DNA of 43,310 bases, from the IMG/VR virus record IMGVR_UViG_3300025648_000003, positions 1 to 43,310 of that record. One strand, given 5' to 3'. Below, piece by piece: positions 1-43,310 of the stretch (position 1 is the first letter of the stretch; the number at the start of each line of letters is the position of its first letter). The notes under the pieces were generated by a model. The model did not search any database and had not been told where the DNA came from. It was given only the letters and a program-made list of their open reading frames with translations. This DNA comes from a virus. The translations under genes and the position numbers were made by a program.

Positions 1-127
1 ACCTACCAAATTAAGTTTTTGAAAATTTGTTCGACAGAACTTAAAACAATCAAGATTATTGATGATGTTTATAACGATCAATTGCAAGAAATATTCACTA
101 ACGAAACTGGATTGGAGACTTCATTAT
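1..127. repeat. Terminal direct repeat, left copy (127 bp)
   Basis: Bases 1-127 are identical to bases 43184-43310. The repeat contains the 3' part of a gene whose 5' part lies at the other end of the window, and the reading frame stays open across the join. This is the signature of a circular or circularly permuted molecule reported as a linear contig. A length of exactly 127 also equals the largest k-mer used by common short-read assemblers, so I read it as an assembly overlap rather than a packaged terminal repeat. Confidence 0.95.
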
Positions 128-129
128 AA
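1..129 (+). CDS. C-terminal part of junction-spanning small protein (see 43016-43310)
   Basis: This is the last 42 codons plus TAA stop (127-129) of a 98-residue protein whose ATG lies at 43016. The frame is continuous: 43184 is the first base of codon 57 and equals base 1 here. The protein starts MTIAREILKQLG and contains KFIAMTGAKH; from memory, similar small proteins occur beside DUF932 genes on betaproteobacterial plasmids and phages, and a DUF932 gene lies just upstream at 41922-42896. Its function is unknown. It looks truncated here only because the circle was opened inside it. Confidence 0.85.
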   Translation, partial: TYQIKFLKICSTELKTIKIIDDVYNDQLQEIFTNETGLETSL

Positions 130-131
130 GC

Positions 132-410
132 ATGAATAGAGCTGATGCGTATTACGAACCTGAAGATTTTGATGATCGTTGGGATGAAATTGAAGAACGA
201 GCATGGCAGTTAATAAAAACTCCACAGTTTGATCCATACCAAGCTGGAAATATCTCAGAAATGATGGGTGAACTAAGCGTTGATATGGCAAAAGATTTAC
301 AAGCAATATTAGATACCCATGATTTTGAACAAATTGGCAGAAAAATTTGGGCTATGACTTATGACTACATGGAAAAGTATGCAAAAGATCAAGCTGAAGG
401 TGAACTTTAA
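132..410 (+). CDS. Hypothetical protein, 92 aa
   Basis: The ATG at 132 follows the stop of the junction-spanning gene (129) by two bases, so the two are probably translationally coupled. The product is acidic (many D and E, with a start reading MNRADAYYEPEDFDDRWDEI) and looks mostly helical, without a membrane segment or a motif I recognise. It lies directly upstream of the ERF recombination gene and is probably cotranscribed with it. Function unknown; a role linked to recombination is only suggested by position. Confidence 0.7.
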   Translation: MNRADAYYEPEDFDDRWDEIEERAWQLIKTPQFDPYQAGNISEMMGELSVDMAKDLQAILDTHDFEQIGRKIWAMTYDYMEKYAKDQAEGEL

Positions 411-422
411 AAAGGAAATGAA

Positions 423-1070
423 ATGAAACAATCAGAAAGCATTAAAGAATTAGCATTGGCATTATCTAAGGTACAAGGTCAATTGACTTTTGCCAAAAAA
501 GACAGCGCAAACCCATTTTTTAAATCAAAGTATGCAGACCTAGCGTCTGTTTGGGAATCTTGCAGAACTTTATTGTCAGAAAATGGTTTGGCTGTGATGC
601 AGTTTCCAAGTGGCTATGAAACTAGGGTCATTACTGGTGAAAAAACTGTGGCAGAGCATTTGATGTCATTAACTACAATAATTACCCATGCTTCAGGTGA
701 ATGGATGTCTCAAGACATGACATTACCAGTAACCAAAGCAGATGCTCAAGGCGCAGGAAGCGCAATTACCTACATGAGAAGATATGCACTTGCGGCAGTA
801 GTTGGTGTGTATCAAGATGATGATGATGGTAATAGTGCGTCATCACCAAAAGAATCATTAACTCCAAAAGAACGCCCAGCGACATTAACGCCTGAAGAAT
901 TGGATAAAATTAATTCTTTATCAAAAGATACGAATACTGATATTGCCAATATTGCAAAGTTTTATGGCAAAAAAGACATCAAAGAAGTTGAGCGTTTGCA
1001 TTTTATGACAATTGTTGAACAGCTTGAGAAAAAAATTGCGAAATCTTTACATAATGAAGATAAGGAATAA
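423..1070 (+). CDS. erf: ERF-family single-strand DNA annealing protein
   Basis: The 215-residue product matches the ERF superfamily of phage annealing proteins. The N-terminal half carries the family pattern: an LxxVQGxLxxAKKD start, NPFFKSKYADLASVWE around residues 31-46, and GAGSAITYMRRYAL around residues 113-126, followed by an acidic DDDDGN stretch. The C-terminal 70 residues are charged and variable, as usual. Such proteins coat and anneal single strands made by a partner exonuclease; that partner is the next gene, 3 bases downstream, and SSB follows. The start has a good ribosome site (AAAGGA, 6-7 bases upstream). Confidence 0.92.
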   Translation: MKQSESIKELALALSKVQGQLTFAKKDSANPFFKSKYADLASVWESCRTLLSENGLAVMQFPSGYETRVITGEKTVAEHLMSLTTIITHASGEWMSQDMTLPVTKADAQGAGSAITYMRRYALAAVVGVYQDDDDGNSASSPKESLTPKERPATLTPEELDKINSLSKDTNTDIANIAKFYGKKDIKEVERLHFMTIVEQLEKKIAKSLHNEDKE

Positions 1071-1073
1071 TCC

Positions 1074-1928
1074 ATGATTGATTTAAGCAATCCTCAAGAA
1101 ATAGCTGAATTGGAGCAGGGATCACAAGAATGGCATGATTTTCGCAAGCAACATCGTATGGCAAGTGAAAGCCCTGCAATTCTTGGAGTAAGCCCATACC
1201 AAAAATCCAGCGATATTCGTAGGGTCAAAAATGGTGGTGGAGGTGGGTTTGTCAATGCGGCAATGCGTAAAGGTACTGAACAAGAACCTTTTGCACGAAA
1301 AGCATACAACGAAAAATATGATCCTATGCGTCCAGCAGTTTTTGTAAATGGGATGTATGGAGCTTCACTTGATGGCATAAATCTTGAACAAGATGGTCTT
1401 TGGGAGTGCAAGACACCTAAAGATGGTTTTGCTTCTGAACGTGCAAAATTATGTCTAAGGAATGAACTTACTGATTATGACTATGCACAAGTCCAGCACC
1501 AGCTAATGGTAACTCAAGCGAAATGGTGTGATTTTTGTGTGTGGGATTGGAATGAAGCTGATTTTATTATGACTAGAGTTTTCCCTGATTTAGCAATGTG
1601 GGAAAGAATCCATGCAGATTGGGAATTGTTTTGGAAAGATTTAGGCACAAGAACTGACGCTCAATGGCAATCAACAGTTAAAACATATCTTGATTTAAAA
1701 ATTGCCGCTGACGTAGCAGTAAAAGCCCTTGAAGAAGCCAAAAAGCAATTGCAGGAACAGCTTGTGGGGGATGTCAATGAAGGGTTTGGTGTAAGGGTGC
1801 AACGCATCACAATAAGTGGCTCTACGGACTGGAAAAAGGTTCAGGAGCGTTATTTAAATGATATGGATTTAACAGAGTTTAAAAAGCCTGACACATATCA
1901 GATTCGTATAAATGAAATTAAGGAGTAA
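1074..1928 (+). CDS. YqaJ/lambda-exonuclease family 5'-3' exonuclease
   Basis: The 284-residue product is a PD-(D/E)XK nuclease of the YqaJ/lambda exo type, which resects double-stranded ends to feed the annealing protein encoded just upstream. Visible catalytic elements in order: E69 and E71 in GTEQEPFARKAY, D100 in SLDGI, the ExK pair E111 and K113 in WECKTP, and QVQHQLMVT around residues 140-148. The N-terminal GSQEWHDFRK with SESPAILG is also family-typical. A run of five glycines (54-58) sits in the first third. The last 80 residues are a helical tail. The ERF-YqaJ-SSB order is a standard phage recombination cassette. Confidence 0.93.
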   Translation: MIDLSNPQEIAELEQGSQEWHDFRKQHRMASESPAILGVSPYQKSSDIRRVKNGGGGGFVNAAMRKGTEQEPFARKAYNEKYDPMRPAVFVNGMYGASLDGINLEQDGLWECKTPKDGFASERAKLCLRNELTDYDYAQVQHQLMVTQAKWCDFCVWDWNEADFIMTRVFPDLAMWERIHADWELFWKDLGTRTDAQWQSTVKTYLDLKIAADVAVKALEEAKKQLQEQLVGDVNEGFGVRVQRITISGSTDWKKVQERYLNDMDLTEFKKPDTYQIRINEIKE

Positions 1929-1930
1929 TC

Positions 1931-2080
1931 ATGGGTTGGTTAATTGGCATCATTTGTTTTTTTGCATGGATAACACATATTTTGTTCTGTTTTAGCCATG
2001 CGGCTTGGGGGTTTCTCATTGCAGGAGCAATATTTTTTCCCATTGGAATATTCCATGGGTTTTATCTTTGGTTTCAATAA
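1931..2080 (+). CDS. Small two-segment membrane protein, 49 aa
   Basis: An ATG at 1931 follows the exonuclease stop by two bases, with an AAGGAG ribosome site overlapping the end of that gene. The product (MGWLIGIICFFAWITHILF...) consists almost wholly of two hydrophobic stretches rich in F, I and W separated by a short turn containing His and Ser. It is therefore an integral membrane protein, probably a hairpin. The next gene, ssb, repeats the same AAGGAGTAATC leader. No family recognised; roles such as superinfection exclusion are possible but not supported. Confidence 0.7.
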   Translation: MGWLIGIICFFAWITHILFCFSHAAWGFLIAGAIFFPIGIFHGFYLWFQ

Positions 2081-2089
2081 GGAGTAATC

Positions 2090-2494
2090 ATGGCTGGAGT
2101 TAATAAAGTTCTAATTTTGGGGCGTTTGGGTAAAGACCCCGAAACTAGATATACCGCAGATGGAAAATGTGTAGTTTCTTTATCAGTAGCAACATCAACA
2201 CAAAGCAAGGATGCCGCAGGAAATAAGACTGAATACACAGAATGGCACAAAGTATCAGCTTTTAATAGTGCGGCTGAAGCGGCTGGAAAATACCTTAAAA
2301 AGGGAGATAGACTTTTCCTTGAAGGTTCATTACGAACTAAGAAATACCTTGATAAACAAGGTGTAGAACGATATTCGACTGAAATTGTGGCTGGTAGGCT
2401 TGAGTTCTTAAATGACAAGCATACACAAAATCCGCAAGATATTAGTCCTCCCGAATCTCAAGTGGATGGGTCATTTGATGATACCCCGTTTTAA
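2090..2494 (+). CDS. ssb: Single-stranded DNA-binding protein
   Basis: The 134-residue product is a bacterial-type SSB with one OB-fold: start MAGVNKVLILGRLGKDPETRYT, then TEWHKVSAF around residues 49-57 and KGDRLFLEGSLRTKKY. It ends in SFDDTPF, the acidic tip that recruits replication and repair partners. It coats single-stranded DNA during replication and recombination and completes the ERF/exonuclease/SSB set. The ATG is preceded by AAGGAG seven bases upstream. At 134 residues it is shorter than host SSBs (about 170), because the linker before the tip is short. Confidence 0.95.
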   Translation: MAGVNKVLILGRLGKDPETRYTADGKCVVSLSVATSTQSKDAAGNKTEYTEWHKVSAFNSAAEAAGKYLKKGDRLFLEGSLRTKKYLDKQGVERYSTEIVAGRLEFLNDKHTQNPQDISPPESQVDGSFDDTPF

Positions 2495-2526
2495 TCAGTA
2501 AACAAACTTATAAAAAGGAAGCCAAA

Positions 2527-2721
2527 ATGAAACAGAAAGAACTAATTATTGCGACTTTAAAGCGTGGCTGGACAAGTCCATTGGATGCTCTTAAACAAGC
2601 TGGAACAATGAAACTATCCACTAGAGTAGGCGAGTTAAAAAGTGCTGGTTACATAATTCTTGACAAATGGCATGAATCCAAGAAATATAAAATGTATAGA
2701 TTGACAGGAATTCATAAATGA
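2527..2721 (+). CDS. Small winged-helix-like protein, 64 aa
   Basis: The 64-residue product has the look of a minimal winged helix: a helix (KQKELIIATLKRG), a short turn with WTSPLDALKQAG, a recognition-like helix (STRVGELKSAGYII) and a basic beta-type wing (KYKMYRL). Phages often carry such small HTH proteins after ssb. The pattern LSTRVGELKSAG resembles helix-turn-helix proteins that judge parity of A/B strands in DNA, but no exact family is claimed. The stop overlaps the next ATG (ATGA at 2718-2721). Ribosome site AAAAAGGA lies upstream. Confidence 0.75.
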   Translation: MKQKELIIATLKRGWTSPLDALKQAGTMKLSTRVGELKSAGYIILDKWHESKKYKMYRLTGIHK

Positions 2722-2891
2722 AGTTTTTGATTTTAACTTTACCAATCTTGCTGACAGGTTGTCTTACTTATCCATCAGTTGTATGCAAAGATGGAAAAAT
2801 GTACAGCAAGGTTGGTGTCACTTCAGTTTATACGGCAACAGAAATGAGCTGTATTGAAGTGAAGAATTATTTTCAAACTGAAAAGGAATAA
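2718..2891 (+). CDS. Small lipoprotein, 57 aa
   Basis: The ATG overlaps the preceding stop (ATGA). The product begins MKFLILTLPILLTGCLTYPS: a lysine, a hydrophobic stretch and an LLTGC lipobox with the lipidated Cys at residue 15, so a mature lipoprotein of about 43 residues is expected. Two more cysteines (CKDG and MSCIE) could form a disulfide outside the cytoplasm. It sits among early genes, not in the lysis cassette, so it is not an obvious o-spanin; early phage lipoproteins sometimes block superinfection, but that is inference. Confidence 0.75.
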   Translation: MKFLILTLPILLTGCLTYPSVVCKDGKMYSKVGVTSVYTATEMSCIEVKNYFQTEKE

Positions 2892-2894
2892 AAA

Positions 2895-3101
2895 ATGAAT
2901 CATCATATTTGGACAGCAAGCGGTACTGATATTGAAGAACGCTGGATCAAGCAGTACGGATGGGTAAGACCTTCTGAACAGCCTGAATACCAAGCTAAGT
3001 ACAAATACTTCCAAGAATTGCCATTGAGAAAGCTGGATGATGTAGCCAAAGTAGAGTATGAAACAGCCCTACGCAAAGCTAAAGTAGTTAGAATTAAATG
3101 A
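2895..3101 (+). CDS. Hypothetical protein, 68 aa
   Basis: The ATG at 2895 has an AAAAGGA ribosome site at the end of the lipoprotein gene. The product has an aromatic N-terminal half (HHIWTASGTDIEERWIKQYGW) and a basic, helical C-terminal half with alternating K and A. No membrane segment and no motif that I recognise. Its stop overlaps the ATG of the next tiny gene (ATGA at 3098-3101), so it is part of the coupled chain of small early genes. Confidence 0.7.
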   Translation: MNHHIWTASGTDIEERWIKQYGWVRPSEQPEYQAKYKYFQELPLRKLDDVAKVEYETALRKAKVVRIK

Positions 3102-3184
3102 CCAATGATGAAGCCATGCTATTCGTTTTAATAGTGATAGTTGGCTTCATTTTCACTGTAATTATGTTTATAAGGAATCATTAA
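3098..3184 (+). CDS. Tiny single-pass membrane protein, 28 aa
   Basis: The ATG overlaps the preceding TGA (ATGA). After a short acidic start (MTNDEA) nearly all the rest, MLFVLIVIVGFIFTVIMF, is hydrophobic and ends in a basic IRNH tail, so a single membrane span with the C-terminus inside is likely. The stop (3182-3184) is followed at once by the next ATG. The position in an unbroken ATGA chain and the clean topology support a real gene in spite of its size. Function unknown. Confidence 0.55.
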   Translation: MTNDEAMLFVLIVIVGFIFTVIMFIRNH

Positions 3185-3280
3185 ATGAGCTGGCGAGACA
3201 AAGCAATATTGACTGTTCTCATAGTTGGAATAGTTATGTCGCTGGCTTTAATGCGTTTGGCTGTGAGATTGGCATTATGA
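3185..3280 (+). CDS. Tiny single-pass membrane protein, 31 aa
   Basis: The ATG directly follows the previous TAA, and the TGA overlaps the next ATG (ATGA at 3277-3280). The product starts MSWRDKA, then has an uninterrupted hydrophobic segment (ILTVLIVGIVMSLALM) and ends RLAVRLAL. An upstream AAGGAATC lies in the preceding gene. It resembles its 28-residue neighbour only in topology. Function unknown. Confidence 0.55.
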   Translation: MSWRDKAILTVLIVGIVMSLALMRLAVRLAL

Positions 3281-3438
3281 CCTGTAATTGTCAAACCCCT
3301 AAATCATGTGAAATGAATGGTAAATGCTTGAATTTTGAAGGTGAGCCAATACCATTTTTTGGCTGGCTTAAAGAAGATTTTGGGATTCAAGCCGCTAAAG
3401 CATGGAGTGAGATTAAATTTAAGGAACAAAATAAATGA
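3277..3438 (+). CDS. Small cysteine-rich protein, 53 aa
   Basis: Coupled by ATGA overlaps at both ends (3277-3280 and 3435-3438). The first 17 residues contain four cysteines (MTCNCQTPKSCEMNGKC), a spacing that could bind one metal ion or form disulfides. The remainder is a mixed aromatic/helical stretch (FFGWLKEDFGIQAAKAW). No transmembrane segment or signal peptide is seen, so a cytoplasmic zinc-knuckle-like protein is the simplest reading, but the family is not recognised. Confidence 0.65.
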   Translation: MTCNCQTPKSCEMNGKCLNFEGEPIPFFGWLKEDFGIQAAKAWSEIKFKEQNK

Positions 3439-3743
3439 TACATAAACACACAGAAATAATTAAAGCATGGGCTGATGGTGCTGAAATTGAATCAAGAACT
3501 TTATGCACACATGCAGGGAATTCAAATCAATGGCACGAAACAACTAATCCAGCTTGGAATAACAACAATTTGGATTTTCGTATTAAGCCTGAAACAAAAC
3601 CTGATTACATAACATTTTTAACTTTTACTAAAAATGGATGGTCAGAAGCTCCTATAAGTTGCTATGTAAGAAATTCTGAAAGAGCATTAAAACTAACACA
3701 TGATGGCGAAACAGGCAAATTAAAATCAACGGAAGTTTTGTGA
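3435..3743 (+). CDS. Hypothetical phage protein, 102 aa
   Basis: ATG overlaps the previous stop. The product starts with HTEIIKAWADGAEIESR and continues with WHETTNPAWNNNNLDFRIKPE. This layout (a short helix ending in WADGAEI, a tryptophan-rich strand, then FRIKP) recurs in small early proteins of many phages of enterobacteria and other proteobacteria. The function of that family is not known to me. The C-terminal third (YITFLTFTKNGWSEAP) looks like beta strands. Confidence 0.75.
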   Translation: MIHKHTEIIKAWADGAEIESRTLCTHAGNSNQWHETTNPAWNNNNLDFRIKPETKPDYITFLTFTKNGWSEAPISCYVRNSERALKLTHDGETGKLKSTEVL

Positions 3744-3762
3744 TGAGAAAGGCGCAAGAGAA

Positions 3763-3936
3763 ATGAACAATGTATGTCTTGGTTATAAAGCTGGAATAGA
3801 TTTAACCACAGAAAGCCTACAACTTTGCATTAAGTTAGAAGGTTTTGACGAGATAAGAACTACCATGACCCAAGAAGAATATGAAGTAATGGCTGGTCTT
3901 GTTAAAAGATTGTTTGGAAAGGCACAAGAGAAATGA
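3763..3936 (+). CDS. Hypothetical protein, 57 aa
   Basis: I place the start at 3763 (MNNVCLGYKAGIDL); an ATG at 3743 gives only six codons. The product ends KRLFGKAQEK, and its last bases (3918-3938) are a near-exact copy of the segment 3748-3768 that precedes its own start. The stop overlaps the next ATG (ATGA at 3933-3936). Soluble, mixed strand/helix, no motif recognised. Confidence 0.6.
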   Translation: MNNVCLGYKAGIDLTTESLQLCIKLEGFDEIRTTMTQEEYEVMAGLVKRLFGKAQEK

Positions 3937-4064
3937 ACGCAAATGACTGGTCTATATTGGCTTTTATGGTGTTGTTTACCGCATGGTTTATCTATTGCGT
4001 TAGCGATGGGTTAATAGATTTATTTTACAAAATTCAAGATTGTCTAAGAAAGGCACAAGAATGA
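3933..4064 (+). CDS. Small single-pass membrane protein, 43 aa
   Basis: ATG overlaps the previous TGA. The product has a short N-terminus (MNANDWS), one hydrophobic segment (ILAFMVLFTAWFIYCV) and a cytoplasmic-type tail ending CLRKAQE. Its last codons repeat the KAQE tail of the preceding gene at DNA level, and its start resembles the next gene's start (NANDWS versus IANDKSWS), which suggests local duplication. Function unknown. Confidence 0.6.
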   Translation: MNANDWSILAFMVLFTAWFIYCVSDGLIDLFYKIQDCLRKAQE

Positions 4065-4222
4065 TCGCAAATGATAAAAGCTGGAGTAATGAAACTATAG
4101 CGTTATTTGACAAGCTAGAAACACAGATACGCCAGCAACAAGCTGAAATAGAAGCGTTGAAAGATAAGCTAATGCTTGCAAAACAATCATTAGAAATTGT
4201 GGAAGGCTGGATTAAGAAATGA
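4061..4222 (+). CDS. Small coiled-coil protein, 53 aa
   Basis: I choose the ATG at 4061, which overlaps the preceding stop (ATGA), rather than an upstream TTG at 4040. The product begins MIANDKSWSNET and from residue 10 to 48 is one amphipathic helix with heptad spacing (ALFDKLETQIRQQQAEIEAL...KQSLEIVEGW), so it probably forms a coiled coil or dimer. The stop overlaps the next ATG. Small coiled-coil proteins of this sort are frequent in early phage regions, with no single function. Confidence 0.65.
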   Translation: MIANDKSWSNETIALFDKLETQIRQQQAEIEALKDKLMLAKQSLEIVEGWIKK

Positions 4223-4347
4223 TCCCTGAAGAAGTAATCAGAGAGTTTTATATGCTAACGAACCCTTATCCGATAGCCAATAGGTTTCATAGCTATTTAA
4301 AGAAGTTTAGAAAGATTGAACAGTTTATTAAAGATCAACGCCATTGA
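4219..4347 (+). CDS. Hypothetical protein, 42 aa; last gene of rightward unit
   Basis: The ATG overlaps the stop of the coiled-coil gene (ATGA). The product is basic and aromatic (MIPEEVIREFYMLTNPYPIANRFHSY...) with a helical C-terminus. Its stop (4345-4347) overlaps the last 13 bases of the leftward zinc-finger gene, so the rightward early unit and the leftward late unit meet tail to tail here. No hairpin terminator is visible between them, so the two transcripts may overlap. Confidence 0.55.
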   Translation: MIPEEVIREFYMLTNPYPIANRFHSYLKKFRKIEQFIKDQRH

Positions 4348-4544
4348 TGCTTTTTGATTACTTGCTCGGATTCGTAATCAGTATGGCAAAAGGCGTTACA
4401 AAATAGCCCTTTAATAATGCTATCGTTGCAATATAAACAACGTCCAGTAAAAGGATGATTTTTAGATTTAGAACGGGCAATTTGAATAGCCAAATCCCGA
4501 TCCCGTTCTTCATTGTCTGAAGCCATGTCGTAAATATCGCTCAT
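4335..4544 (-). CDS. Small zinc-finger protein, 69 aa
   Basis: The last gene of the leftward block. An N-terminal acidic helix (MASDNEERDRDLAIQIARSK) is followed by a four-cysteine knuckle: C36xxC39 in CLYCND and C49/C53 in FCNAFCHTDYE. The helix-plus-C4 layout and the ending C-H-T-D-Y-E recall small TraR/DksA-like or related zinc proteins that lie beside phage lysis genes. The start codon overlaps the lysozyme stop (ATGA). A regulatory role at host RNA polymerase would be possible if it is TraR-like; the usual DxxDxA tip is not clear, so I stay with zinc binding. Confidence 0.8.
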   Translation of the reverse strand: MSDIYDMASDNEERDRDLAIQIARSKSKNHPFTGRCLYCNDSIIKGLFCNAFCHTDYESEQVIKKHQWR

Positions 4545-4987
4545 GCTAATTCATTCAAAAATAATACGGCTTCTGCGTGTCTTCGTTTAATAAGACCAGC
4601 CATGACCTTGCCATCAGCATGAGTCCATTTTTCAAACTCTAATGCCGCCCCTTCCATGTCGCCAGCATTAATCTTTCTGAGTAATGTTGAACCAGCAAAA
4701 TTACCAGCACCACAGTTAAAAACGAAGTCCACAAGAGCATCAAACTCATTTTGGGTTAGGTCTGTATGTACTTTTGAATTAACAGTTTGTACGGCTTTTT
4801 GAACGTCTTGCATAAGGAATTCTTCAGCTTGCTCTTGAGTAATGGTCATGCCTTGATGTACCTCTGCACCTGTGTGTCCGTAGCCAATAGTCCAAGGATC
4901 GCCATGAGTTGCAGGGTCAGGATACGCAGTAAGCCGTAACCCTTCAAAATTCTCGGTAAGGTGAAGTCCATTTTTACTGTAGTTCAT
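4541..4987 (-). CDS. Endolysin, GH24 (T4-type) lysozyme
   Basis: The 148-residue product is a phage lysozyme that cuts the MurNAc-GlcNAc bond of peptidoglycan. The T4-type catalytic triad is visible: E15 in NFEGLRLTAYPD, D24, and T33 in WTIGYGH. NEFDALVDFVFNCGAGNFAGSTLL and the C-terminal GLIKRRHAEAVLF are also family-typical. There is no signal-anchor segment, so release to the periplasm should depend on a holin. The start is fixed by homology, but no good ribosome site lies upstream, so expression may be weak or coupled. Spanins lie just upstream. Confidence 0.93.
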   Translation of the reverse strand: MNYSKNGLHLTENFEGLRLTAYPDPATHGDPWTIGYGHTGAEVHQGMTITQEQAEEFLMQDVQKAVQTVNSKVHTDLTQNEFDALVDFVFNCGAGNFAGSTLLRKINAGDMEGAALEFEKWTHADGKVMAGLIKRRHAEAVLFLNELA

Positions 4988-5089
4988 AGTATTGTTCTAG
5001 CAACATTACCAATCTAATAATAGGCACAAGTTAAACAACATCGCATTGGCTTTCTTGTATTAGATCAATTAATTTGAGGGGAGGAATTT

Positions 5090-5503
5090 TTAAAGTCCAG
5101 CTTGTTCCCGAATCCATGATTGAAGCGACTCCACTTGTTGAGTTGTCATTGCACATTTTTCAATAAATTGTGGGTCGGTGGGAGTTCCATCAATGCTGGA
5201 GGTGGTGTTGGAAACGGAGGGCATTGAATTGCTACTGGTGTTGTGCATCCCACTATACATAGACTTAATAGCAACCAACTTAGCTTGATATTCATTGGAT
5301 ATTCCTTTATTGATTAAGGCTTGCTCTTTAATGACTTCTTTGTTCTTGGCTTCTTGTGCAAGAGCCAAAGCATTAATCTCGCCCCTGTAAGCAACAAACC
5401 GAGAATGCTCAAAACTATAGCCAAGATAACCAGCAAACAAAACAGCCAAAACTCCCAAGGCGTATTTAATAAGCTGAAGGTAGGGAGTAAGGAAATCAAA
5501 CAT
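5090..5503 (-). CDS. Rz: Inner-membrane spanin subunit (Rz-like)
   Basis: The 137-residue product has one N-terminal membrane segment (about residues 11-30, YALGVLAVLFAGYLGYSF), then a periplasmic helical part rich in A, K, E and Q, a low-complexity Ser/Thr/Pro segment and a C-terminal helix ending WIREQAGL. This is the layout of an i-spanin, which joins with the outer-membrane lipoprotein to fuse the two membranes at lysis. A matching Rz1-like lipoprotein is fully embedded in another frame (5146-5295), which is the strongest support. The start overlaps the upstream stop (TAATG). Confidence 0.85.
   Translation of the reverse strand: MFDFLTPYLQLIKYALGVLAVLFAGYLGYSFEHSRFVAYRGEINALALAQEAKNKEVIKEQALINKGISNEYQAKLVAIKSMYSGMHNTSSNSMPSVSNTTSSIDGTPTDPQFIEKCAMTTQQVESLQSWIREQAGL
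5146..5295 (-). CDS. Rz1: Outer-membrane spanin lipoprotein (Rz1-like), embedded in Rz
   Basis: In a different frame inside the Rz gene, an ATG at 5295 opens a 49-codon gene ending TGA at 5146-5148. The product MNIKLSWLLLSLCIVGCTTP has a lysine-started signal peptide and a lipobox CIVGC with the lipidated Cys at residue 17. The mature part is proline-rich (CPPFPTPPPALMELPP), as in lambda Rz1. A good ribosome site, AAAGGA, lies 6-7 bases before the ATG. Embedded Rz/Rz1 gene pairs are well known, and all the hallmarks are present, so I am confident even though the gene is short. Confidence 0.9.
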   Translation of the reverse strand: MNIKLSWLLLSLCIVGCTTPVAIQCPPFPTPPPALMELPPTHNLLKNVQ

Positions 5504-6051
5504 TACCTAAAGCCACTCAAACGTGGCGAGAATACAAAGGTGGATTTATAAAGGCTTGGTTTTGGATCAACATTGGGATCGACTAGAGCAAAAATATTAT
5601 GACCAAAATTACAATAAATACACCGAGAAAATCCGATTGGTCGTACCCAACGGAATTGAAATAGACCATTAACAGTAACAAGACACCAACCAGCTTTAGC
5701 GTTATCGTTATCTCGTATCGTAATATCGCCTTGAACAGTTGAATCATAAGGAGTTCCTAATGTCTTTAATCCAAAGGTAGGCAATGGATTGCGAATCAAC
5801 CATTTAATCTTTGATCCATAAGAAGGAGGGTTAATGGCTTGAAATGAGGCATCACCATCAAGGGAGTTATCCCATGTTTGAAACCAATTTAACCAAGTAG
5901 GAAGTCGAGGTCCGAACTCCTCTTTAGCTCCGTTATCCACCCACCCTAAAGCATTTCCTGAAAACAAAGGCAAGATAGGGGAAAGAATGATTGCAAGAAG
6001 GGTCAATACAAGATTGACGGGTACTGAGAGGATATAGAGTAGATAGTTCAT
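5503..6051 (-). CDS. DUF7338-like phage protein, 182 aa
   Basis: The N-terminal 35 residues are hydrophobic (MNYLLYILSVPVNLVLTLLAIILSPILPLF), followed by a tryptophan-rich soluble part: LPTWLNWFQTWDNSLDGD, then KIKWLIRNPLPTFG and WCLVTVNGLFQFRWVRP. The PxWLxWFQTxDNxLDGD core matches a common phage protein family of unknown function, which I recall as DUF7338, usually coded near lysis genes. It probably sits in the inner membrane with its body in the cytoplasm. The stop overlaps the start of Rz. Confidence 0.75.
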   Translation of the reverse strand: MNYLLYILSVPVNLVLTLLAIILSPILPLFSGNALGWVDNGAKEEFGPRLPTWLNWFQTWDNSLDGDASFQAINPPSYGSKIKWLIRNPLPTFGLKTLGTPYDSTVQGDITIRDNDNAKAGWCLVTVNGLFQFRWVRPIGFSRCIYCNFGHNIFALVDPNVDPKPSLYKSTFVFSPRLSGFR

Positions 6052-6230
6052 TCGATTGGCTTAGAGGTTACAAAGCGTAGTACAGCAACAATAACTCCAA
6101 TAGTAATAAGGAGCAGACCATAATATCGAGGATCAATGATGTTTTGAACATAAGATAGATTATCAAATAAAGCACCAAAAATCACTAACAATAAGGAAAA
6201 CCACATTGTTCGGCTTTGGCGCATCTTCAT
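6048..6230 (-). CDS. Two-span membrane protein, holin candidate, 60 aa
   Basis: The product has a basic start (MKMRQSRTMW), one span (FSLLLVIFGALF), a short loop (DNLSYVQNIIDPRYYG), a second span (LLLITIGVIVAVLRFV) and a short tail. Very similar small proteins (SRTMWF...YGLxxxxxGxxVAVLR) are common beside phage lysozymes. The size and topology (about 60 residues, two spans, both ends likely inside) fit a small holin or antiholin. Start and stop overlap the neighbours by 4 bases. Two other small membrane proteins lie nearby, so which one is the holin is not settled. Confidence 0.7.
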   Translation of the reverse strand: MKMRQSRTMWFSLLLVIFGALFDNLSYVQNIIDPRYYGLLLITIGVIVAVLRFVTSKPIE

Positions 6231-6415
6231 TTTTTCTTGACCACTTTCTTAACGACCACTTTTTTAGCCACTACCTTTTTAGCTACAGGCTTGCGAGGAA
6301 TGGCTTTTTTGGCTATTGGTTTCTTTTTAATCTCGGGCAAAGAAAGATTAATGGTGTAATTGATTTCAGGCTCAACAGGTTTTCTACGAAGTAATGCGGC
6401 TATTTGCTTAAACAT
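6227..6415 (-). CDS. Lysine-rich protein with histone-H1-like tail, 62 aa
   Basis: The first 30 residues (MFKQIAALLRRKPVEPEINY...) are ordinary; the last 33 are an almost regular K-K-x-x repeat (KKPIAKKAIPRKPVAKKVVA and on to VVKKK). Such VAKK/PAKK tails occur in bacterial H1-like proteins and bind DNA or other polyanions without sequence preference. Here it lies inside the lysis cassette with a 4-base overlap to the holin candidate. It could bind nucleic acid, lipopolysaccharide or the membrane surface; the sequence does not decide. Confidence 0.7.
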   Translation of the reverse strand: MFKQIAALLRRKPVEPEINYTINLSLPEIKKKPIAKKAIPRKPVAKKVVAKKVVVKKVVKKK

Positions 6416-6423
6416 GATTTCTC

Positions 6424-6678
6424 CTATTTATCGGCTTTTAGACTTACCTTATCTTCAATACGATCTAATTTCATAAACATTGCTGTAATGGTCTTTGAAA
6501 ATTCATCTCGGGTTATATAACTTCCAGCTACTAAGACTTCAATCGTTCCGACTTTTTCAGTAAGAGCTATATCCGCTTCCCTCAAGTCATGAATGGAATC
6601 CCAAAGTATTTTTAAAACCCATCCACCAGTTGCACCAGCAAAAAGGACTAGATAATTAATAAGTGTTTGAGTTTCCAT
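6424..6678 (-). CDS. Membrane-anchored coiled-coil protein, 84 aa
   Basis: The N-terminus carries one hydrophobic segment (LINYLVLFAGATGGWVLKILW, residues 6-26), followed by a charged amphipathic region and a C-terminal helix (MFMKLDRIEDKVSLKADK). Proteins of this layout (XhlA-like or lysis-associated, single-span with coiled coil) are common before phage lysis genes. It may act as holin or holin partner. An 80-base gap separates it from the fiber assembly gene. Confidence 0.7.
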   Translation of the reverse strand: METQTLINYLVLFAGATGGWVLKILWDSIHDLREADIALTEKVGTIEVLVAGSYITRDEFSKTITAMFMKLDRIEDKVSLKADK

Positions 6679-6758
6679 TATTTAACTTGTATTAAAGGTT
6701 TGCAAAAACTTCAATAAATAAAGTCAAAATGAGCTGTTTGATTGACATGATAAGTTTT

Positions 6759-7166
6759 TTAAATTATTGGTCTTGTTGGTAATGCTGGCATGGTTGCTAA
6801 AAATTGCCCTACAGTTTCGTTGGGAGTGACATGAGCTAATGCTGGAATAGCCCATGCCCATACTTGATCTCTCCAAATATTTAATGCTTTTGCTTCAGCA
6901 ACATATTGAGGCATAGTGCTTGTCAAATATGAAACCGCTGAAATAATATCATCATAACCCCAATCTTGAGCACCAGCGTTAATTGCTGAAGTAACAGAAG
7001 GGGTTAATCTTGCTTGAGCTTGTAAAACAGTCTCAATTAATGGGTAAGATCCAGTAATCTCAGTCCATTTGTTTTCAATTGCTTTGGCAATGTATGGAGC
7101 AAAAGCGGGGATTGTGCCATCATACCCATGCACTTTACCATCAGCATCTTTAAAATATCTCATCAT
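6759..7166 (-). CDS. Tail fiber assembly / chaperone-like protein, 135 aa
   Basis: This protein follows the tail fiber gene by 6 bases. It begins MMRYFKDADGKVHGYDG and has a C-terminal half with WGYDDIISAVSYLTSTMP and AEAKALNIWRDQVWAWA. The pattern of a short beta N-terminus and a helical domain with AxxLxxWRDxVW is typical of phage tail fiber assembly proteins, which assist folding or attachment of the distal fiber and are coded directly downstream of it. Sequence similarity is by pattern only. Confidence 0.75.
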   Translation of the reverse strand: MMRYFKDADGKVHGYDGTIPAFAPYIAKAIENKWTEITGSYPLIETVLQAQARLTPSVTSAINAGAQDWGYDDIISAVSYLTSTMPQYVAEAKALNIWRDQVWAWAIPALAHVTPNETVGQFLATMPALPTRPII

Positions 7167-7172
7167 TTTTCC

Positions 7173-8495
7173 TTAATAAAGCTCGACCCAATTTTGAACA
7201 CCTTGACCACAATTTAATTGATAGGTAGCTCCGGGGGGAACAATTAAAATTGCACCTCCATAAGCTCCACAACCATTAAACTGCCACTGCCAAAAAGTTA
7301 TTTGCTGACCATTTACATAAGAAGTAATTGATGATCCTGAAGAACAAGTGCTGGTAGCGGAAACAACGATTGGATAAGCATAAGGGTTTACATATCCCGT
7401 ATTAAATGCCCTACCCACACCATGCCATATTTCACCAGTAATACCCAATCCTAATTTGCTTTGCCCATTTAATGCCAAAGCATTTGAAGCAGTTGTAGCC
7501 GTTCCAGCATTAGTGGCATACCCCGCATTTGTGGCTGTCCCCGCATTGGTGGCATATCCAGCGGAGCTTGCATAATTTGCGTTAGTAGCATAACTAGCAT
7601 TGCCTGTAATATTAATTAGCCATGTACCATACGCACCTGAACCACTAGGTGTTGGGGGTGTGTAACCAAGAGCATTGGTTACATCAGTTGAATTTAAAGT
7701 AACTGAACCATTACGCCCATTAAAACTCACCATTGGAGCATACCCAAGAGCATTGACCACATCAGTTGAATTTAAAGTGACAGTTCCCGTGCGTCCATTA
7801 AAACTTGCCACTTGTGAAGAGTTGGCAAAATAAATGTTTGTACCATCACCATAAATATAAGTAGATGCACCTTGAGCAATATTGACCCCTGAACCACCCG
7901 CTGTTTTTGCCTGAATGGTGAAAGCACCAGTAGTGGCATTAGAAATAATCCATTTGCCCACAAAATTAGGAATGATCAAATTGCATGAAGTGGTCATTGT
8001 CCCAGTCAAGGTCAATATCGGGTAAGCCGCTTGAATATTAGTTAATGTAATGCTTGACCCTGATATAGCAATAGTTTGATTACCATACCAAGCATCAGGA
8101 ACCCAACCAGCCCCCCCAGTATCAGGGTTTGATGTATTGTTTTCAGCAGTACTAATCCAAAATCCAGCATGGCTTGTACTTTGAATCACTGCTCCCAATG
8201 GGTATCCAGTTACAGCGGAAGAGAAAGCTGCATCATAAGGAAAAAAACCACCAGCTTGTTGCCATTGTTGAATGGCTGTGATTTCATTAAGAATTCCATT
8301 CATGTCACCACCCCAAGGGGGAACGCCACCTGAAGAGATAGGAATAAAAGTATCAGGTGGGAAACCATCTTGCAATGAAGCACGACCATTGACAATACCA
8401 ATTTGAGAAGCAACTGGAATTGGATTTATGTAACCCGTCCCAGCGGCATAACCAAAAGGCAATGGAATCTTTGATGGAATATTTGAACTTTGCAT
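7173..8495 (-). CDS. Tail fiber protein, 440 aa
   Basis: The N-terminal 110 residues (IPLPFGYAAGTGYINPIPVAS..., GGVPPWGGDMNGILNEITAIQQWQQAGG, YPLGAVIQS) match the baseplate-binding start of phage fibers. The middle has two copies of a SFNGRxGxVTLNSTDVxNALGY unit (about residues 231-280), then a low-complexity ladder of NAxYATNAGTAT, which are trimeric stalk repeats. The C-terminus is glycine- and aromatic-rich (AYGGAILIVPPGATYQL), a likely receptor-binding tip. It lies next to the tail-protein-I gene and before its assembly protein, so it is the probable main receptor-binding protein. Confidence 0.85.
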   Translation of the reverse strand: MQSSNIPSKIPLPFGYAAGTGYINPIPVASQIGIVNGRASLQDGFPPDTFIPISSGGVPPWGGDMNGILNEITAIQQWQQAGGFFPYDAAFSSAVTGYPLGAVIQSTSHAGFWISTAENNTSNPDTGGAGWVPDAWYGNQTIAISGSSITLTNIQAAYPILTLTGTMTTSCNLIIPNFVGKWIISNATTGAFTIQAKTAGGSGVNIAQGASTYIYGDGTNIYFANSSQVASFNGRTGTVTLNSTDVVNALGYAPMVSFNGRNGSVTLNSTDVTNALGYTPPTPSGSGAYGTWLINITGNASYATNANYASSAGYATNAGTATNAGYATNAGTATTASNALALNGQSKLGLGITGEIWHGVGRAFNTGYVNPYAYPIVVSATSTCSSGSSITSYVNGQQITFWQWQFNGCGAYGGAILIVPPGATYQLNCGQGVQNWVELY

Positions 8496-8503
8496 AAGAA
8501 ATC

Positions 8504-9292
8504 CTATAAATAGTTGACGATCATTTGAACGCCAGCTGGTCTTGGAAAGACCCCTGAACTGGTCACAATGGCAATTTGAGCTGGACTTGGAATAAAGTCA
8601 AGATAATAAGTAAAAGTCATATTTAGATTATCAATCACATAAGCAGGACCAAAAGGATCAATTCCGTTATTAACACTAAATTCAGCTCTTAACAAAGCAT
8701 TGATTGATGGTACTGATAAATTAGATATGTTGGCAGCCGCTTTGACAAAAATAAGCTGTCTATATTGAGTGTCAGACATTGCAAAGTTGGCTGTCTGTTG
8801 GACACCTTCATAAAAAGGGGCTTGTTGAAAAGGTTGAGCTCCAGTTAATGCAGTTGGAACTGTGTAAGCTTCTTCAAATCCAAAATACGGTGTAGAAGGA
8901 ATTTGAAGATATCTTGAGCATCCAACAATTTGACCCCAAATGTCTAAACCTGTTCCAACAGCTGTAGCCACATTCCAAATGTTTGCATAAAAATTGGCTA
9001 TGTCATGTGCTGGATCAACAGCATCACTAAAAGAATGAATTAATGATACCAATGTGGGTGAATCATAATACTGACTTAATAAGGTTTCTTGCCAAATCGG
9101 AATAGCTGGCTCAACCGCAATAATGGCAGTTGATGTTGGAAAATCACCAATATAAATTTTTTCATTTATATCTAAAACAAAATGGGATGTTTGTGAACTG
9201 AAATCTGAGCAAAAAAAGTTTTCATCAAACGATTCATTGTCTATAACTATAGAGCTAAATGAGGTTGCTGCAAGGGTTGATGAACCAAGCAT
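8504..9292 (-). CDS. DUF2612-type tail protein (gpI-like)
   Basis: The 262-residue product contains the DUF2612 pattern: QYYDSPTLVSLIHSFSDAVDP, FYANIWNVATAVGTGLDIWGQIVG (around residues 104-127), YFGFEEA, YRQLIFVKAAANISNLSVPSINALL and a beta C-terminus ending in FPRPAGVQMIVNYL. These proteins connect the baseplate wedge to tail fibers. The N-terminal 60 residues (MLGSSTLAATSFSSI...) look like an added segment that resembles the start of the repeat protein at 23633-25873. It sits between the gpJ-like gene and the fiber gene, as expected. Confidence 0.85.
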   Translation of the reverse strand: MLGSSTLAATSFSSIVIDNESFDENFFCSDFSSQTSHFVLDINEKIYIGDFPTSTAIIAVEPAIPIWQETLLSQYYDSPTLVSLIHSFSDAVDPAHDIANFYANIWNVATAVGTGLDIWGQIVGCSRYLQIPSTPYFGFEEAYTVPTALTGAQPFQQAPFYEGVQQTANFAMSDTQYRQLIFVKAAANISNLSVPSINALLRAEFSVNNGIDPFGPAYVIDNLNMTFTYYLDFIPSPAQIAIVTSSGVFPRPAGVQMIVNYL

Positions 9293-9293
9293 A

Positions 9294-10502
9294 TTAGACC
9301 AAAGTTACCAAAATATTAGAAGCAGTACAAGTGGGAAGTTCATCAATTCCAAGAGCAGCTACCAAGGTACTTGGATTGGAAACAAAACCAATATAAACTT
9401 CAATCACATTCACACTAGGGCTAATCGCATTGATATTTGCATAATATCTACCTGAATATGAAGTTGATCCAATGGTCACAGCAGCCCCACCATCTTCACC
9501 ATTAAATGAAGCCAAAACTGCATTTTGTACCAAAACCGTAATATTAGATGGCAACAAAGTGCTATTTTTAATTTCAACATTAAAATAGACGGGGGTAGAT
9601 GTGGGGGTCAGCCATGTCACCGTATAAGGCACGGGGGAAGCGTAATTCATGTCATATACAGTAGCAGATGTATTGCCTGAATAATTACAACCCGGTGGTT
9701 TTTTATTCCAAATTGCTTGTGAAATAGTAGCTGATGTACCTCCTGCTACACTGACACATATAGAATGAGCCGCTATTGAATAAGCAGTACTGCCATAACT
9801 AATTGCTGATCCTGTTGGATTATCCACAACTAAAGCACCAATTACATTGGGGACGGCAGTAACAGCAGCATAAATGGATTGAATTGAATTGACTGAATTG
9901 ACTGCAACTGAAGCTGATCTACGGGCTTCAAAAGCAGCTCGTGATTCCACTAAGTTTCCAAGAGCACCCGGAGTGGAATTGTAAACTGTATTCCAGCCAG
10001 CAACCGCAGTGTAAATAATGGACAAAGCACCAATGTTGCAAGCAATAGCCCCTTGAGTTTGATTTTGAAACTCAACAACAATTGAACCTGATGATGGAAT
10101 AACGGCTTGGGAAACGCTTGAATAGAGATAACCCGTAGTGTCTTGAGCAACTGATCCCGCTGGAATTAAAGTTCCTACAGCTCCCGTGCAAGTGGCATTG
10201 ACAACCGTTCCTGCACCAGCGATCCGTGTCATGAAATATATTTCACCAATGGCATCTTGCCAAATACCTGATGCAAATGCTGGATTGACTTGATTTGCTA
10301 TGTAAGCAATATCGTCATTCTTATTCCCAATGATGGCAGTTTCAGATTGAGCAAGTTGACCTTGTGGTGTTTGCAATGCTGGATTCACACCACCACCAAA
10401 TGCCGCATTGATGTCTTGTTGAACACCAGATAAAATGTTTGTTTCAGTTGGAAGTACGGGGCTTCCATTGACCCATGTGATTATTGGTACATTAGTGCTC
10501 AT
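9294..10502 (-). CDS. Baseplate J-like wedge protein
   Basis: The 402-residue product is a baseplate J/gp47 family protein. Signs: GVQQDINAAFGGGVNPALQTPQGQLAQSETAIIG (residues 25-58), then FASGIWQDAIGEIYFMTRIAG, the beta domain with CTGAVGTLIPAGSVAQD, and ESRAAFEARRSASVAVNSV around residues 185-203. It forms part of the baseplate wedge of contractile tails. It abuts the gp25-like gene (1 base) and the DUF2612 gene (1 base), the usual W-J-I order. Confidence 0.9.
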   Translation of the reverse strand: MSTNVPIITWVNGSPVLPTETNILSGVQQDINAAFGGGVNPALQTPQGQLAQSETAIIGNKNDDIAYIANQVNPAFASGIWQDAIGEIYFMTRIAGAGTVVNATCTGAVGTLIPAGSVAQDTTGYLYSSVSQAVIPSSGSIVVEFQNQTQGAIACNIGALSIIYTAVAGWNTVYNSTPGALGNLVESRAAFEARRSASVAVNSVNSIQSIYAAVTAVPNVIGALVVDNPTGSAISYGSTAYSIAAHSICVSVAGGTSATISQAIWNKKPPGCNYSGNTSATVYDMNYASPVPYTVTWLTPTSTPVYFNVEIKNSTLLPSNITVLVQNAVLASFNGEDGGAAVTIGSTSYSGRYYANINAISPSVNVIEVYIGFVSNPSTLVAALGIDELPTCTASNILVTLV

Positions 10503-10871
10503 TTACCCTCCAAAAGCTACATTATTAGTAGCTCCATCTGTATCTATTATTTGAACTTGACCAACCAAGGATCGATTTTTAAAAGAGGTAAATGTGGCTT
10601 GAGCTGCCACCACATTAGGAATTGTTAAAGCTTCGTTTTGAATTTGCTCTGCAATATATTGCAATGGGGGAAACTCACCCAGTATTTGTTGCCAATAAGG
10701 AAGTCCAAGGCTGGTGTCATACCAACATTCCCCTAAGAATGTTCTAATGGCTGAAGCTACGTCTTGAGCTACAGAATAAGGTGTTTGAGCTAAAGCAATA
10801 TTCCCATTAACATCGAGAACCAAATCCCAAGCGGTTTGATCGAGAAGTAAAGAATTTTGAATAATTGTCAT
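10503..10871 (-). CDS. gp25/gpW-like baseplate wedge protein, 122 aa
   Basis: The product shows the lysozyme-like gp25/W fold pattern: YSVAQDVASAIRTFLGECWYDTSLGLPYWQQILGEFPPLQYIAEQIQ (given here in pieces as QDVASAIRTFLGECWYDTS and LPYWQQILG), then NEALTIPNVVAAQATFTSF and a terminal strand. Proteins of this type start sheath assembly at the baseplate. The stop of the spike gene overlaps its start (TAATG-type). It precedes the J-like protein as in other myophages. Confidence 0.85.
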   Translation of the reverse strand: MTIIQNSLLLDQTAWDLVLDVNGNIALAQTPYSVAQDVASAIRTFLGECWYDTSLGLPYWQQILGEFPPLQYIAEQIQNEALTIPNVVAAQATFTSFKNRSLVGQVQIIDTDGATNNVAFGG

Positions 10872-11605
10872 TAAACTGGCACTCCCGTTTGTCCACCACC
10901 TGTTTGAACCCCACCATGCTTATGAGTATGAACGCTTGTGCCTTCAGCCGTTACATCCCCTGTAACTGTCATCGAGCCACCAAATGTAGCGTTTCCAGCA
11001 TAAGAGCCTGAACCTTGAGACACAGCTCCATTCAACACAATGGAGGGTGAATTTATAGTGCAAGCAGTTGAAGCATCAACTTCTACGTTTGGTGCATTTA
11101 TTGTAACCTTTGTGGGGCTAAGAATGGTGATTCCTGAACTATTAAATTGAATGTATTGAGTGGGGGCTGCTCCCAAAATGGTCATCAAATAAACCATATC
11201 AGACATATCATTTTTACGATTAGAGCCGGGGGCTGATATTGCCTGAGTGTTTTTTACTGTCGAAATGTCTCGATCACATACAGTAGCAATGCCAATATCA
11301 CCAACCACAGGGTCAAGAATAATTCCATTAGCCCCACCTTGTATTCTCATATAAGGGACATTGTGAATAATGCCATGATCCCACAAAACACTATTACCAT
11401 CCACTGCACTTACCAATGGTTGTACGTCAACTGATCCAATGGGGGAAACACCACCAGTATTGGTTACAGCTATGACTTTTACTGGCATAGCTGTTCTAAG
11501 ACCTGATAAAGCATTTCGTATAATAAAATCCATTCGCCCTACTTCAGAAGCCGCATCTGAAGCAACGTGATTTGTTTGAATTGGAGGGTTAGTTGACTGG
11601 GACAT
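10871..11605 (-). CDS. Baseplate spike (gpV / Gp138-like) protein
   Basis: The 244-residue product has an OB-fold-like N-terminal domain (MPVKVIAVTNTGG, PIGSVDVQPLVSAVDG, PYMRIQGGANGIILDPVVGDIGIA), then a repetitive beta-prism region (SGITILSPTKVTINAPNVEVDAST...) and a histidine-rich tip VHTHKHGGVQTGGG. The H-T-H-K-H tip is typical of membrane-piercing spikes whose His residues hold an iron ion. It sits below the hub and pierces the outer membrane. Start overlaps the hub gene by 17 bases. Confidence 0.88.
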   Translation of the reverse strand: MSQSTNPPIQTNHVASDAASEVGRMDFIIRNALSGLRTAMPVKVIAVTNTGGVSPIGSVDVQPLVSAVDGNSVLWDHGIIHNVPYMRIQGGANGIILDPVVGDIGIATVCDRDISTVKNTQAISAPGSNRKNDMSDMVYLMTILGAAPTQYIQFNSSGITILSPTKVTINAPNVEVDASTACTINSPSIVLNGAVSQGSGSYAGNATFGGSMTVTGDVTAEGTSVHTHKHGGVQTGGGQTGVPV

Positions 11606-12452
11606 AAGGCCCTGGTGCTAATTTAGAAGTAGTAAACCAAGGACCATCAGGTGTCAAAGTGCTAATTTCATGAGTTGATTGAATAATAGGAAACTTCCCA
11701 TTTGCTTTTGGAATGGCGGAGGTTAAATCCACTATTCGACCATTAGTTACGGTTGCCGTAAATTCAGACTTCACTACAAATCCTGATTCCCAATAAGAAG
11801 GGTATCCAACCAATCCTGTTTTAGGTCCAATAGGAATTATTACATTATCAGACACCCCAAAATTATCCCAAATGGTCACCGTATTGTTTTCAATTTTGAT
11901 GGGGAATTTTGCGTTTCTTGCAACTGTACAAATTTGATCAATCACTGATCCTGATACATATTGATTTTGTAAAACCGCATGAGCCATATTTTTGTAATTA
12001 ATAAAAGACCAAGGATCACCCAATTTTCCAACTAAAGCTTTGATAATGTCTTCCGCATTTTGAGACCCTTTATAAGTGTTGGGAGCTACGGGAGAAGCCT
12101 TTGCATAATATCCAGCCACAGCTGCACACACAAAACTTACTTCGGGAGGGTTTGAAAAATCAATAAAACTAGAAATCAAAGTTCCAGCAAATACTTGGTT
12201 CATTGATCCACCTTGATCCCCAGCGGAAACCGTCACAGATGAATTTTGAGCGGCTACTAAGTTTGAACCAGTGCTTGAATATTCATTCATTTGGTCTAAT
12301 GTCATACCGAATACTTGAAGTTGTAGTTGACCAAAAGCACTATACCCACCGGGGTTTGTAATAATAGCATTGCACTTTAAGTTTTTAAGAACTACAGGTT
12401 TTTTATTGGGTGTAGTAAAAACCAGCTCAATTTGTCTTATAGCATAAGTCAT
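11589..12452 (-). CDS. Baseplate hub protein (gp44/gpD-like)
   Basis: The 287-residue product has the hub pattern: beta start (AIRQIELVFTTPNKKPVVL), GMTLDQMNEYSSTG, FAGTLISSFIDFSNPPEVSFVC, AAVAGYYAKASP, a helix with NAEDIIKALVGKLG, and SGSVIDQICTVARNAKFPIKIENNTVTIW near residues 166-193. Hubs form a trimeric ring between the tape measure end and the spike. It is coded right before the spike gene, as in Mu and similar tails. Confidence 0.85.
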   Translation of the reverse strand: MTYAIRQIELVFTTPNKKPVVLKNLKCNAIITNPGGYSAFGQLQLQVFGMTLDQMNEYSSTGSNLVAAQNSSVTVSAGDQGGSMNQVFAGTLISSFIDFSNPPEVSFVCAAVAGYYAKASPVAPNTYKGSQNAEDIIKALVGKLGDPWSFINYKNMAHAVLQNQYVSGSVIDQICTVARNAKFPIKIENNTVTIWDNFGVSDNVIIPIGPKTGLVGYPSYWESGFVVKSEFTATVTNGRIVDLTSAIPKANGKFPIIQSTHEISTLTPDGPWFTTSKLAPGPYVPVN

Positions 12453-12742
12453 GTTGCATACACCAATTGGTAGCGTGTACCCAAACCATCGTAAGTAGGG
12501 TCACTCGTTCCTTGAGTATCAAAAAAAGTTAATTGACCTATAAATCCATAATAAATTTGACGAATAAGACCCACTAAATTCAAACACAATACAGATGTTA
12601 CGCAAGGGGTATTATCAATTACCAAATCAAAAAACAGTCCTGTATTTTTTTGATAGATGTTGATTAAACAATTTTGAGTGCCAAGCTGAATCGTAAACGA
12701 TTGAGCAGCAACATTGGTAATGGGGATGATTTGAATGGTCAT
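12449..12742 (-). CDS. Baseplate plug-like protein, 97 aa
   Basis: A small beta protein beginning MTIQIIPITNVAAQSFTIQLG with LINIYQKNTGLFFDLVIDN, CLNLVGLIRQIYYGFIGQLTFFD and a terminal LGTRYQLVYAT. This pattern fits the small baseplate plug family described for the cyanophage Pam3 (gp18-like), which closes the tube between the hub and distal tail ring. ATGA-type overlaps link it to the hub and the Dit-like gene. Family assignment is from pattern memory. Confidence 0.78.
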   Translation of the reverse strand: MTIQIIPITNVAAQSFTIQLGTQNCLINIYQKNTGLFFDLVIDNTPCVTSVLCLNLVGLIRQIYYGFIGQLTFFDTQGTSDPTYDGLGTRYQLVYAT

Positions 12743-13383
12743 TTTATTCCAAAACTAGAAGCTGTTGCACTAGGGTTGATTGATCCAAAAGGGGTTGATG
12801 GAACTTGTGGTGACAATTGACCAAATGAAGAGGTTGGTGTGCCTGAAGGTTTAACCGTTGCCACTGTTGGGTTTGAAACAATACGAACCCATTGAAACCA
12901 CAATTGGGCAATTAATAAAGTAGCTCCCCTAGAAGCTTCCCTACGATAATCAACATGAATTAAGTTGGTATTTACATAAGTAGCATCAGGGGTAACAATA
13001 TTCACTAAAGTTAATTTAGTAATTAGCTTATCAATTCCTAGAATGAATTGCCCTTTAGTCATTTTTCCATTACCACTACAAGTGACAGTCAATCGAATGT
13101 CATATGGCAATCCTACTTTGTTGTAACTTTGAAAAGCTCCATTTTGCAATGGATAAATAGGGATTTTTGCCTCTTCACGATATTCAAAATCAACAAATGA
13201 ATCAGGGGTTAATAAGGCAGAACCATCTTTAGATACAATTCCCCATTTTTGACCAAATAACCCCAAGGGTAAAATCTCACCCACAATCGTTAAAGCTGCT
13301 CCCACAAATTGAGCATTGTTACTTCTCGCCAAAGCTGGAACACCGGGCAAAGCGGGAATATTGGGATAAGGTATTAGTGGCAT
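12739..13383 (-). CDS. Distal-tail / baseplate ring protein, 214 aa
   Basis: The product has a beta-rich body with PDSFVDFEYREEAKIPIYPLQNG, AFQSYNKVGLPYDIRLTV, a helix FILGIDKLITKLTLVNIVTP and RREASRGATLLIAQLWFQWVRI. These elements are shared by the Dit-like baseplate proteins that lie right after the tape measure gene in this phage type. The last 50 residues are low-complexity (Pro, Ser, Thr, Phe) and probably flexible. It should form the ring linking tube and hub. Confidence 0.78.
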   Translation of the reverse strand: MPLIPYPNIPALPGVPALARSNNAQFVGAALTIVGEILPLGLFGQKWGIVSKDGSALLTPDSFVDFEYREEAKIPIYPLQNGAFQSYNKVGLPYDIRLTVTCSGNGKMTKGQFILGIDKLITKLTLVNIVTPDATYVNTNLIHVDYRREASRGATLLIAQLWFQWVRIVSNPTVATVKPSGTPTSSFGQLSPQVPSTPFGSINPSATASSFGIK

Positions 13384-15137
13384 TATCTATTTCCTACCAT
13401 TCCATAATTGATCAATGAATTGTTTTGAATAGCCACTTTCATATCTTGAGCAATTCCTTTAGCATCTGTTGCTTGAGTTTGCACATTGACATTTTGAATA
13501 TTGACTTCACTGTTGCTGTTGTTGGTGGCTTGATTTGAAGGGGTTGAAATATTCGCACCCATATAATTTTGATTCGATGTCAATACAGGTTGATTAGCTG
13601 GTTGAGTGCCATATTTTTTCAAGTAAGCTTGTGTCTCAGGTGGGATAGCACCCATTCCTTTGTTTTCAACATTACCAGAACCCCAATTGTAAGCAGCAAT
13701 GGCTTTAGCTTCATCACCTTTAAATTGTTTTAATAAATCGCTCATCATGTGGGCAGCCGCTTCAGATGATTTATTCAAATCATAAGTATCGGCTTCAGTC
13801 ATTTTATAAGCAGCTGCTGTTTTGGGCATGAATTGAAAATGACCCGTAGCACCAGTAGAGGAAGGACCCATATTAGATCCCCGACTTGATTCAATACTCC
13901 ACAACTTATCCAACATTCCAGCGGGTAATTTATATTTTGACTCTAAATCAGCAAAATTCTTTTGAACCTCAGGGGTTAAATTTTCATAGCCATTGACTGG
14001 TTTACCATTTTTAGTAATAACCCTACCAGTTGTATCCCGAGTAACACCTTCTCTTTTATCTTGTTCTTCATGGATTTTTTTAATCTCTGCATCTTCACCT
14101 TTGTTTAGCCCTCCGCTATAGAGCATTAAACCCAAAGCCCCCGTAAACCGAGCAAACCAAGGTGATGTGACAATTCCTTCAATGGTCAAACCCCATTTAG
14201 CAATAGTTGCTATTTGAGTGCTAATTGATACCCCTAAAGCCGTTAAAACACTCATTACTGATAAAAGACCACCAGTAAAAATTGTGGCATTAGATAATCC
14301 CCCATCCAATGCTTTATCCCATTCAATGAATTTTTCAATACTAAATTCAGTACCTTCAGCCAATTTTCCAAGAGCTGGATACATTTGATCCATGATTTGA
14401 TTACCAGCACCTGATAAAGCTTGTTCAACTCGCCCCCATTGCTCTTGGAGTTTTTGAGCTTTAAGAGTGTTTTGTTCAGTGACTCCTGATAATTTATCAC
14501 TTTCACCATATAGCTTGTGCATAACCTCACTGCCTTGTTTGAGAATCATGAAAAAGTTTCTATTGATTCCCATAGCTTCCGCTTGAATGAGAGCAGCTTG
14601 CTCACCATTAGCATCACTAAAGCGTTTGATGGCATCTGCCAGCTTATAAATGTCTACCGATTTTTTGTCATAATCATACGCATCAAGAGCTTGGAGTTTT
14701 CCCAAAGTTTCAAGAATTGCTGTGTTACCAAATTGAACAGCGGCTGCACCTGATTGAATGGCTTGAAATGAAGATTGAAAATCTTGAGCATTACCCCCTA
14801 CCGATTTAAGAACACCACCCCATGCATCCACTTCACGAGCGGACATTCTAAATAGTTCAGCTGTCCTAGCAAGACCAGCATTAGTAACAGTAGTTTGTTG
14901 GACAAGACTGGTGAATCCTTTAATACCAATAAAGGCAACACCCAATGAAATTAAAGCATTGCGAGCTTTTTCAAAGCCATCGCCAATATTTTTAGCACCT
15001 TGTTGAGTATTCTTTGAAGTTTTTTGAGCTTGATCATCAAACTTCCTAAGCTCTTCTACTGATTTTTTTTGGTTAGCATCAAATTTAGATGTATCTAACC
15101 CTAATTCTATGAGAAGGCTGTCTATTACTGTTGCCAT
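13383..15137 (-). CDS. Tail tape measure protein with lytic transglycosylase domain
   Basis: The 584-residue product starts with the tape-measure pattern (VIDSLLIELGLDTSKFDANQKKSVEELRKFDDQAQKTS, in pieces), continues with a long helical part with an internal hydrophobic patch (about 275-345), and carries a soluble lytic transglycosylase domain at about residues 385-515: LESKYKLPAGMLDKLWSIESS with the likely catalytic Glu in IESS, TGATGHFQFMP and AIAAYNWGSGN. It sets tail length and locally opens peptidoglycan during DNA entry. At 584 residues it is short, implying a short contractile tail. It follows the frameshifted chaperone. Confidence 0.93.
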   Translation of the reverse strand: MATVIDSLLIELGLDTSKFDANQKKSVEELRKFDDQAQKTSKNTQQGAKNIGDGFEKARNALISLGVAFIGIKGFTSLVQQTTVTNAGLARTAELFRMSAREVDAWGGVLKSVGGNAQDFQSSFQAIQSGAAAVQFGNTAILETLGKLQALDAYDYDKKSVDIYKLADAIKRFSDANGEQAALIQAEAMGINRNFFMILKQGSEVMHKLYGESDKLSGVTEQNTLKAQKLQEQWGRVEQALSGAGNQIMDQMYPALGKLAEGTEFSIEKFIEWDKALDGGLSNATIFTGGLLSVMSVLTALGVSISTQIATIAKWGLTIEGIVTSPWFARFTGALGLMLYSGGLNKGEDAEIKKIHEEQDKREGVTRDTTGRVITKNGKPVNGYENLTPEVQKNFADLESKYKLPAGMLDKLWSIESSRGSNMGPSSTGATGHFQFMPKTAAAYKMTEADTYDLNKSSEAAAHMMSDLLKQFKGDEAKAIAAYNWGSGNVENKGMGAIPPETQAYLKKYGTQPANQPVLTSNQNYMGANISTPSNQATNNSNSEVNIQNVNVQTQATDAKGIAQDMKVAIQNNSLINYGMVGNR

Positions 15138-15352
15138 TATCTTTGACTCACAATGTAAGCGTTGTGTTTATCAACAGCATTAACTTCAAGAAGAATCCAT
15201 AAATCCTCAACACCATAAACAGTATCGAGTTCATGGAGAGTAGCTAGTCTTGATGAAACTACAGTTGCTATCGTTTGCGTGGTGGCTTGATATTCAACGA
15301 TCCTATTGTTGGCTGACCCTGCATTGCGGATTCCGAAGTCGACTTGGTTTCG
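15137..15352 (-). CDS. Frameshift-encoded C-terminal extension of tail assembly chaperone (T part)
   Basis: This frame has no convincing start of its own: its first ATG lies in the overlap with the chaperone gene and has no ribosome site. It joins the chaperone gene in the -1 frame exactly at the slippery heptamer T_TTA_AAC (15352-15358). Translation after the slip continues as RNQVDFGIRNAG and ends DKHNAYIVSQR, adding 71 residues to the first 127 (198 in all). This is the gpG/gpGT (P2 E/E') layout known upstream of tape measure genes. Confidence 0.88.
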   Translation of the reverse strand, partial: RNQVDFGIRNAGSANNRIVEYQATTQTIATVVSSRLATLHELDTVYGVEDLWILLEVNAVDKHNAYIVSQR

Positions 15353-15732
15353 TTTAAAAAAAAATCCATGTGGAGATCCCATATAGCTTTCCTAATAAGT
15401 AACCGAGTTTTTACTTCCTCAATGTCATCTTCAATTAGTGGTCTTTTAATATTTGGAGAGGGGACTACTTGAACACACCCCATCATTTCATCCAAAAGGG
15501 GCTTTGCAGCCTCAAATGGAATCTTCAATAGGTTCATGTAGCCCACCGCCATAAGTCCCGCCATTCCTTGAGCAGCTAGATTATCAGGGATTTCTATACC
15601 AGCATTACCAATGGCTAGAATTACTCTGAAAGCCCAACTTTCAGCTTGTGACGCAGACATTTCAGTGATATGGAATTGCTTACCCTTATCCCTGCCTGTT
15701 TCTGCTATGAAGGCGGATTCTTTTCGTGCCAT
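15268..15732 (-). CDS. Tail assembly chaperone (gpG/E-like), 154 aa
   Basis: This gene lies between tail tube and tape measure, the place of tail assembly chaperones. The helical product starts MARKESAFIAETGRDKGKQF and has ESWAFRVILAIGNAGIEIP, AAQGMAGLMAVGYMNLLKIPFEAAKPLLDEMMGCVQ, which fits phage tail chaperones (cut here for length). Codons 126-127 (TTA AAC) form the slippery site; most ribosomes should continue to the TGA/TAA at 15268, a minority shift -1 to make the 198-residue long form. Both forms would coat the tape measure before tube assembly. Confidence 0.85.
   Translation of the reverse strand: MARKESAFIAETGRDKGKQFHITEMSASQAESWAFRVILAIGNAGIEIPDNLAAQGMAGLMAVGYMNLLKIPFEAAKPLLDEMMGCVQVVPSPNIKRPLIEDDIEEVKTRLLIRKAIWDLHMDFFLNETKSTSESAMQGQPTIGSLNIKPPRKR
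15352..15358 (-). promoter_or_regulatory. Programmed -1 ribosomal frameshift site, TTTAAAC
   Basis: Read on the minus strand in the chaperone frame the codons are GAT TTT TTT TTA AAC, so the heptamer T_TTA_AAC is in the exact X_XXY_YYZ phase. UUUAAAC is one of the best known -1 slippery sequences. It is preceded by a run that makes nine T in total, and the open -1 frame continues for 71 codons to the tape measure start. A 10-base palindrome (AAGTCGACTT) begins six bases downstream; whether it forms a stimulating structure is unclear. Confidence 0.88.
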
Positions 15733-15735
15733 ATA

Positions 15736-16167
15736 TTAAATTGCACCACCAATAATGCGTTGCCAAGTGATTTCATACACCAATGGTTGCAAGGTCTTTT
15801 TAACAGCAGGAAAAGGCGTAGCTGAAGTCAAAAACCCATTTTGCAAGGTATATACCATACTTGTTGAAGGCAAAGTAATTGATCCACTTGCAGAAAATAC
15901 ATCCACAGCAGCATCTTGAGCAGTGCGCCAAGCATCAAACAAAAACACACTTGGACTATCTGCTTGTAAATGGATGGTCATTTTGTATGGAATGAATACT
16001 TTACCAGCACTCAAAATCCCATCAACACCCATCAAGATTTCAGATTGTTGGACAGCTTCACCTTCAAAAGCATCATCTACAGCAAACCCTTGAATTGTTT
16101 GTGGTACAGGAAAGTAATTGTTAATGGCGATAGCCAATACCGAATTAGCCGAGGTTATAGTTGACAT
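15736..16167 (-). CDS. Tail tube protein, 143 aa
   Basis: The product follows the sheath gene by 9 bases. It is beta-rich with VLAIAINNYFPVPQTIQGFAVDDAFEGEAV, EILMGVDGILSAGKVFIPYKMTIHLQADSPS and VFLFDAWRTAQ, which resembles tube proteins coded with DUF3383-type sheaths. It builds the inner tube through which DNA passes. Length (143) fits the tube family. Position between sheath and chaperone is the standard order. Confidence 0.85.
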   Translation of the reverse strand: MSTITSANSVLAIAINNYFPVPQTIQGFAVDDAFEGEAVQQSEILMGVDGILSAGKVFIPYKMTIHLQADSPSVFLFDAWRTAQDAAVDVFSASGSITLPSTSMVYTLQNGFLTSATPFPAVKKTLQPLVYEITWQRIIGGAI

Positions 16168-16176
16168 ATTGTTTCC

Positions 16177-17676
16177 TTATTGAATAACGATAGAAGCAAG
16201 GGTAATCTGCTGTACTGATTCACCATCTTGATAATACAAGGTAATTGGAGGTGATTGACGAGCAGCTCTAGTTTGTGCTGTAGCTGGACTAATTTGTAAG
16301 TAAAAACCTTGAGCAGCAATCGTAGGAGCAGCATTTACACCAGTGGCATATTGAATTTCAGCTGCTTGAGCAGTAGATACATTAATACCAGCACGAATTG
16401 CACCAAAATTAATTGCAGCATTAATTGGATCAAGAGCCGCAGAATAAATCAACGCATTACCTTGACTGTTATAAGGAATTGAACCAACTTGAGTCAATAA
16501 ATTAACCATAGCTAATTGAAGGTTTGCATTGAGCCAAATTTGATTCAAATATGTATCAGCCCATAACCATTCGCCTGATACGGAACCCGGAGTGAACCAA
16601 TTAGCATTGTTTGCTGGATTGTTAGAACCAAATGCGCCATAACAGTTATATCCGTTACTAATAACAGCAGAGTAAGCAGTTGCATTAGTTACTGATGGGA
16701 TCAAACCTGATTGAATTTTAAAGTCCAATGTTGCACGACCATTGAGTCTTGTGAAATTCAAAGAAGCCGCAAATCCACTAGCAAAGGCAGCCAATGTAGA
16801 ATCACCCACATTAGAATAAATTGGTAAAGTGCCAACCAACAATTCAGTTTGTAAATAATTACCAAAAGTTGTGGTGTTGTTAGCAGTCAATGCTCCAACA
16901 TCAGAGTCTTGGCAAATATATAACCAACGAGGGGCAGCAGAGTTTGACCAATTAGCAAAAGCCTCTTTTTCAGACAATGCAGATTCCCAAACAGTAAAGA
17001 AAGTTGCCCAGTTTTGATTTTGAGTCAAAATACCAGCCATGAAAGCAGAAGGAGTAGTAGCATCTGCACCTTGAGAAATCACAGCACCAGTTGCTTGAGT
17101 CAAAAGCATTTCAGTTGCAAAAGTGCTTGTGGTTGCAAAAGTAATAGTTTGAGTTGCACCAGTTGTAGTTGTGGTGAAAATAAAAGCACTATTAATTGAG
17201 CTATAAGTCACAACAAATGGAGGAGTAGTAAATGCAGCTTGAATAATTGTGGCAGCATTACTAAAACTTGTAGCAGAGGTCAAATTAATTGTACCTGATG
17301 TATGGGCAACACCAGCAACACTGATTATCAAAGTGCCTGTGTAAGCTTGCAATTGACCTAAAGTGGTTGAGGCAAATGAACCACTACGTAACCAACCAGC
17401 AATCGAGGTTTCAGGATAATTTGTAATCAACAAAGAACCCGGTAATTGAGTTCCAATGGAGTAACCATTGAAATAAACATTAGCCAAATTGCTTTCAGTG
17501 GATGTAGGACCAAAGTAAGAATTAACGCCAGCTGCATTTGAAAATTCCAAAATAGTTCCATAAGGAGCTAAAGAATTTTGTGTGAGCATCAAGCCATTTA
17601 AATCTACCGCTATACCACCAGCTGATAAAACCGATGGGACTACCTGTACTACTTCTGAAAAAGGAATGGTGCTCAT
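16177..17676 (-). CDS. Tail sheath protein (DUF3383 family)
   Basis: The 499-residue product fits the DUF3383 sheath-like family: N-terminal IPFSEVVQVVPSVLSAGGIAVDLNGLMLTQN (cut for length), GTILEFSNAAGVNSYFGPTSTE, ANVYFNGYSIGTQLPGSLLITNYPE, the WLYICQDSDVGALTANN region and a C-terminal LYYQDGESVQQITLASIVI that would exchange strands with neighbours. It is the contractile outer tube, which makes this phage a myovirus. Second-largest tail gene after the tape measure. Confidence 0.92.
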   Translation of the reverse strand: MSTIPFSEVVQVVPSVLSAGGIAVDLNGLMLTQNSLAPYGTILEFSNAAGVNSYFGPTSTESNLANVYFNGYSIGTQLPGSLLITNYPETSIAGWLRSGSFASTTLGQLQAYTGTLIISVAGVAHTSGTINLTSATSFSNAATIIQAAFTTPPFVVTYSSINSAFIFTTTTTGATQTITFATTSTFATEMLLTQATGAVISQGADATTPSAFMAGILTQNQNWATFFTVWESALSEKEAFANWSNSAAPRWLYICQDSDVGALTANNTTTFGNYLQTELLVGTLPIYSNVGDSTLAAFASGFAASLNFTRLNGRATLDFKIQSGLIPSVTNATAYSAVISNGYNCYGAFGSNNPANNANWFTPGSVSGEWLWADTYLNQIWLNANLQLAMVNLLTQVGSIPYNSQGNALIYSAALDPINAAINFGAIRAGINVSTAQAAEIQYATGVNAAPTIAAQGFYLQISPATAQTRAARQSPPITLYYQDGESVQQITLASIVIQ

Positions 17677-17684
17677 AAAATCTC

Positions 17685-18203
17685 CTAGGGGTTAAATGTT
17701 TGATCGATTGGAGCCAATGCAATATCTACGGCTAACATCGATTGTTGTGAGGTTGAAAGGATTGGGTTGTATTGTAAACTTCCTGCTAATCTCCACCTTT
17801 GTTCGTATTGGTCTTCACCATCAATCAATGGAATCTGAGTAGGATCATCTGCATATAACGGCTGAATATTGGCAGGAAATATCTCTGTCGCATATTCATC
17901 TCGCCATAAAGCTACAGTTTTCATAGCCCATTCTTGGGAGGTCGGACCATAAAAATCTAATTGCATATCGAACTTGGTGGGAGTCAGAATAAACTTGTCC
18001 TGTAAGGTGTATCCATAAGAATCCACATTAAATGACAATCTATCCATCCCAATGTTGTTCATAGCTACAAATCCACCTTTAGGCATAGGTACTCTATTAT
18101 CTTGAGCTTGCACTACTTCTATTTCCGCAGGAAGAAAAGAACGGAAAAATACGACTAAAGCCTTAAATACGTCTTGGTCAATAATATCAATAGTGACTGA
18201 CAT
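17685..18203 (-). CDS. Neck / tail terminator protein, 172 aa
   Basis: I choose the ATG at 18203 (MSVTIDIIDQDVFKAL) with AGGA seven bases upstream; an upstream ATG at 18242 would overlap the previous gene by 37 bases. The product has IEVVQAQDNRVPMPKGGFVAMNN and MDRLSFNVDSYGYTL, then DMQLDFYGPTSQEWAMKTV, the pattern of the LIC_12616-type neck terminator family. It caps the tail tube and sheath and joins them to the head completion ring. Confidence 0.8.
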   Translation of the reverse strand: MSVTIDIIDQDVFKALVVFFRSFLPAEIEVVQAQDNRVPMPKGGFVAMNNIGMDRLSFNVDSYGYTLQDKFILTPTKFDMQLDFYGPTSQEWAMKTVALWRDEYATEIFPANIQPLYADDPTQIPLIDGEDQYEQRWRLAGSLQYNPILSTSQQSMLAVDIALAPIDQTFNP

Positions 18204-18205
18204 AT

Positions 18206-18589
18206 TCAATCCTGTTGTAAGGTAACTATTACATGACACCAATCAGACCAAGTTTCTACAACTTTGGTGATTAACCAATTTCTAACTGTGCCATTAGGAA
18301 CTTCAGGGAAGCGCAATATATCGCCACCAATTTGATCTACTCTTACTACTCCAGCCGCATTGCCGTATAAATAGACTGTTCTCATTACTCCAGTCATATT
18401 CAAACCATCTACTTGCTGTAAGTCGCTTGTAGATAAAGCCTGTACTTGGGCTTCTACTGTCAAAGTAATAGTTGTAGGAGTTCTTTTTCCAGCGTCATCC
18501 GTCACATATCCTGTGGATTGAACCCAATTCACTTGAATATTGTTATTAGTCAAGCGAGTGTATTTATTGGCTAATCCACGCAAATTCAT
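18206..18589 (-). CDS. Head-tail connector / stopper-like protein, 127 aa
   Basis: The product starts MNLRGLANKYTRLTNNNIQVNW, continues STGYVTDDAGKRTP, then AQVQALSTSDLQQVDGLNMTGVMRTVYL and ends WLITKVVETWSDWCHVIVTLQQ. I know this arrangement (LRGLAN, DGLNxxGVMRxVYL, ETWxDWC) from neck-region proteins of myophages of betaproteobacteria, coded between DUF4054 and terminator genes. A role in joining head and tail is inferred from position. Confidence 0.78.
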   Translation of the reverse strand: MNLRGLANKYTRLTNNNIQVNWVQSTGYVTDDAGKRTPTTITLTVEAQVQALSTSDLQQVDGLNMTGVMRTVYLYGNAAGVVRVDQIGGDILRFPEVPNGTVRNWLITKVVETWSDWCHVIVTLQQD

Positions 18590-18591
18590 GA

Positions 18592-19068
18592 TTAATCTTT
18601 CGCCGCAAAATCTGAGCCTGTAGGGGCTACTGAATTGCTAACGCTGGCAAGCATATACCCTGTGTCTACTAATGGCTTGGCAGAGCCTTTTCGTTTGATT
18701 GTGGCAGGGCTATTAGGGGGTGAATAGATTGAACTAATCATGGTTTTAATATCACTAGCCGCTTGCATCCCAACACCATCTAAAACTTGAAAAGCGGTTA
18801 ATTTTCCCATTACGACATGGGGGATTCCTTTTTCTACCAATTTGACCCATTTATCTTTTTGCTGTCTAACTGTGGGACGCATAAATGGTCTAGGAGGAAT
18901 ATTGACAGCAGGAGCACCAAACTCTTGAATTGTAGCTACATAAGCCACGGGAGTTCCCTCAGGATAATTTTTACCTGAAGGAAACCCGATTTGAGCCACC
19001 ATTCCCTTGAATTGTTCAGGAACTCTATTAAAAGTAGCCTTAATCTTATCGAGGTTTAGTTGTTTCAA
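18592..19068 (-). CDS. Neck-region / tail completion-like protein, 158 aa
   Basis: The product has a short helix, then MVAQIGFPSGKNYPEGTPVAYVATIQEFGAPAVNIPPRPFMRPT (given in part: GTPVAYVATIQEFGAP and IPPRPFMRPT), a helix with VVMGKLTAFQVLDGVG and PPNSPATIKRKGSAKPLVDTGYML. The EFGxP..IPPRPFMR and KPLxDTGxM signatures mark the gp10/gpS-like tail completion family of phage necks. Start overlaps the preceding gene (ATGA). Confidence 0.8.
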   Translation of the reverse strand: MKQLNLDKIKATFNRVPEQFKGMVAQIGFPSGKNYPEGTPVAYVATIQEFGAPAVNIPPRPFMRPTVRQQKDKWVKLVEKGIPHVVMGKLTAFQVLDGVGMQAASDIKTMISSIYSPPNSPATIKRKGSAKPLVDTGYMLASVSNSVAPTGSDFAAKD

Positions 19069-19508
19069 AATACACCACCAGCTTTTCTAAAGCCTTGACG
19101 TTCTACCCATCCACCAACATATAAACCCACATTAGAAACCGCTTTAAGCAATACTCTAAGCTGTTGACCATAAGAAGTAGTAGCCAGCCAAAAGCCAAAA
19201 GAAGAAGCTACTGGAGGGGGTGTCAATGAAACATTAACTGATCCTTCAGCCGTTCCTTGAACTAATACAGTAGGAATTCCAGCATTAATTAAAGTAAATG
19301 ATTGCCCTAAATGAGCACACATTAAATCTAAGGCAAGCTGTAATTGAGCTGGAGTCCAAGGGGCATTATTGTCAATATTGAGATAAGCCGTTCCCATAGT
19401 CCACCAACCTTGAAGTTGTGCAGGAGGAAAATCAGTCGTGTTTTCAAAAGCAGGAAACTGATTCCTAAAGGCAACATCATTGAAAGTGGGTTTTGTGGTT
19501 ATAGTCAT
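19065..19508 (-). CDS. DUF4054 head completion protein, 147 aa
   Basis: The product has FNDVAFRNQFPAFENTTDFPPAQLQGWW, a helix WTPAQLQLALDLMCAHLGQSF, and SVNVSLTPPPVASSFGFWLATTSYGQQL, matching DUF4054. The family sits right after major capsid genes in this phage type and is taken as the first connector ring below the portal. Its stop overlaps the next start (ATGA), and its start is overlapped by the upstream gene. Confidence 0.85.
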   Translation of the reverse strand: MTITTKPTFNDVAFRNQFPAFENTTDFPPAQLQGWWTMGTAYLNIDNNAPWTPAQLQLALDLMCAHLGQSFTLINAGIPTVLVQGTAEGSVNVSLTPPPVASSFGFWLATTSYGQQLRVLLKAVSNVGLYVGGWVERQGFRKAGGVF

Positions 19509-19891
19509 TATGCAATCGCAGTTTTTGGAGCGTCTTCTGCGGAATAGTCTGATTCAGTCAAAGGAGCTGATTCATCCTTTAAATTCATGTCAGAAGCAAC
19601 TTTTTCCACATCAGCCGATTTTGCACGAACCACAATGAATCCAGCATCTCTATGCTTTCCGAATACGACATTCTTTTCAAGCTCAGAAAGATCAAAGTCT
19701 GAAACTTCAGTTGCGACACCAATTGGAGTAATTAGACGATCATTTGCCACGCCTGTACCACCTTTAATGAATACTCCATGCCCTTTAATTGGAACATCGC
19801 CACCACCTTGCTCCCAGTTTTGATATAGCTGGTCATTTGCAAGAGTAGAAAAGATGTATGAAGTATTTGATTTGTTTGATTTTGTAGCCAT
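19508..19891 (-). CDS. Hypothetical head-module protein, 127 aa
   Basis: The product starts MATKSNKSNTSYIFSTLANDQLYQNWEQGG, then DVPIKGHGVFIKGGTGVANDRLITPIGV, TEVSDFDLSELEKNVVFGKHRDAGFI, and an acidic C-terminus. It is coded between major capsid and DUF4054 genes. No catalytic motif is visible; the K/G-rich beta centre suggests a small structural or stabilising protein. Family known to me only as a hypothetical capsid-adjacent protein. Confidence 0.7.
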   Translation of the reverse strand: MATKSNKSNTSYIFSTLANDQLYQNWEQGGGDVPIKGHGVFIKGGTGVANDRLITPIGVATEVSDFDLSELEKNVVFGKHRDAGFIVVRAKSADVEKVASDMNLKDESAPLTESDYSAEDAPKTAIA

Positions 19892-19918
19892 TTTAACGAT
19901 TCCTTTTTTTGTTTTGAA

Positions 19919-19940
19919 AGACAGGAGTTTCCTCCCGTCT
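19919..19940 (-). terminator. Hairpin after major capsid gene (attenuator-like)
   Basis: On the minus strand, arms AGACGGGAG and CTCCTGTCT pair over 9 bases (one G-U) around a GAAA loop. It lies 16 bases after the capsid stop and is followed by TTCAAAAC, not by a clean T run. It is therefore more likely a partial terminator or a 3' stabilising stem that raises capsid message relative to downstream genes. Confidence 0.6.
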
Positions 19941-19955
19941 ATTCATCTTACTTTA

Positions 19956-21065
19956 TTAACAACCTGTGTAGCGAACAACACCATAAGGACGTTTGAGCAT
20001 TACACCAGCAGTTGCATTGGCATAATCTTCAACATAGGCTTTGGCTTGTTTCTCAACACCTAATGCTTGGAACTTAGCAGGGCAAACTTGTACCCAAACT
20101 CTTGAATCATCGCTACCACCATCATCAACAGACTCAGCGTACAAATAGAATACGTTTGCACCGCCATTAGCCGCATTGAGCTGTGGAGCTGAAATGACAC
20201 GCAATTTTGGATAAGTTTTGCTCAACCAGTCACGCACCGAGATACCAAAATCAGAAGTTACCGAGAGGTATTGATATACAACTGTTGGCAAAGCCAAAGT
20301 CAATTCAATATCTTCAGGGTTAATAGTGTCTTGGGATTGATTTTGTAACTGAGCTGCAGCGATACGAATATCAGCAATAATTTGGAGGAAAGTTTTACCT
20401 GACCAAACTGTAGCTGGAGAACCCGTACCTGTAGCTGGCAATGTTCCGTAAGCTGGCAAAGATGGATCGTTTAGGAAACCATAAGTCAGGTTAAGACCAT
20501 TGTTGTAGCCGTAGAAACCAACGAGGTTACGTTGAATTTCAAGGGACAAAGCGGCAGAAGCACGTTTTTCAGCAGAAGTGCTTACACGAATGCGTGATGC
20601 ACGAGCTTCTTCTAACATACCTACTTTGATACCTTTTTCAAAACGAATAACTGTTCTGCGTACAAAGTTGGTATTCCATGATGCCAAAGGCACATTGGTA
20701 TAGTCACCATAAGGAACAGCATTACCGATTGGTTCTAAGATACCTTGTACGATTTCTTCATCTTCCCATGAGCCAGTTGTAGTAATACCAACGAGTTCAT
20801 CAATCTTACGAGCCGCAGTAATTACCTTAACAAAGCCGGGCAACCAATTCTGTAAAAACTGAACTGGAGTGGTCATTGATGGGGAAGTTACATCAGCTTG
20901 ATTGGAAGTATCCATCGCCCAAGCCGCCATTTTAACTACTTGGTTTGTTGGAAGGTTAATACCGATTTCGCTTAGAGCCGCATAATCTGCAACGTCTTCA
21001 GCAGACATTTTTACTTGTCCGACTTGACGAGGAGCAATGGAGCTACGTTCAATAGATTTGTTCAT
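19956..21065 (-). CDS. Major capsid protein (DUF2184 family)
   Basis: The 369-residue product shows the DUF2184/HK97-fold pattern: LQNWLPGFVKVITAARKIDELVGI around residues 90-113, GSWEDEEIVQGILEPIGNAVPYGDYTNVPLAS (in part), RRTVIRFEKGIKVGMLEEARASR around 145-167, and a C-terminal PAKFQALGVEKQAKAYVEDYANATAGVMLKRPYGVVRYTG (in part). There is no long N-terminal delta domain, so scaffolding is probably provided by the C-terminal part of the DUF2213 protein two genes upstream. It forms the icosahedral shell. Confidence 0.92.
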   Translation of the reverse strand: MNKSIERSSIAPRQVGQVKMSAEDVADYAALSEIGINLPTNQVVKMAAWAMDTSNQADVTSPSMTTPVQFLQNWLPGFVKVITAARKIDELVGITTTGSWEDEEIVQGILEPIGNAVPYGDYTNVPLASWNTNFVRRTVIRFEKGIKVGMLEEARASRIRVSTSAEKRASAALSLEIQRNLVGFYGYNNGLNLTYGFLNDPSLPAYGTLPATGTGSPATVWSGKTFLQIIADIRIAAAQLQNQSQDTINPEDIELTLALPTVVYQYLSVTSDFGISVRDWLSKTYPKLRVISAPQLNAANGGANVFYLYAESVDDGGSDDSRVWVQVCPAKFQALGVEKQAKAYVEDYANATAGVMLKRPYGVVRYTGC

Positions 21066-21075
21066 TTTTCAGTCC

Positions 21076-21588
21076 TTATTCTGTGATGCGGATAGCAGTT
21101 AAGCCAGTACCGCTAGTTGGATAACGGTAAACTACCGCATTTGGAATTAGTGTGAAACCAACTCCGGCTGCAGAACCAGGAGTACCAGCGTATAGTTGGC
21201 CAGTAGTATCTTGATAGAAAACTATGTCGCCAATATTAGCAGCACCATTCATGGTAACAACGATCGTACCCATGGTCAAGAATTCACCTTGTGAATAAGG
21301 AGGCAAGAACATTGTAGGATCTAATGGAGCACCGCCAACAGCACCATACGAAGCGTAGGCTTTTGGGTTAACCAAAATACCAGCGAATACGTTAGTACCA
21401 TCAACAATAGCACCACCTTGAGTAGCTACGTTAGTAGTATTGGACTTAGTAAATGCCAAGCCAATAGTACCGCCATCAGCGTCAAGAATTAAAGATTCAG
21501 CTCTTTGTGGTCCGTCAACAATCAATTCACCGGGAATACCAAATCCGAGATTGACGTTAACTGTGGATTGGAATGTCGCAGTTGTCAT
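21076..21588 (-). CDS. Structural cement / head decoration protein, 170 aa
   Basis: The beta-rich product (TVNVNLGFGIPGELIVDGPQ, GTIGLAFTKSN, AFAGI-type strand VFAGILVNPKAYASYG, FLPPYSQGEFLTMGTIVVTMNG, IGDIVFYQDTTGQLYAG) fits the phage cement protein family (Gp24-like) coded just before DUF2184 capsids. It would bind outside the capsid lattice and stabilise it against DNA pressure. Gene order protease/scaffold - cement - capsid is standard. Confidence 0.85.
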   Translation of the reverse strand: MTTATFQSTVNVNLGFGIPGELIVDGPQRAESLILDADGGTIGLAFTKSNTTNVATQGGAIVDGTNVFAGILVNPKAYASYGAVGGAPLDPTMFLPPYSQGEFLTMGTIVVTMNGAANIGDIVFYQDTTGQLYAGTPGSAAGVGFTLIPNAVVYRYPTSGTGLTAIRITE

Positions 21589-21590
21589 GA

Positions 21591-23225
21591 TTATTTACCT
21601 TCTAAAAAACGTTGAACGAAATTGCCCTTACGAACGGCTGAATCCATTGCCGCACGACTAGGAGCACCCTTGCCTTTTAAGAACGCTTCTAAAGCAACTA
21701 CACGAGTTTCTTTTGGAGCTTCTAAGCCAAGTTGTTTGCAGCCATATTTAGCCATTTGGTCTAAATCCATATCAGCATGGTCAAAAGCACCGATATGCGC
21801 TGAGAGATGGTCATACAGCTTTGATTGTTTGGCAATATTAGCTTGAACTGTTTTAGCGATCAGAGCTGTGTCCATACCACTACCTCTTTCGCCTTCTTTT
21901 GGCTCAGTAGTAGCACCGCCTTGAGGAATTGGATCAGCTTCTTCATCAGTTGCTTCATCATCAGGCTTTTCTTCATCGCCATCAGGTTCTTCGGTATCCA
22001 TATCAGTTACAGCTTCAACACCAGCAGAACCGAATGATTGACCAGTTAATTCCTGAATCTTTGCCAATTTTGGCATGACTTCTTCGAGGAACTTATGCAC
22101 TTCCTCAAGAGTCATATTGGGTTTTTCAGCCCCTACTTCTTTGTTTTCTTCAGCCATGTTTAAAAACTCCTTATTATCTACAGTGAAAGTGAAATGATCT
22201 AAAACAGCGACTTCTTTACCCATGCGACCATTCTCGACTAGGGCAAGATGATTACCACGAATATCCCGTTGCACATAATCATAAGCCATCCCATTGTAAT
22301 TACTAGGGGCATATTCATATCTGCATCGGTATCCGCAGGATAATTCTTTTTTTCCATTTGCAATTAAATTACTCATTGCTTCTGAAAATACCTTGATGTT
22401 GCCTTTAAGTAAAGTGCCATCAAAATATACGTCTTCTCCAATAACCCCTTGAATGCCTTTATTTTCAGCAGGGGTTAATCCATCATCCTCACCACCAAGC
22501 ATGACATGGTTATCAATCCAAGGAATTAGCTTAAATGAATCTACGCATTCAGGAGTTGAGAGTTCTTCAGGAGAACGGAAAACATAATAGATTTTGTCAG
22601 GGTCGCAATCAGGAGATATTGAACGCCCTGAATAAGGGAAAACACCTACCATTGAAAGTGGATTGTCTTTTACTTCATACCATCCATTAGTATCATACTC
22701 ACGCTTATCCATCGCATTATTACCAGCTTCAACGGCTTTCGCAATTTCTTCGGATTCTTCCTCAATCTTGTGAAACAAGGGGCTTGGTGCATCTTCGATG
22801 GTAGCCCATACGAATTCATCATGTTCCTCATTTAAGTTAGGCTGGAATTCTCCATCGCTACATCCGTAAAGACGTACTTTTCCATCTGAATGGATTAGCT
22901 GTAAACCTGATTCAGGAACGTGCTGAGTTTCTTCCCTAGATTCACGAATAGCACCTTCAATAGGGGATTCGCCTTCTTCTACATGACCACCGGGAAACCC
23001 CCAAGAGCCATCTTTAGTACGTTTCATCCACAATATCTTGTTTTCATTTGTATAAACAATGAAAGCTACATATTTAGAATCAAATTCTTCATCATCTTGA
23101 GCACTTGTTTTACGAGCATTGGAATAGGCAATAGCTAAAGACTGTTTAGGGTCATGCCCTGCCTTGATCAATTCACGAATGTTATTCTGAATGACCTCTT
23201 TGCTTGATCCTTCTTGCAATGGCAT
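21591..23225 (-). CDS. Nudix + DUF2213 (prohead protease-like) + acidic scaffold-like fusion, 544 aa
   Basis: Three parts are visible. Residues 7-40 ([20 protein letters not shown]...) are a short motif common in phage head proteins. Residues about 50-165 form a Nudix hydrolase with an intact Nudix box from G80 to E99 (G80, E86, R94-E95, E98-E99). From about 200 to 355 follows DUF2213, a probable prohead protease, with IDNHVML and KELSCGY holding candidate His and Ser. The last 150 residues are acidic and helical ([16 protein letters not shown]), like a scaffold. The fusion would be processed in the prohead. A working Nudix domain in a head protein is unusual. Confidence 0.85.
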
Positions 23226-23590
23226 TAAATAGTCCTTCCTGTTTGAACAGGTAAATTGGTTACGTTTAATAAAACGGTAGCCTCTCTTGTATTACCTTCA
23301 TTTGTAACAAAAATTGCCCGAATTGTATATAGCTGATTTGTTTGTGGGGTGGGGATCACACCACCCAAAATTTGAACTGCAATAACTTTGCCCACAGCCG
23401 CTACAATTCCATCAGGAAAGGTGATTGGAGTTGTATTAATTCCACCACTTGAAAAGGTCAATCCTGCTTGATCAGCGGCAATACTAGAGATTGTGGTGAT
23501 AGTTTCACCCAAATCTAAGATATTTGAGCAATCAATATCATACCAAATTGACTCTGAAGTTCGTTTCTCTAGGATGTAAACATTAGCCAT
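23225..23590 (-). CDS. Fiber/tail adaptor-like beta protein, 121 aa
   Basis: The product resembles small phage adaptor proteins: [33 protein letters not shown], then [24 protein letters not shown], an Ig-like beta layout with the pattern D-C-S..L..GETI and T.EGNTRE. Such proteins are annotated as fiber-tail adaptors. It lies between the repeat protein and the DUF2213 protein and touches the latter (TAATG). Its presence supports the view that the neighbouring repeat protein is a fiber. Confidence 0.72.
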
Positions 23591-23632
23591 TAGCGATTTA
23601 ACACTCTTTTTTTGGTTAGAATTCCCAATAAT

Positions 23633-25873
23633 TTAATCATCATTATGCCAGTAATCTTTCCGTGGGGATACAGTCCAATAATTTTCCCTTAATAATACAT
23701 CCCAACAATCCCCTCTTGGGGACATTAACCAATAATTTTCTCGGGTGCTTACATTCCAATAATCTTGTCTTGGTGAGACGTGCCATACAGCTTCAGATTT
23801 ATTGAATTCTGATTGGGTGCTTGAATCAGCCAATAATACATTTTCAATATCCGTGACATTGAATTGAGCTTCAATCGTTTGTACATCAGCAATATCCATT
23901 GGCTCGGATATGGATTCATTGATGGCGATGTGCTGGTTGCTGAAATCATCAAGATTAACCAATTCATTATCAAAAACATTGTAGTTTGTCTGCTCAGCAG
24001 TAATGTCAGATATACTGAATGATTCACTAATTGCCTCAAAAAAGTTGTCTTGCTCCCCATTTGCATCAAAAGACACCAAAGGCTCAATGATCGTTTCAAG
24101 GAAGGCAAATGTTGAACCATAAGTATCATTAAGTATTTGAGACTCAATATCATTAACTAAAAACTGGGCTTGAATGGTTAATACATCTTCAGCATTTAAT
24201 GCCTCGGTAATATCTACTACAAATTGAGCATTGATTACGAGAACATCATCAAGAGTTTGGGGCTCCGTGTCATTGACTAAGAACTGGGCTTGAATGATGG
24301 GGGTATCTATTACATTTAATGCCTCAGTAATGGTTTCAATGAAATTTGACTGCTGAACACTTGAATCATCAGAGATTAAAGGTTCACTAATTGGCTCAAA
24401 ATAATTATCTTGTTCACTAAAGGCTTCAAATGACACCACATTTTCAGTGATATCTTGTAAAAAATTGCTTTGCTGATTACTAAAATCATCATCAATAATT
24501 GGCTCTGATATCGATTCAATAAATTGAGCAGCAATAGTTGGTGAATCAAAGACCTCAAAAGGCTCTAAATCGCTCACAGCGAATTGAGCCGTGATGCTTG
24601 GAGTATCTACATCAATTATATTTTCAAAGACGCTGACGGCAAATTGAGCGGTGATCGTTTGGGAGTCATCAGCTGTTTGATTTTCAGTAATTGATTCAAT
24701 AAAATTACTGGATTGGGTACTTGAATCATCAATTGATGCGGGTTCAGAGATGGATTCAAAAAAGTTATCTTGCTCAGCGTTTGCATCAAAAGAGCTTAAA
24801 GGCTCAATAATTGACTCTAAAAAGTCACATTGTTGAACGCTGAAATCATCATTGGTTTGATTTTCCGTGTTACTGACGACAAATTGACCAGTAATAGTAA
24901 GAAGGTCATCAAGTGTTTGAGGTTCATTTTCAACAACAGCGAATTGGGCTGTGATTGTTGTGGTGTCAGTAAGTAATTGTGGTTCAGTATTACTGACAAC
25001 ATATTGGGCTGTAATTGCCATGAAGTCATCACTGGCAATAGTCTCAGCAATGGATTCAAGAAAATTAGATTGCTCTAAATTACTATCATTGCTGGTAATG
25101 GGCTCAGAGATAGCTTCAAAAAAGTTGTCTTGTACACTAAATGCCTCAAAACTAACAACATTTTCAGTAATGGACTCTAAGAAAGCACTTTGTTGGGTGT
25201 TAGAATCATTCGCCACCAATGGCTCGGTGATGGACTCAAAATAGTTATCTTGCTCAAGGAATGTATCTTGTGAAACAACAGGCTCAACAATAGACTCAAG
25301 AAAGCTTGATTGTTCACTGTTGGAATCATTTGCAGTAAAAGGTTCAAAATCGCTGACAGAGAATTGGGCTGTAATTTCAATACCCAATACTGTTTCAAGA
25401 TCATTACCAGCCAATGCACCACCGCCAAACATGGTCATAGAGCCAAAAGCATTGACCTCATTAATGTTGACGGGGATTTCAGTTACAGATAAATTTTCAG
25501 TAATTGATTCTGAAAAAGTAGTATTGATTACATCTATATCATCACTGGAAAACGATTCAACACGACTAATGGTAAATTGAGCTGATATAGACTCAGATTC
25601 ATTAGCGGTTTGAATCTCCGTGATTACTTGTAAGAATGTGCTTTGTTGAACGCTGACATCAGTTAATGATTGAGCTTCAGCAAGAGCTTCAACAAATCCA
25701 GCAAAATAAGTTTTTGAATCCGCTGAAGTCAATGCTTCAGTGATGACTTCTAAAAAACTAAATTTCTGTGTGTTGGAGTCTGATGATGTAACTGACTCTG
25801 TAATAGATACGGCATACGCATGGTTTGAAGTCGAAGAAAAAGGGAGTTGGCTAAATGCCGATGTACCAAACAT
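23633..25873 (-). CDS. Fiber-like protein of 32 exact 20-residue repeats, 746 aa
   Basis: After 21 residues (MFGTSAFSQLPFSSTSNHAYA) come six 20-residue units, a 31-residue insert (AFGSMTMFGGGALAGNDLET...), then 26 more units, and a 54-residue tail. Every unit is exactly 20 long; a typical one reads ESITEPLVANDSNTQQSAFL. Position 5 is almost always Glu, position 11 mostly Asp or Glu, position 19 Phe. The tail has five 9-residue units like WHVSPRQDY. The strict register and the two strand-like halves suggest a regular beta-solenoid or filament. Very acidic overall. I take it as a fiber, of head or tail; no enzyme domain is seen. Confidence 0.85.
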   Translation of the reverse strand: MFGTSAFSQLPFSSTSNHAYAVSITESVTSSDSNTQKFSFLEVITEALTSADSKTYFAGFVEALAEAQSLTDVSVQQSTFLQVITEIQTANESESISAQFTISRVESFSSDDIDVINTTFSESITENLSVTEIPVNINEVNAFGSMTMFGGGALAGNDLETVLGIEITAQFSVSDFEPFTANDSNSEQSSFLESIVEPVVSQDTFLEQDNYFESITEPLVANDSNTQQSAFLESITENVVSFEAFSVQDNFFEAISEPITSNDSNLEQSNFLESIAETIASDDFMAITAQYVVSNTEPQLLTDTTTITAQFAVVENEPQTLDDLLTITGQFVVSNTENQTNDDFSVQQCDFLESIIEPLSSFDANAEQDNFFESISEPASIDDSSTQSSNFIESITENQTADDSQTITAQFAVSVFENIIDVDTPSITAQFAVSDLEPFEVFDSPTIAAQFIESISEPIIDDDFSNQQSNFLQDITENVVSFEAFSEQDNYFEPISEPLISDDSSVQQSNFIETITEALNVIDTPIIQAQFLVNDTEPQTLDDVLVINAQFVVDITEALNAEDVLTIQAQFLVNDIESQILNDTYGSTFAFLETIIEPLVSFDANGEQDNFFEAISESFSISDITAEQTNYNVFDNELVNLDDFSNQHIAINESISEPMDIADVQTIEAQFNVTDIENVLLADSSTQSEFNKSEAVWHVSPRQDYWNVSTRENYWLMSPRGDCWDVLLRENYWTVSPRKDYWHNDD
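23650..23800 (-). repeat. Five tandem 27-bp units coding a Trp/Arg nonapeptide
   Basis: The C-terminal 50 residues of the repeat protein consist of five units: WHVSPRQDY, WNVSTRENY, WLMSPRGDC, WDVLLRENY, WTVSPRKDY, then WHNDD. Each begins with Trp, has Arg at position 6 and an aromatic or Cys at position 9. At DNA level this is a 27-bp repeat. This basic, aromatic module is very different from the acidic 20-residue repeats before it and may be a capping or attachment module. Confidence 0.85.
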
Positions 25874-25903
25874 CCCTTGTCCTTAAAAAGATAAAACTAT
25901 TAT

Positions 25904-26122
25904 TTAAACTTCTACTTCAGGTTCATGAGCTAATGATTCTTCAAGCATTTTAATGAACGCTTGCTTGCCGACTTGAAGCTGGTCTAAAGAAAATTGTGCT
26001 GACCCAATCTTACGGTCAAGGTCTACACAATGTTGAAATAACGCCTGTTGCTCGGCAGTTAATTCGTTAAAGTCATACTCTTTATCATTGATTGTTACGG
26101 GGTTTGTTTTTTTCTCGCCCAT
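25904..26122 (-). CDS. DUF6447-like small protein, 72 aa
   Basis: The product reads VTINDKEYDFNELTAEQQALFQHCVDLDRKIGSAQFSLDQLQVGKQAFIKMLEESL (in pieces). A short strand pair, K-E-Y-D-F-N-E-L, then two long helices match a small protein family (which I recall as DUF6447) found near fiber genes in cyanophages and other aquatic phages. Function unknown; a chaperone-like helper of the neighbouring fibers would fit. Flanked by fiber-type genes on both sides. Confidence 0.75.
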   Translation of the reverse strand: MGEKKTNPVTINDKEYDFNELTAEQQALFQHCVDLDRKIGSAQFSLDQLQVGKQAFIKMLEESLAHEPEVEV

Positions 26123-26159
26123 ATCGTTCTCCTAAAATACCAGCTAAATAGGTAGCTGA

Positions 26160-26381
26160 TTAACCTTTTACTGCGTTTTCAAATGGCGTTAAATCATGCT
26201 CGCCATAAAACTCTGCACCTTTAGCAATTTGAATTTCTAAGTGTTCTTTATTACGCTTAACTGTGTCAGCCCAATCTTCATCAGACATATCTTCAGGCTG
26301 TCCTGCATTTAAAAGATTAACTGAATCCATTGAGGAATCGTAATTGCGTTGTACTTCTTGTTCAGGTGTTAGTTCTAACAT
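26160..26381 (-). CDS. Hypothetical protein, 73 aa
   Basis: I choose the ATG at 26381 (MLELTPEQEVQRNYDSS) with AAAGGA eight to nine bases upstream; a longer version would begin inside the fiber gene. The product is acidic and helical, with LNAGQPEDMSDEDWADTVKRN and KGAEFYGEHDLTPFENA. It lies directly after the S74 fiber gene, the place of small fiber assembly helpers, but no family is recognised. Confidence 0.7.
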   Translation of the reverse strand: MLELTPEQEVQRNYDSSMDSVNLLNAGQPEDMSDEDWADTVKRNKEHLEIQIAKGAEFYGEHDLTPFENAVKG

Positions 26382-26382
26382 T

Positions 26383-28281
26383 TTATTTTCCTTTAAGTTG
26401 GTCAATTTCTGCTTTAAGTTCTTGAACTGCTGACACCAAAGTGGCTACTAAAAATGAAGTATCAATGCCTTGATAAACTGGTTTACTTTCTTCATCAATG
26501 GCATCTTTTTCGCCAGTTACAGCATCAGGAAATACAGATTGAAGTTCATGGGCAATAAAGCCTTGACCTGTACCACCTACTTTCCAATCATAAGTTACTG
26601 GTTTAAGTTGCGATACTTTAGCCAAAGCACCAGTCATTGGTGCAACATTTTCTTTTAAACGATAGTCGGAAAGATTAACAAATAATGTAGTAGATAAGGT
26701 TGTTTGAACCGCACCTACTTGGCTGCCATTTCTAAAAATAGACCAAGCATTGTTTGTATTAGCAGCCGAATCAGTATCATAAGTTCTAATTTGTGGTCTT
26801 ACAGAACCATTGCTAACAACAGTAACAGCACCATTACCGCCATAACTGCTTGGTGTTGTTCCAAAAAAGCTACTTCCGTTGGCATAAACATAACCAATAG
26901 TTCCATCACCATCAGATAACACAATGTAGTTACTTGCTGTACGGATGTCTAGACCGCCACTATTGCCTAGGTAAGCACCAATAATAGTATTTTTAGAGCC
27001 TGTAGTAATTAAATATCCAGCAGGAGGCCCAACAAAAGTGTTGCCTGTACCTGTTGTTAAAGAATAGCCAGCTTGCGCTCCAATACAAATATTAGATGAG
27101 TTTCCAGTACCAGAATAAGAATATCCAGCTTGATAACCGTAAAATGTATTGTAAGTACCTGTTTGGTTTGTATACCCAGCTTGATAACCGACAGCGGTGT
27201 TGTAAGATGCGGTGGTGTTTGAATAAAGTGATTGAACACCAACTGCAACGCAATTTGTACCAGTAGTATGATTTTGACCACTACCTTTACCAATAAAAGA
27301 ATTACCTGAACCTGAAGTAATTGAGTAGCCAGCAATATCACCAACAAGCGTATTTTCACCGCCTGTCATAGTTGCATTGCCTGTTCTACTACCAATACAA
27401 GTTACGCTATTCGCTGTTGTAACCCCTAAACCAGCAGCATATCCAACAAAAGTGTTTAATGAACCACTAGCAGCGTGGTTATATCCAGCTTGATAGCCAA
27501 TAGCGGTTAATTTATCACCTGTAGTATTTGTGTATCCAGCTTGATAACCTACTGCTGTGTTGTTAGATGCGGTGGTGTTATATAAAGATGCAGCTCCTAC
27601 AGCCACATTTGAACTACCGGCACCGCCAGCAGTACCTGCATAGCTTCCAACAAACACATTGTCATGACCGGTTGTTAATGTTGCGCCAGCGTAATACCCA
27701 ACAGCCGTTGTGCCAAAAGTTTCTGTAGCTAAATTGTAAGTTCCAGCGGATAGTATTCCAAGTGCAGTTAATTTTGAACCAGTTGTGTTTGAATAACCAG
27801 CAGAATAGCCTAAATAAATATTGCTGTTTCCGGTGGTGTTAGCCACGCCAGCGTTGTACCCAACAGCCGTATTTGTGCTTACACTACCACCACCCTTACC
27901 AACAGTAAGACCTGATATAGAAGCATCATTAGTTACTGTTAAGCCAGCGGGGAGGGTTACATTACCACTAGCATCTTGGTTTACGGATTTTTCAGAGGGA
28001 TAAGTTATAAAGACATTGACTGTACCTGAGAATGTCACCGCTAAACCTCCATTGCTGGAAGATAAAATGGTTGTTCTAGTTAAAGTTGGACCTGTTGTTG
28101 AATAAGTCCCTAGACCTACTTCCCAATTTCCTGATGTATCAAATGAACCATAGTAAGTGGTATTACCATTACCAACGGCAACAAAAGATTGATAGCCAGC
28201 TACACTACCTGAAAGAGTAAAGCTAACAGTGGTGTTAGCAGTACCCGTTTGCTGTACTCGATCATATAGTGCTAAAGTCAT
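26383..28281 (-). CDS. Fiber/spike with beta-roll repeats and S74 self-cleaving chaperone, 632 aa
   Basis: The N-terminus (TLALYDRVQQTGTANTTVSFTLSG) is a family-typical anchor. Residues about 125-450 are repeats such as NTAVGYQAGYTNTTGDKLTAIG, like the left-handed beta-roll of trimeric adhesin heads. The C-terminal 95 residues are a peptidase S74 domain: SDYRLKENVAPMTGALAKV, LKPVTYDWKVGG, GQGFIAHELQSVFPDAV and an ending coiled coil. S74 domains trimerise the fiber and then cleave themselves off, with the Ser of SDYRLKEN as nucleophile and the Lys next to it. Lies within the head gene block, so it may be a head fiber or a second receptor-binding protein. Confidence 0.9.
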   Translation of the reverse strand: MTLALYDRVQQTGTANTTVSFTLSGSVAGYQSFVAVGNGNTTYYGSFDTSGNWEVGLGTYSTTGPTLTRTTILSSSNGGLAVTFSGTVNVFITYPSEKSVNQDASGNVTLPAGLTVTNDASISGLTVGKGGGSVSTNTAVGYNAGVANTTGNSNIYLGYSAGYSNTTGSKLTALGILSAGTYNLATETFGTTAVGYYAGATLTTGHDNVFVGSYAGTAGGAGSSNVAVGAASLYNTTASNNTAVGYQAGYTNTTGDKLTAIGYQAGYNHAASGSLNTFVGYAAGLGVTTANSVTCIGSRTGNATMTGGENTLVGDIAGYSITSGSGNSFIGKGSGQNHTTGTNCVAVGVQSLYSNTTASYNTAVGYQAGYTNQTGTYNTFYGYQAGYSYSGTGNSSNICIGAQAGYSLTTGTGNTFVGPPAGYLITTGSKNTIIGAYLGNSGGLDIRTASNYIVLSDGDGTIGYVYANGSSFFGTTPSSYGGNGAVTVVSNGSVRPQIRTYDTDSAANTNNAWSIFRNGSQVGAVQTTLSTTLFVNLSDYRLKENVAPMTGALAKVSQLKPVTYDWKVGGTGQGFIAHELQSVFPDAVTGEKDAIDEESKPVYQGIDTSFLVATLVSAVQELKAEIDQLKGK

Positions 28282-28293
28282 TTAAGACTCCTA

Positions 28294-28896
28294 TTAAGAG
28301 GTTGCTGTTGTGCTGTAAGTTACTGAAACTGTATCACCCGCTGTAGTGATTTTGGCTGTACCAAATGCACCTGAGCTATACAATATGCCAGTGGTTGAAG
28401 ATTGAGTTGCTGATGCACCTGAACCTGTTACCAAAAAGCAACCAGCAACAGTTCCACCAGCACCAGTGATGGTGTAAGTAATTGCAGTAGCAGTGGCAGT
28501 AACAATGTTTGAACCCGGTGTTGCATTAGCATTACCAGTAGGGGTTGCAAACACAGCAGTGCCACGAACAGCGGAACCACCTACAGTGTAATTAGTAAAC
28601 TCTGTCCATCCAGCATGGGAAGACATTGTGTCAAGGGGTGAAAATGTAGGGGTTGCATTAATCAATCCCAAGAATGGACCTACTAAAGTAGTAGTAGTTT
28701 CCAAAAGTGCTGTAAGCATTAAAATCTTACCGATTTGATTCACTTGGTTTTCAAACTCTTCAGCCCATTTGAAATTACCATCTTTATCATGACACACCAT
28801 ACTGTAACGACCAGTCATACCGATGTTTTGATTTGAAGTAACATTGGACTGCATAGTGGCTAACGCATGGTCGCCATTTCCTGTAAATTCTTTCAT
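28294..28896 (-). CDS. Structural-type hypothetical protein, 200 aa
   Basis: The product has GMTGRYSMVCHDKDGNFKWAEEFENQVNQIGKILML, then FLGLINATPTFSPLDTMSSHAGWTEFTNY (in part), and a Gly/Thr/Ala-rich beta C-terminal half. The C-H-D-K-D-G-N-F-K-W and D-T-M-x-S-H-A-G-W-T-E signatures recur in a widespread phage protein coded near minor head or fiber genes. It is probably a virion protein, perhaps the base of the following fiber. Function not established. Confidence 0.78.
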   Translation of the reverse strand: MKEFTGNGDHALATMQSNVTSNQNIGMTGRYSMVCHDKDGNFKWAEEFENQVNQIGKILMLTALLETTTTLVGPFLGLINATPTFSPLDTMSSHAGWTEFTNYTVGGSAVRGTAVFATPTGNANATPGSNIVTATATAITYTITGAGGTVAGCFLVTGSGASATQSSTTGILYSSGAFGTAKITTAGDTVSVTYSTTATS

Positions 28897-28898
28897 TT

Positions 28899-29732
28899 TT
28901 ATTCCTCTAAGTCAAAAGTGATGATGGGTTTGCAAATACAGCGACAATTGGGTAAATCTGCGGGTAATCCCCGTACTTCGTTTCCATACATCATACCAAT
29001 ATACGGAGGATCGTCAAATGAATATTCATTACCTGACATTTTGACATGAAGCGGTCTAGGCTCTTTCCCCCCTCCTGAATGAATCCAAACGAACTTCTTA
29101 ACTCCTAGAGCTTTGAGCTTAGTCGTGTTAATTGATTGGTAAGCCTTACGAGTTTGATCGAGGGCTACATTTTTAGCATGACGCACATTACCATGATATT
29201 TCTTTGTGAGAAAAGGCACAAGGTCTTGTAAACCATTTCCAGTAGTAATGCTTCGCATGACAGCACCTTGAACCTCTCCAATGTACTTTTGGGGTATGAG
29301 TTTGATTAAATTGCTGGCTTCTAGAGTGCTTGCCTTGATTACGTCTTGAAGTACAGCATCACTAAATGAAGTATTGATAGTGAAATCTTTACTAGCGTCT
29401 TTAAGAGACATTCCTAATGTGATTGATGAATTACGCATAGTTCTAGAAATCATGCGATCTACAGCTCGTTTTGCTAGTTTGTCAAATCTTGTTGTCCATT
29501 TTTTGAGCAAATAGTTCAAAATAATCCTAGATTGACTAGATGTAGAAGCATCCATTGCAGAACCAAAATTGGTTTCTTTAAAGGTGCGCTCTATCTCTCG
29601 CTTTACGTCACGATACATTAAACCCACCAAATCAACGATAGGTTTGGCAAAATCAGCAGAAATTCCAGCATTAGGTCTTAAAGCTCCACCAATCAAACCA
29701 TCTTTAGGATCAAGCTTTTTAATTGGCTTCAT
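28899..29732 (-). CDS. Minor head protein (Mu gpF / SPP1 gp7-like)
   Basis: The 277-residue product is mostly helical and ends with the head morphogenesis domain: NVALDQTRKAYQSINTTKLKALGVKKFVWIHSGGGKEPRPLHVKMSG and YGNEVRGLPADLPNCRCICKPI (both cut). The D-Q-x-R, W-x-x-S-G-G-G-K-E-P-R-x-x-H and P-N-C-R-C signatures are those of Mu gpF. A few copies sit inside the capsid with the portal, which is coded 5 bases upstream. Confidence 0.9.
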   Translation of the reverse strand: MKPIKKLDPKDGLIGGALRPNAGISADFAKPIVDLVGLMYRDVKREIERTFKETNFGSAMDASTSSQSRIILNYLLKKWTTRFDKLAKRAVDRMISRTMRNSSITLGMSLKDASKDFTINTSFSDAVLQDVIKASTLEASNLIKLIPQKYIGEVQGAVMRSITTGNGLQDLVPFLTKKYHGNVRHAKNVALDQTRKAYQSINTTKLKALGVKKFVWIHSGGGKEPRPLHVKMSGNEYSFDDPPYIGMMYGNEVRGLPADLPNCRCICKPIITFDLEE

Positions 29733-29737
29733 TTAGC

Positions 29738-31960
29738 TTATTTTTTATAAAGATTATCTAAATGTTTTTTTGCTGAATTTGAATGTTGTTTAGCTAGGTC
29801 TAATTTGCCTTCTTTTTCATAAGCCCTAGCCGCTTCCATGTGAGCATGAGCCGCTTCTTTTGGGTTATTTAAACCATCTAAAACAAAAGCTTTTTCAGCT
29901 TTAACAACAGATCCAAAATCTTTAGCGTCTTCCACTTTATTAAATGGCTGTTCTACGTTTTTTGATTTTTCTTGAGAAGTTTCAGTATTTTGTTGAGGCT
30001 TATGAACATTACCAAAATGCTCTAAAGCTCTACTCTTGGAAGAAAAGCCACTAGCACTATATTCTCTGCCTTCATGCGATTTAACATTATGTTGTTCAGC
30101 AGGAATGCTTACACCCCATTGAGTTGTTTCTTTATGACTTGCAATTTTTCCATTAGCACTCTTATTAAAAGATTTAGTGCCTGTTCCTGAAGATACAGTC
30201 CCAGCCTCTTTGCCCTCATGAAGAATGGTATGTTTTTCTTTATTTGTAATTTCGCCAGTAGAACTTGAAACCTTATTACTTCCTACTGTTTTATATTCAT
30301 TACCTTTGGCAGAAGTAAATTTACCCTTTTTTAGAGCCGCAGGACCTTCTTTTACATTTCCCTTGCCATCAATAAGGACATGAGCACCATTAACAGTAAT
30401 CCACTGCTCATCAGCATCTAACGCATCAGTTACTCTATCAAAAGGCTGTTCTTCTCCACCATCAGGATCATCTTCGGGATCATCTTCAAGGTCTTCATCA
30501 TTAGGACTTTCTTCCATGATGCCTAATTCGTTATAACCACTTTGTTTATCAGTAGCAATACGTTGACGCTCATCTTCACTAGATAAAGCACCTGATTGGA
30601 TAAGAATTGCAGAAGTTTGAGCTTTCGTAAAGTTAGTAGCCGCTAATTCTTCAGCAGTAGGAGTATCAAGAGGCAACCAGTTCAAGGTTGTTTCTACATC
30701 CATTGCGCCCAATTTAGGGATTACATACGCTTTCATTACTAAAGCATGATGCCGTTCAGCCAATGGAGTAAGGTCATGGGTTTGTATTGATTCCAATAGC
30801 TCGTGATAGCTTGCTTCCTCATAATCACCTGAAGAATTGAATCCTTTAGGAGAAGTTCCAATCAATTTAGTGGCTGGTACTCCAGCAATAGCGGCAACAA
30901 GCTGATACTGAGTCATGATTAAAGCATCCATATCCCCAAGAGAAGTATCGAATTGCTCGAATTCATCCCCTTCTTTATCGCCTAGCTTGACACCAAAGTT
31001 ATCTCGATATTGTGACCATTGTTGAAGTCTCTCAATAGCGGCATTGGAATTTGACATAACAGCTTCCATGTCTGTTTTCCAAACAGTTGTACGCTTAGTC
31101 ATTGCTAATTGTGGTGCTTCATTGGCTGTACGCTCAGAAGCGTAAACCCGTTCCATAATCTGCTGTGAAAGTGGAATACCACCATAAAGGTAATTAGGCT
31201 TTAATACATCTACTGGTTCTGCATGACGGAAAATGATTAAATGGCTTCTATGAATCTTCTTACCATTAATGATCCACCAAGTAGGTTCGTAGAAATGCAG
31301 AGTATCAGGTTGGCTTGCAGAAGCACCATCCAGCATAGGAGCTGTCCAGTACGGATCAACTTGCACAATGCCTTTATACGATCCTGCCGTAATGCCATCA
31401 ATGTTAAATGGCTTTTCATAATATTCAGGGTCAGTTGACATAACCTTGAACATGGCAATCCGAATACCAAAGATTCTGCCTTTGCGGATGAACTCTCGCA
31501 TATTCTTTTCAAGGCTCATTGATCGGTCATACCGCTTCATGATCTTAACTACTTCAGGCTCTAGCTCATCGCCATCTACGCTGACAATGTTATATCCCTT
31601 ACGAATAGCATCATCGGCTGGCATTGCACAGGCTTTGTTTACTAACCAGTTTTGAGCAATAATTCCGCAAAGCTGTGAGCCGATAAACCCTTGTGAGGAA
31701 TACCATCCCACTAATGCTTCACTAATTGAATTGTTTAAAGTGTTGTAAGCCTTAAATTGTGGAAAGCCATCGCTGGAATCATCTTGAGCATATTCGCCTG
31801 TAAAAATAGGCTGTTGTCTTTTTAAATCAAAAATACGCTCTACTAAATCAAAACGCTTTTCAGGCTTGTCATAATCAACATGAGTGCTGAACAAGCTCGT
31901 TCTAGGAACAGCCTCTTTTGGTTCTTTTTTTACTTTGGGTTTTTTGAACCAATTAAGCAT
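29738..31960 (-). CDS. Portal protein (DUF1073) with long C-terminal extension, 740 aa
   Basis: I choose the ATG at 31960 (MLNWFKKPKVKKE) with AAGG seven bases upstream; a TTG at 31975 has no ribosome site. The first 480 residues match the DUF1073 portal family: LVNKACAMPADDAIRKGYNI, IRKGRIFGIRIAMFKV, LIGTSPKGFNSSGDYEEASYHELL. The remaining 260 residues are an acidic linker (DEDLEDDPEDDPDGGEEQPF), a VNGAHVLIDGKGNVKEGPAAL segment, a lysine/serine-rich beta part, and a terminal helical pair (KEAAHAHMEAARAYEKEGKL). The portal is the DNA channel; the extension is unusual and may carry a scaffold or internal-protein role. Confidence 0.9.
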   Translation of the reverse strand: MLNWFKKPKVKKEPKEAVPRTSLFSTHVDYDKPEKRFDLVERIFDLKRQQPIFTGEYAQDDSSDGFPQFKAYNTLNNSISEALVGWYSSQGFIGSQLCGIIAQNWLVNKACAMPADDAIRKGYNIVSVDGDELEPEVVKIMKRYDRSMSLEKNMREFIRKGRIFGIRIAMFKVMSTDPEYYEKPFNIDGITAGSYKGIVQVDPYWTAPMLDGASASQPDTLHFYEPTWWIINGKKIHRSHLIIFRHAEPVDVLKPNYLYGGIPLSQQIMERVYASERTANEAPQLAMTKRTTVWKTDMEAVMSNSNAAIERLQQWSQYRDNFGVKLGDKEGDEFEQFDTSLGDMDALIMTQYQLVAAIAGVPATKLIGTSPKGFNSSGDYEEASYHELLESIQTHDLTPLAERHHALVMKAYVIPKLGAMDVETTLNWLPLDTPTAEELAATNFTKAQTSAILIQSGALSSEDERQRIATDKQSGYNELGIMEESPNDEDLEDDPEDDPDGGEEQPFDRVTDALDADEQWITVNGAHVLIDGKGNVKEGPAALKKGKFTSAKGNEYKTVGSNKVSSSTGEITNKEKHTILHEGKEAGTVSSGTGTKSFNKSANGKIASHKETTQWGVSIPAEQHNVKSHEGREYSASGFSSKSRALEHFGNVHKPQQNTETSQEKSKNVEQPFNKVEDAKDFGSVVKAEKAFVLDGLNNPKEAAHAHMEAARAYEKEGKLDLAKQHSNSAKKHLDNLYKK

Positions 31961-31975
31961 ATCTGCCTTATTCAA

Positions 31976-32219
31976 AGAAACTTCTTTGATGAATCAATGA
32001 GGTATTAATTGTGATGTTTAATAAATTATTCATAACAACTAATTAAATTTATAGTCTATCTTTAATTACATTTTACATGAATCTACTATTTTTCGATCTT
32101 TTTGTAAAGCAAATAAAAATCATTGTAAAGATTCCCCGAAGGGTCAGGTTACGTTTATCCTGCGTCAGAAAAAGGAATTAACTGACCGATTGAAGCCAAT
32201 ATTAATCCATCAATCATCT
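31976..32219. other. 244-bp noncoding region between portal and Ref-like gene
   Basis: No open frame of note. It is very AT-rich in the portal-side half. A dyad CAAAGAA-AC-TTCTTTG lies at 31973-31988, next to the portal start. On the minus strand the Ref-side half holds three small stems in a row: GTCAG/CTGAC, CAGG/CCTG and CCC-TTCG-GGG (near 32133-32142) followed by AATCTTT. It may contain a weak terminator after the packaging genes and a new start signal for the head genes, or a structured leader. No clear sigma70 promoter was found. Confidence 0.5.
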
Positions 32220-32501
32220 TCATGCAATTTTCTCTTTAACCATTTCTAATAAATCTTCTTCACTTATACCCCAATACTTTGTAAATCCTTTATGTCCAAG
32301 AGCGTGAATACTGGAATCTCCAAGCCTGTGATGGATAGCGCATAAAGGGATAACAGGGGCGAGACTTCGTTTTCCTCCGTATCTGCGGATATGGTGCATC
32401 TCTGTTGGAGAATCATCTGTTTCTCGTATGCCGTTGCATTGGCACAGAATACAGCCCAATCTCGCCAACTTAGCATAATTATCTTTTTCAGCTTTTGTCA
32501 T
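32220..32501 (-). CDS. Ref-like HNH nuclease, 93 aa
   Basis: The product shows the Ref/HNH pattern: MTKAEKDNYAKLARLGCILCQCNG, then TEMHHIRRYGGKRS (residues about 33-46), VIPLCAIHHRLGDSSIHALG and FTKYWGISEEDLLEMV. The H-H-I-R motif and L-C-x-x-H-H-R pair are the metal-binding catalytic core, with C17/C20 as zinc partners. P1 Ref is a RecA-dependent nuclease; phage relatives are small like this one. Start overlaps the TerL stop by 4 bases. Confidence 0.87.
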   Translation of the reverse strand: MTKAEKDNYAKLARLGCILCQCNGIRETDDSPTEMHHIRRYGGKRSLAPVIPLCAIHHRLGDSSIHALGHKGFTKYWGISEEDLLEMVKEKIA

Positions 32502-33877
32502 CCAAAGAAACTTCTTCTAGGTACTAATATTTCTGAGAATGCTCTTGCAAGAGCATCTACTTGGTCATCATTATTGCCATTAGGGAACAATCTCATTTCA
32601 CTTGTAAGAGCCATATTCCATTCTCCACGCAAAATCATTACGTTGCCAATGTTTACTTGAGCCGCAAAAGGTTCAGCTCTTGTGACTTTATCACCCGATT
32701 CAGGTGAACTCTTGACGTTATATCCAGCCAATTCTCTTGTTAAATAGATTACTTGGGTTTTTCCAGCTTGACCGGGGTCTTGCGGAATACTAATTTTTAT
32801 TGCTTTGGTATCCATTGCGGCTGTATTCATCATGGCTTTATCTCGCTCATCAGGACCACAGCGCAAACGAACAATGTCAGCAATGATGTATCTACCATCA
32901 GGCATTCTGCCTAATTTAGCTCCTACTGTGTAATCCCCATCCGTTGTGCTGGCTAAATCCCATGCCCTGCACCATTTAATATCAACACCAGCAGGGATAG
33001 CATCTATAACTTGTAATTGGTCAGGTTTAAACAATCCACCTTTAGAAGGTGAAGGTTTTTGCATATATTGACCTGAAAACACATAAGGATTGGCTTCTTC
33101 CATTCTATGTAAATCTTCAATCGTATGCTTAAAGTCCCATAAAGCTGTGTCATCATCCCCAATAGCAGGAATAATGATGCTTTCCCATTCCTCACCATTG
33201 CCACCAGCCTGTAGAAATCCTGACAAATCCCCTTCATGGAGTCTTTGCATAATGATAATAATAGGTGTCTCAGGACTATTGCAACGTGATTCAAGGGTGT
33301 TTCCAAACCATTCAATGACGTTATTACGCATGGTGTCACTATGAGCTTCATCTGCTTTGTGCGGATCATCAATGATAATTGCTCCACCAAAACCCGGTCT
33401 CATTTTTCCAGCACCAAAGCCAGTAATCGTGCCTCCTGCACCAGTAGCATAGACAACACCATTTTCAGTTGTACGCCAATCAGACTTTGAATTGCTATCC
33501 CAACGAATATGCACGTCAGGGAATATAGCCTTGTACTCCATGCTTTCTACCATCATTTTGGCATTGCCACTATTGTTTGTAGCTAAAGTGCCTGAATAGG
33601 ATGTATGAATAAACTCTGCATCAGGACAATGCCCAATTGCCCATGCTATAAAATTAACCACAGCAAGCTCGGTTTTTGAATATCTTGGCGGTATGTTGAT
33701 AATGAGTCTTTTGCACTCACCCATGTACACACGAGTAAGAGCATCGCAAATTACCTTGTGATGCCAGTTATCCTTCCATTTATAGTTCTTACGCTTCTTG
33801 AACATATATTTAGAAAAGAAGTGAAAGTTATCACGACATTCCACATAAAGAGCTAATCTTTGTGCTTCATCCATCAA
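32498..33877 (-). CDS. terL: Terminase large subunit
   Basis: The 459-residue product has an ATPase part with the deviant Walker A PPRYSKT (P63-T69), Walker B AIIIDDPHKADE, and PIIIIMQRLHEGDLSGF, followed by a nuclease part with WCRAWDLASTTDGDYTVGAKL and a final NGNNDDQVDALARAF. It pumps and cuts DNA during packaging. This terminase type (phage head-filling kind with R-Y-S-K-T) is often paired with the TerS type seen upstream. Start and stop overlap its neighbours by 4 bases. Confidence 0.95.
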   Translation of the reverse strand: MMDEAQRLALYVECRDNFHFFSKYMFKKRKNYKWKDNWHHKVICDALTRVYMGECKRLIINIPPRYSKTELAVVNFIAWAIGHCPDAEFIHTSYSGTLATNNSGNAKMMVESMEYKAIFPDVHIRWDSNSKSDWRTTENGVVYATGAGGTITGFGAGKMRPGFGGAIIIDDPHKADEAHSDTMRNNVIEWFGNTLESRCNSPETPIIIIMQRLHEGDLSGFLQAGGNGEEWESIIIPAIGDDDTALWDFKHTIEDLHRMEEANPYVFSGQYMQKPSPSKGGLFKPDQLQVIDAIPAGVDIKWCRAWDLASTTDGDYTVGAKLGRMPDGRYIIADIVRLRCGPDERDKAMMNTAAMDTKAIKISIPQDPGQAGKTQVIYLTRELAGYNVKSSPESGDKVTRAEPFAAQVNIGNVMILRGEWNMALTSEMRLFPNGNNDDQVDALARAFSEILVPRRSFFG

Positions 33878-34293
33878 TATTCTTCAAGAATCTCTTTTCT
33901 AGCCTTCAAGTATTCTTCAATGGATACATTACAAGCGACCAATGGACCACCATTTTCCCCTGTGATTTCAATGGCTTGTGCGGATTCTCTCCATTTTCCT
34001 CTTGTTTTCATCCAAAAGATTTGAGCAGATACATTGCCATTGATAGCTTGGTTATAGAGTGCTCCACCTACTGCGGCTGTTGCCTTTGCGCTTCCAAGGT
34101 CTAATTCTTCTCTGAAATATAAGTTAAGAGTCGCTAACCCAATACCTTTTCCAGTTTCAGGATTAATCACCATACGACAAATTTGATCTTGAGGTGTTCC
34201 TACTGCGGCTAATTGAGATACCTGTTGTTTTTGTTTGTCTGTGGGTTCAAAAGGTGGGTGTCCAGCTTTTTCCCGTTTTTGTTTAGTTGTCAT
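33874..34293 (-). CDS. terS: Terminase small subunit
   Basis: The 139-residue product reads GHPPFEPTDKQKQQVSQLAAVGTPQDQICRMV, then GIGLATLNLYFREELDLGSAKATAAVGGALYNQA (both cut), and AQIFWMKTRGKWRE. The first half is a homeodomain-like HTH that recognises the packaging start site (pac or cos); the helical second half builds the ring. The E-L-D-x-G-x-A-K-A and F-W-x-K-T-R-x-x-W-R signatures are typical of TerS of betaproteobacterial phages. Coupled to TerL by ATGA overlap. Confidence 0.9.
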   Translation of the reverse strand: MTTKQKREKAGHPPFEPTDKQKQQVSQLAAVGTPQDQICRMVINPETGKGIGLATLNLYFREELDLGSAKATAAVGGALYNQAINGNVSAQIFWMKTRGKWRESAQAIEITGENGGPLVACNVSIEEYLKARKEILEEY

Positions 34294-34295
34294 AT

Positions 34296-34694
34296 TTATC
34301 CTATAAGGCTAAGAATATCCTCATGTGGTTGTCCTTGCTTATGGACTGGATGAGTTGTTTCCATGTGGCTTTTGAATTTATCCCAATCCCTGCGGAAAAA
34401 TGGTTCAAAGATAATTCCTGACTTTATTGCTTGTTTGTAATTCATCCAGCCTAATTTATCTCGATGTCTGCAATGAACCATCATGTGACATCTAAAACAT
34501 AAATGGAAGGCATCTGTTTTTCCTGCTTGGAATGGTTCGCTGTAATCTTCAGCATGAGCATCCATAATTCCTTCATCTTGACCACAAGCGCAACAAACTG
34601 TTGGCTTTGGTAATCTAAATGATGCCCATTGTTGATTAAGCCATGCTTGTGCTTTGTTTCTTTGGGTAGGCGTAAAGCCATTATAAGATTTCAT
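34296..34694 (-). CDS. HNH-like zinc-binding protein next to terminase, 132 aa
   Basis: The product has NGFTPTQRNKAQAWLNQQWA, then CCACGQDEGIMDAHAEDYSEPF (split by context) and LCFRCHMMVHCRHRDKLGWMNY. C-x-x-C-G, D-A-H-A-E-D-Y and L-C-x-x-C-H-M-M-V-H are a His/Cys metal site as in HNH endonucleases; A-H-A-E-D-Y takes the place of the usual D-H. HNH proteins beside terminases (as in HK97) help cut DNA in packaging. Sits 2 bases before TerS. Confidence 0.8.
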   Translation of the reverse strand: MKSYNGFTPTQRNKAQAWLNQQWASFRLPKPTVCCACGQDEGIMDAHAEDYSEPFQAGKTDAFHLCFRCHMMVHCRHRDKLGWMNYKQAIKSGIIFEPFFRRDWDKFKSHMETTHPVHKQGQPHEDILSLIG

Positions 34695-35242
34695 ATCTTC
34701 CTCAAATACGCTACATTTTTATGAATCTTAATCACTTTGTAATGTTTTGACACTAGCTGGCATTCATCTTCCAATGATGCCAACGCATTAATCGCTGTTT
34801 TAGTGGCTATTCTGCCTTCAATAAAAATCTCTTGAACTCCTAATTGAGATAGTAATTCTATGAATACTTGTCCAAACTCTATGTCATTGCCAAACAATTC
34901 AGGGAAGCAACGTCTTGCAACTAATGTATCTATTTTAAACTTTTTTATGATCTGAGCAAGTTCTTTTAGCGTTTCAGGCAATATATTTAGACATATCAAT
35001 TGAACATCAATGCCCGAAAGACTGGCTAAACTGACCGCTGTTTCATCAGCATCCACTCCAATAACATCATAAACAAGGTGTTGTTTGATTCTTTGAGCAA
35101 GCAAACCAGTAGAACAGCACAAGTCTAAAAAACTTTTTCCTTTGCTATAAGCCAATATGGCATGAAAAATATCATCATGGATTGCTGGAAATCGTTTTCC
35201 AGTTTTCCACGTTACAAGGTGCTGTTCAGAGTTGAATCTCAT
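34691..35242 (-). CDS. Rossmann/SAM-methyltransferase-like protein, 183 aa
   Basis: Residues 37-47, FLDLCCSTGLL, and VIGVDADETAVSLASLSG further on look like motifs I and II of class I SAM-dependent methyltransferases (D-x-x-x-x-x-G then an acidic residue). The expected DNA-methyltransferase motif IV (DPPY, NPPY or SPPY) is absent: the position reads IDTLVARRCFPELFG. So it may methylate something else, or bind a nucleotide without methylating. It is coupled by ATGA overlaps to the ParB-fold gene upstream and HNH gene downstream. Confidence 0.7.
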   Translation of the reverse strand: MRFNSEQHLVTWKTGKRFPAIHDDIFHAILAYSKGKSFLDLCCSTGLLAQRIKQHLVYDVIGVDADETAVSLASLSGIDVQLICLNILPETLKELAQIIKKFKIDTLVARRCFPELFGNDIEFGQVFIELLSQLGVQEIFIEGRIATKTAINALASLEDECQLVSKHYKVIKIHKNVAYLRKI

Positions 35243-35763
35243 TTTTTGTCATTCTTACTTTCATGGGGATACCAAGCCTTAGAATATTTGTAATCTTTAA
35301 TATTTTTCATCTTGAATACTCCATCTTGATACAAAAGATCAATTTCATCCATTGTTGCTCCAATGTTATCCGCTATTTGCTGTGGATCATAATTGTGAGT
35401 ATCAATCAATTCTTTGATAATTTCGCTCATCTGAATAGCAACATGGCTACCTTTGGCTCTATTAATCCTAATGGTTAATAACATAGCTTCAGGTTTAGTC
35501 AACTTCATAACTACACAGGGTACTTTCCCTTCATAGCGTTTTTTAAGAGCTTCGCTATCCATACTGAGTTTCCAACGATGAAATCCATCAATAACCATGC
35601 CATCAGGATTAATGATTATTGGTTGAATCCAGCCACATTTGAGGATAGAACGCTCTAATAATTTCAATTCAGGAGTAAATACCACATTTGGATTCCAGCC
35701 ATTTGCCTCTAAGGACTTGGAATCTCGCCATTGGATATTGTCAATTGGTTCTTTACTTGTCAT
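35239..35763 (-). CDS. ParB/IbrB-like domain protein, 174 aa
   Basis: The first 110 residues are a ParB/sulfiredoxin-type N-terminal domain: IQWRDSKSLEANGWNPNVV, CGWIQPIIINPDGMVIDGFHRWKLS (residues 43-67 region, cut) and KPEAMLLTIRINRAKGSH. The IDGFHRW replaces the classic GERR/GHGR loop. The C-terminal part is helical (QIADNIGATMDEIDLLYQDG), like an HTH but unproven. With the adjoining PAPS-reductase-like gene it repeats the IbrA-IbrB pair known from E. coli prophages. ParB-type folds can bind and hydrolyse nucleotides. Confidence 0.82.
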   Translation of the reverse strand: MTSKEPIDNIQWRDSKSLEANGWNPNVVFTPELKLLERSILKCGWIQPIIINPDGMVIDGFHRWKLSMDSEALKKRYEGKVPCVVMKLTKPEAMLLTIRINRAKGSHVAIQMSEIIKELIDTHNYDPQQIADNIGATMDEIDLLYQDGVFKMKNIKDYKYSKAWYPHESKNDKK

Positions 35764-36821
35764 TTCTTTTTTCGCTCAGGAAGAATGTTTCGTTTAAATG
35801 CTCCACTCATAAAAGCACCAAGAACATATAGTGGTGGATATGCGTCAGGATATTTAACTGCGCTGGCTTTTACAGTTTCAAGTCGTTTGAGTGCCAATTC
35901 ATATTGACGCTCATCCTCATTAAGGTTGTCCTCAATCCAAGATCGTATTCCTTCAAAGGATTGACCATATTTTTGTTTAATGGCATTACGATCAAGCTCA
36001 TGCCAATAACGCTCATGTACCAGCATTTCAGGAAAAACTTTGATAATTCGTTGGTAAAAATCAGGAGTTGTCTGCCTTACTAAATCAAAACGCTTGGCGG
36101 CTTCAGCATGAAGTGGTGTAGAAACCCTTAATCCATTACCAGCCCACATCTGCATATCGTAGATTTTGCAGTATTGGATTTCCCTGTCATAAAAGTATTT
36201 GAAGATGTCATTTTCTTCCCAATCAAATAAAGGTTTGCAAAGCATGACATTCTTAATACTTTGATCGCTTACTGCATTAATATAGTTTTCATTGAGCTTA
36301 TTGACGCTTGCCCGAAACCGCATTAATGATTCACTTGATCTAATACCAGTCAAAAAGGCAATTTTTCCTTTATAAAACTTGGCAGTAAAGGCATCCATTG
36401 AATATTGGTCAAATTCACGATTATCACCATCGGGTAAGCTGTATGCCCATTCAGGCTTTTCTCTTACCCAAGGTCTTTTGGTATCCCATTGTGTATAGCT
36501 GTGAGTTACACCTAAGATATATTTTGCACTCTTTAAAGGAACGCAAAACCAAATCATATTAATCCAAGACTCCATTCGATATTTATCTACAAAATGGATA
36601 ACTTCATCAGGAATAAGCTCCTCATCACGAAATACCACATCCATTGGTTTAGTTATTCCTCGCTCATCCATGACTTCTTTGACTAAATGGATAACTGCAA
36701 GGCTGTCTTTACCGCCTGAAAACATGACCACAATAGAATCAAAAGCATCAAATAAATGATGAATTCGCTTTTTTCCTTCTGTTAGCACATCAGTATCAAT
36801 GTACTTCTTGACTTTAGCCAA
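35760..36821 (-). CDS. PAPS-reductase-family ATP pyrophosphatase (IbrA-like), 353 aa
   Basis: Residues 31-40, VVMFSGGKDS, are the PP-loop (S35-S40) that binds ATP pyrophosphate. Downstream are DVVFRDEELIPDEVIHFVDKY, IAFLTGIRSSESLMRFR (the R-S-x-E-S-x-x-R motif of the family) and PLFDWEENDIFKYFYDREI. The C-terminal part (RVSTPLHAEAAKRFDLVRQTTPDFYQRII, cut) resembles the DUF3440 end of IbrA. True PAPS reductases carry a C-terminal ECGLH motif; none is seen, so sulfate reduction is unlikely. Nucleotide-activating or DNA/RNA-modifying chemistry is more likely. Lies between two ParB-fold genes. Confidence 0.85.
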   Translation of the reverse strand: MAKVKKYIDTDVLTEGKKRIHHLFDAFDSIVVMFSGGKDSLAVIHLVKEVMDERGITKPMDVVFRDEELIPDEVIHFVDKYRMESWINMIWFCVPLKSAKYILGVTHSYTQWDTKRPWVREKPEWAYSLPDGDNREFDQYSMDAFTAKFYKGKIAFLTGIRSSESLMRFRASVNKLNENYINAVSDQSIKNVMLCKPLFDWEENDIFKYFYDREIQYCKIYDMQMWAGNGLRVSTPLHAEAAKRFDLVRQTTPDFYQRIIKVFPEMLVHERYWHELDRNAIKQKYGQSFEGIRSWIEDNLNEDERQYELALKRLETVKASAVKYPDAYPPLYVLGAFMSGAFKRNILPERKKK

Positions 36822-37401
36822 GGTCTAACTCCCCAATGTATTCAGAAAGACGCTGTCCAACGCTGTCAGTTTCAGGGAATTTTTCCTTTAAAAAGCGGAT
36901 AAAAGCATAAAAGACTTCTTGTTGTTCTTCATCATCAAAAACAATGTTGTACTGGATGGAAAAGTTTAATGGCTTATCACTAGGATCAGTTGATTTAATG
37001 GGTTCAGGATACATAATTTGAGATAGTTCTTCACCATCAAAACCCATCATTGCCATGTCAAATTTCATATCTGAAAGGTCATGGAGTTCAATTTTGAGCA
37101 GTTCATTGTCCCAATCAGAATTCAATGCCAGCTTATTGTTTGTCAAAATGTAGGCTTGTTTTTGAGCTTTTGACAATCCATCAATTTTTACAAAAGGAAC
37201 TTTAAGCATTCCCAATTTTCTTGCGGCTAAAACTCGCCCATGTCCAGCAAGAATCATATTGTCTTCATCGACCTCAATAGGATCATTAAAACCAAATTCC
37301 TTGATTGATGCCACAATCTGAGCTACTTGAAGATCGCTATGATTTCTAGCATTTTTGGCATAAGGAATTAATTTCTCAATTTCAATTTCTGCGGTTTTCA
37401 T
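36814..37401 (-). CDS. ParB N-terminal-domain protein, 195 aa
   Basis: Residues 1-130 match the ParB domain usually fused to DNA methyltransferases: KLIPYAKNARNHSDLQVAQI, SIKEFGFNDPIEVDEDNMILAGHGRVLAARKLG (cut), and LTNNKLALNSDWDNELLKIEL. The GHGRVLAARK loop is intact. The methyltransferase part is missing; instead about 60 residues follow (NIVFDDEEQQEVFYAFIRFLKEKFPETDSVG, cut). First gene of the packaging/modification unit, with AAAGGGA upstream and a possible promoter in the 46-base gap before it. No HTH for parS binding is present. Confidence 0.88.
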   Translation of the reverse strand: MKTAEIEIEKLIPYAKNARNHSDLQVAQIVASIKEFGFNDPIEVDEDNMILAGHGRVLAARKLGMLKVPFVKIDGLSKAQKQAYILTNNKLALNSDWDNELLKIELHDLSDMKFDMAMMGFDGEELSQIMYPEPIKSTDPSDKPLNFSIQYNIVFDDEEQQEVFYAFIRFLKEKFPETDSVGQRLSEYIGELDLG

Positions 37402-37410
37402 TTTTTCCCT

Positions 37411-37443
37411 TTGTTAAATTATACATCGTAAAGTATATAACAA
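37411..37443 (-). promoter_or_regulatory. Dyad with TATAAT box before the ParB/packaging operon
   Basis: In the 46-base gap between rusA and the ParB-fold gene, TTGTTA (37411-37416) and TAACAA (37438-37443) are inverted, with inner arms TATAC and GTATA. On the minus strand a perfect TATAAT lies at 37418-37423, with no good -35 at the right distance. This is the first gap of note since 39361 on this strand, so it is a good place for a middle/late promoter with operator or activator site. Confidence 0.5.
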
Positions 37444-37447
37444 AACT

Positions 37448-37822
37448 CTACGAATGTTGATAAGGTTTTATGATTATTTCAACTTGACCATTTTTCATAA
37501 ATCCCATTTTTTCTAATTGCCATTTGTGAATAATGCTGTCATCAATCATTACTCCAGCGACAACCAGCGAATCAGTTAATACCTTTTCATAGTTTGCTAT
37601 GTCTCGTTTTCTTTTATCAGGCATCCAAAAGTTATATGTAACAAATAATGGAATATCTAATTTTAAATTGGCATTTTGAAGTCTTACATCAAAATAGATA
37701 AGCTGGTTATACGCTTTTGCTTTTGAAGTTTTATAGGCTTGTGATCCATTTCTACCCATGTAATGATTTGTACTTGGAGGAAAAGGAACTGTAAGTTTCA
37801 ATTCTTCAAACATTTTATTCAT
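37448..37822 (-). CDS. rusA: RusA-family Holliday junction resolvase
   Basis: The 124-residue product has VPFPPSTNHYMGRNG, YNFWMPDKRKRDIANYEKVLTDSLVVAGVMIDDSII (cut) and a beta C-terminus. The acidic residues of KRDIANYEKVLTD and VMIDD are the metal-binding set of RusA (D70, D72, D91 in E. coli). It cuts four-way junctions to free replicating DNA before packaging. Start overlaps NinB by 8 bases; no clear ribosome site, so translation is probably coupled. Confidence 0.92.
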   Translation of the reverse strand: MNKMFEELKLTVPFPPSTNHYMGRNGSQAYKTSKAKAYNQLIYFDVRLQNANLKLDIPLFVTYNFWMPDKRKRDIANYEKVLTDSLVVAGVMIDDSIIHKWQLEKMGFMKNGQVEIIIKPYQHS

Positions 37823-38207
37823 TAGGTAAATCGTTAAATATGACGTTTTGATCTATTGCCCATGCTTCTACCATCATCATAAAATCATTAAATTCAGGTA
37901 TATCTAGTTCTGTGCTGGACATTCCAACCACAATGATTTCTCCATCAGGCAATGGAATTTCTATCACACCAATGAATCTTCGTTTTGCCCATTCATGCCA
38001 AGTTTCAGCAATTAGGACATTTCCATTGATTTTTAATTGTTCAGCTATTTGATGCAATATTGCCCAATAACGTCTATTTTGAGCATCCCGTCTTTTTTGC
38101 CTTAATGGCTGGAATGTTAAAATATATGCTCCATCTGTATAGGTTTTTTTACAAACATTTAGAGCTGTATCAAGGTCTTCAATTTTTAAAACAATCTTTT
38201 TATACAT
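37815..38207 (-). CDS. ninB: NinB-family recombination protein, 130 aa
   Basis: I choose the ATG at 38207, overlapping the previous stop; the upstream alternative is a TTG at 38219. The product has LRQKRRDAQNRRYWAILHQIAEQL, then WHEWAKRRFIGVIEIPLPDGE and FNDFMMMVEAWAIDQNVIF, the NinB (lambda Orf) pattern. NinB binds single-stranded DNA and SSB and helps load recombinase. It is followed by RusA as in lambdoid nin regions. Confidence 0.9.
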   Translation of the reverse strand: MYKKIVLKIEDLDTALNVCKKTYTDGAYILTFQPLRQKRRDAQNRRYWAILHQIAEQLKINGNVLIAETWHEWAKRRFIGVIEIPLPDGEIIVVGMSSTELDIPEFNDFMMMVEAWAIDQNVIFNDLPNE

Positions 38208-38601
38208 CGTATTTTCCAAACCCTGTGTAAAATTCTTTCAGTTTTGCCCTAGCAATTTCTGCACTCTTGGCATCACGCTCAATCTCTTTTTTTGTCTTTT
38301 GATGTGTAAGGGTTTCTTCAGGCTTAACTGGAATTCGCACTTGATTGCATAGGTTATAAATTTGATTTGGATTCGTAATGAATCCATCAGGGTCTAAATT
38401 CTTAATCAAATAATCAATCTTTGGCTTGTAGGTCAACTGGCGGTCTAGGATTTCTACCCAAGTCTGCTTCATCAATCTTGGATCAATTCCTTGAAAATTA
38501 GCCAAAAACCGATTTCCATAAAAAGCGGATAACTTTGCGATTAAGTAGGCATATCCTTGGTCAACTGTAAAAAAGTCTTTCTCATGAAATTCGTTTTGCA
38601 T
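38200..38601 (-). CDS. Replication protein P-like helicase loader, 133 aa
   Basis: I choose the ATG at 38601 (MQNEFHEKDFFTVDQGYAYL) rather than 38652, which would overlap the initiator gene by 71 bases. The product has AFYGNRFLANFQGIDPRLMKQTWVEILDRQL, IDYLIKNLDPDGFITNPNQIYNLC (cut), then a charged linker and KLKEFYTGFGKYDV. The pattern W-x-x-x-L ... P-N-x-x-x-x-x-L-C is that of phage P-type loaders that hand DnaB helicase to the initiator. It directly follows the initiator, as P follows O in lambda. Confidence 0.72.
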   Translation of the reverse strand: MQNEFHEKDFFTVDQGYAYLIAKLSAFYGNRFLANFQGIDPRLMKQTWVEILDRQLTYKPKIDYLIKNLDPDGFITNPNQIYNLCNQVRIPVKPEETLTHQKTKKEIERDAKSAEIARAKLKEFYTGFGKYDV

Positions 38602-39361
38602 TTTGACCAGCCTCCATATCAAATATTTGGGCTTCTGAGCGTTCCTTTGCAATTGGTGTACCCAACATCATGCTCTCTAGCTGTCGTGTAGCCAGCACAC
38701 TATCACGCTCCTTGAAACTGCTATTCTTTGCAGTAGCTACATCCTTTATCCACTCCGCTTTAAAAGATTGCCAATTTCGCTCACAACAAATAATCATTGC
38801 TTGTTCCAAACTAACACCAGCTTTTAAGGCTTCACGCTCCATGCCTTTCAATGCTGTAGGTGTCCATCTTGCTTTCTTGGATCTCCTAACTTCCATGTAA
38901 TCTTTAAAAACATCATCAGATACACCGAATGGTGTAATGTCTTTTATTGGTTTATGGTTATTGGTTATTGGTTTATGGTTAGCATTGCCTTCGGATTGCG
39001 TCTGTAATGCGTTCGCATTGCGTTCGCTTGTTCGCCCATGACCAGCTTGCCATCTAGCGTTTGCGGACTGCCTAGCTTTCTCACTTTTACCATGATAAGC
39101 ACCTATAACTTCATCACATCTTTTATGAATATACCCTGCTTCTGTCAATTCAAAAAAGTCTGTTAATACGTTTTGAAGCGATTGCTGTTCATCCGCATTG
39201 CGAACGCTATGCGAACGCATCAACTTCGCAAGGTCATTGCTTAACGGCACTTCATCAAGGTAATAGCTGTCTAGTAATTGGCGATAAATGCCATGCTCCA
39301 GCAATGTTAGGTGGGAAGTATCTTTCCTGTAATCACCAATATTATGTGGGTAGAAGTGCAT
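38582..39361 (-). CDS. DUF1376 replication initiator (lambda O-like role), 259 aa
   Basis: The N-terminal 95 residues match DUF1376: MHFYPHNIGDYRKDTSHLTL, LEHGIYRQLLDSYYLDEVPLS, LTEAGYIHKRCDEVIGAYHGKS, a winged-helix type DNA-binding domain of phage replication initiators. The middle (about 110-140) is Asn/His/Lys-rich and repetitive, and coincides with iteron-like DNA repeats. A C-terminal helical part (ARWTPTALKGMEREALKAGVS) probably contacts the helicase loader. The stop of the next upstream gene overlaps the start. Confidence 0.88.
   Translation of the reverse strand: MHFYPHNIGDYRKDTSHLTLLEHGIYRQLLDSYYLDEVPLSNDLAKLMRSHSVRNADEQQSLQNVLTDFFELTEAGYIHKRCDEVIGAYHGKSEKARQSANARWQAGHGRTSERNANALQTQSEGNANHKPITNNHKPIKDITPFGVSDDVFKDYMEVRRSKKARWTPTALKGMEREALKAGVSLEQAMIICCERNWQSFKAEWIKDVATAKNSSFKERDSVLATRQLESMMLGTPIAKERSEAQIFDMEAGQNAKRIS
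38946..39219. repeat. Iteron-like repeats inside initiator gene; probable replication origin
   Basis: Two copies of ATTGGTTTATGGTT (38946-38959 and 38967-38980) flank a half copy ATTGGTT. Next to them GCGTTCGC occurs twice 11 bp apart (39009-39016, 39020-39027). About 180 bp away its inverse GCGAACGC occurs twice, also 11 bp apart (39200-39207, 39211-39218). One helical turn spacing and the neighbouring AT-rich block resemble lambda ori, which also lies inside its initiator gene O. Confidence 0.6.
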
Positions 39362-39558
39362 TATTCCACCTCACTTTGACTTAGATAATTTGCCCTTTTT
39401 TCATCGGCTACCTTCAGCAAATCAGGCATCTTTTTCATCAGCCCTCGCATTTGTCCTATGGTAACTAAAACCATATCGCTGTCTTGCTTTAGGGAAAAAT
39501 CGCCACCTTCAGTAATGGTAATTTCCAGCCCTAGTTTTGGCTCAAACTTCACTTTCAT
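39361..39558 (-). CDS. Hypothetical protein, 65 aa
   Basis: I choose the ATG at 39558 (MKVKFEPKLGLEITITE), which has AAAGGAGAG six bases upstream; the longer frame from 39603 has no ribosome site and would start upstream of the TATAAT promoter box. The product has a beta start, then VLVTIGQMRGLMKKMPDLLKVADEKR, a helix. It lies between the repressor-like gene and the replication initiator and may regulate or assist replication. No family recognised. Confidence 0.75.
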   Translation of the reverse strand: MKVKFEPKLGLEITITEGGDFSLKQDSDMVLVTIGQMRGLMKKMPDLLKVADEKRANYLSQSEVE

Positions 39559-39617
39559 TTCACTCTCCTTTAAGTAAACTTTGCCAAGCATCACGCCTAA
39601 CAAATCTGCAACATTAA

Positions 39618-39645
39618 ATTATATGAACTTCATTGACTTGTGCAA
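39618..39645 (-). promoter_or_regulatory. Leftward promoter for replication genes, TTGCAC-16-TATAAT
   Basis: On the minus strand -35 TTGCAC (39640-39645) and -10 TATAAT (39618-39623) are 16 bp apart, upstream of the gene at 39558. The -35 lies inside a 15-base sequence AAAAAAGATGTTGCA (39641-39655) that also occurs exactly at the promoter near 42948. A further TGCAACAT (39607-39614) lies downstream of the -10. The paired copies look like operator sites. Confidence 0.7.
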
Positions 39646-39653
39646 CATCTTTT

Positions 39654-39857
39654 TTATTCAGGTTTCTTACCATAGATTTCAGGAGATAAATCATATCGAC
39701 TAATCCCTGATAGTTCTTCGACCTTCAATACATGATGTGGAGGAATCTTATTTTTCTTTCCCCAAACATAAACAGCCGCACGAGTAATTCCAATCTGTTT
39801 TGCTATTTCACTTTTGCCCACAATTCGCAGGGCTTTTTCAATATTCGTAATTTGCAT
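39654..39857 (-). CDS. YdaS/Cro-like HTH regulator, 67 aa
   Basis: I choose the ATG at 39857 with AGGAG eight bases upstream; a TTG two codons earlier is the alternative. The product reads ITNIEKALRIVGKSEIAKQIGITRAAVYVWGKKNKIPPHHVLKVEELSG (cut), a one-domain YdaS/Cro-type helix-turn-helix whose recognition helix is around TRAAVYVWGKK. It is the only obvious phage repressor candidate. Its gene sits at the divergent control region, flanked by dyads and promoters, so it probably controls the early promoters, including its own. Confidence 0.85.
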   Translation of the reverse strand: MQITNIEKALRIVGKSEIAKQIGITRAAVYVWGKKNKIPPHHVLKVEELSGISRYDLSPEIYGKKPE

Positions 39858-39884
39858 TTGCAATTCTCCTAATAAACATTCTTG

Positions 39885-39913
39885 AATTGTAACAATTTAT
39901 TTGACAAACGCAA
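39885..39913 (-). promoter_or_regulatory. Promoter of YdaS/Cro-like gene with operator dyad
   Basis: On the minus strand -35 TTGCGT (39908-39913) and -10 TACAAT (39886-39891) are 16 bp apart. The -10 is part of a perfect inverted repeat AATTG-TAA-CAATT (39885-39897). The same 16-bp spacing and TTGC start are seen in the other early promoters. The parS-like site starts at the base directly upstream of the -35. Confidence 0.55.
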
Positions 39914-39929
39914 GGTTTCACGTGGAACA
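39914..39929. promoter_or_regulatory. parS-like ParB-binding site
   Basis: The 16 bases GGTTTCACGTGGAACA match the bacterial consensus TGTTNCACGTGNAACA at all specified positions but the first. The site is in an intergenic control region, not inside a gene. The phage's own ParB-fold proteins lack a DNA-binding HTH, so if the site is used it would be bound by the host ParB (or a repressor with similar specificity). Chance occurrence of such a match in 43 kb is well below 1 in 50. Confidence 0.6.
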
Positions 39930-39940
39930 ATCTAAAAGAA

Positions 39941-39958
39941 TCCCCCATCGCTGGGGGA
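39941..39958 (-). terminator. Rho-independent terminator after 39964-40218 gene
   Basis: A perfect 7-bp stem (TCCCCCA / TGGGGGA) with a 4-base loop begins 6 bases after the stop codon at 39964. Read on the minus strand it is followed by TTCTTTTAG, a T-rich tract. It should end leftward transcripts from the promoter at 40276-40304 before the parS-like site and the repressor gene. Confidence 0.82.
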
Positions 39959-39963
39959 CTTGT

Positions 39964-40218
39964 TCAAACTACCGATAATTTCTTATTCAAATACGTTCCC
40001 AAATATTTTGCTCCATCTACTTGCGGTGCATACATATCAATTGCATAGGGAAACTCTAAATCTTTTGGTAGGGGTACATACCAAATGCTGTATGGAATTC
40101 TTTTGCTTCCATACTTTTGATTACTAAACCAGCTAACAATTTCAAATAGATCATTTGACACTTTCCATTCCCAAGAATTACATCCAAAAAAATGGAACTG
40201 CTGAGTTTCTTGATTCAT
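39964..40218 (-). CDS. Hypothetical protein, 84 aa
   Basis: The ATG has AAGGA eight bases upstream. The product has HFFGCNSWEWKVSNDLFEIVSWF, then RIPYSIWYVPLPKDLEFPYAIDMYAPQVDGAKYLG (both cut): aromatic, mixed alpha/beta, soluble. I recall similar proteins from betaproteobacterial plasmids and phages, always unnamed. It is a single-gene unit with its own consensus promoter and terminator, so it may be expressed first or constantly. Confidence 0.78.
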   Translation of the reverse strand: MNQETQQFHFFGCNSWEWKVSNDLFEIVSWFSNQKYGSKRIPYSIWYVPLPKDLEFPYAIDMYAPQVDGAKYLGTYLNKKLSVV

Positions 40219-40275
40219 TTTATTTCCTTCACATTTAGTTTTTAAAGAGCATCGTAAGTTTCACCTTACTCTTAG

Positions 40276-40304
40276 AGTATAACACATCTTTTGACATTTG
40301 TCAA
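40276..40304 (-). promoter_or_regulatory. Consensus sigma70 promoter, leftward
   Basis: On the minus strand TTGACA (40299-40304), 17-bp spacer, TATACT (40276-40281). This is the strongest sigma70 promoter in the window. Its -35 is one arm of the perfect palindrome TTGACATTTGTCAA (40291-40304), a likely operator. It drives the 84-residue gene at 39964-40218. The first transcribed bases can form a stem GTAAG/CTTAC. Confidence 0.82.
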
Positions 40305-40376
40305 GTTTTATTTTACATCTATTTTGTTGCGTTAGAGCAACGTCAAAATATATTTTACTTTTTTTGTATTTATTGC

Positions 40377-40404
40377 TTGCATTTAATATTTACATCTGTA
40401 GAAT
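40377..40404 (+). promoter_or_regulatory. Rightward early promoter P1, TTGCAT-16-TAGAAT
   Basis: TTGCAT (40377-40382) and TAGAAT (40399-40404) are 16 bp apart. The segment TATTT-ACATCTGTAGAATA is nearly identical to promoter P2 at 42948-42975, including spacing to the shared leader TAATTAAATGTT. It should start the rightward early unit. Confidence 0.72.
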
Positions 40405-40450
40405 AGTAATTGTAGTTTGTTTAGTTTAATTAAATGTTAAGGAAAATAAA

Positions 40451-40690
40451 ATGACTAAAGAAGTGACACAAGCAAGAATAGCTGAAGAAAAGTTGATGTT
40501 CGGTGAGCGTCCCGAATTGTTTTTAGCTAGGCATAAGGCTTATATATCAATGGTAGGTATTGATATGTTTGTATGCGGCTTAATGAGCGATGCACAAGAA
40601 GTTATGGCGCATGGCAATGTTGAAGAAGCCCGACAGTTCCTTAATAAAGCCAAATGGCTGTTAATTCAAAAAATGGAAGGAAACCTTTAA
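40451..40690 (+). CDS. Hypothetical protein, 79 aa
   Basis: First gene of the rightward unit, with AAGGA upstream. The product is helical: MTKEVTQARIAEEKLMFGER, PELFLARHKAYISMVGIDMFVCGLMSDAQEVMAHGNVEEARQFLNKAKWLL (cut). The last 40 residues look like a helix pair as in small TPR-like units. No family recognised. Stop is followed directly by the next ATG (no gap). Confidence 0.75.
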   Translation: MTKEVTQARIAEEKLMFGERPELFLARHKAYISMVGIDMFVCGLMSDAQEVMAHGNVEEARQFLNKAKWLLIQKMEGNL

Positions 40691-41014
40691 ATGAAAAAGA
40701 ACCTAATTATTACTTTGGCAAAACATACAACAGCAAAAGACATTCTGTTTTTCCAAATAACACCAGCAGAAGATTTTAATTTCTTTACAAAACGTGGCTA
40801 TGACAAAAAGTGGAATCTACATACCGCTAAACCTATTAGCTTTGAAGATGCGGCAAAGGTTCGTGACTTTACAAGGGAATATTTGGCAATTGTTCTTGAA
40901 GGCAGTTTTGTGTATGCACCATTGAATACTGAATATGCCCCGACTATTGATGAAGCCATTGAAACAATCAACGCAATTATTGACCATGACCAAAAAGCAG
41001 ATTGGGAGGCATGA
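40691..41014 (+). CDS. Hypothetical protein, 107 aa
   Basis: Starts directly after the previous stop, with AAGGA inside that gene. The product has a beta start (KKNLIITLAKHTTAKDILFFQ), then WNLHTAKPISFEDAAKVRDFTREYL, AIVLEGSFVYAPLNTEYAPTI and a helix ending ADWEA. No signal peptide or span. Function unknown. Confidence 0.73.
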   Translation: MKKNLIITLAKHTTAKDILFFQITPAEDFNFFTKRGYDKKWNLHTAKPISFEDAAKVRDFTREYLAIVLEGSFVYAPLNTEYAPTIDEAIETINAIIDHDQKADWEA

Positions 41015-41015
41015 A

Positions 41016-41129
41016 ATGAATAAATTTATTGAAGTCGTAGGAGTTACAGCATTGGGCTTGATATTCGGGACTTTGATTGCTTGGGGCGTAATTGGCAATC
41101 AATTTTTGACAATTTTTATTAAAGGTTAG
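41016..41129 (+). CDS. Small membrane protein, 37 aa
   Basis: The ATG at 41016 follows the previous stop by one base, with GGGAGG eight bases upstream. The product MNKFIEVVGVTALGLIFGTL then IAWGVIGNQFLTIFIKG is one long hydrophobic segment with charged ends. Real start is 41016, not farther upstream, because the upstream part of the frame lies inside the previous gene. Function unknown. Confidence 0.65.
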   Translation: MNKFIEVVGVTALGLIFGTLIAWGVIGNQFLTIFIKG

Positions 41130-41131
41130 AT

Positions 41132-41329
41132 ATGAAACTTCCGACACATTCCCTGCCTAAATATGTAATTGACACTTTATCTGAAAAATTTACTGAAAGT
41201 GAAGTCAATGTCCTTGATAGGAATTGGCACTTTTTTTCACAAATGCGATTTGGTTCTGCAAGCAAACGTGATTTTTGGAAAGAAGGTCGAATGATTTTGA
41301 GCTGTTTAAAACTGGAGGAATTTAAATGA
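41132..41329 (+). CDS. Hypothetical protein, 65 aa
   Basis: The product reads MKLPTHSLPKYVIDTLSEKF, TESEVNVLDRNWHFFSQMRFG, SASKRDFWKEGRMILSCLKL. Helical and basic-aromatic, soluble. Ribosome site AAAGG about 8 bases upstream, within the previous gene. The stop overlaps the next ATG (ATGA). Function unknown. Confidence 0.7.
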   Translation: MKLPTHSLPKYVIDTLSEKFTESEVNVLDRNWHFFSQMRFGSASKRDFWKEGRMILSCLKLEEFK

Positions 41330-41487
41330 AAAACTTAATGGCTAGATGTATTGAGCGTGACGATTGTAAAGAACTGGTTTTGCATGAAGTTACTTATGAA
41401 GATGAAAATAACAAAAAAGTTATTGTCAAGGTTTTGGCTTTTGACCCAATGGATGCCATTAAACAAGTGCAAAGGAACTTATCATGA
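41326..41487 (+). CDS. Hypothetical protein, 53 aa
   Basis: ATGA overlaps link it to both neighbours (41326-41329 and 41484-41487). The product MKNLMARCIERDDCKELVLH then EVTYEDENNKKVIVKVLAFD and PMDAIKQVQRNLS looks like a small alpha/beta fold of strands followed by one helix. Ribosome site TGGAGG upstream supports it. Function unknown. Confidence 0.7.
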   Translation: MKNLMARCIERDDCKELVLHEVTYEDENNKKVIVKVLAFDPMDAIKQVQRNLS

Positions 41488-41858
41488 TTTTAGTCATTGA
41501 TACCCAATATTGGGAAAACTATGGTGCTCATGATTGGGATGGCAAAGGTGAGTGTCCACAGTATTGGAAAGCCAAAGGTGGCTCTAATTACAAGATTAGT
41601 GGTGCTCCACAATCTTTGAACTATGACGAATTATTGAAATATTCATTAGCAGTAGAAGTCAATAACGAATATTGCAGAGAGCAAGTAATGGGTGTCCATT
41701 TTGAAGAAAACACTTGGCTATCTTGGTTTGAAAAATCACAGCTTGAGTGGGATGGTGAAATTGTCCATAAAGAACCAATTTTGACTTGGACTGAGCTTCT
41801 TCAAAAAAATGCCAAAGATATTGCATTTATGAAAGATTTTGTTGACCAGTCAAACTGA
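41484..41858 (+). CDS. Conserved hypothetical protein, 124 aa
   Basis: The product starts MILVIDTQYWENYGAHDWDG and continues KGECPQYWKAKGGSNYKISG. This E-N-Y-G-A-H-D-W-D-G-x-G-x-C-P-Q-Y-W-K-x-K-G-G signature belongs to a small protein widespread on phages and plasmids of proteobacteria; its role is unknown. The C-terminal 60 residues are mixed helix/strand. It lies before the DUF932 gene, a frequent companion. Confidence 0.8.
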   Translation: MILVIDTQYWENYGAHDWDGKGECPQYWKAKGGSNYKISGAPQSLNYDELLKYSLAVEVNNEYCREQVMGVHFEENTWLSWFEKSQLEWDGEIVHKEPILTWTELLQKNAKDIAFMKDFVDQSN

Positions 41859-41861
41859 AGA

Positions 41862-41895
41862 TGGGGTTAATCCCCGAAACCCTATTGTTTAGGGT
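41862..41895 (+). promoter_or_regulatory. Two tandem stem-loops before DUF932 gene
   Basis: After the previous stop come GGGG-TTAAT-CCCC (41863-41875) and ACCCTA-TTGTT-TAGGGT (41879-41895), the second followed by CTTTGAC. They are close to the DUF932 ribosome site (AAAGGA near 41911-41916). They may be a weak terminator or a leader structure controlling DUF932 translation. Confidence 0.5.
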
Positions 41896-41921
41896 CTTTG
41901 ACAAACACGAAAGGAATCAAA

Positions 41922-42896
41922 ATGGCACACGAATTAACTGAAAGAGAAAATGGTTTTGTTGAAATGGCTTTTGTCGGGGAAACACCTTGGCATGGTCTTG
42001 GACAAACGCTTGAAGCTGACGCAACCATTGAACAATGGCAAGTAGCCGCTGGTATGGATTGGACAATTGAATCCTCCCCAGTTGCTTATGGAACTGGTCA
42101 AGGTGTAATAAAAACACCATTGGAAATTTTTGAAGGTCAAAATGTTCTATATAGATCAGATACTAAAATGCCTTTATCCGTTGTATCTAATAGATATAAA
42201 GCGGTACAGCCTTTGGAAGTCCTTGAGTTTTTCCGTGACTTGGTGGCTAAAAATGGATTTAAGATCAATACAGCAGGAACTCTAAAAGGTGGCAAGCACC
42301 TATGGGCATTAGCTGAAACTGGCAAATTTGGTGAAGTCTGCAAAGATGATGGTGTCGGTGGCTTTTTGTTACTGTCAACATCATGCGATAGGACATTGGC
42401 AACGACAGCAAGGTTTACGACAGTTCGTGTGGTTTGTAACAATACATTGACGGCTTCATTGCAGAGTAATCAAAATACAGTGTCATTTAGTCACTTGAGT
42501 CAGTTTAACCATGAAGCAGTTAAAGCAAAACTGGGCAATGCGGTTGAAAGTTTTGGTTCTTTTATGGAAATGGCTAAACACCTACAAGCACAACAACTAG
42601 GGGCATTGGCTTCTGAGAACTTCCTCAAAAATCTATTGACAAGTTTTAGTCAAATTAATGATCCTGACTATGACATGACTAAAAATCGGGCTTACAAAAA
42701 GATTATTTCTTTGTTTGATTGTGAAGCCAAAGGACTCAGTTTAGTTGGACATACCAAGTGGGGAATGCTCAATGCTGTTACTGAATATGTTGACTTCCAT
42801 AATCCAAGTAGAACCAATGATTCTAGGTTGAGTAATGCTTGGTTTGGTAATGGTGATCGTATGAAATTAAAGGCTGTAGAGCTTTTAACAGTCTAG
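41922..42896 (+). CDS. DUF932 family protein, 324 aa
   Basis: I choose the ATG at 41922 (MAHELTERENGFVEMAFVGE) with AAAGGA upstream; an upstream TTG at 41898 is rejected. The product has TPWHGLGQTL, LSVVSNRYKAVQPLEVLEFFRDLV, GTLKGGKHLWALAETGKF, GFLLLSTSCDRTLATTARFTTVRVVCNNTLTASL (cut) and NAWFGNGDRMKLKAVELL near the end, all DUF932 marks. The family is common on plasmids and phages and thought to act in DNA metabolism, but its activity is unknown. Confidence 0.9.
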   Translation: MAHELTERENGFVEMAFVGETPWHGLGQTLEADATIEQWQVAAGMDWTIESSPVAYGTGQGVIKTPLEIFEGQNVLYRSDTKMPLSVVSNRYKAVQPLEVLEFFRDLVAKNGFKINTAGTLKGGKHLWALAETGKFGEVCKDDGVGGFLLLSTSCDRTLATTARFTTVRVVCNNTLTASLQSNQNTVSFSHLSQFNHEAVKAKLGNAVESFGSFMEMAKHLQAQQLGALASENFLKNLLTSFSQINDPDYDMTKNRAYKKIISLFDCEAKGLSLVGHTKWGMLNAVTEYVDFHNPSRTNDSRLSNAWFGNGDRMKLKAVELLTV

Positions 42897-42902
42897 TTGC
42901 AA

Positions 42903-42956
42903 GGATGCAACATCTAAAAATATTTTTAAAAATAATTAAAAAAGATGTTGCAATCC
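42903..42956. promoter_or_regulatory. Large imperfect palindrome upstream of P2 (operator or cruciform)
   Basis: GGATGCAACATCT (42903-42915) and AGATGTTGCAATCC (42943-42956) are inverse apart from one extra base. Between them lies another perfect palindrome, TATTTTTAAAAATA (within 42919-42935). The right arm contains AAAAAAGATGTTGCA (42938-42952), found exactly also at 39641-39655 on the other strand, and covers the -35 of P2. As an intrinsic terminator of DUF932 the loop would be too long. Confidence 0.65.
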
Positions 42957-42975
42957 TATTTGACATCTGTAGAAT
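42948..42975 (+). promoter_or_regulatory. Rightward early promoter P2, TTGCAA-16-TAGAAT
   Basis: TTGCAA (42948-42953) and TAGAAT (42970-42975) are 16 bp apart. The region ACATCTGTAGAATA and the leader TAAATTAAATGTT are shared with P1 at 40377-40404. It should transcribe the junction-spanning gene and, through the circle, erf, exonuclease, ssb and the small early genes. Confidence 0.72.
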
Positions 42976-43015
42976 ATAAGTTGTGGTAAGTAAATTAAAT
43001 GTTGAAAGGAATAAA

Positions 43016-43310
43016 ATGACAATAGCACGAGAAATCCTAAAGCAGTTAGGTGATAGCAAATTCATTGCTATGACGGGAGCAAAGCATTTAGCAGATATGC
43101 AAGATGGTCTTTCTTTCCAACTATCCAGCAGAATGACAAGAAATCGCTGTAATGCAGTAAAGATTACTTTGACTCCTATGGATACCTACCAAATTAAGTT
43201 TTTGAAAATTTGTTCGACAGAACTTAAAACAATCAAGATTATTGATGATGTTTATAACGATCAATTGCAAGAAATATTCACTAACGAAACTGGATTGGAG
43301 ACTTCATTAT
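43016..43310 (+). CDS. Junction-spanning small protein (continues at 1-129), 98 aa
   Basis: The ATG at 43016 has GAAAGGA seven bases upstream, just after promoter P2. The frame is open to the window end and continues at 1-129. The start reads MTIAREILKQLGDSKFIAMT then GAKHLADMQDGLSFQLSSRM and ITLTPMDTYQIKFLK. The G-x-x-K-F-I-A-M-T-G-A-K motif marks a small protein often found with DUF932 on plasmids and phages. Its role is unknown; it looks like a compact alpha/beta fold. Confidence 0.85.
   Translation, partial: MTIAREILKQLGDSKFIAMTGAKHLADMQDGLSFQLSSRMTRNRCNAVKITLTPMDTYQIKFLKICSTELKTIKIIDDVYNDQLQEIFTNETGLETSL
43184..43310. repeat. Terminal direct repeat, right copy (127 bp)
   Basis: Identical base for base to 1-127. 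See the left copy. Removing one copy gives a circle of 43,183 bp with an intact gene across the join. Confidence 0.95.

Follow-up and report, generated by a model that had tools for sequence, protein, structure and literature searches.

A candidate phage DNA-hypermodification cassette combining an IbrA-like PP-loop enzyme with two ParB-fold proteins

What would a virus do with a PP-loop enzyme, two ParB-fold proteins and a methyltransferase encoded immediately ahead of its packaging genes? The window (the whole stretch of DNA analysed, 43,310 nucleotides of the IMG/VR record IMGVR_UViG_3300025648_000003) had been predicted from its letters to hold four genes overlapping by 4–8 bases and followed by HNH, TerS and TerL. 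We confirmed four ORFs at 34691-37401, all on the minus strand, with overlaps of 8, 4 and 4 bases. The gene order is ParB1, PP-loop, IbrB-like and methyltransferase (MT), then HNH, TerS and TerL:

36814-37401, minus strand: ParB1, 195 aa, ATG start; ParB/Srx domain plus a cassette-specific C-terminal domain; proposed DNA-binding/NTPase adaptor
35760-36821, minus strand: IbrA-like PP-loop (PAPS-reductase-fold) enzyme, 353 aa; proposed ATP-dependent adenylating enzyme
35239-35763, minus strand: IbrB-like ParB/Srx protein, 174 aa, ATG start
34691-35242, minus strand: class-I SAM-dependent methyltransferase (MT), 183 aa, ATG start; proposed capping (tailoring) enzyme
34296-34694, minus strand: HNH protein (phrog_2340 endonuclease, 4e-6)
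33874-34293, minus strand: TerS, terminase small subunit (phrog_309, 8e-10)
32498-33877, minus strand: TerL, terminase large subunit (PF17289, 1e-14; phrog_38, 8e-104)

The HNH gene overlaps the MT gene by 4 bases and is a frequent neighbour downstream of the cassette, with HNH profile matches in 55 loci; it probably belongs to the packaging block rather than to the cassette. Whether the cassette genes occur together only rarely had been raised as a check on the original prediction. Among 46 dereplicated viral or prophage loci with enough flank, the PP-loop gene was flanked by ParB1 upstream and IbrB downstream in all 46, and the cassette occurs in unrelated phages. The four genes form a genuine module, a result in favour of the prediction, and their recurrent order is not due to chance. 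More than 200 records of sequenced phages contain IbrA/IbrB-type genes, mostly labelled 'PAPS reductase', the name of a sulfur-metabolism gene, or 'ParB partition'.

The two ParB-fold proteins were both matched to known families. ParB1 matches phrog_620 (5e-51) as well as the N-terminal portion of fusions between ParB and a DNA methyltransferase (phrog_498, 4e-45), with a ParB/Srx domain at about residues 1-130 and a C-terminal domain ('FDDEEQQ...') at about residues 140-195. A search with the C-terminal domain matched only 55 phage records, all from cassette-carrying phage groups. Elsewhere, the nearest relatives of ParB1 are annotated as, or located within, DNA methyltransferases, and phage CmoX base-modification enzymes are likewise accompanied by ParB domains (PMC12783734). 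In the cassette of Rhizobium phage RHph_I4, gene 2 is annotated as a DNA methyltransferase and is really a second ParB1. The IbrB-like protein matches phrog_2159 (9e-70), and the motifs NPN, DGFHR and TIRxNRAKGxH are conserved across 49 homologues. It is the most conserved partner: its identity to relatives is 80-82%, whereas TerL, where a comparison was made, reaches 54-71%; synonymous sites were saturated between the window and its relatives in the dN/dS comparison. The GHGR loop of ParB1 and the SGGKDS motif of the PP-loop protein, both noticed at first, were borne out, as was the IbrB-like ParB fold; the IbrB-like protein also has a GFHR motif.

A strong indication of function came from position. 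In cluster-B mycobacteriophages and their relatives, the slot before the homologous TerL is occupied by different modules, an equivalence seen for the mycobacteriophage cassette and not for the window phage itself:

Phlyer: ParB1 + PP-loop + IbrB
Sabella (species of Rosebush, for which it stands in this comparison): ParB + DpdA + QueC/D/E + FolE
Zemanar: ParB + DpdA
Gordonia phage MakoManhole: ParB + oxidoreductase + aGPT-PPlase2 + kinase
Vortex: no module

Rosebush DNA carries dPreQ0 at about 28% of G, as proven by LC-MS (PMC6884629), and for a matching five-gene set a possible role in thymidine hypermodification has been put forward (PMC11955845). The ParB domain of ParB1 is homologous to gp1 of these DpdA and thymine-hypermodification modules: identity in this domain between Phlyer gp1 and gp1 of Sabella, Zemanar and MakoManhole is 47-56%, and the ParB1 profile matches the latter three at 2e-30 or better. 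DNA modification is the best reading because of the shared slot, the ParB homology and the restriction of the C-terminal domain to cassette phage groups. The original prediction had likewise proposed DNA modification, and that part now gains strong positional evidence from the cluster-B mycobacteriophages. We favour, with a probability of roughly 0.6, a module for hypermodifying phage DNA by an as yet undescribed chemistry; its proposed working has an adenylating core, perhaps an amine-type mark, and a methyl or acetyl cap.

The PP-loop gene has a TTG start giving a MAKVKK N-terminus, as in its homologues, and its product matches PAPS_reduct (PF01507, 5e-17) and phrog_2302 (9e-114). The best PDB fold match of its AlphaFold model (pLDDT 91.5) was FAD synthase (FMN adenylyltransferase, 8e-8), followed by CysD; such a fold could also mean adenylation of a small molecule. 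The fourth gene, at first called only 'SAM-like', proved to have a real class-I methyltransferase fold (model pLDDT 95), in a slot shared with a GNAT acetyltransferase. It matches phrog_11826 (3e-32) and has the invariant motifs IH, D40, GL, ARR-x3-E and GR. The 18 phage records in which it occurs are of Arthrobacter, Bacillus and prophi79-1 phages, which also have the PP-loop gene. A role as a DNA amino-methyltransferase was rejected, as the (D/N/S)PP(Y/F/W) motif is absent, and the fold search returned generic class-I methyltransferases only, including tRNA, ribosomal-protein and small-molecule enzymes. Such matches, the FAD synthase fold and the frequency of protein acetylation among GNATs would also suit a core whose target is tRNA, rRNA, a protein, or else a nucleotide or a cofactor (NAD or FAD, for example), in host takeover or anti-defence. 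We consider a non-DNA target unlikely, given that the ParB1 family is associated with DNA methyltransferases and DpdA and that the cassette sits in the slot of DNA-modification modules.

Across the 46 loci, the fourth slot held MT in 19, GNAT in 18, neither in nine and both in none (P=1.7e-6). The two were still never found together after dereplication at 80, 70 and 60%, and at least nine MT/GNAT exchanges were counted on the PP-loop tree. In some loci the MT or GNAT gene lies instead between the PP-loop gene and IbrB, a position in which both enzymes were seen. The slot GNAT gives ordinary GNAT matches at 6e-11, and homology to Mu Mom was rejected (hhalign probability 0.4%). By eye, no recurrent third type of capping enzyme was found in loci having neither MT nor GNAT. 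Among named phages, Arthrobacter phage Laroye carries the MT and Kovu the GNAT, whereas Phlyer and Athena have no capping enzyme.

The original prediction had also hinted at thiolation or phosphorothioation, with the PP-loop protein inserting sulfur into DNA in the manner of DndC or SspD. The broad PAPS-reductase superfamily also includes DndC, SspD and BrxP (PMC12839542), DndB has been described as a ParB-superfamily protein (PMC12839542; PMC10853773), and the PP-loop protein has weak DndC similarity (PADLOC 7e-7; NCBIfam TIGR03183 3e-5). The TIGR03183 score of 23 is nevertheless far under the cut-off of 290. DndC has 4Fe-4S cysteines and a Cys dyad (PMC10853773), whereas no cysteine is invariant among 59 homologues of the PP-loop protein, one of which has none at all, and neither the CysH nor the DndC cysteine motif is present in the family. 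The window protein itself has three cysteines (93, 195 and 218). DndC was also outside the 50 best fold matches of the model, in a library that may hold no DndC structure. Scanning 30 window ORFs with PHROGs revealed neither a desulfurase nor DndD/E or SspB/C, in agreement with the predicted absence of Dnd/Ssp partners. Acetylating sulfur would give a labile thioester, which further counts against sulfur. Since no cysteine is invariant in the family and the closest fold is that of an adenylyltransferase, FAD synthase, sulfur or Dnd chemistry is unsupported, and we regard it as improbable.

It is similarly doubtful that the cassette encodes IbrA/IbrB-type transcription co-activators of prophage genes acting without DNA chemistry. 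Activation of prophage eib genes by the E. coli IbrAB island has been reported (Sandt 2002, as cited in PMC10434257), and phage annotators use the IbrA/IbrB name. Both SGGKDS and the GxRxxESxxR residues are, however, invariant in 59/59 PP-loop homologues, as is typical of enzymes, and this branch is accompanied by capping enzymes and a dedicated ParB1. An auxiliary metabolic gene for sulfate assimilation, as the PAPS_reduct match and the frequent annotation of phage PAPS reductases would have it, can be set aside, since the C-terminal catalytic cysteine (ECGxH) is missing (the last cysteine is residue 218 of 353), the CysH model TIGR00434 scores 24.8 bits against a cut-off of 165.1, and the PP-loop gene is always paired with two ParB proteins. 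The evidence argues that the labels 'PAPS reductase' and 'ParB partition' mislead for the present branch.

Returning to DNA hypermodification, we infer DNA as the substrate, adenylation, an amine and nuclease protection in the following scheme. ParB1 would bind DNA (and nucleotide) through its ParB domain, and its C-terminal domain would dock the PP-loop enzyme. Together with IbrB, the PP-loop enzyme may spend ATP to adenylate either a DNA position or a donor molecule, allowing attachment of a small nucleophile, for which an amine is the simplest choice. The last enzyme would cap the added group, with methyl in the window phage and acetyl in GNAT-bearing phages, and the mark would protect packaged DNA against host nucleases. 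The interchange of methyl and acetyl is the sole basis for an amine-type group. As nine of the 46 loci are without a capping enzyme, the core must function alone. In its most specific form, the proposal that a cysteine-independent IbrA-family PP-loop adenylating enzyme and two ParB-fold proteins put an amine-type group on DNA, with a repeatedly swapped methyl or acetyl cap, is tentative. If true, the widespread IbrA/IbrB pair would gain its first chemistry. We found no description of the cassette as a DNA-modification system in the literature, mainly openly accessible papers. If the cassette does modify DNA, the mark would be new among phages and its cap, methyl or acetyl, interchangeable; direct tests are possible with phages of M. 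smegmatis, Arthrobacter and B. subtilis that exist as isolates. It would also suggest a standard pre-terminase slot in which ParB stays constant and the enzyme sets can be exchanged.

Among known systems, the DndC/SspD/BrxP phosphorothioation enzymes share the PP-loop fold of the PAPS-reductase superfamily with the cassette, and differ from it in their conserved cysteines and in their desulfurase, DndD/E and SspB/C partners. The IbrA/IbrB pairs of E. coli phage PhiR5_2 and of Streptococcus and Flavobacterium phages share PHROGs 2302 and 2159 and the adjacent order. The two checked, PYS40 and PhiR5_2, have no ParB1, MT or GNAT nearby, and Streptococcus PYS40 IbrA contains DUF3440 (Pfam, 2e-86), whereas the window protein gave no DUF3440 match at E 0.05. 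ParB-DNA-methyltransferase fusions (phrog_498) and CmoX/CmoY modules place a homologous ParB domain beside phage DNA-modifying enzymes; compared with the fusions, the window ParB1 stands alone, and the methyltransferase is encoded separately as a small class-I enzyme lacking the DNA amino-MT motif. Thymine hypermodification modules (ParB, JBP/TET-type oxygenase, aGPT-PPlase2 and 5hmU DNA kinase; MakoManhole, Tonitrus) share the slot and the leading ParB, whereas the cassette has no oxygenase, pyrophosphorylase or kinase; like the MakoManhole module, it is a multi-step enzyme set ending at the terminase. For dPreQ0 insertion, a ParB-like partner, DpdB, has been described as the ATPase (PMC12839542). 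Compared with the dPreQ0/Dpd-type module of Rosebush-like mycobacteriophages, the cassette has a PP-loop enzyme, IbrB and MT or GNAT, and the C-terminal domain of its ParB differs. No DpdA (TGT-like) or Que enzyme is found in the four genes, and no DpdA among the 30 window ORFs scanned. The two modules nonetheless occupy the same slot before homologous TerL genes in related phages, and the first gene of the Rosebush-like module encodes a ParB 48% identical in its ParB domain to Phlyer gp1.

The four open reading frames of the cassette were confirmed at their originally predicted coordinates, with overlaps of 8, 4 and 4 bases, and HNH, TerS and TerL come directly after them, as had been claimed. 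Profile searches assigned the products as follows:

36814-37401, minus strand: ParB-domain protein (ParB1)
35760-36821, minus strand: IbrA-family PP-loop protein of the PAPS-reductase fold
35239-35763, minus strand: IbrB-family ParB protein
34691-35242, minus strand: methyltransferase (MT)

The last, described earlier only as SAM-like, proved to be a methyltransferase, with a confident class-I fold by structure model and fold search. RusA and NinB lie upstream of the cassette genes, and Erf, RecE-like and SSB genes at the opposite end of the 43,310-base virus record. Three further genes of the window are:

32220-32501, minus strand: Ref-like RecA-dependent nuclease (PF16786, 3e-10), directly after TerL and additional to the HNH before TerS
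21591-23225, minus strand: head maturation protease (phrog_3778, 1e-129), possibly a Nudix-protease fusion, as residues 45-153 match MutT/Nudix hydrolases (8e-17)
41898-42896, plus strand: 332-aa protein matching a PHROG without assigned function (phrog_1221, 3e-56), encoded on the other strand close to the right end of the window

Using the PP-loop protein alignment as query, we scanned viral contigs (80 of 135 loci kept) and species genomes (11 loci) with short conserved patterns, which miss divergent members. Dereplication at 90% identity left 60 loci, 46 with sufficient flanking DNA; these are contig fragments with mechanically called open reading frames. A ParB gene immediately upstream and a second immediately downstream of the PP-loop gene were found in 46/46 loci, the two being told apart by position and motifs because the ParB profile alone cannot separate them; the downstream protein carries the IbrB motifs DGFHR and TIRxNRAKGxH (49 aligned). 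The cassette is thus real and conserved, its genes recurring together in the neighbourhood analysis that the original prediction had proposed. Few copies occurred in species genomes, chiefly Nocardia, so this branch of the family looks largely phage-borne. Several cassettes contain two adjacent ParB1 paralogues (L013:4244-4942, L011:3404-4758, L042, L047), and the annotation of one such paralogue in Rhizobium phage RHph_I4 as a DNA methyltransferase is wrong.

The earlier hint of thiolation or phosphorothioation fared less well. SGGKDS (the PP-loop) and GxRxxESxxR are invariant among 59 PP-loop homologues, but none of the cysteines is: 54/59 have C218, five have A or S there, and one protein (L062) contains no cysteine whatsoever. 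The five homologues lacking Cys218 (L062, L065, L067, L068, L041) all belong to cassettes with an acetyltransferase (GNAT). PAPS reductase has a catalytic cysteine at its C-terminus, and that reading is disfavoured. DndC has Fe-S cysteines and a cysteine dyad (PMC10853773), whereas the family here conserves none, which disfavours a DndC role as well; sulfur chemistry is unlikely. The AlphaFold model (pLDDT 91.5) best matched human and yeast FAD synthase (8e-8), followed by CysD, CysH and tRNA-modifying PP-loop enzymes. Since AMP transfer by FAD synthase and CysD does not involve cysteine chemistry, the modelled fold suggests that the enzyme most likely adenylates.

The fourth gene was MT in 19 of the 46 loci, GNAT in 18, both in none and neither in nine, the capping gene being absent from 9/46. 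Under independence, the probability of no locus with both is 1.7e-6, and none appeared at 80, 70 or 60% dereplication (41, 30 and 19 loci; P=2e-5, 0.003 and 0.017). Some loci have the slot after the PP-loop gene and ahead of IbrB, a position at which MT and GNAT each occur. On a maximum-likelihood tree of the 59 PP-loop proteins, at least nine MT/GNAT label changes are needed (17 counting 'none'), and the two alternate among fairly close relatives, such as phage Kovu (GNAT) and L088 (MT), which share 77.5% identity, or L020 (MT) and L023 (GNAT), which share 78%. Given this exclusive occupancy and repeated alternation, the two enzymes appear interchangeable and presumably share one substrate. 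MT has family-specific invariant residues (IH, ARR-x3-E, GR), and a DNA amino-methyltransferase motif was not found in its alignment. GNAT is an ordinary CoA-binding GNAT; kinship with Mu Mom was rejected, direct comparison giving no homology.

In the mechanism we propose, the PP-loop enzyme would adenylate and the product would then take methyl (MT) or acetyl (GNAT). Because both groups are apparently accepted and acetylated sulfur is unstable, an amine is the simplest guess for the acceptor, and the weakest step of the chemistry.

A homologous TerL is common to cluster-B mycobacteriophages and their relatives. Directly before it lie:

Phlyer (L104): ParB1, two small genes, the PP-loop gene and IbrB
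Sabella (L105, species of Rosebush): ParB homologue, DpdA, QueC, QueD, QueE and FolE
Zemanar (L106): ParB and DpdA
Gordonia phage MakoManhole (L107): ParB, oxidoreductase, aGPT-PPlase2 and kinase
Vortex (L109): nothing

The first-gene ParB domains are 47-56% identical between the four occupied modules, so ParB stays constant and the enzymes are exchanged. Actinobacteriophages appear to have an exchangeable standard slot before TerL, with varying proven or predicted DNA-modification enzyme sets.

A short C-terminal domain of ParB1 (about residues 140-195) has no counterpart in the ParB genes that accompany DpdA or the thymine-module enzymes. As a query by itself, this domain matched 55 of 50,697 phage records (52 Mycobacterium, 3 Arthrobacter), all from groups carrying the PP-loop cassette, as judged by group, in a search that misses divergent copies, e.g. 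in Bacillus. F155 is found in 59/59 upstream ParB1 proteins and R184 in 56/59; the domain may dock the PP-loop enzyme or IbrB. Elsewhere, the closest relatives of the window's ParB1 are annotated as DNA methyltransferases.

Position before TerL is the best evidence for action on DNA, an argument built on the mycobacteriophage cassette and extended to the window by homology. We consider it probable (roughly 0.6-0.7) that the cassette modifies DNA. Where the slot holds uncharacterised genes in other phages, these may encode new modification systems. Among the slot's other occupants, the MakoManhole genes are close to a set in phage Tonitrus proposed as a possible thymidine-hypermodification system (PMC11955845), and Rosebush DNA carries dPreQ0 at ~28% of G by LC-MS (PMC6884629).
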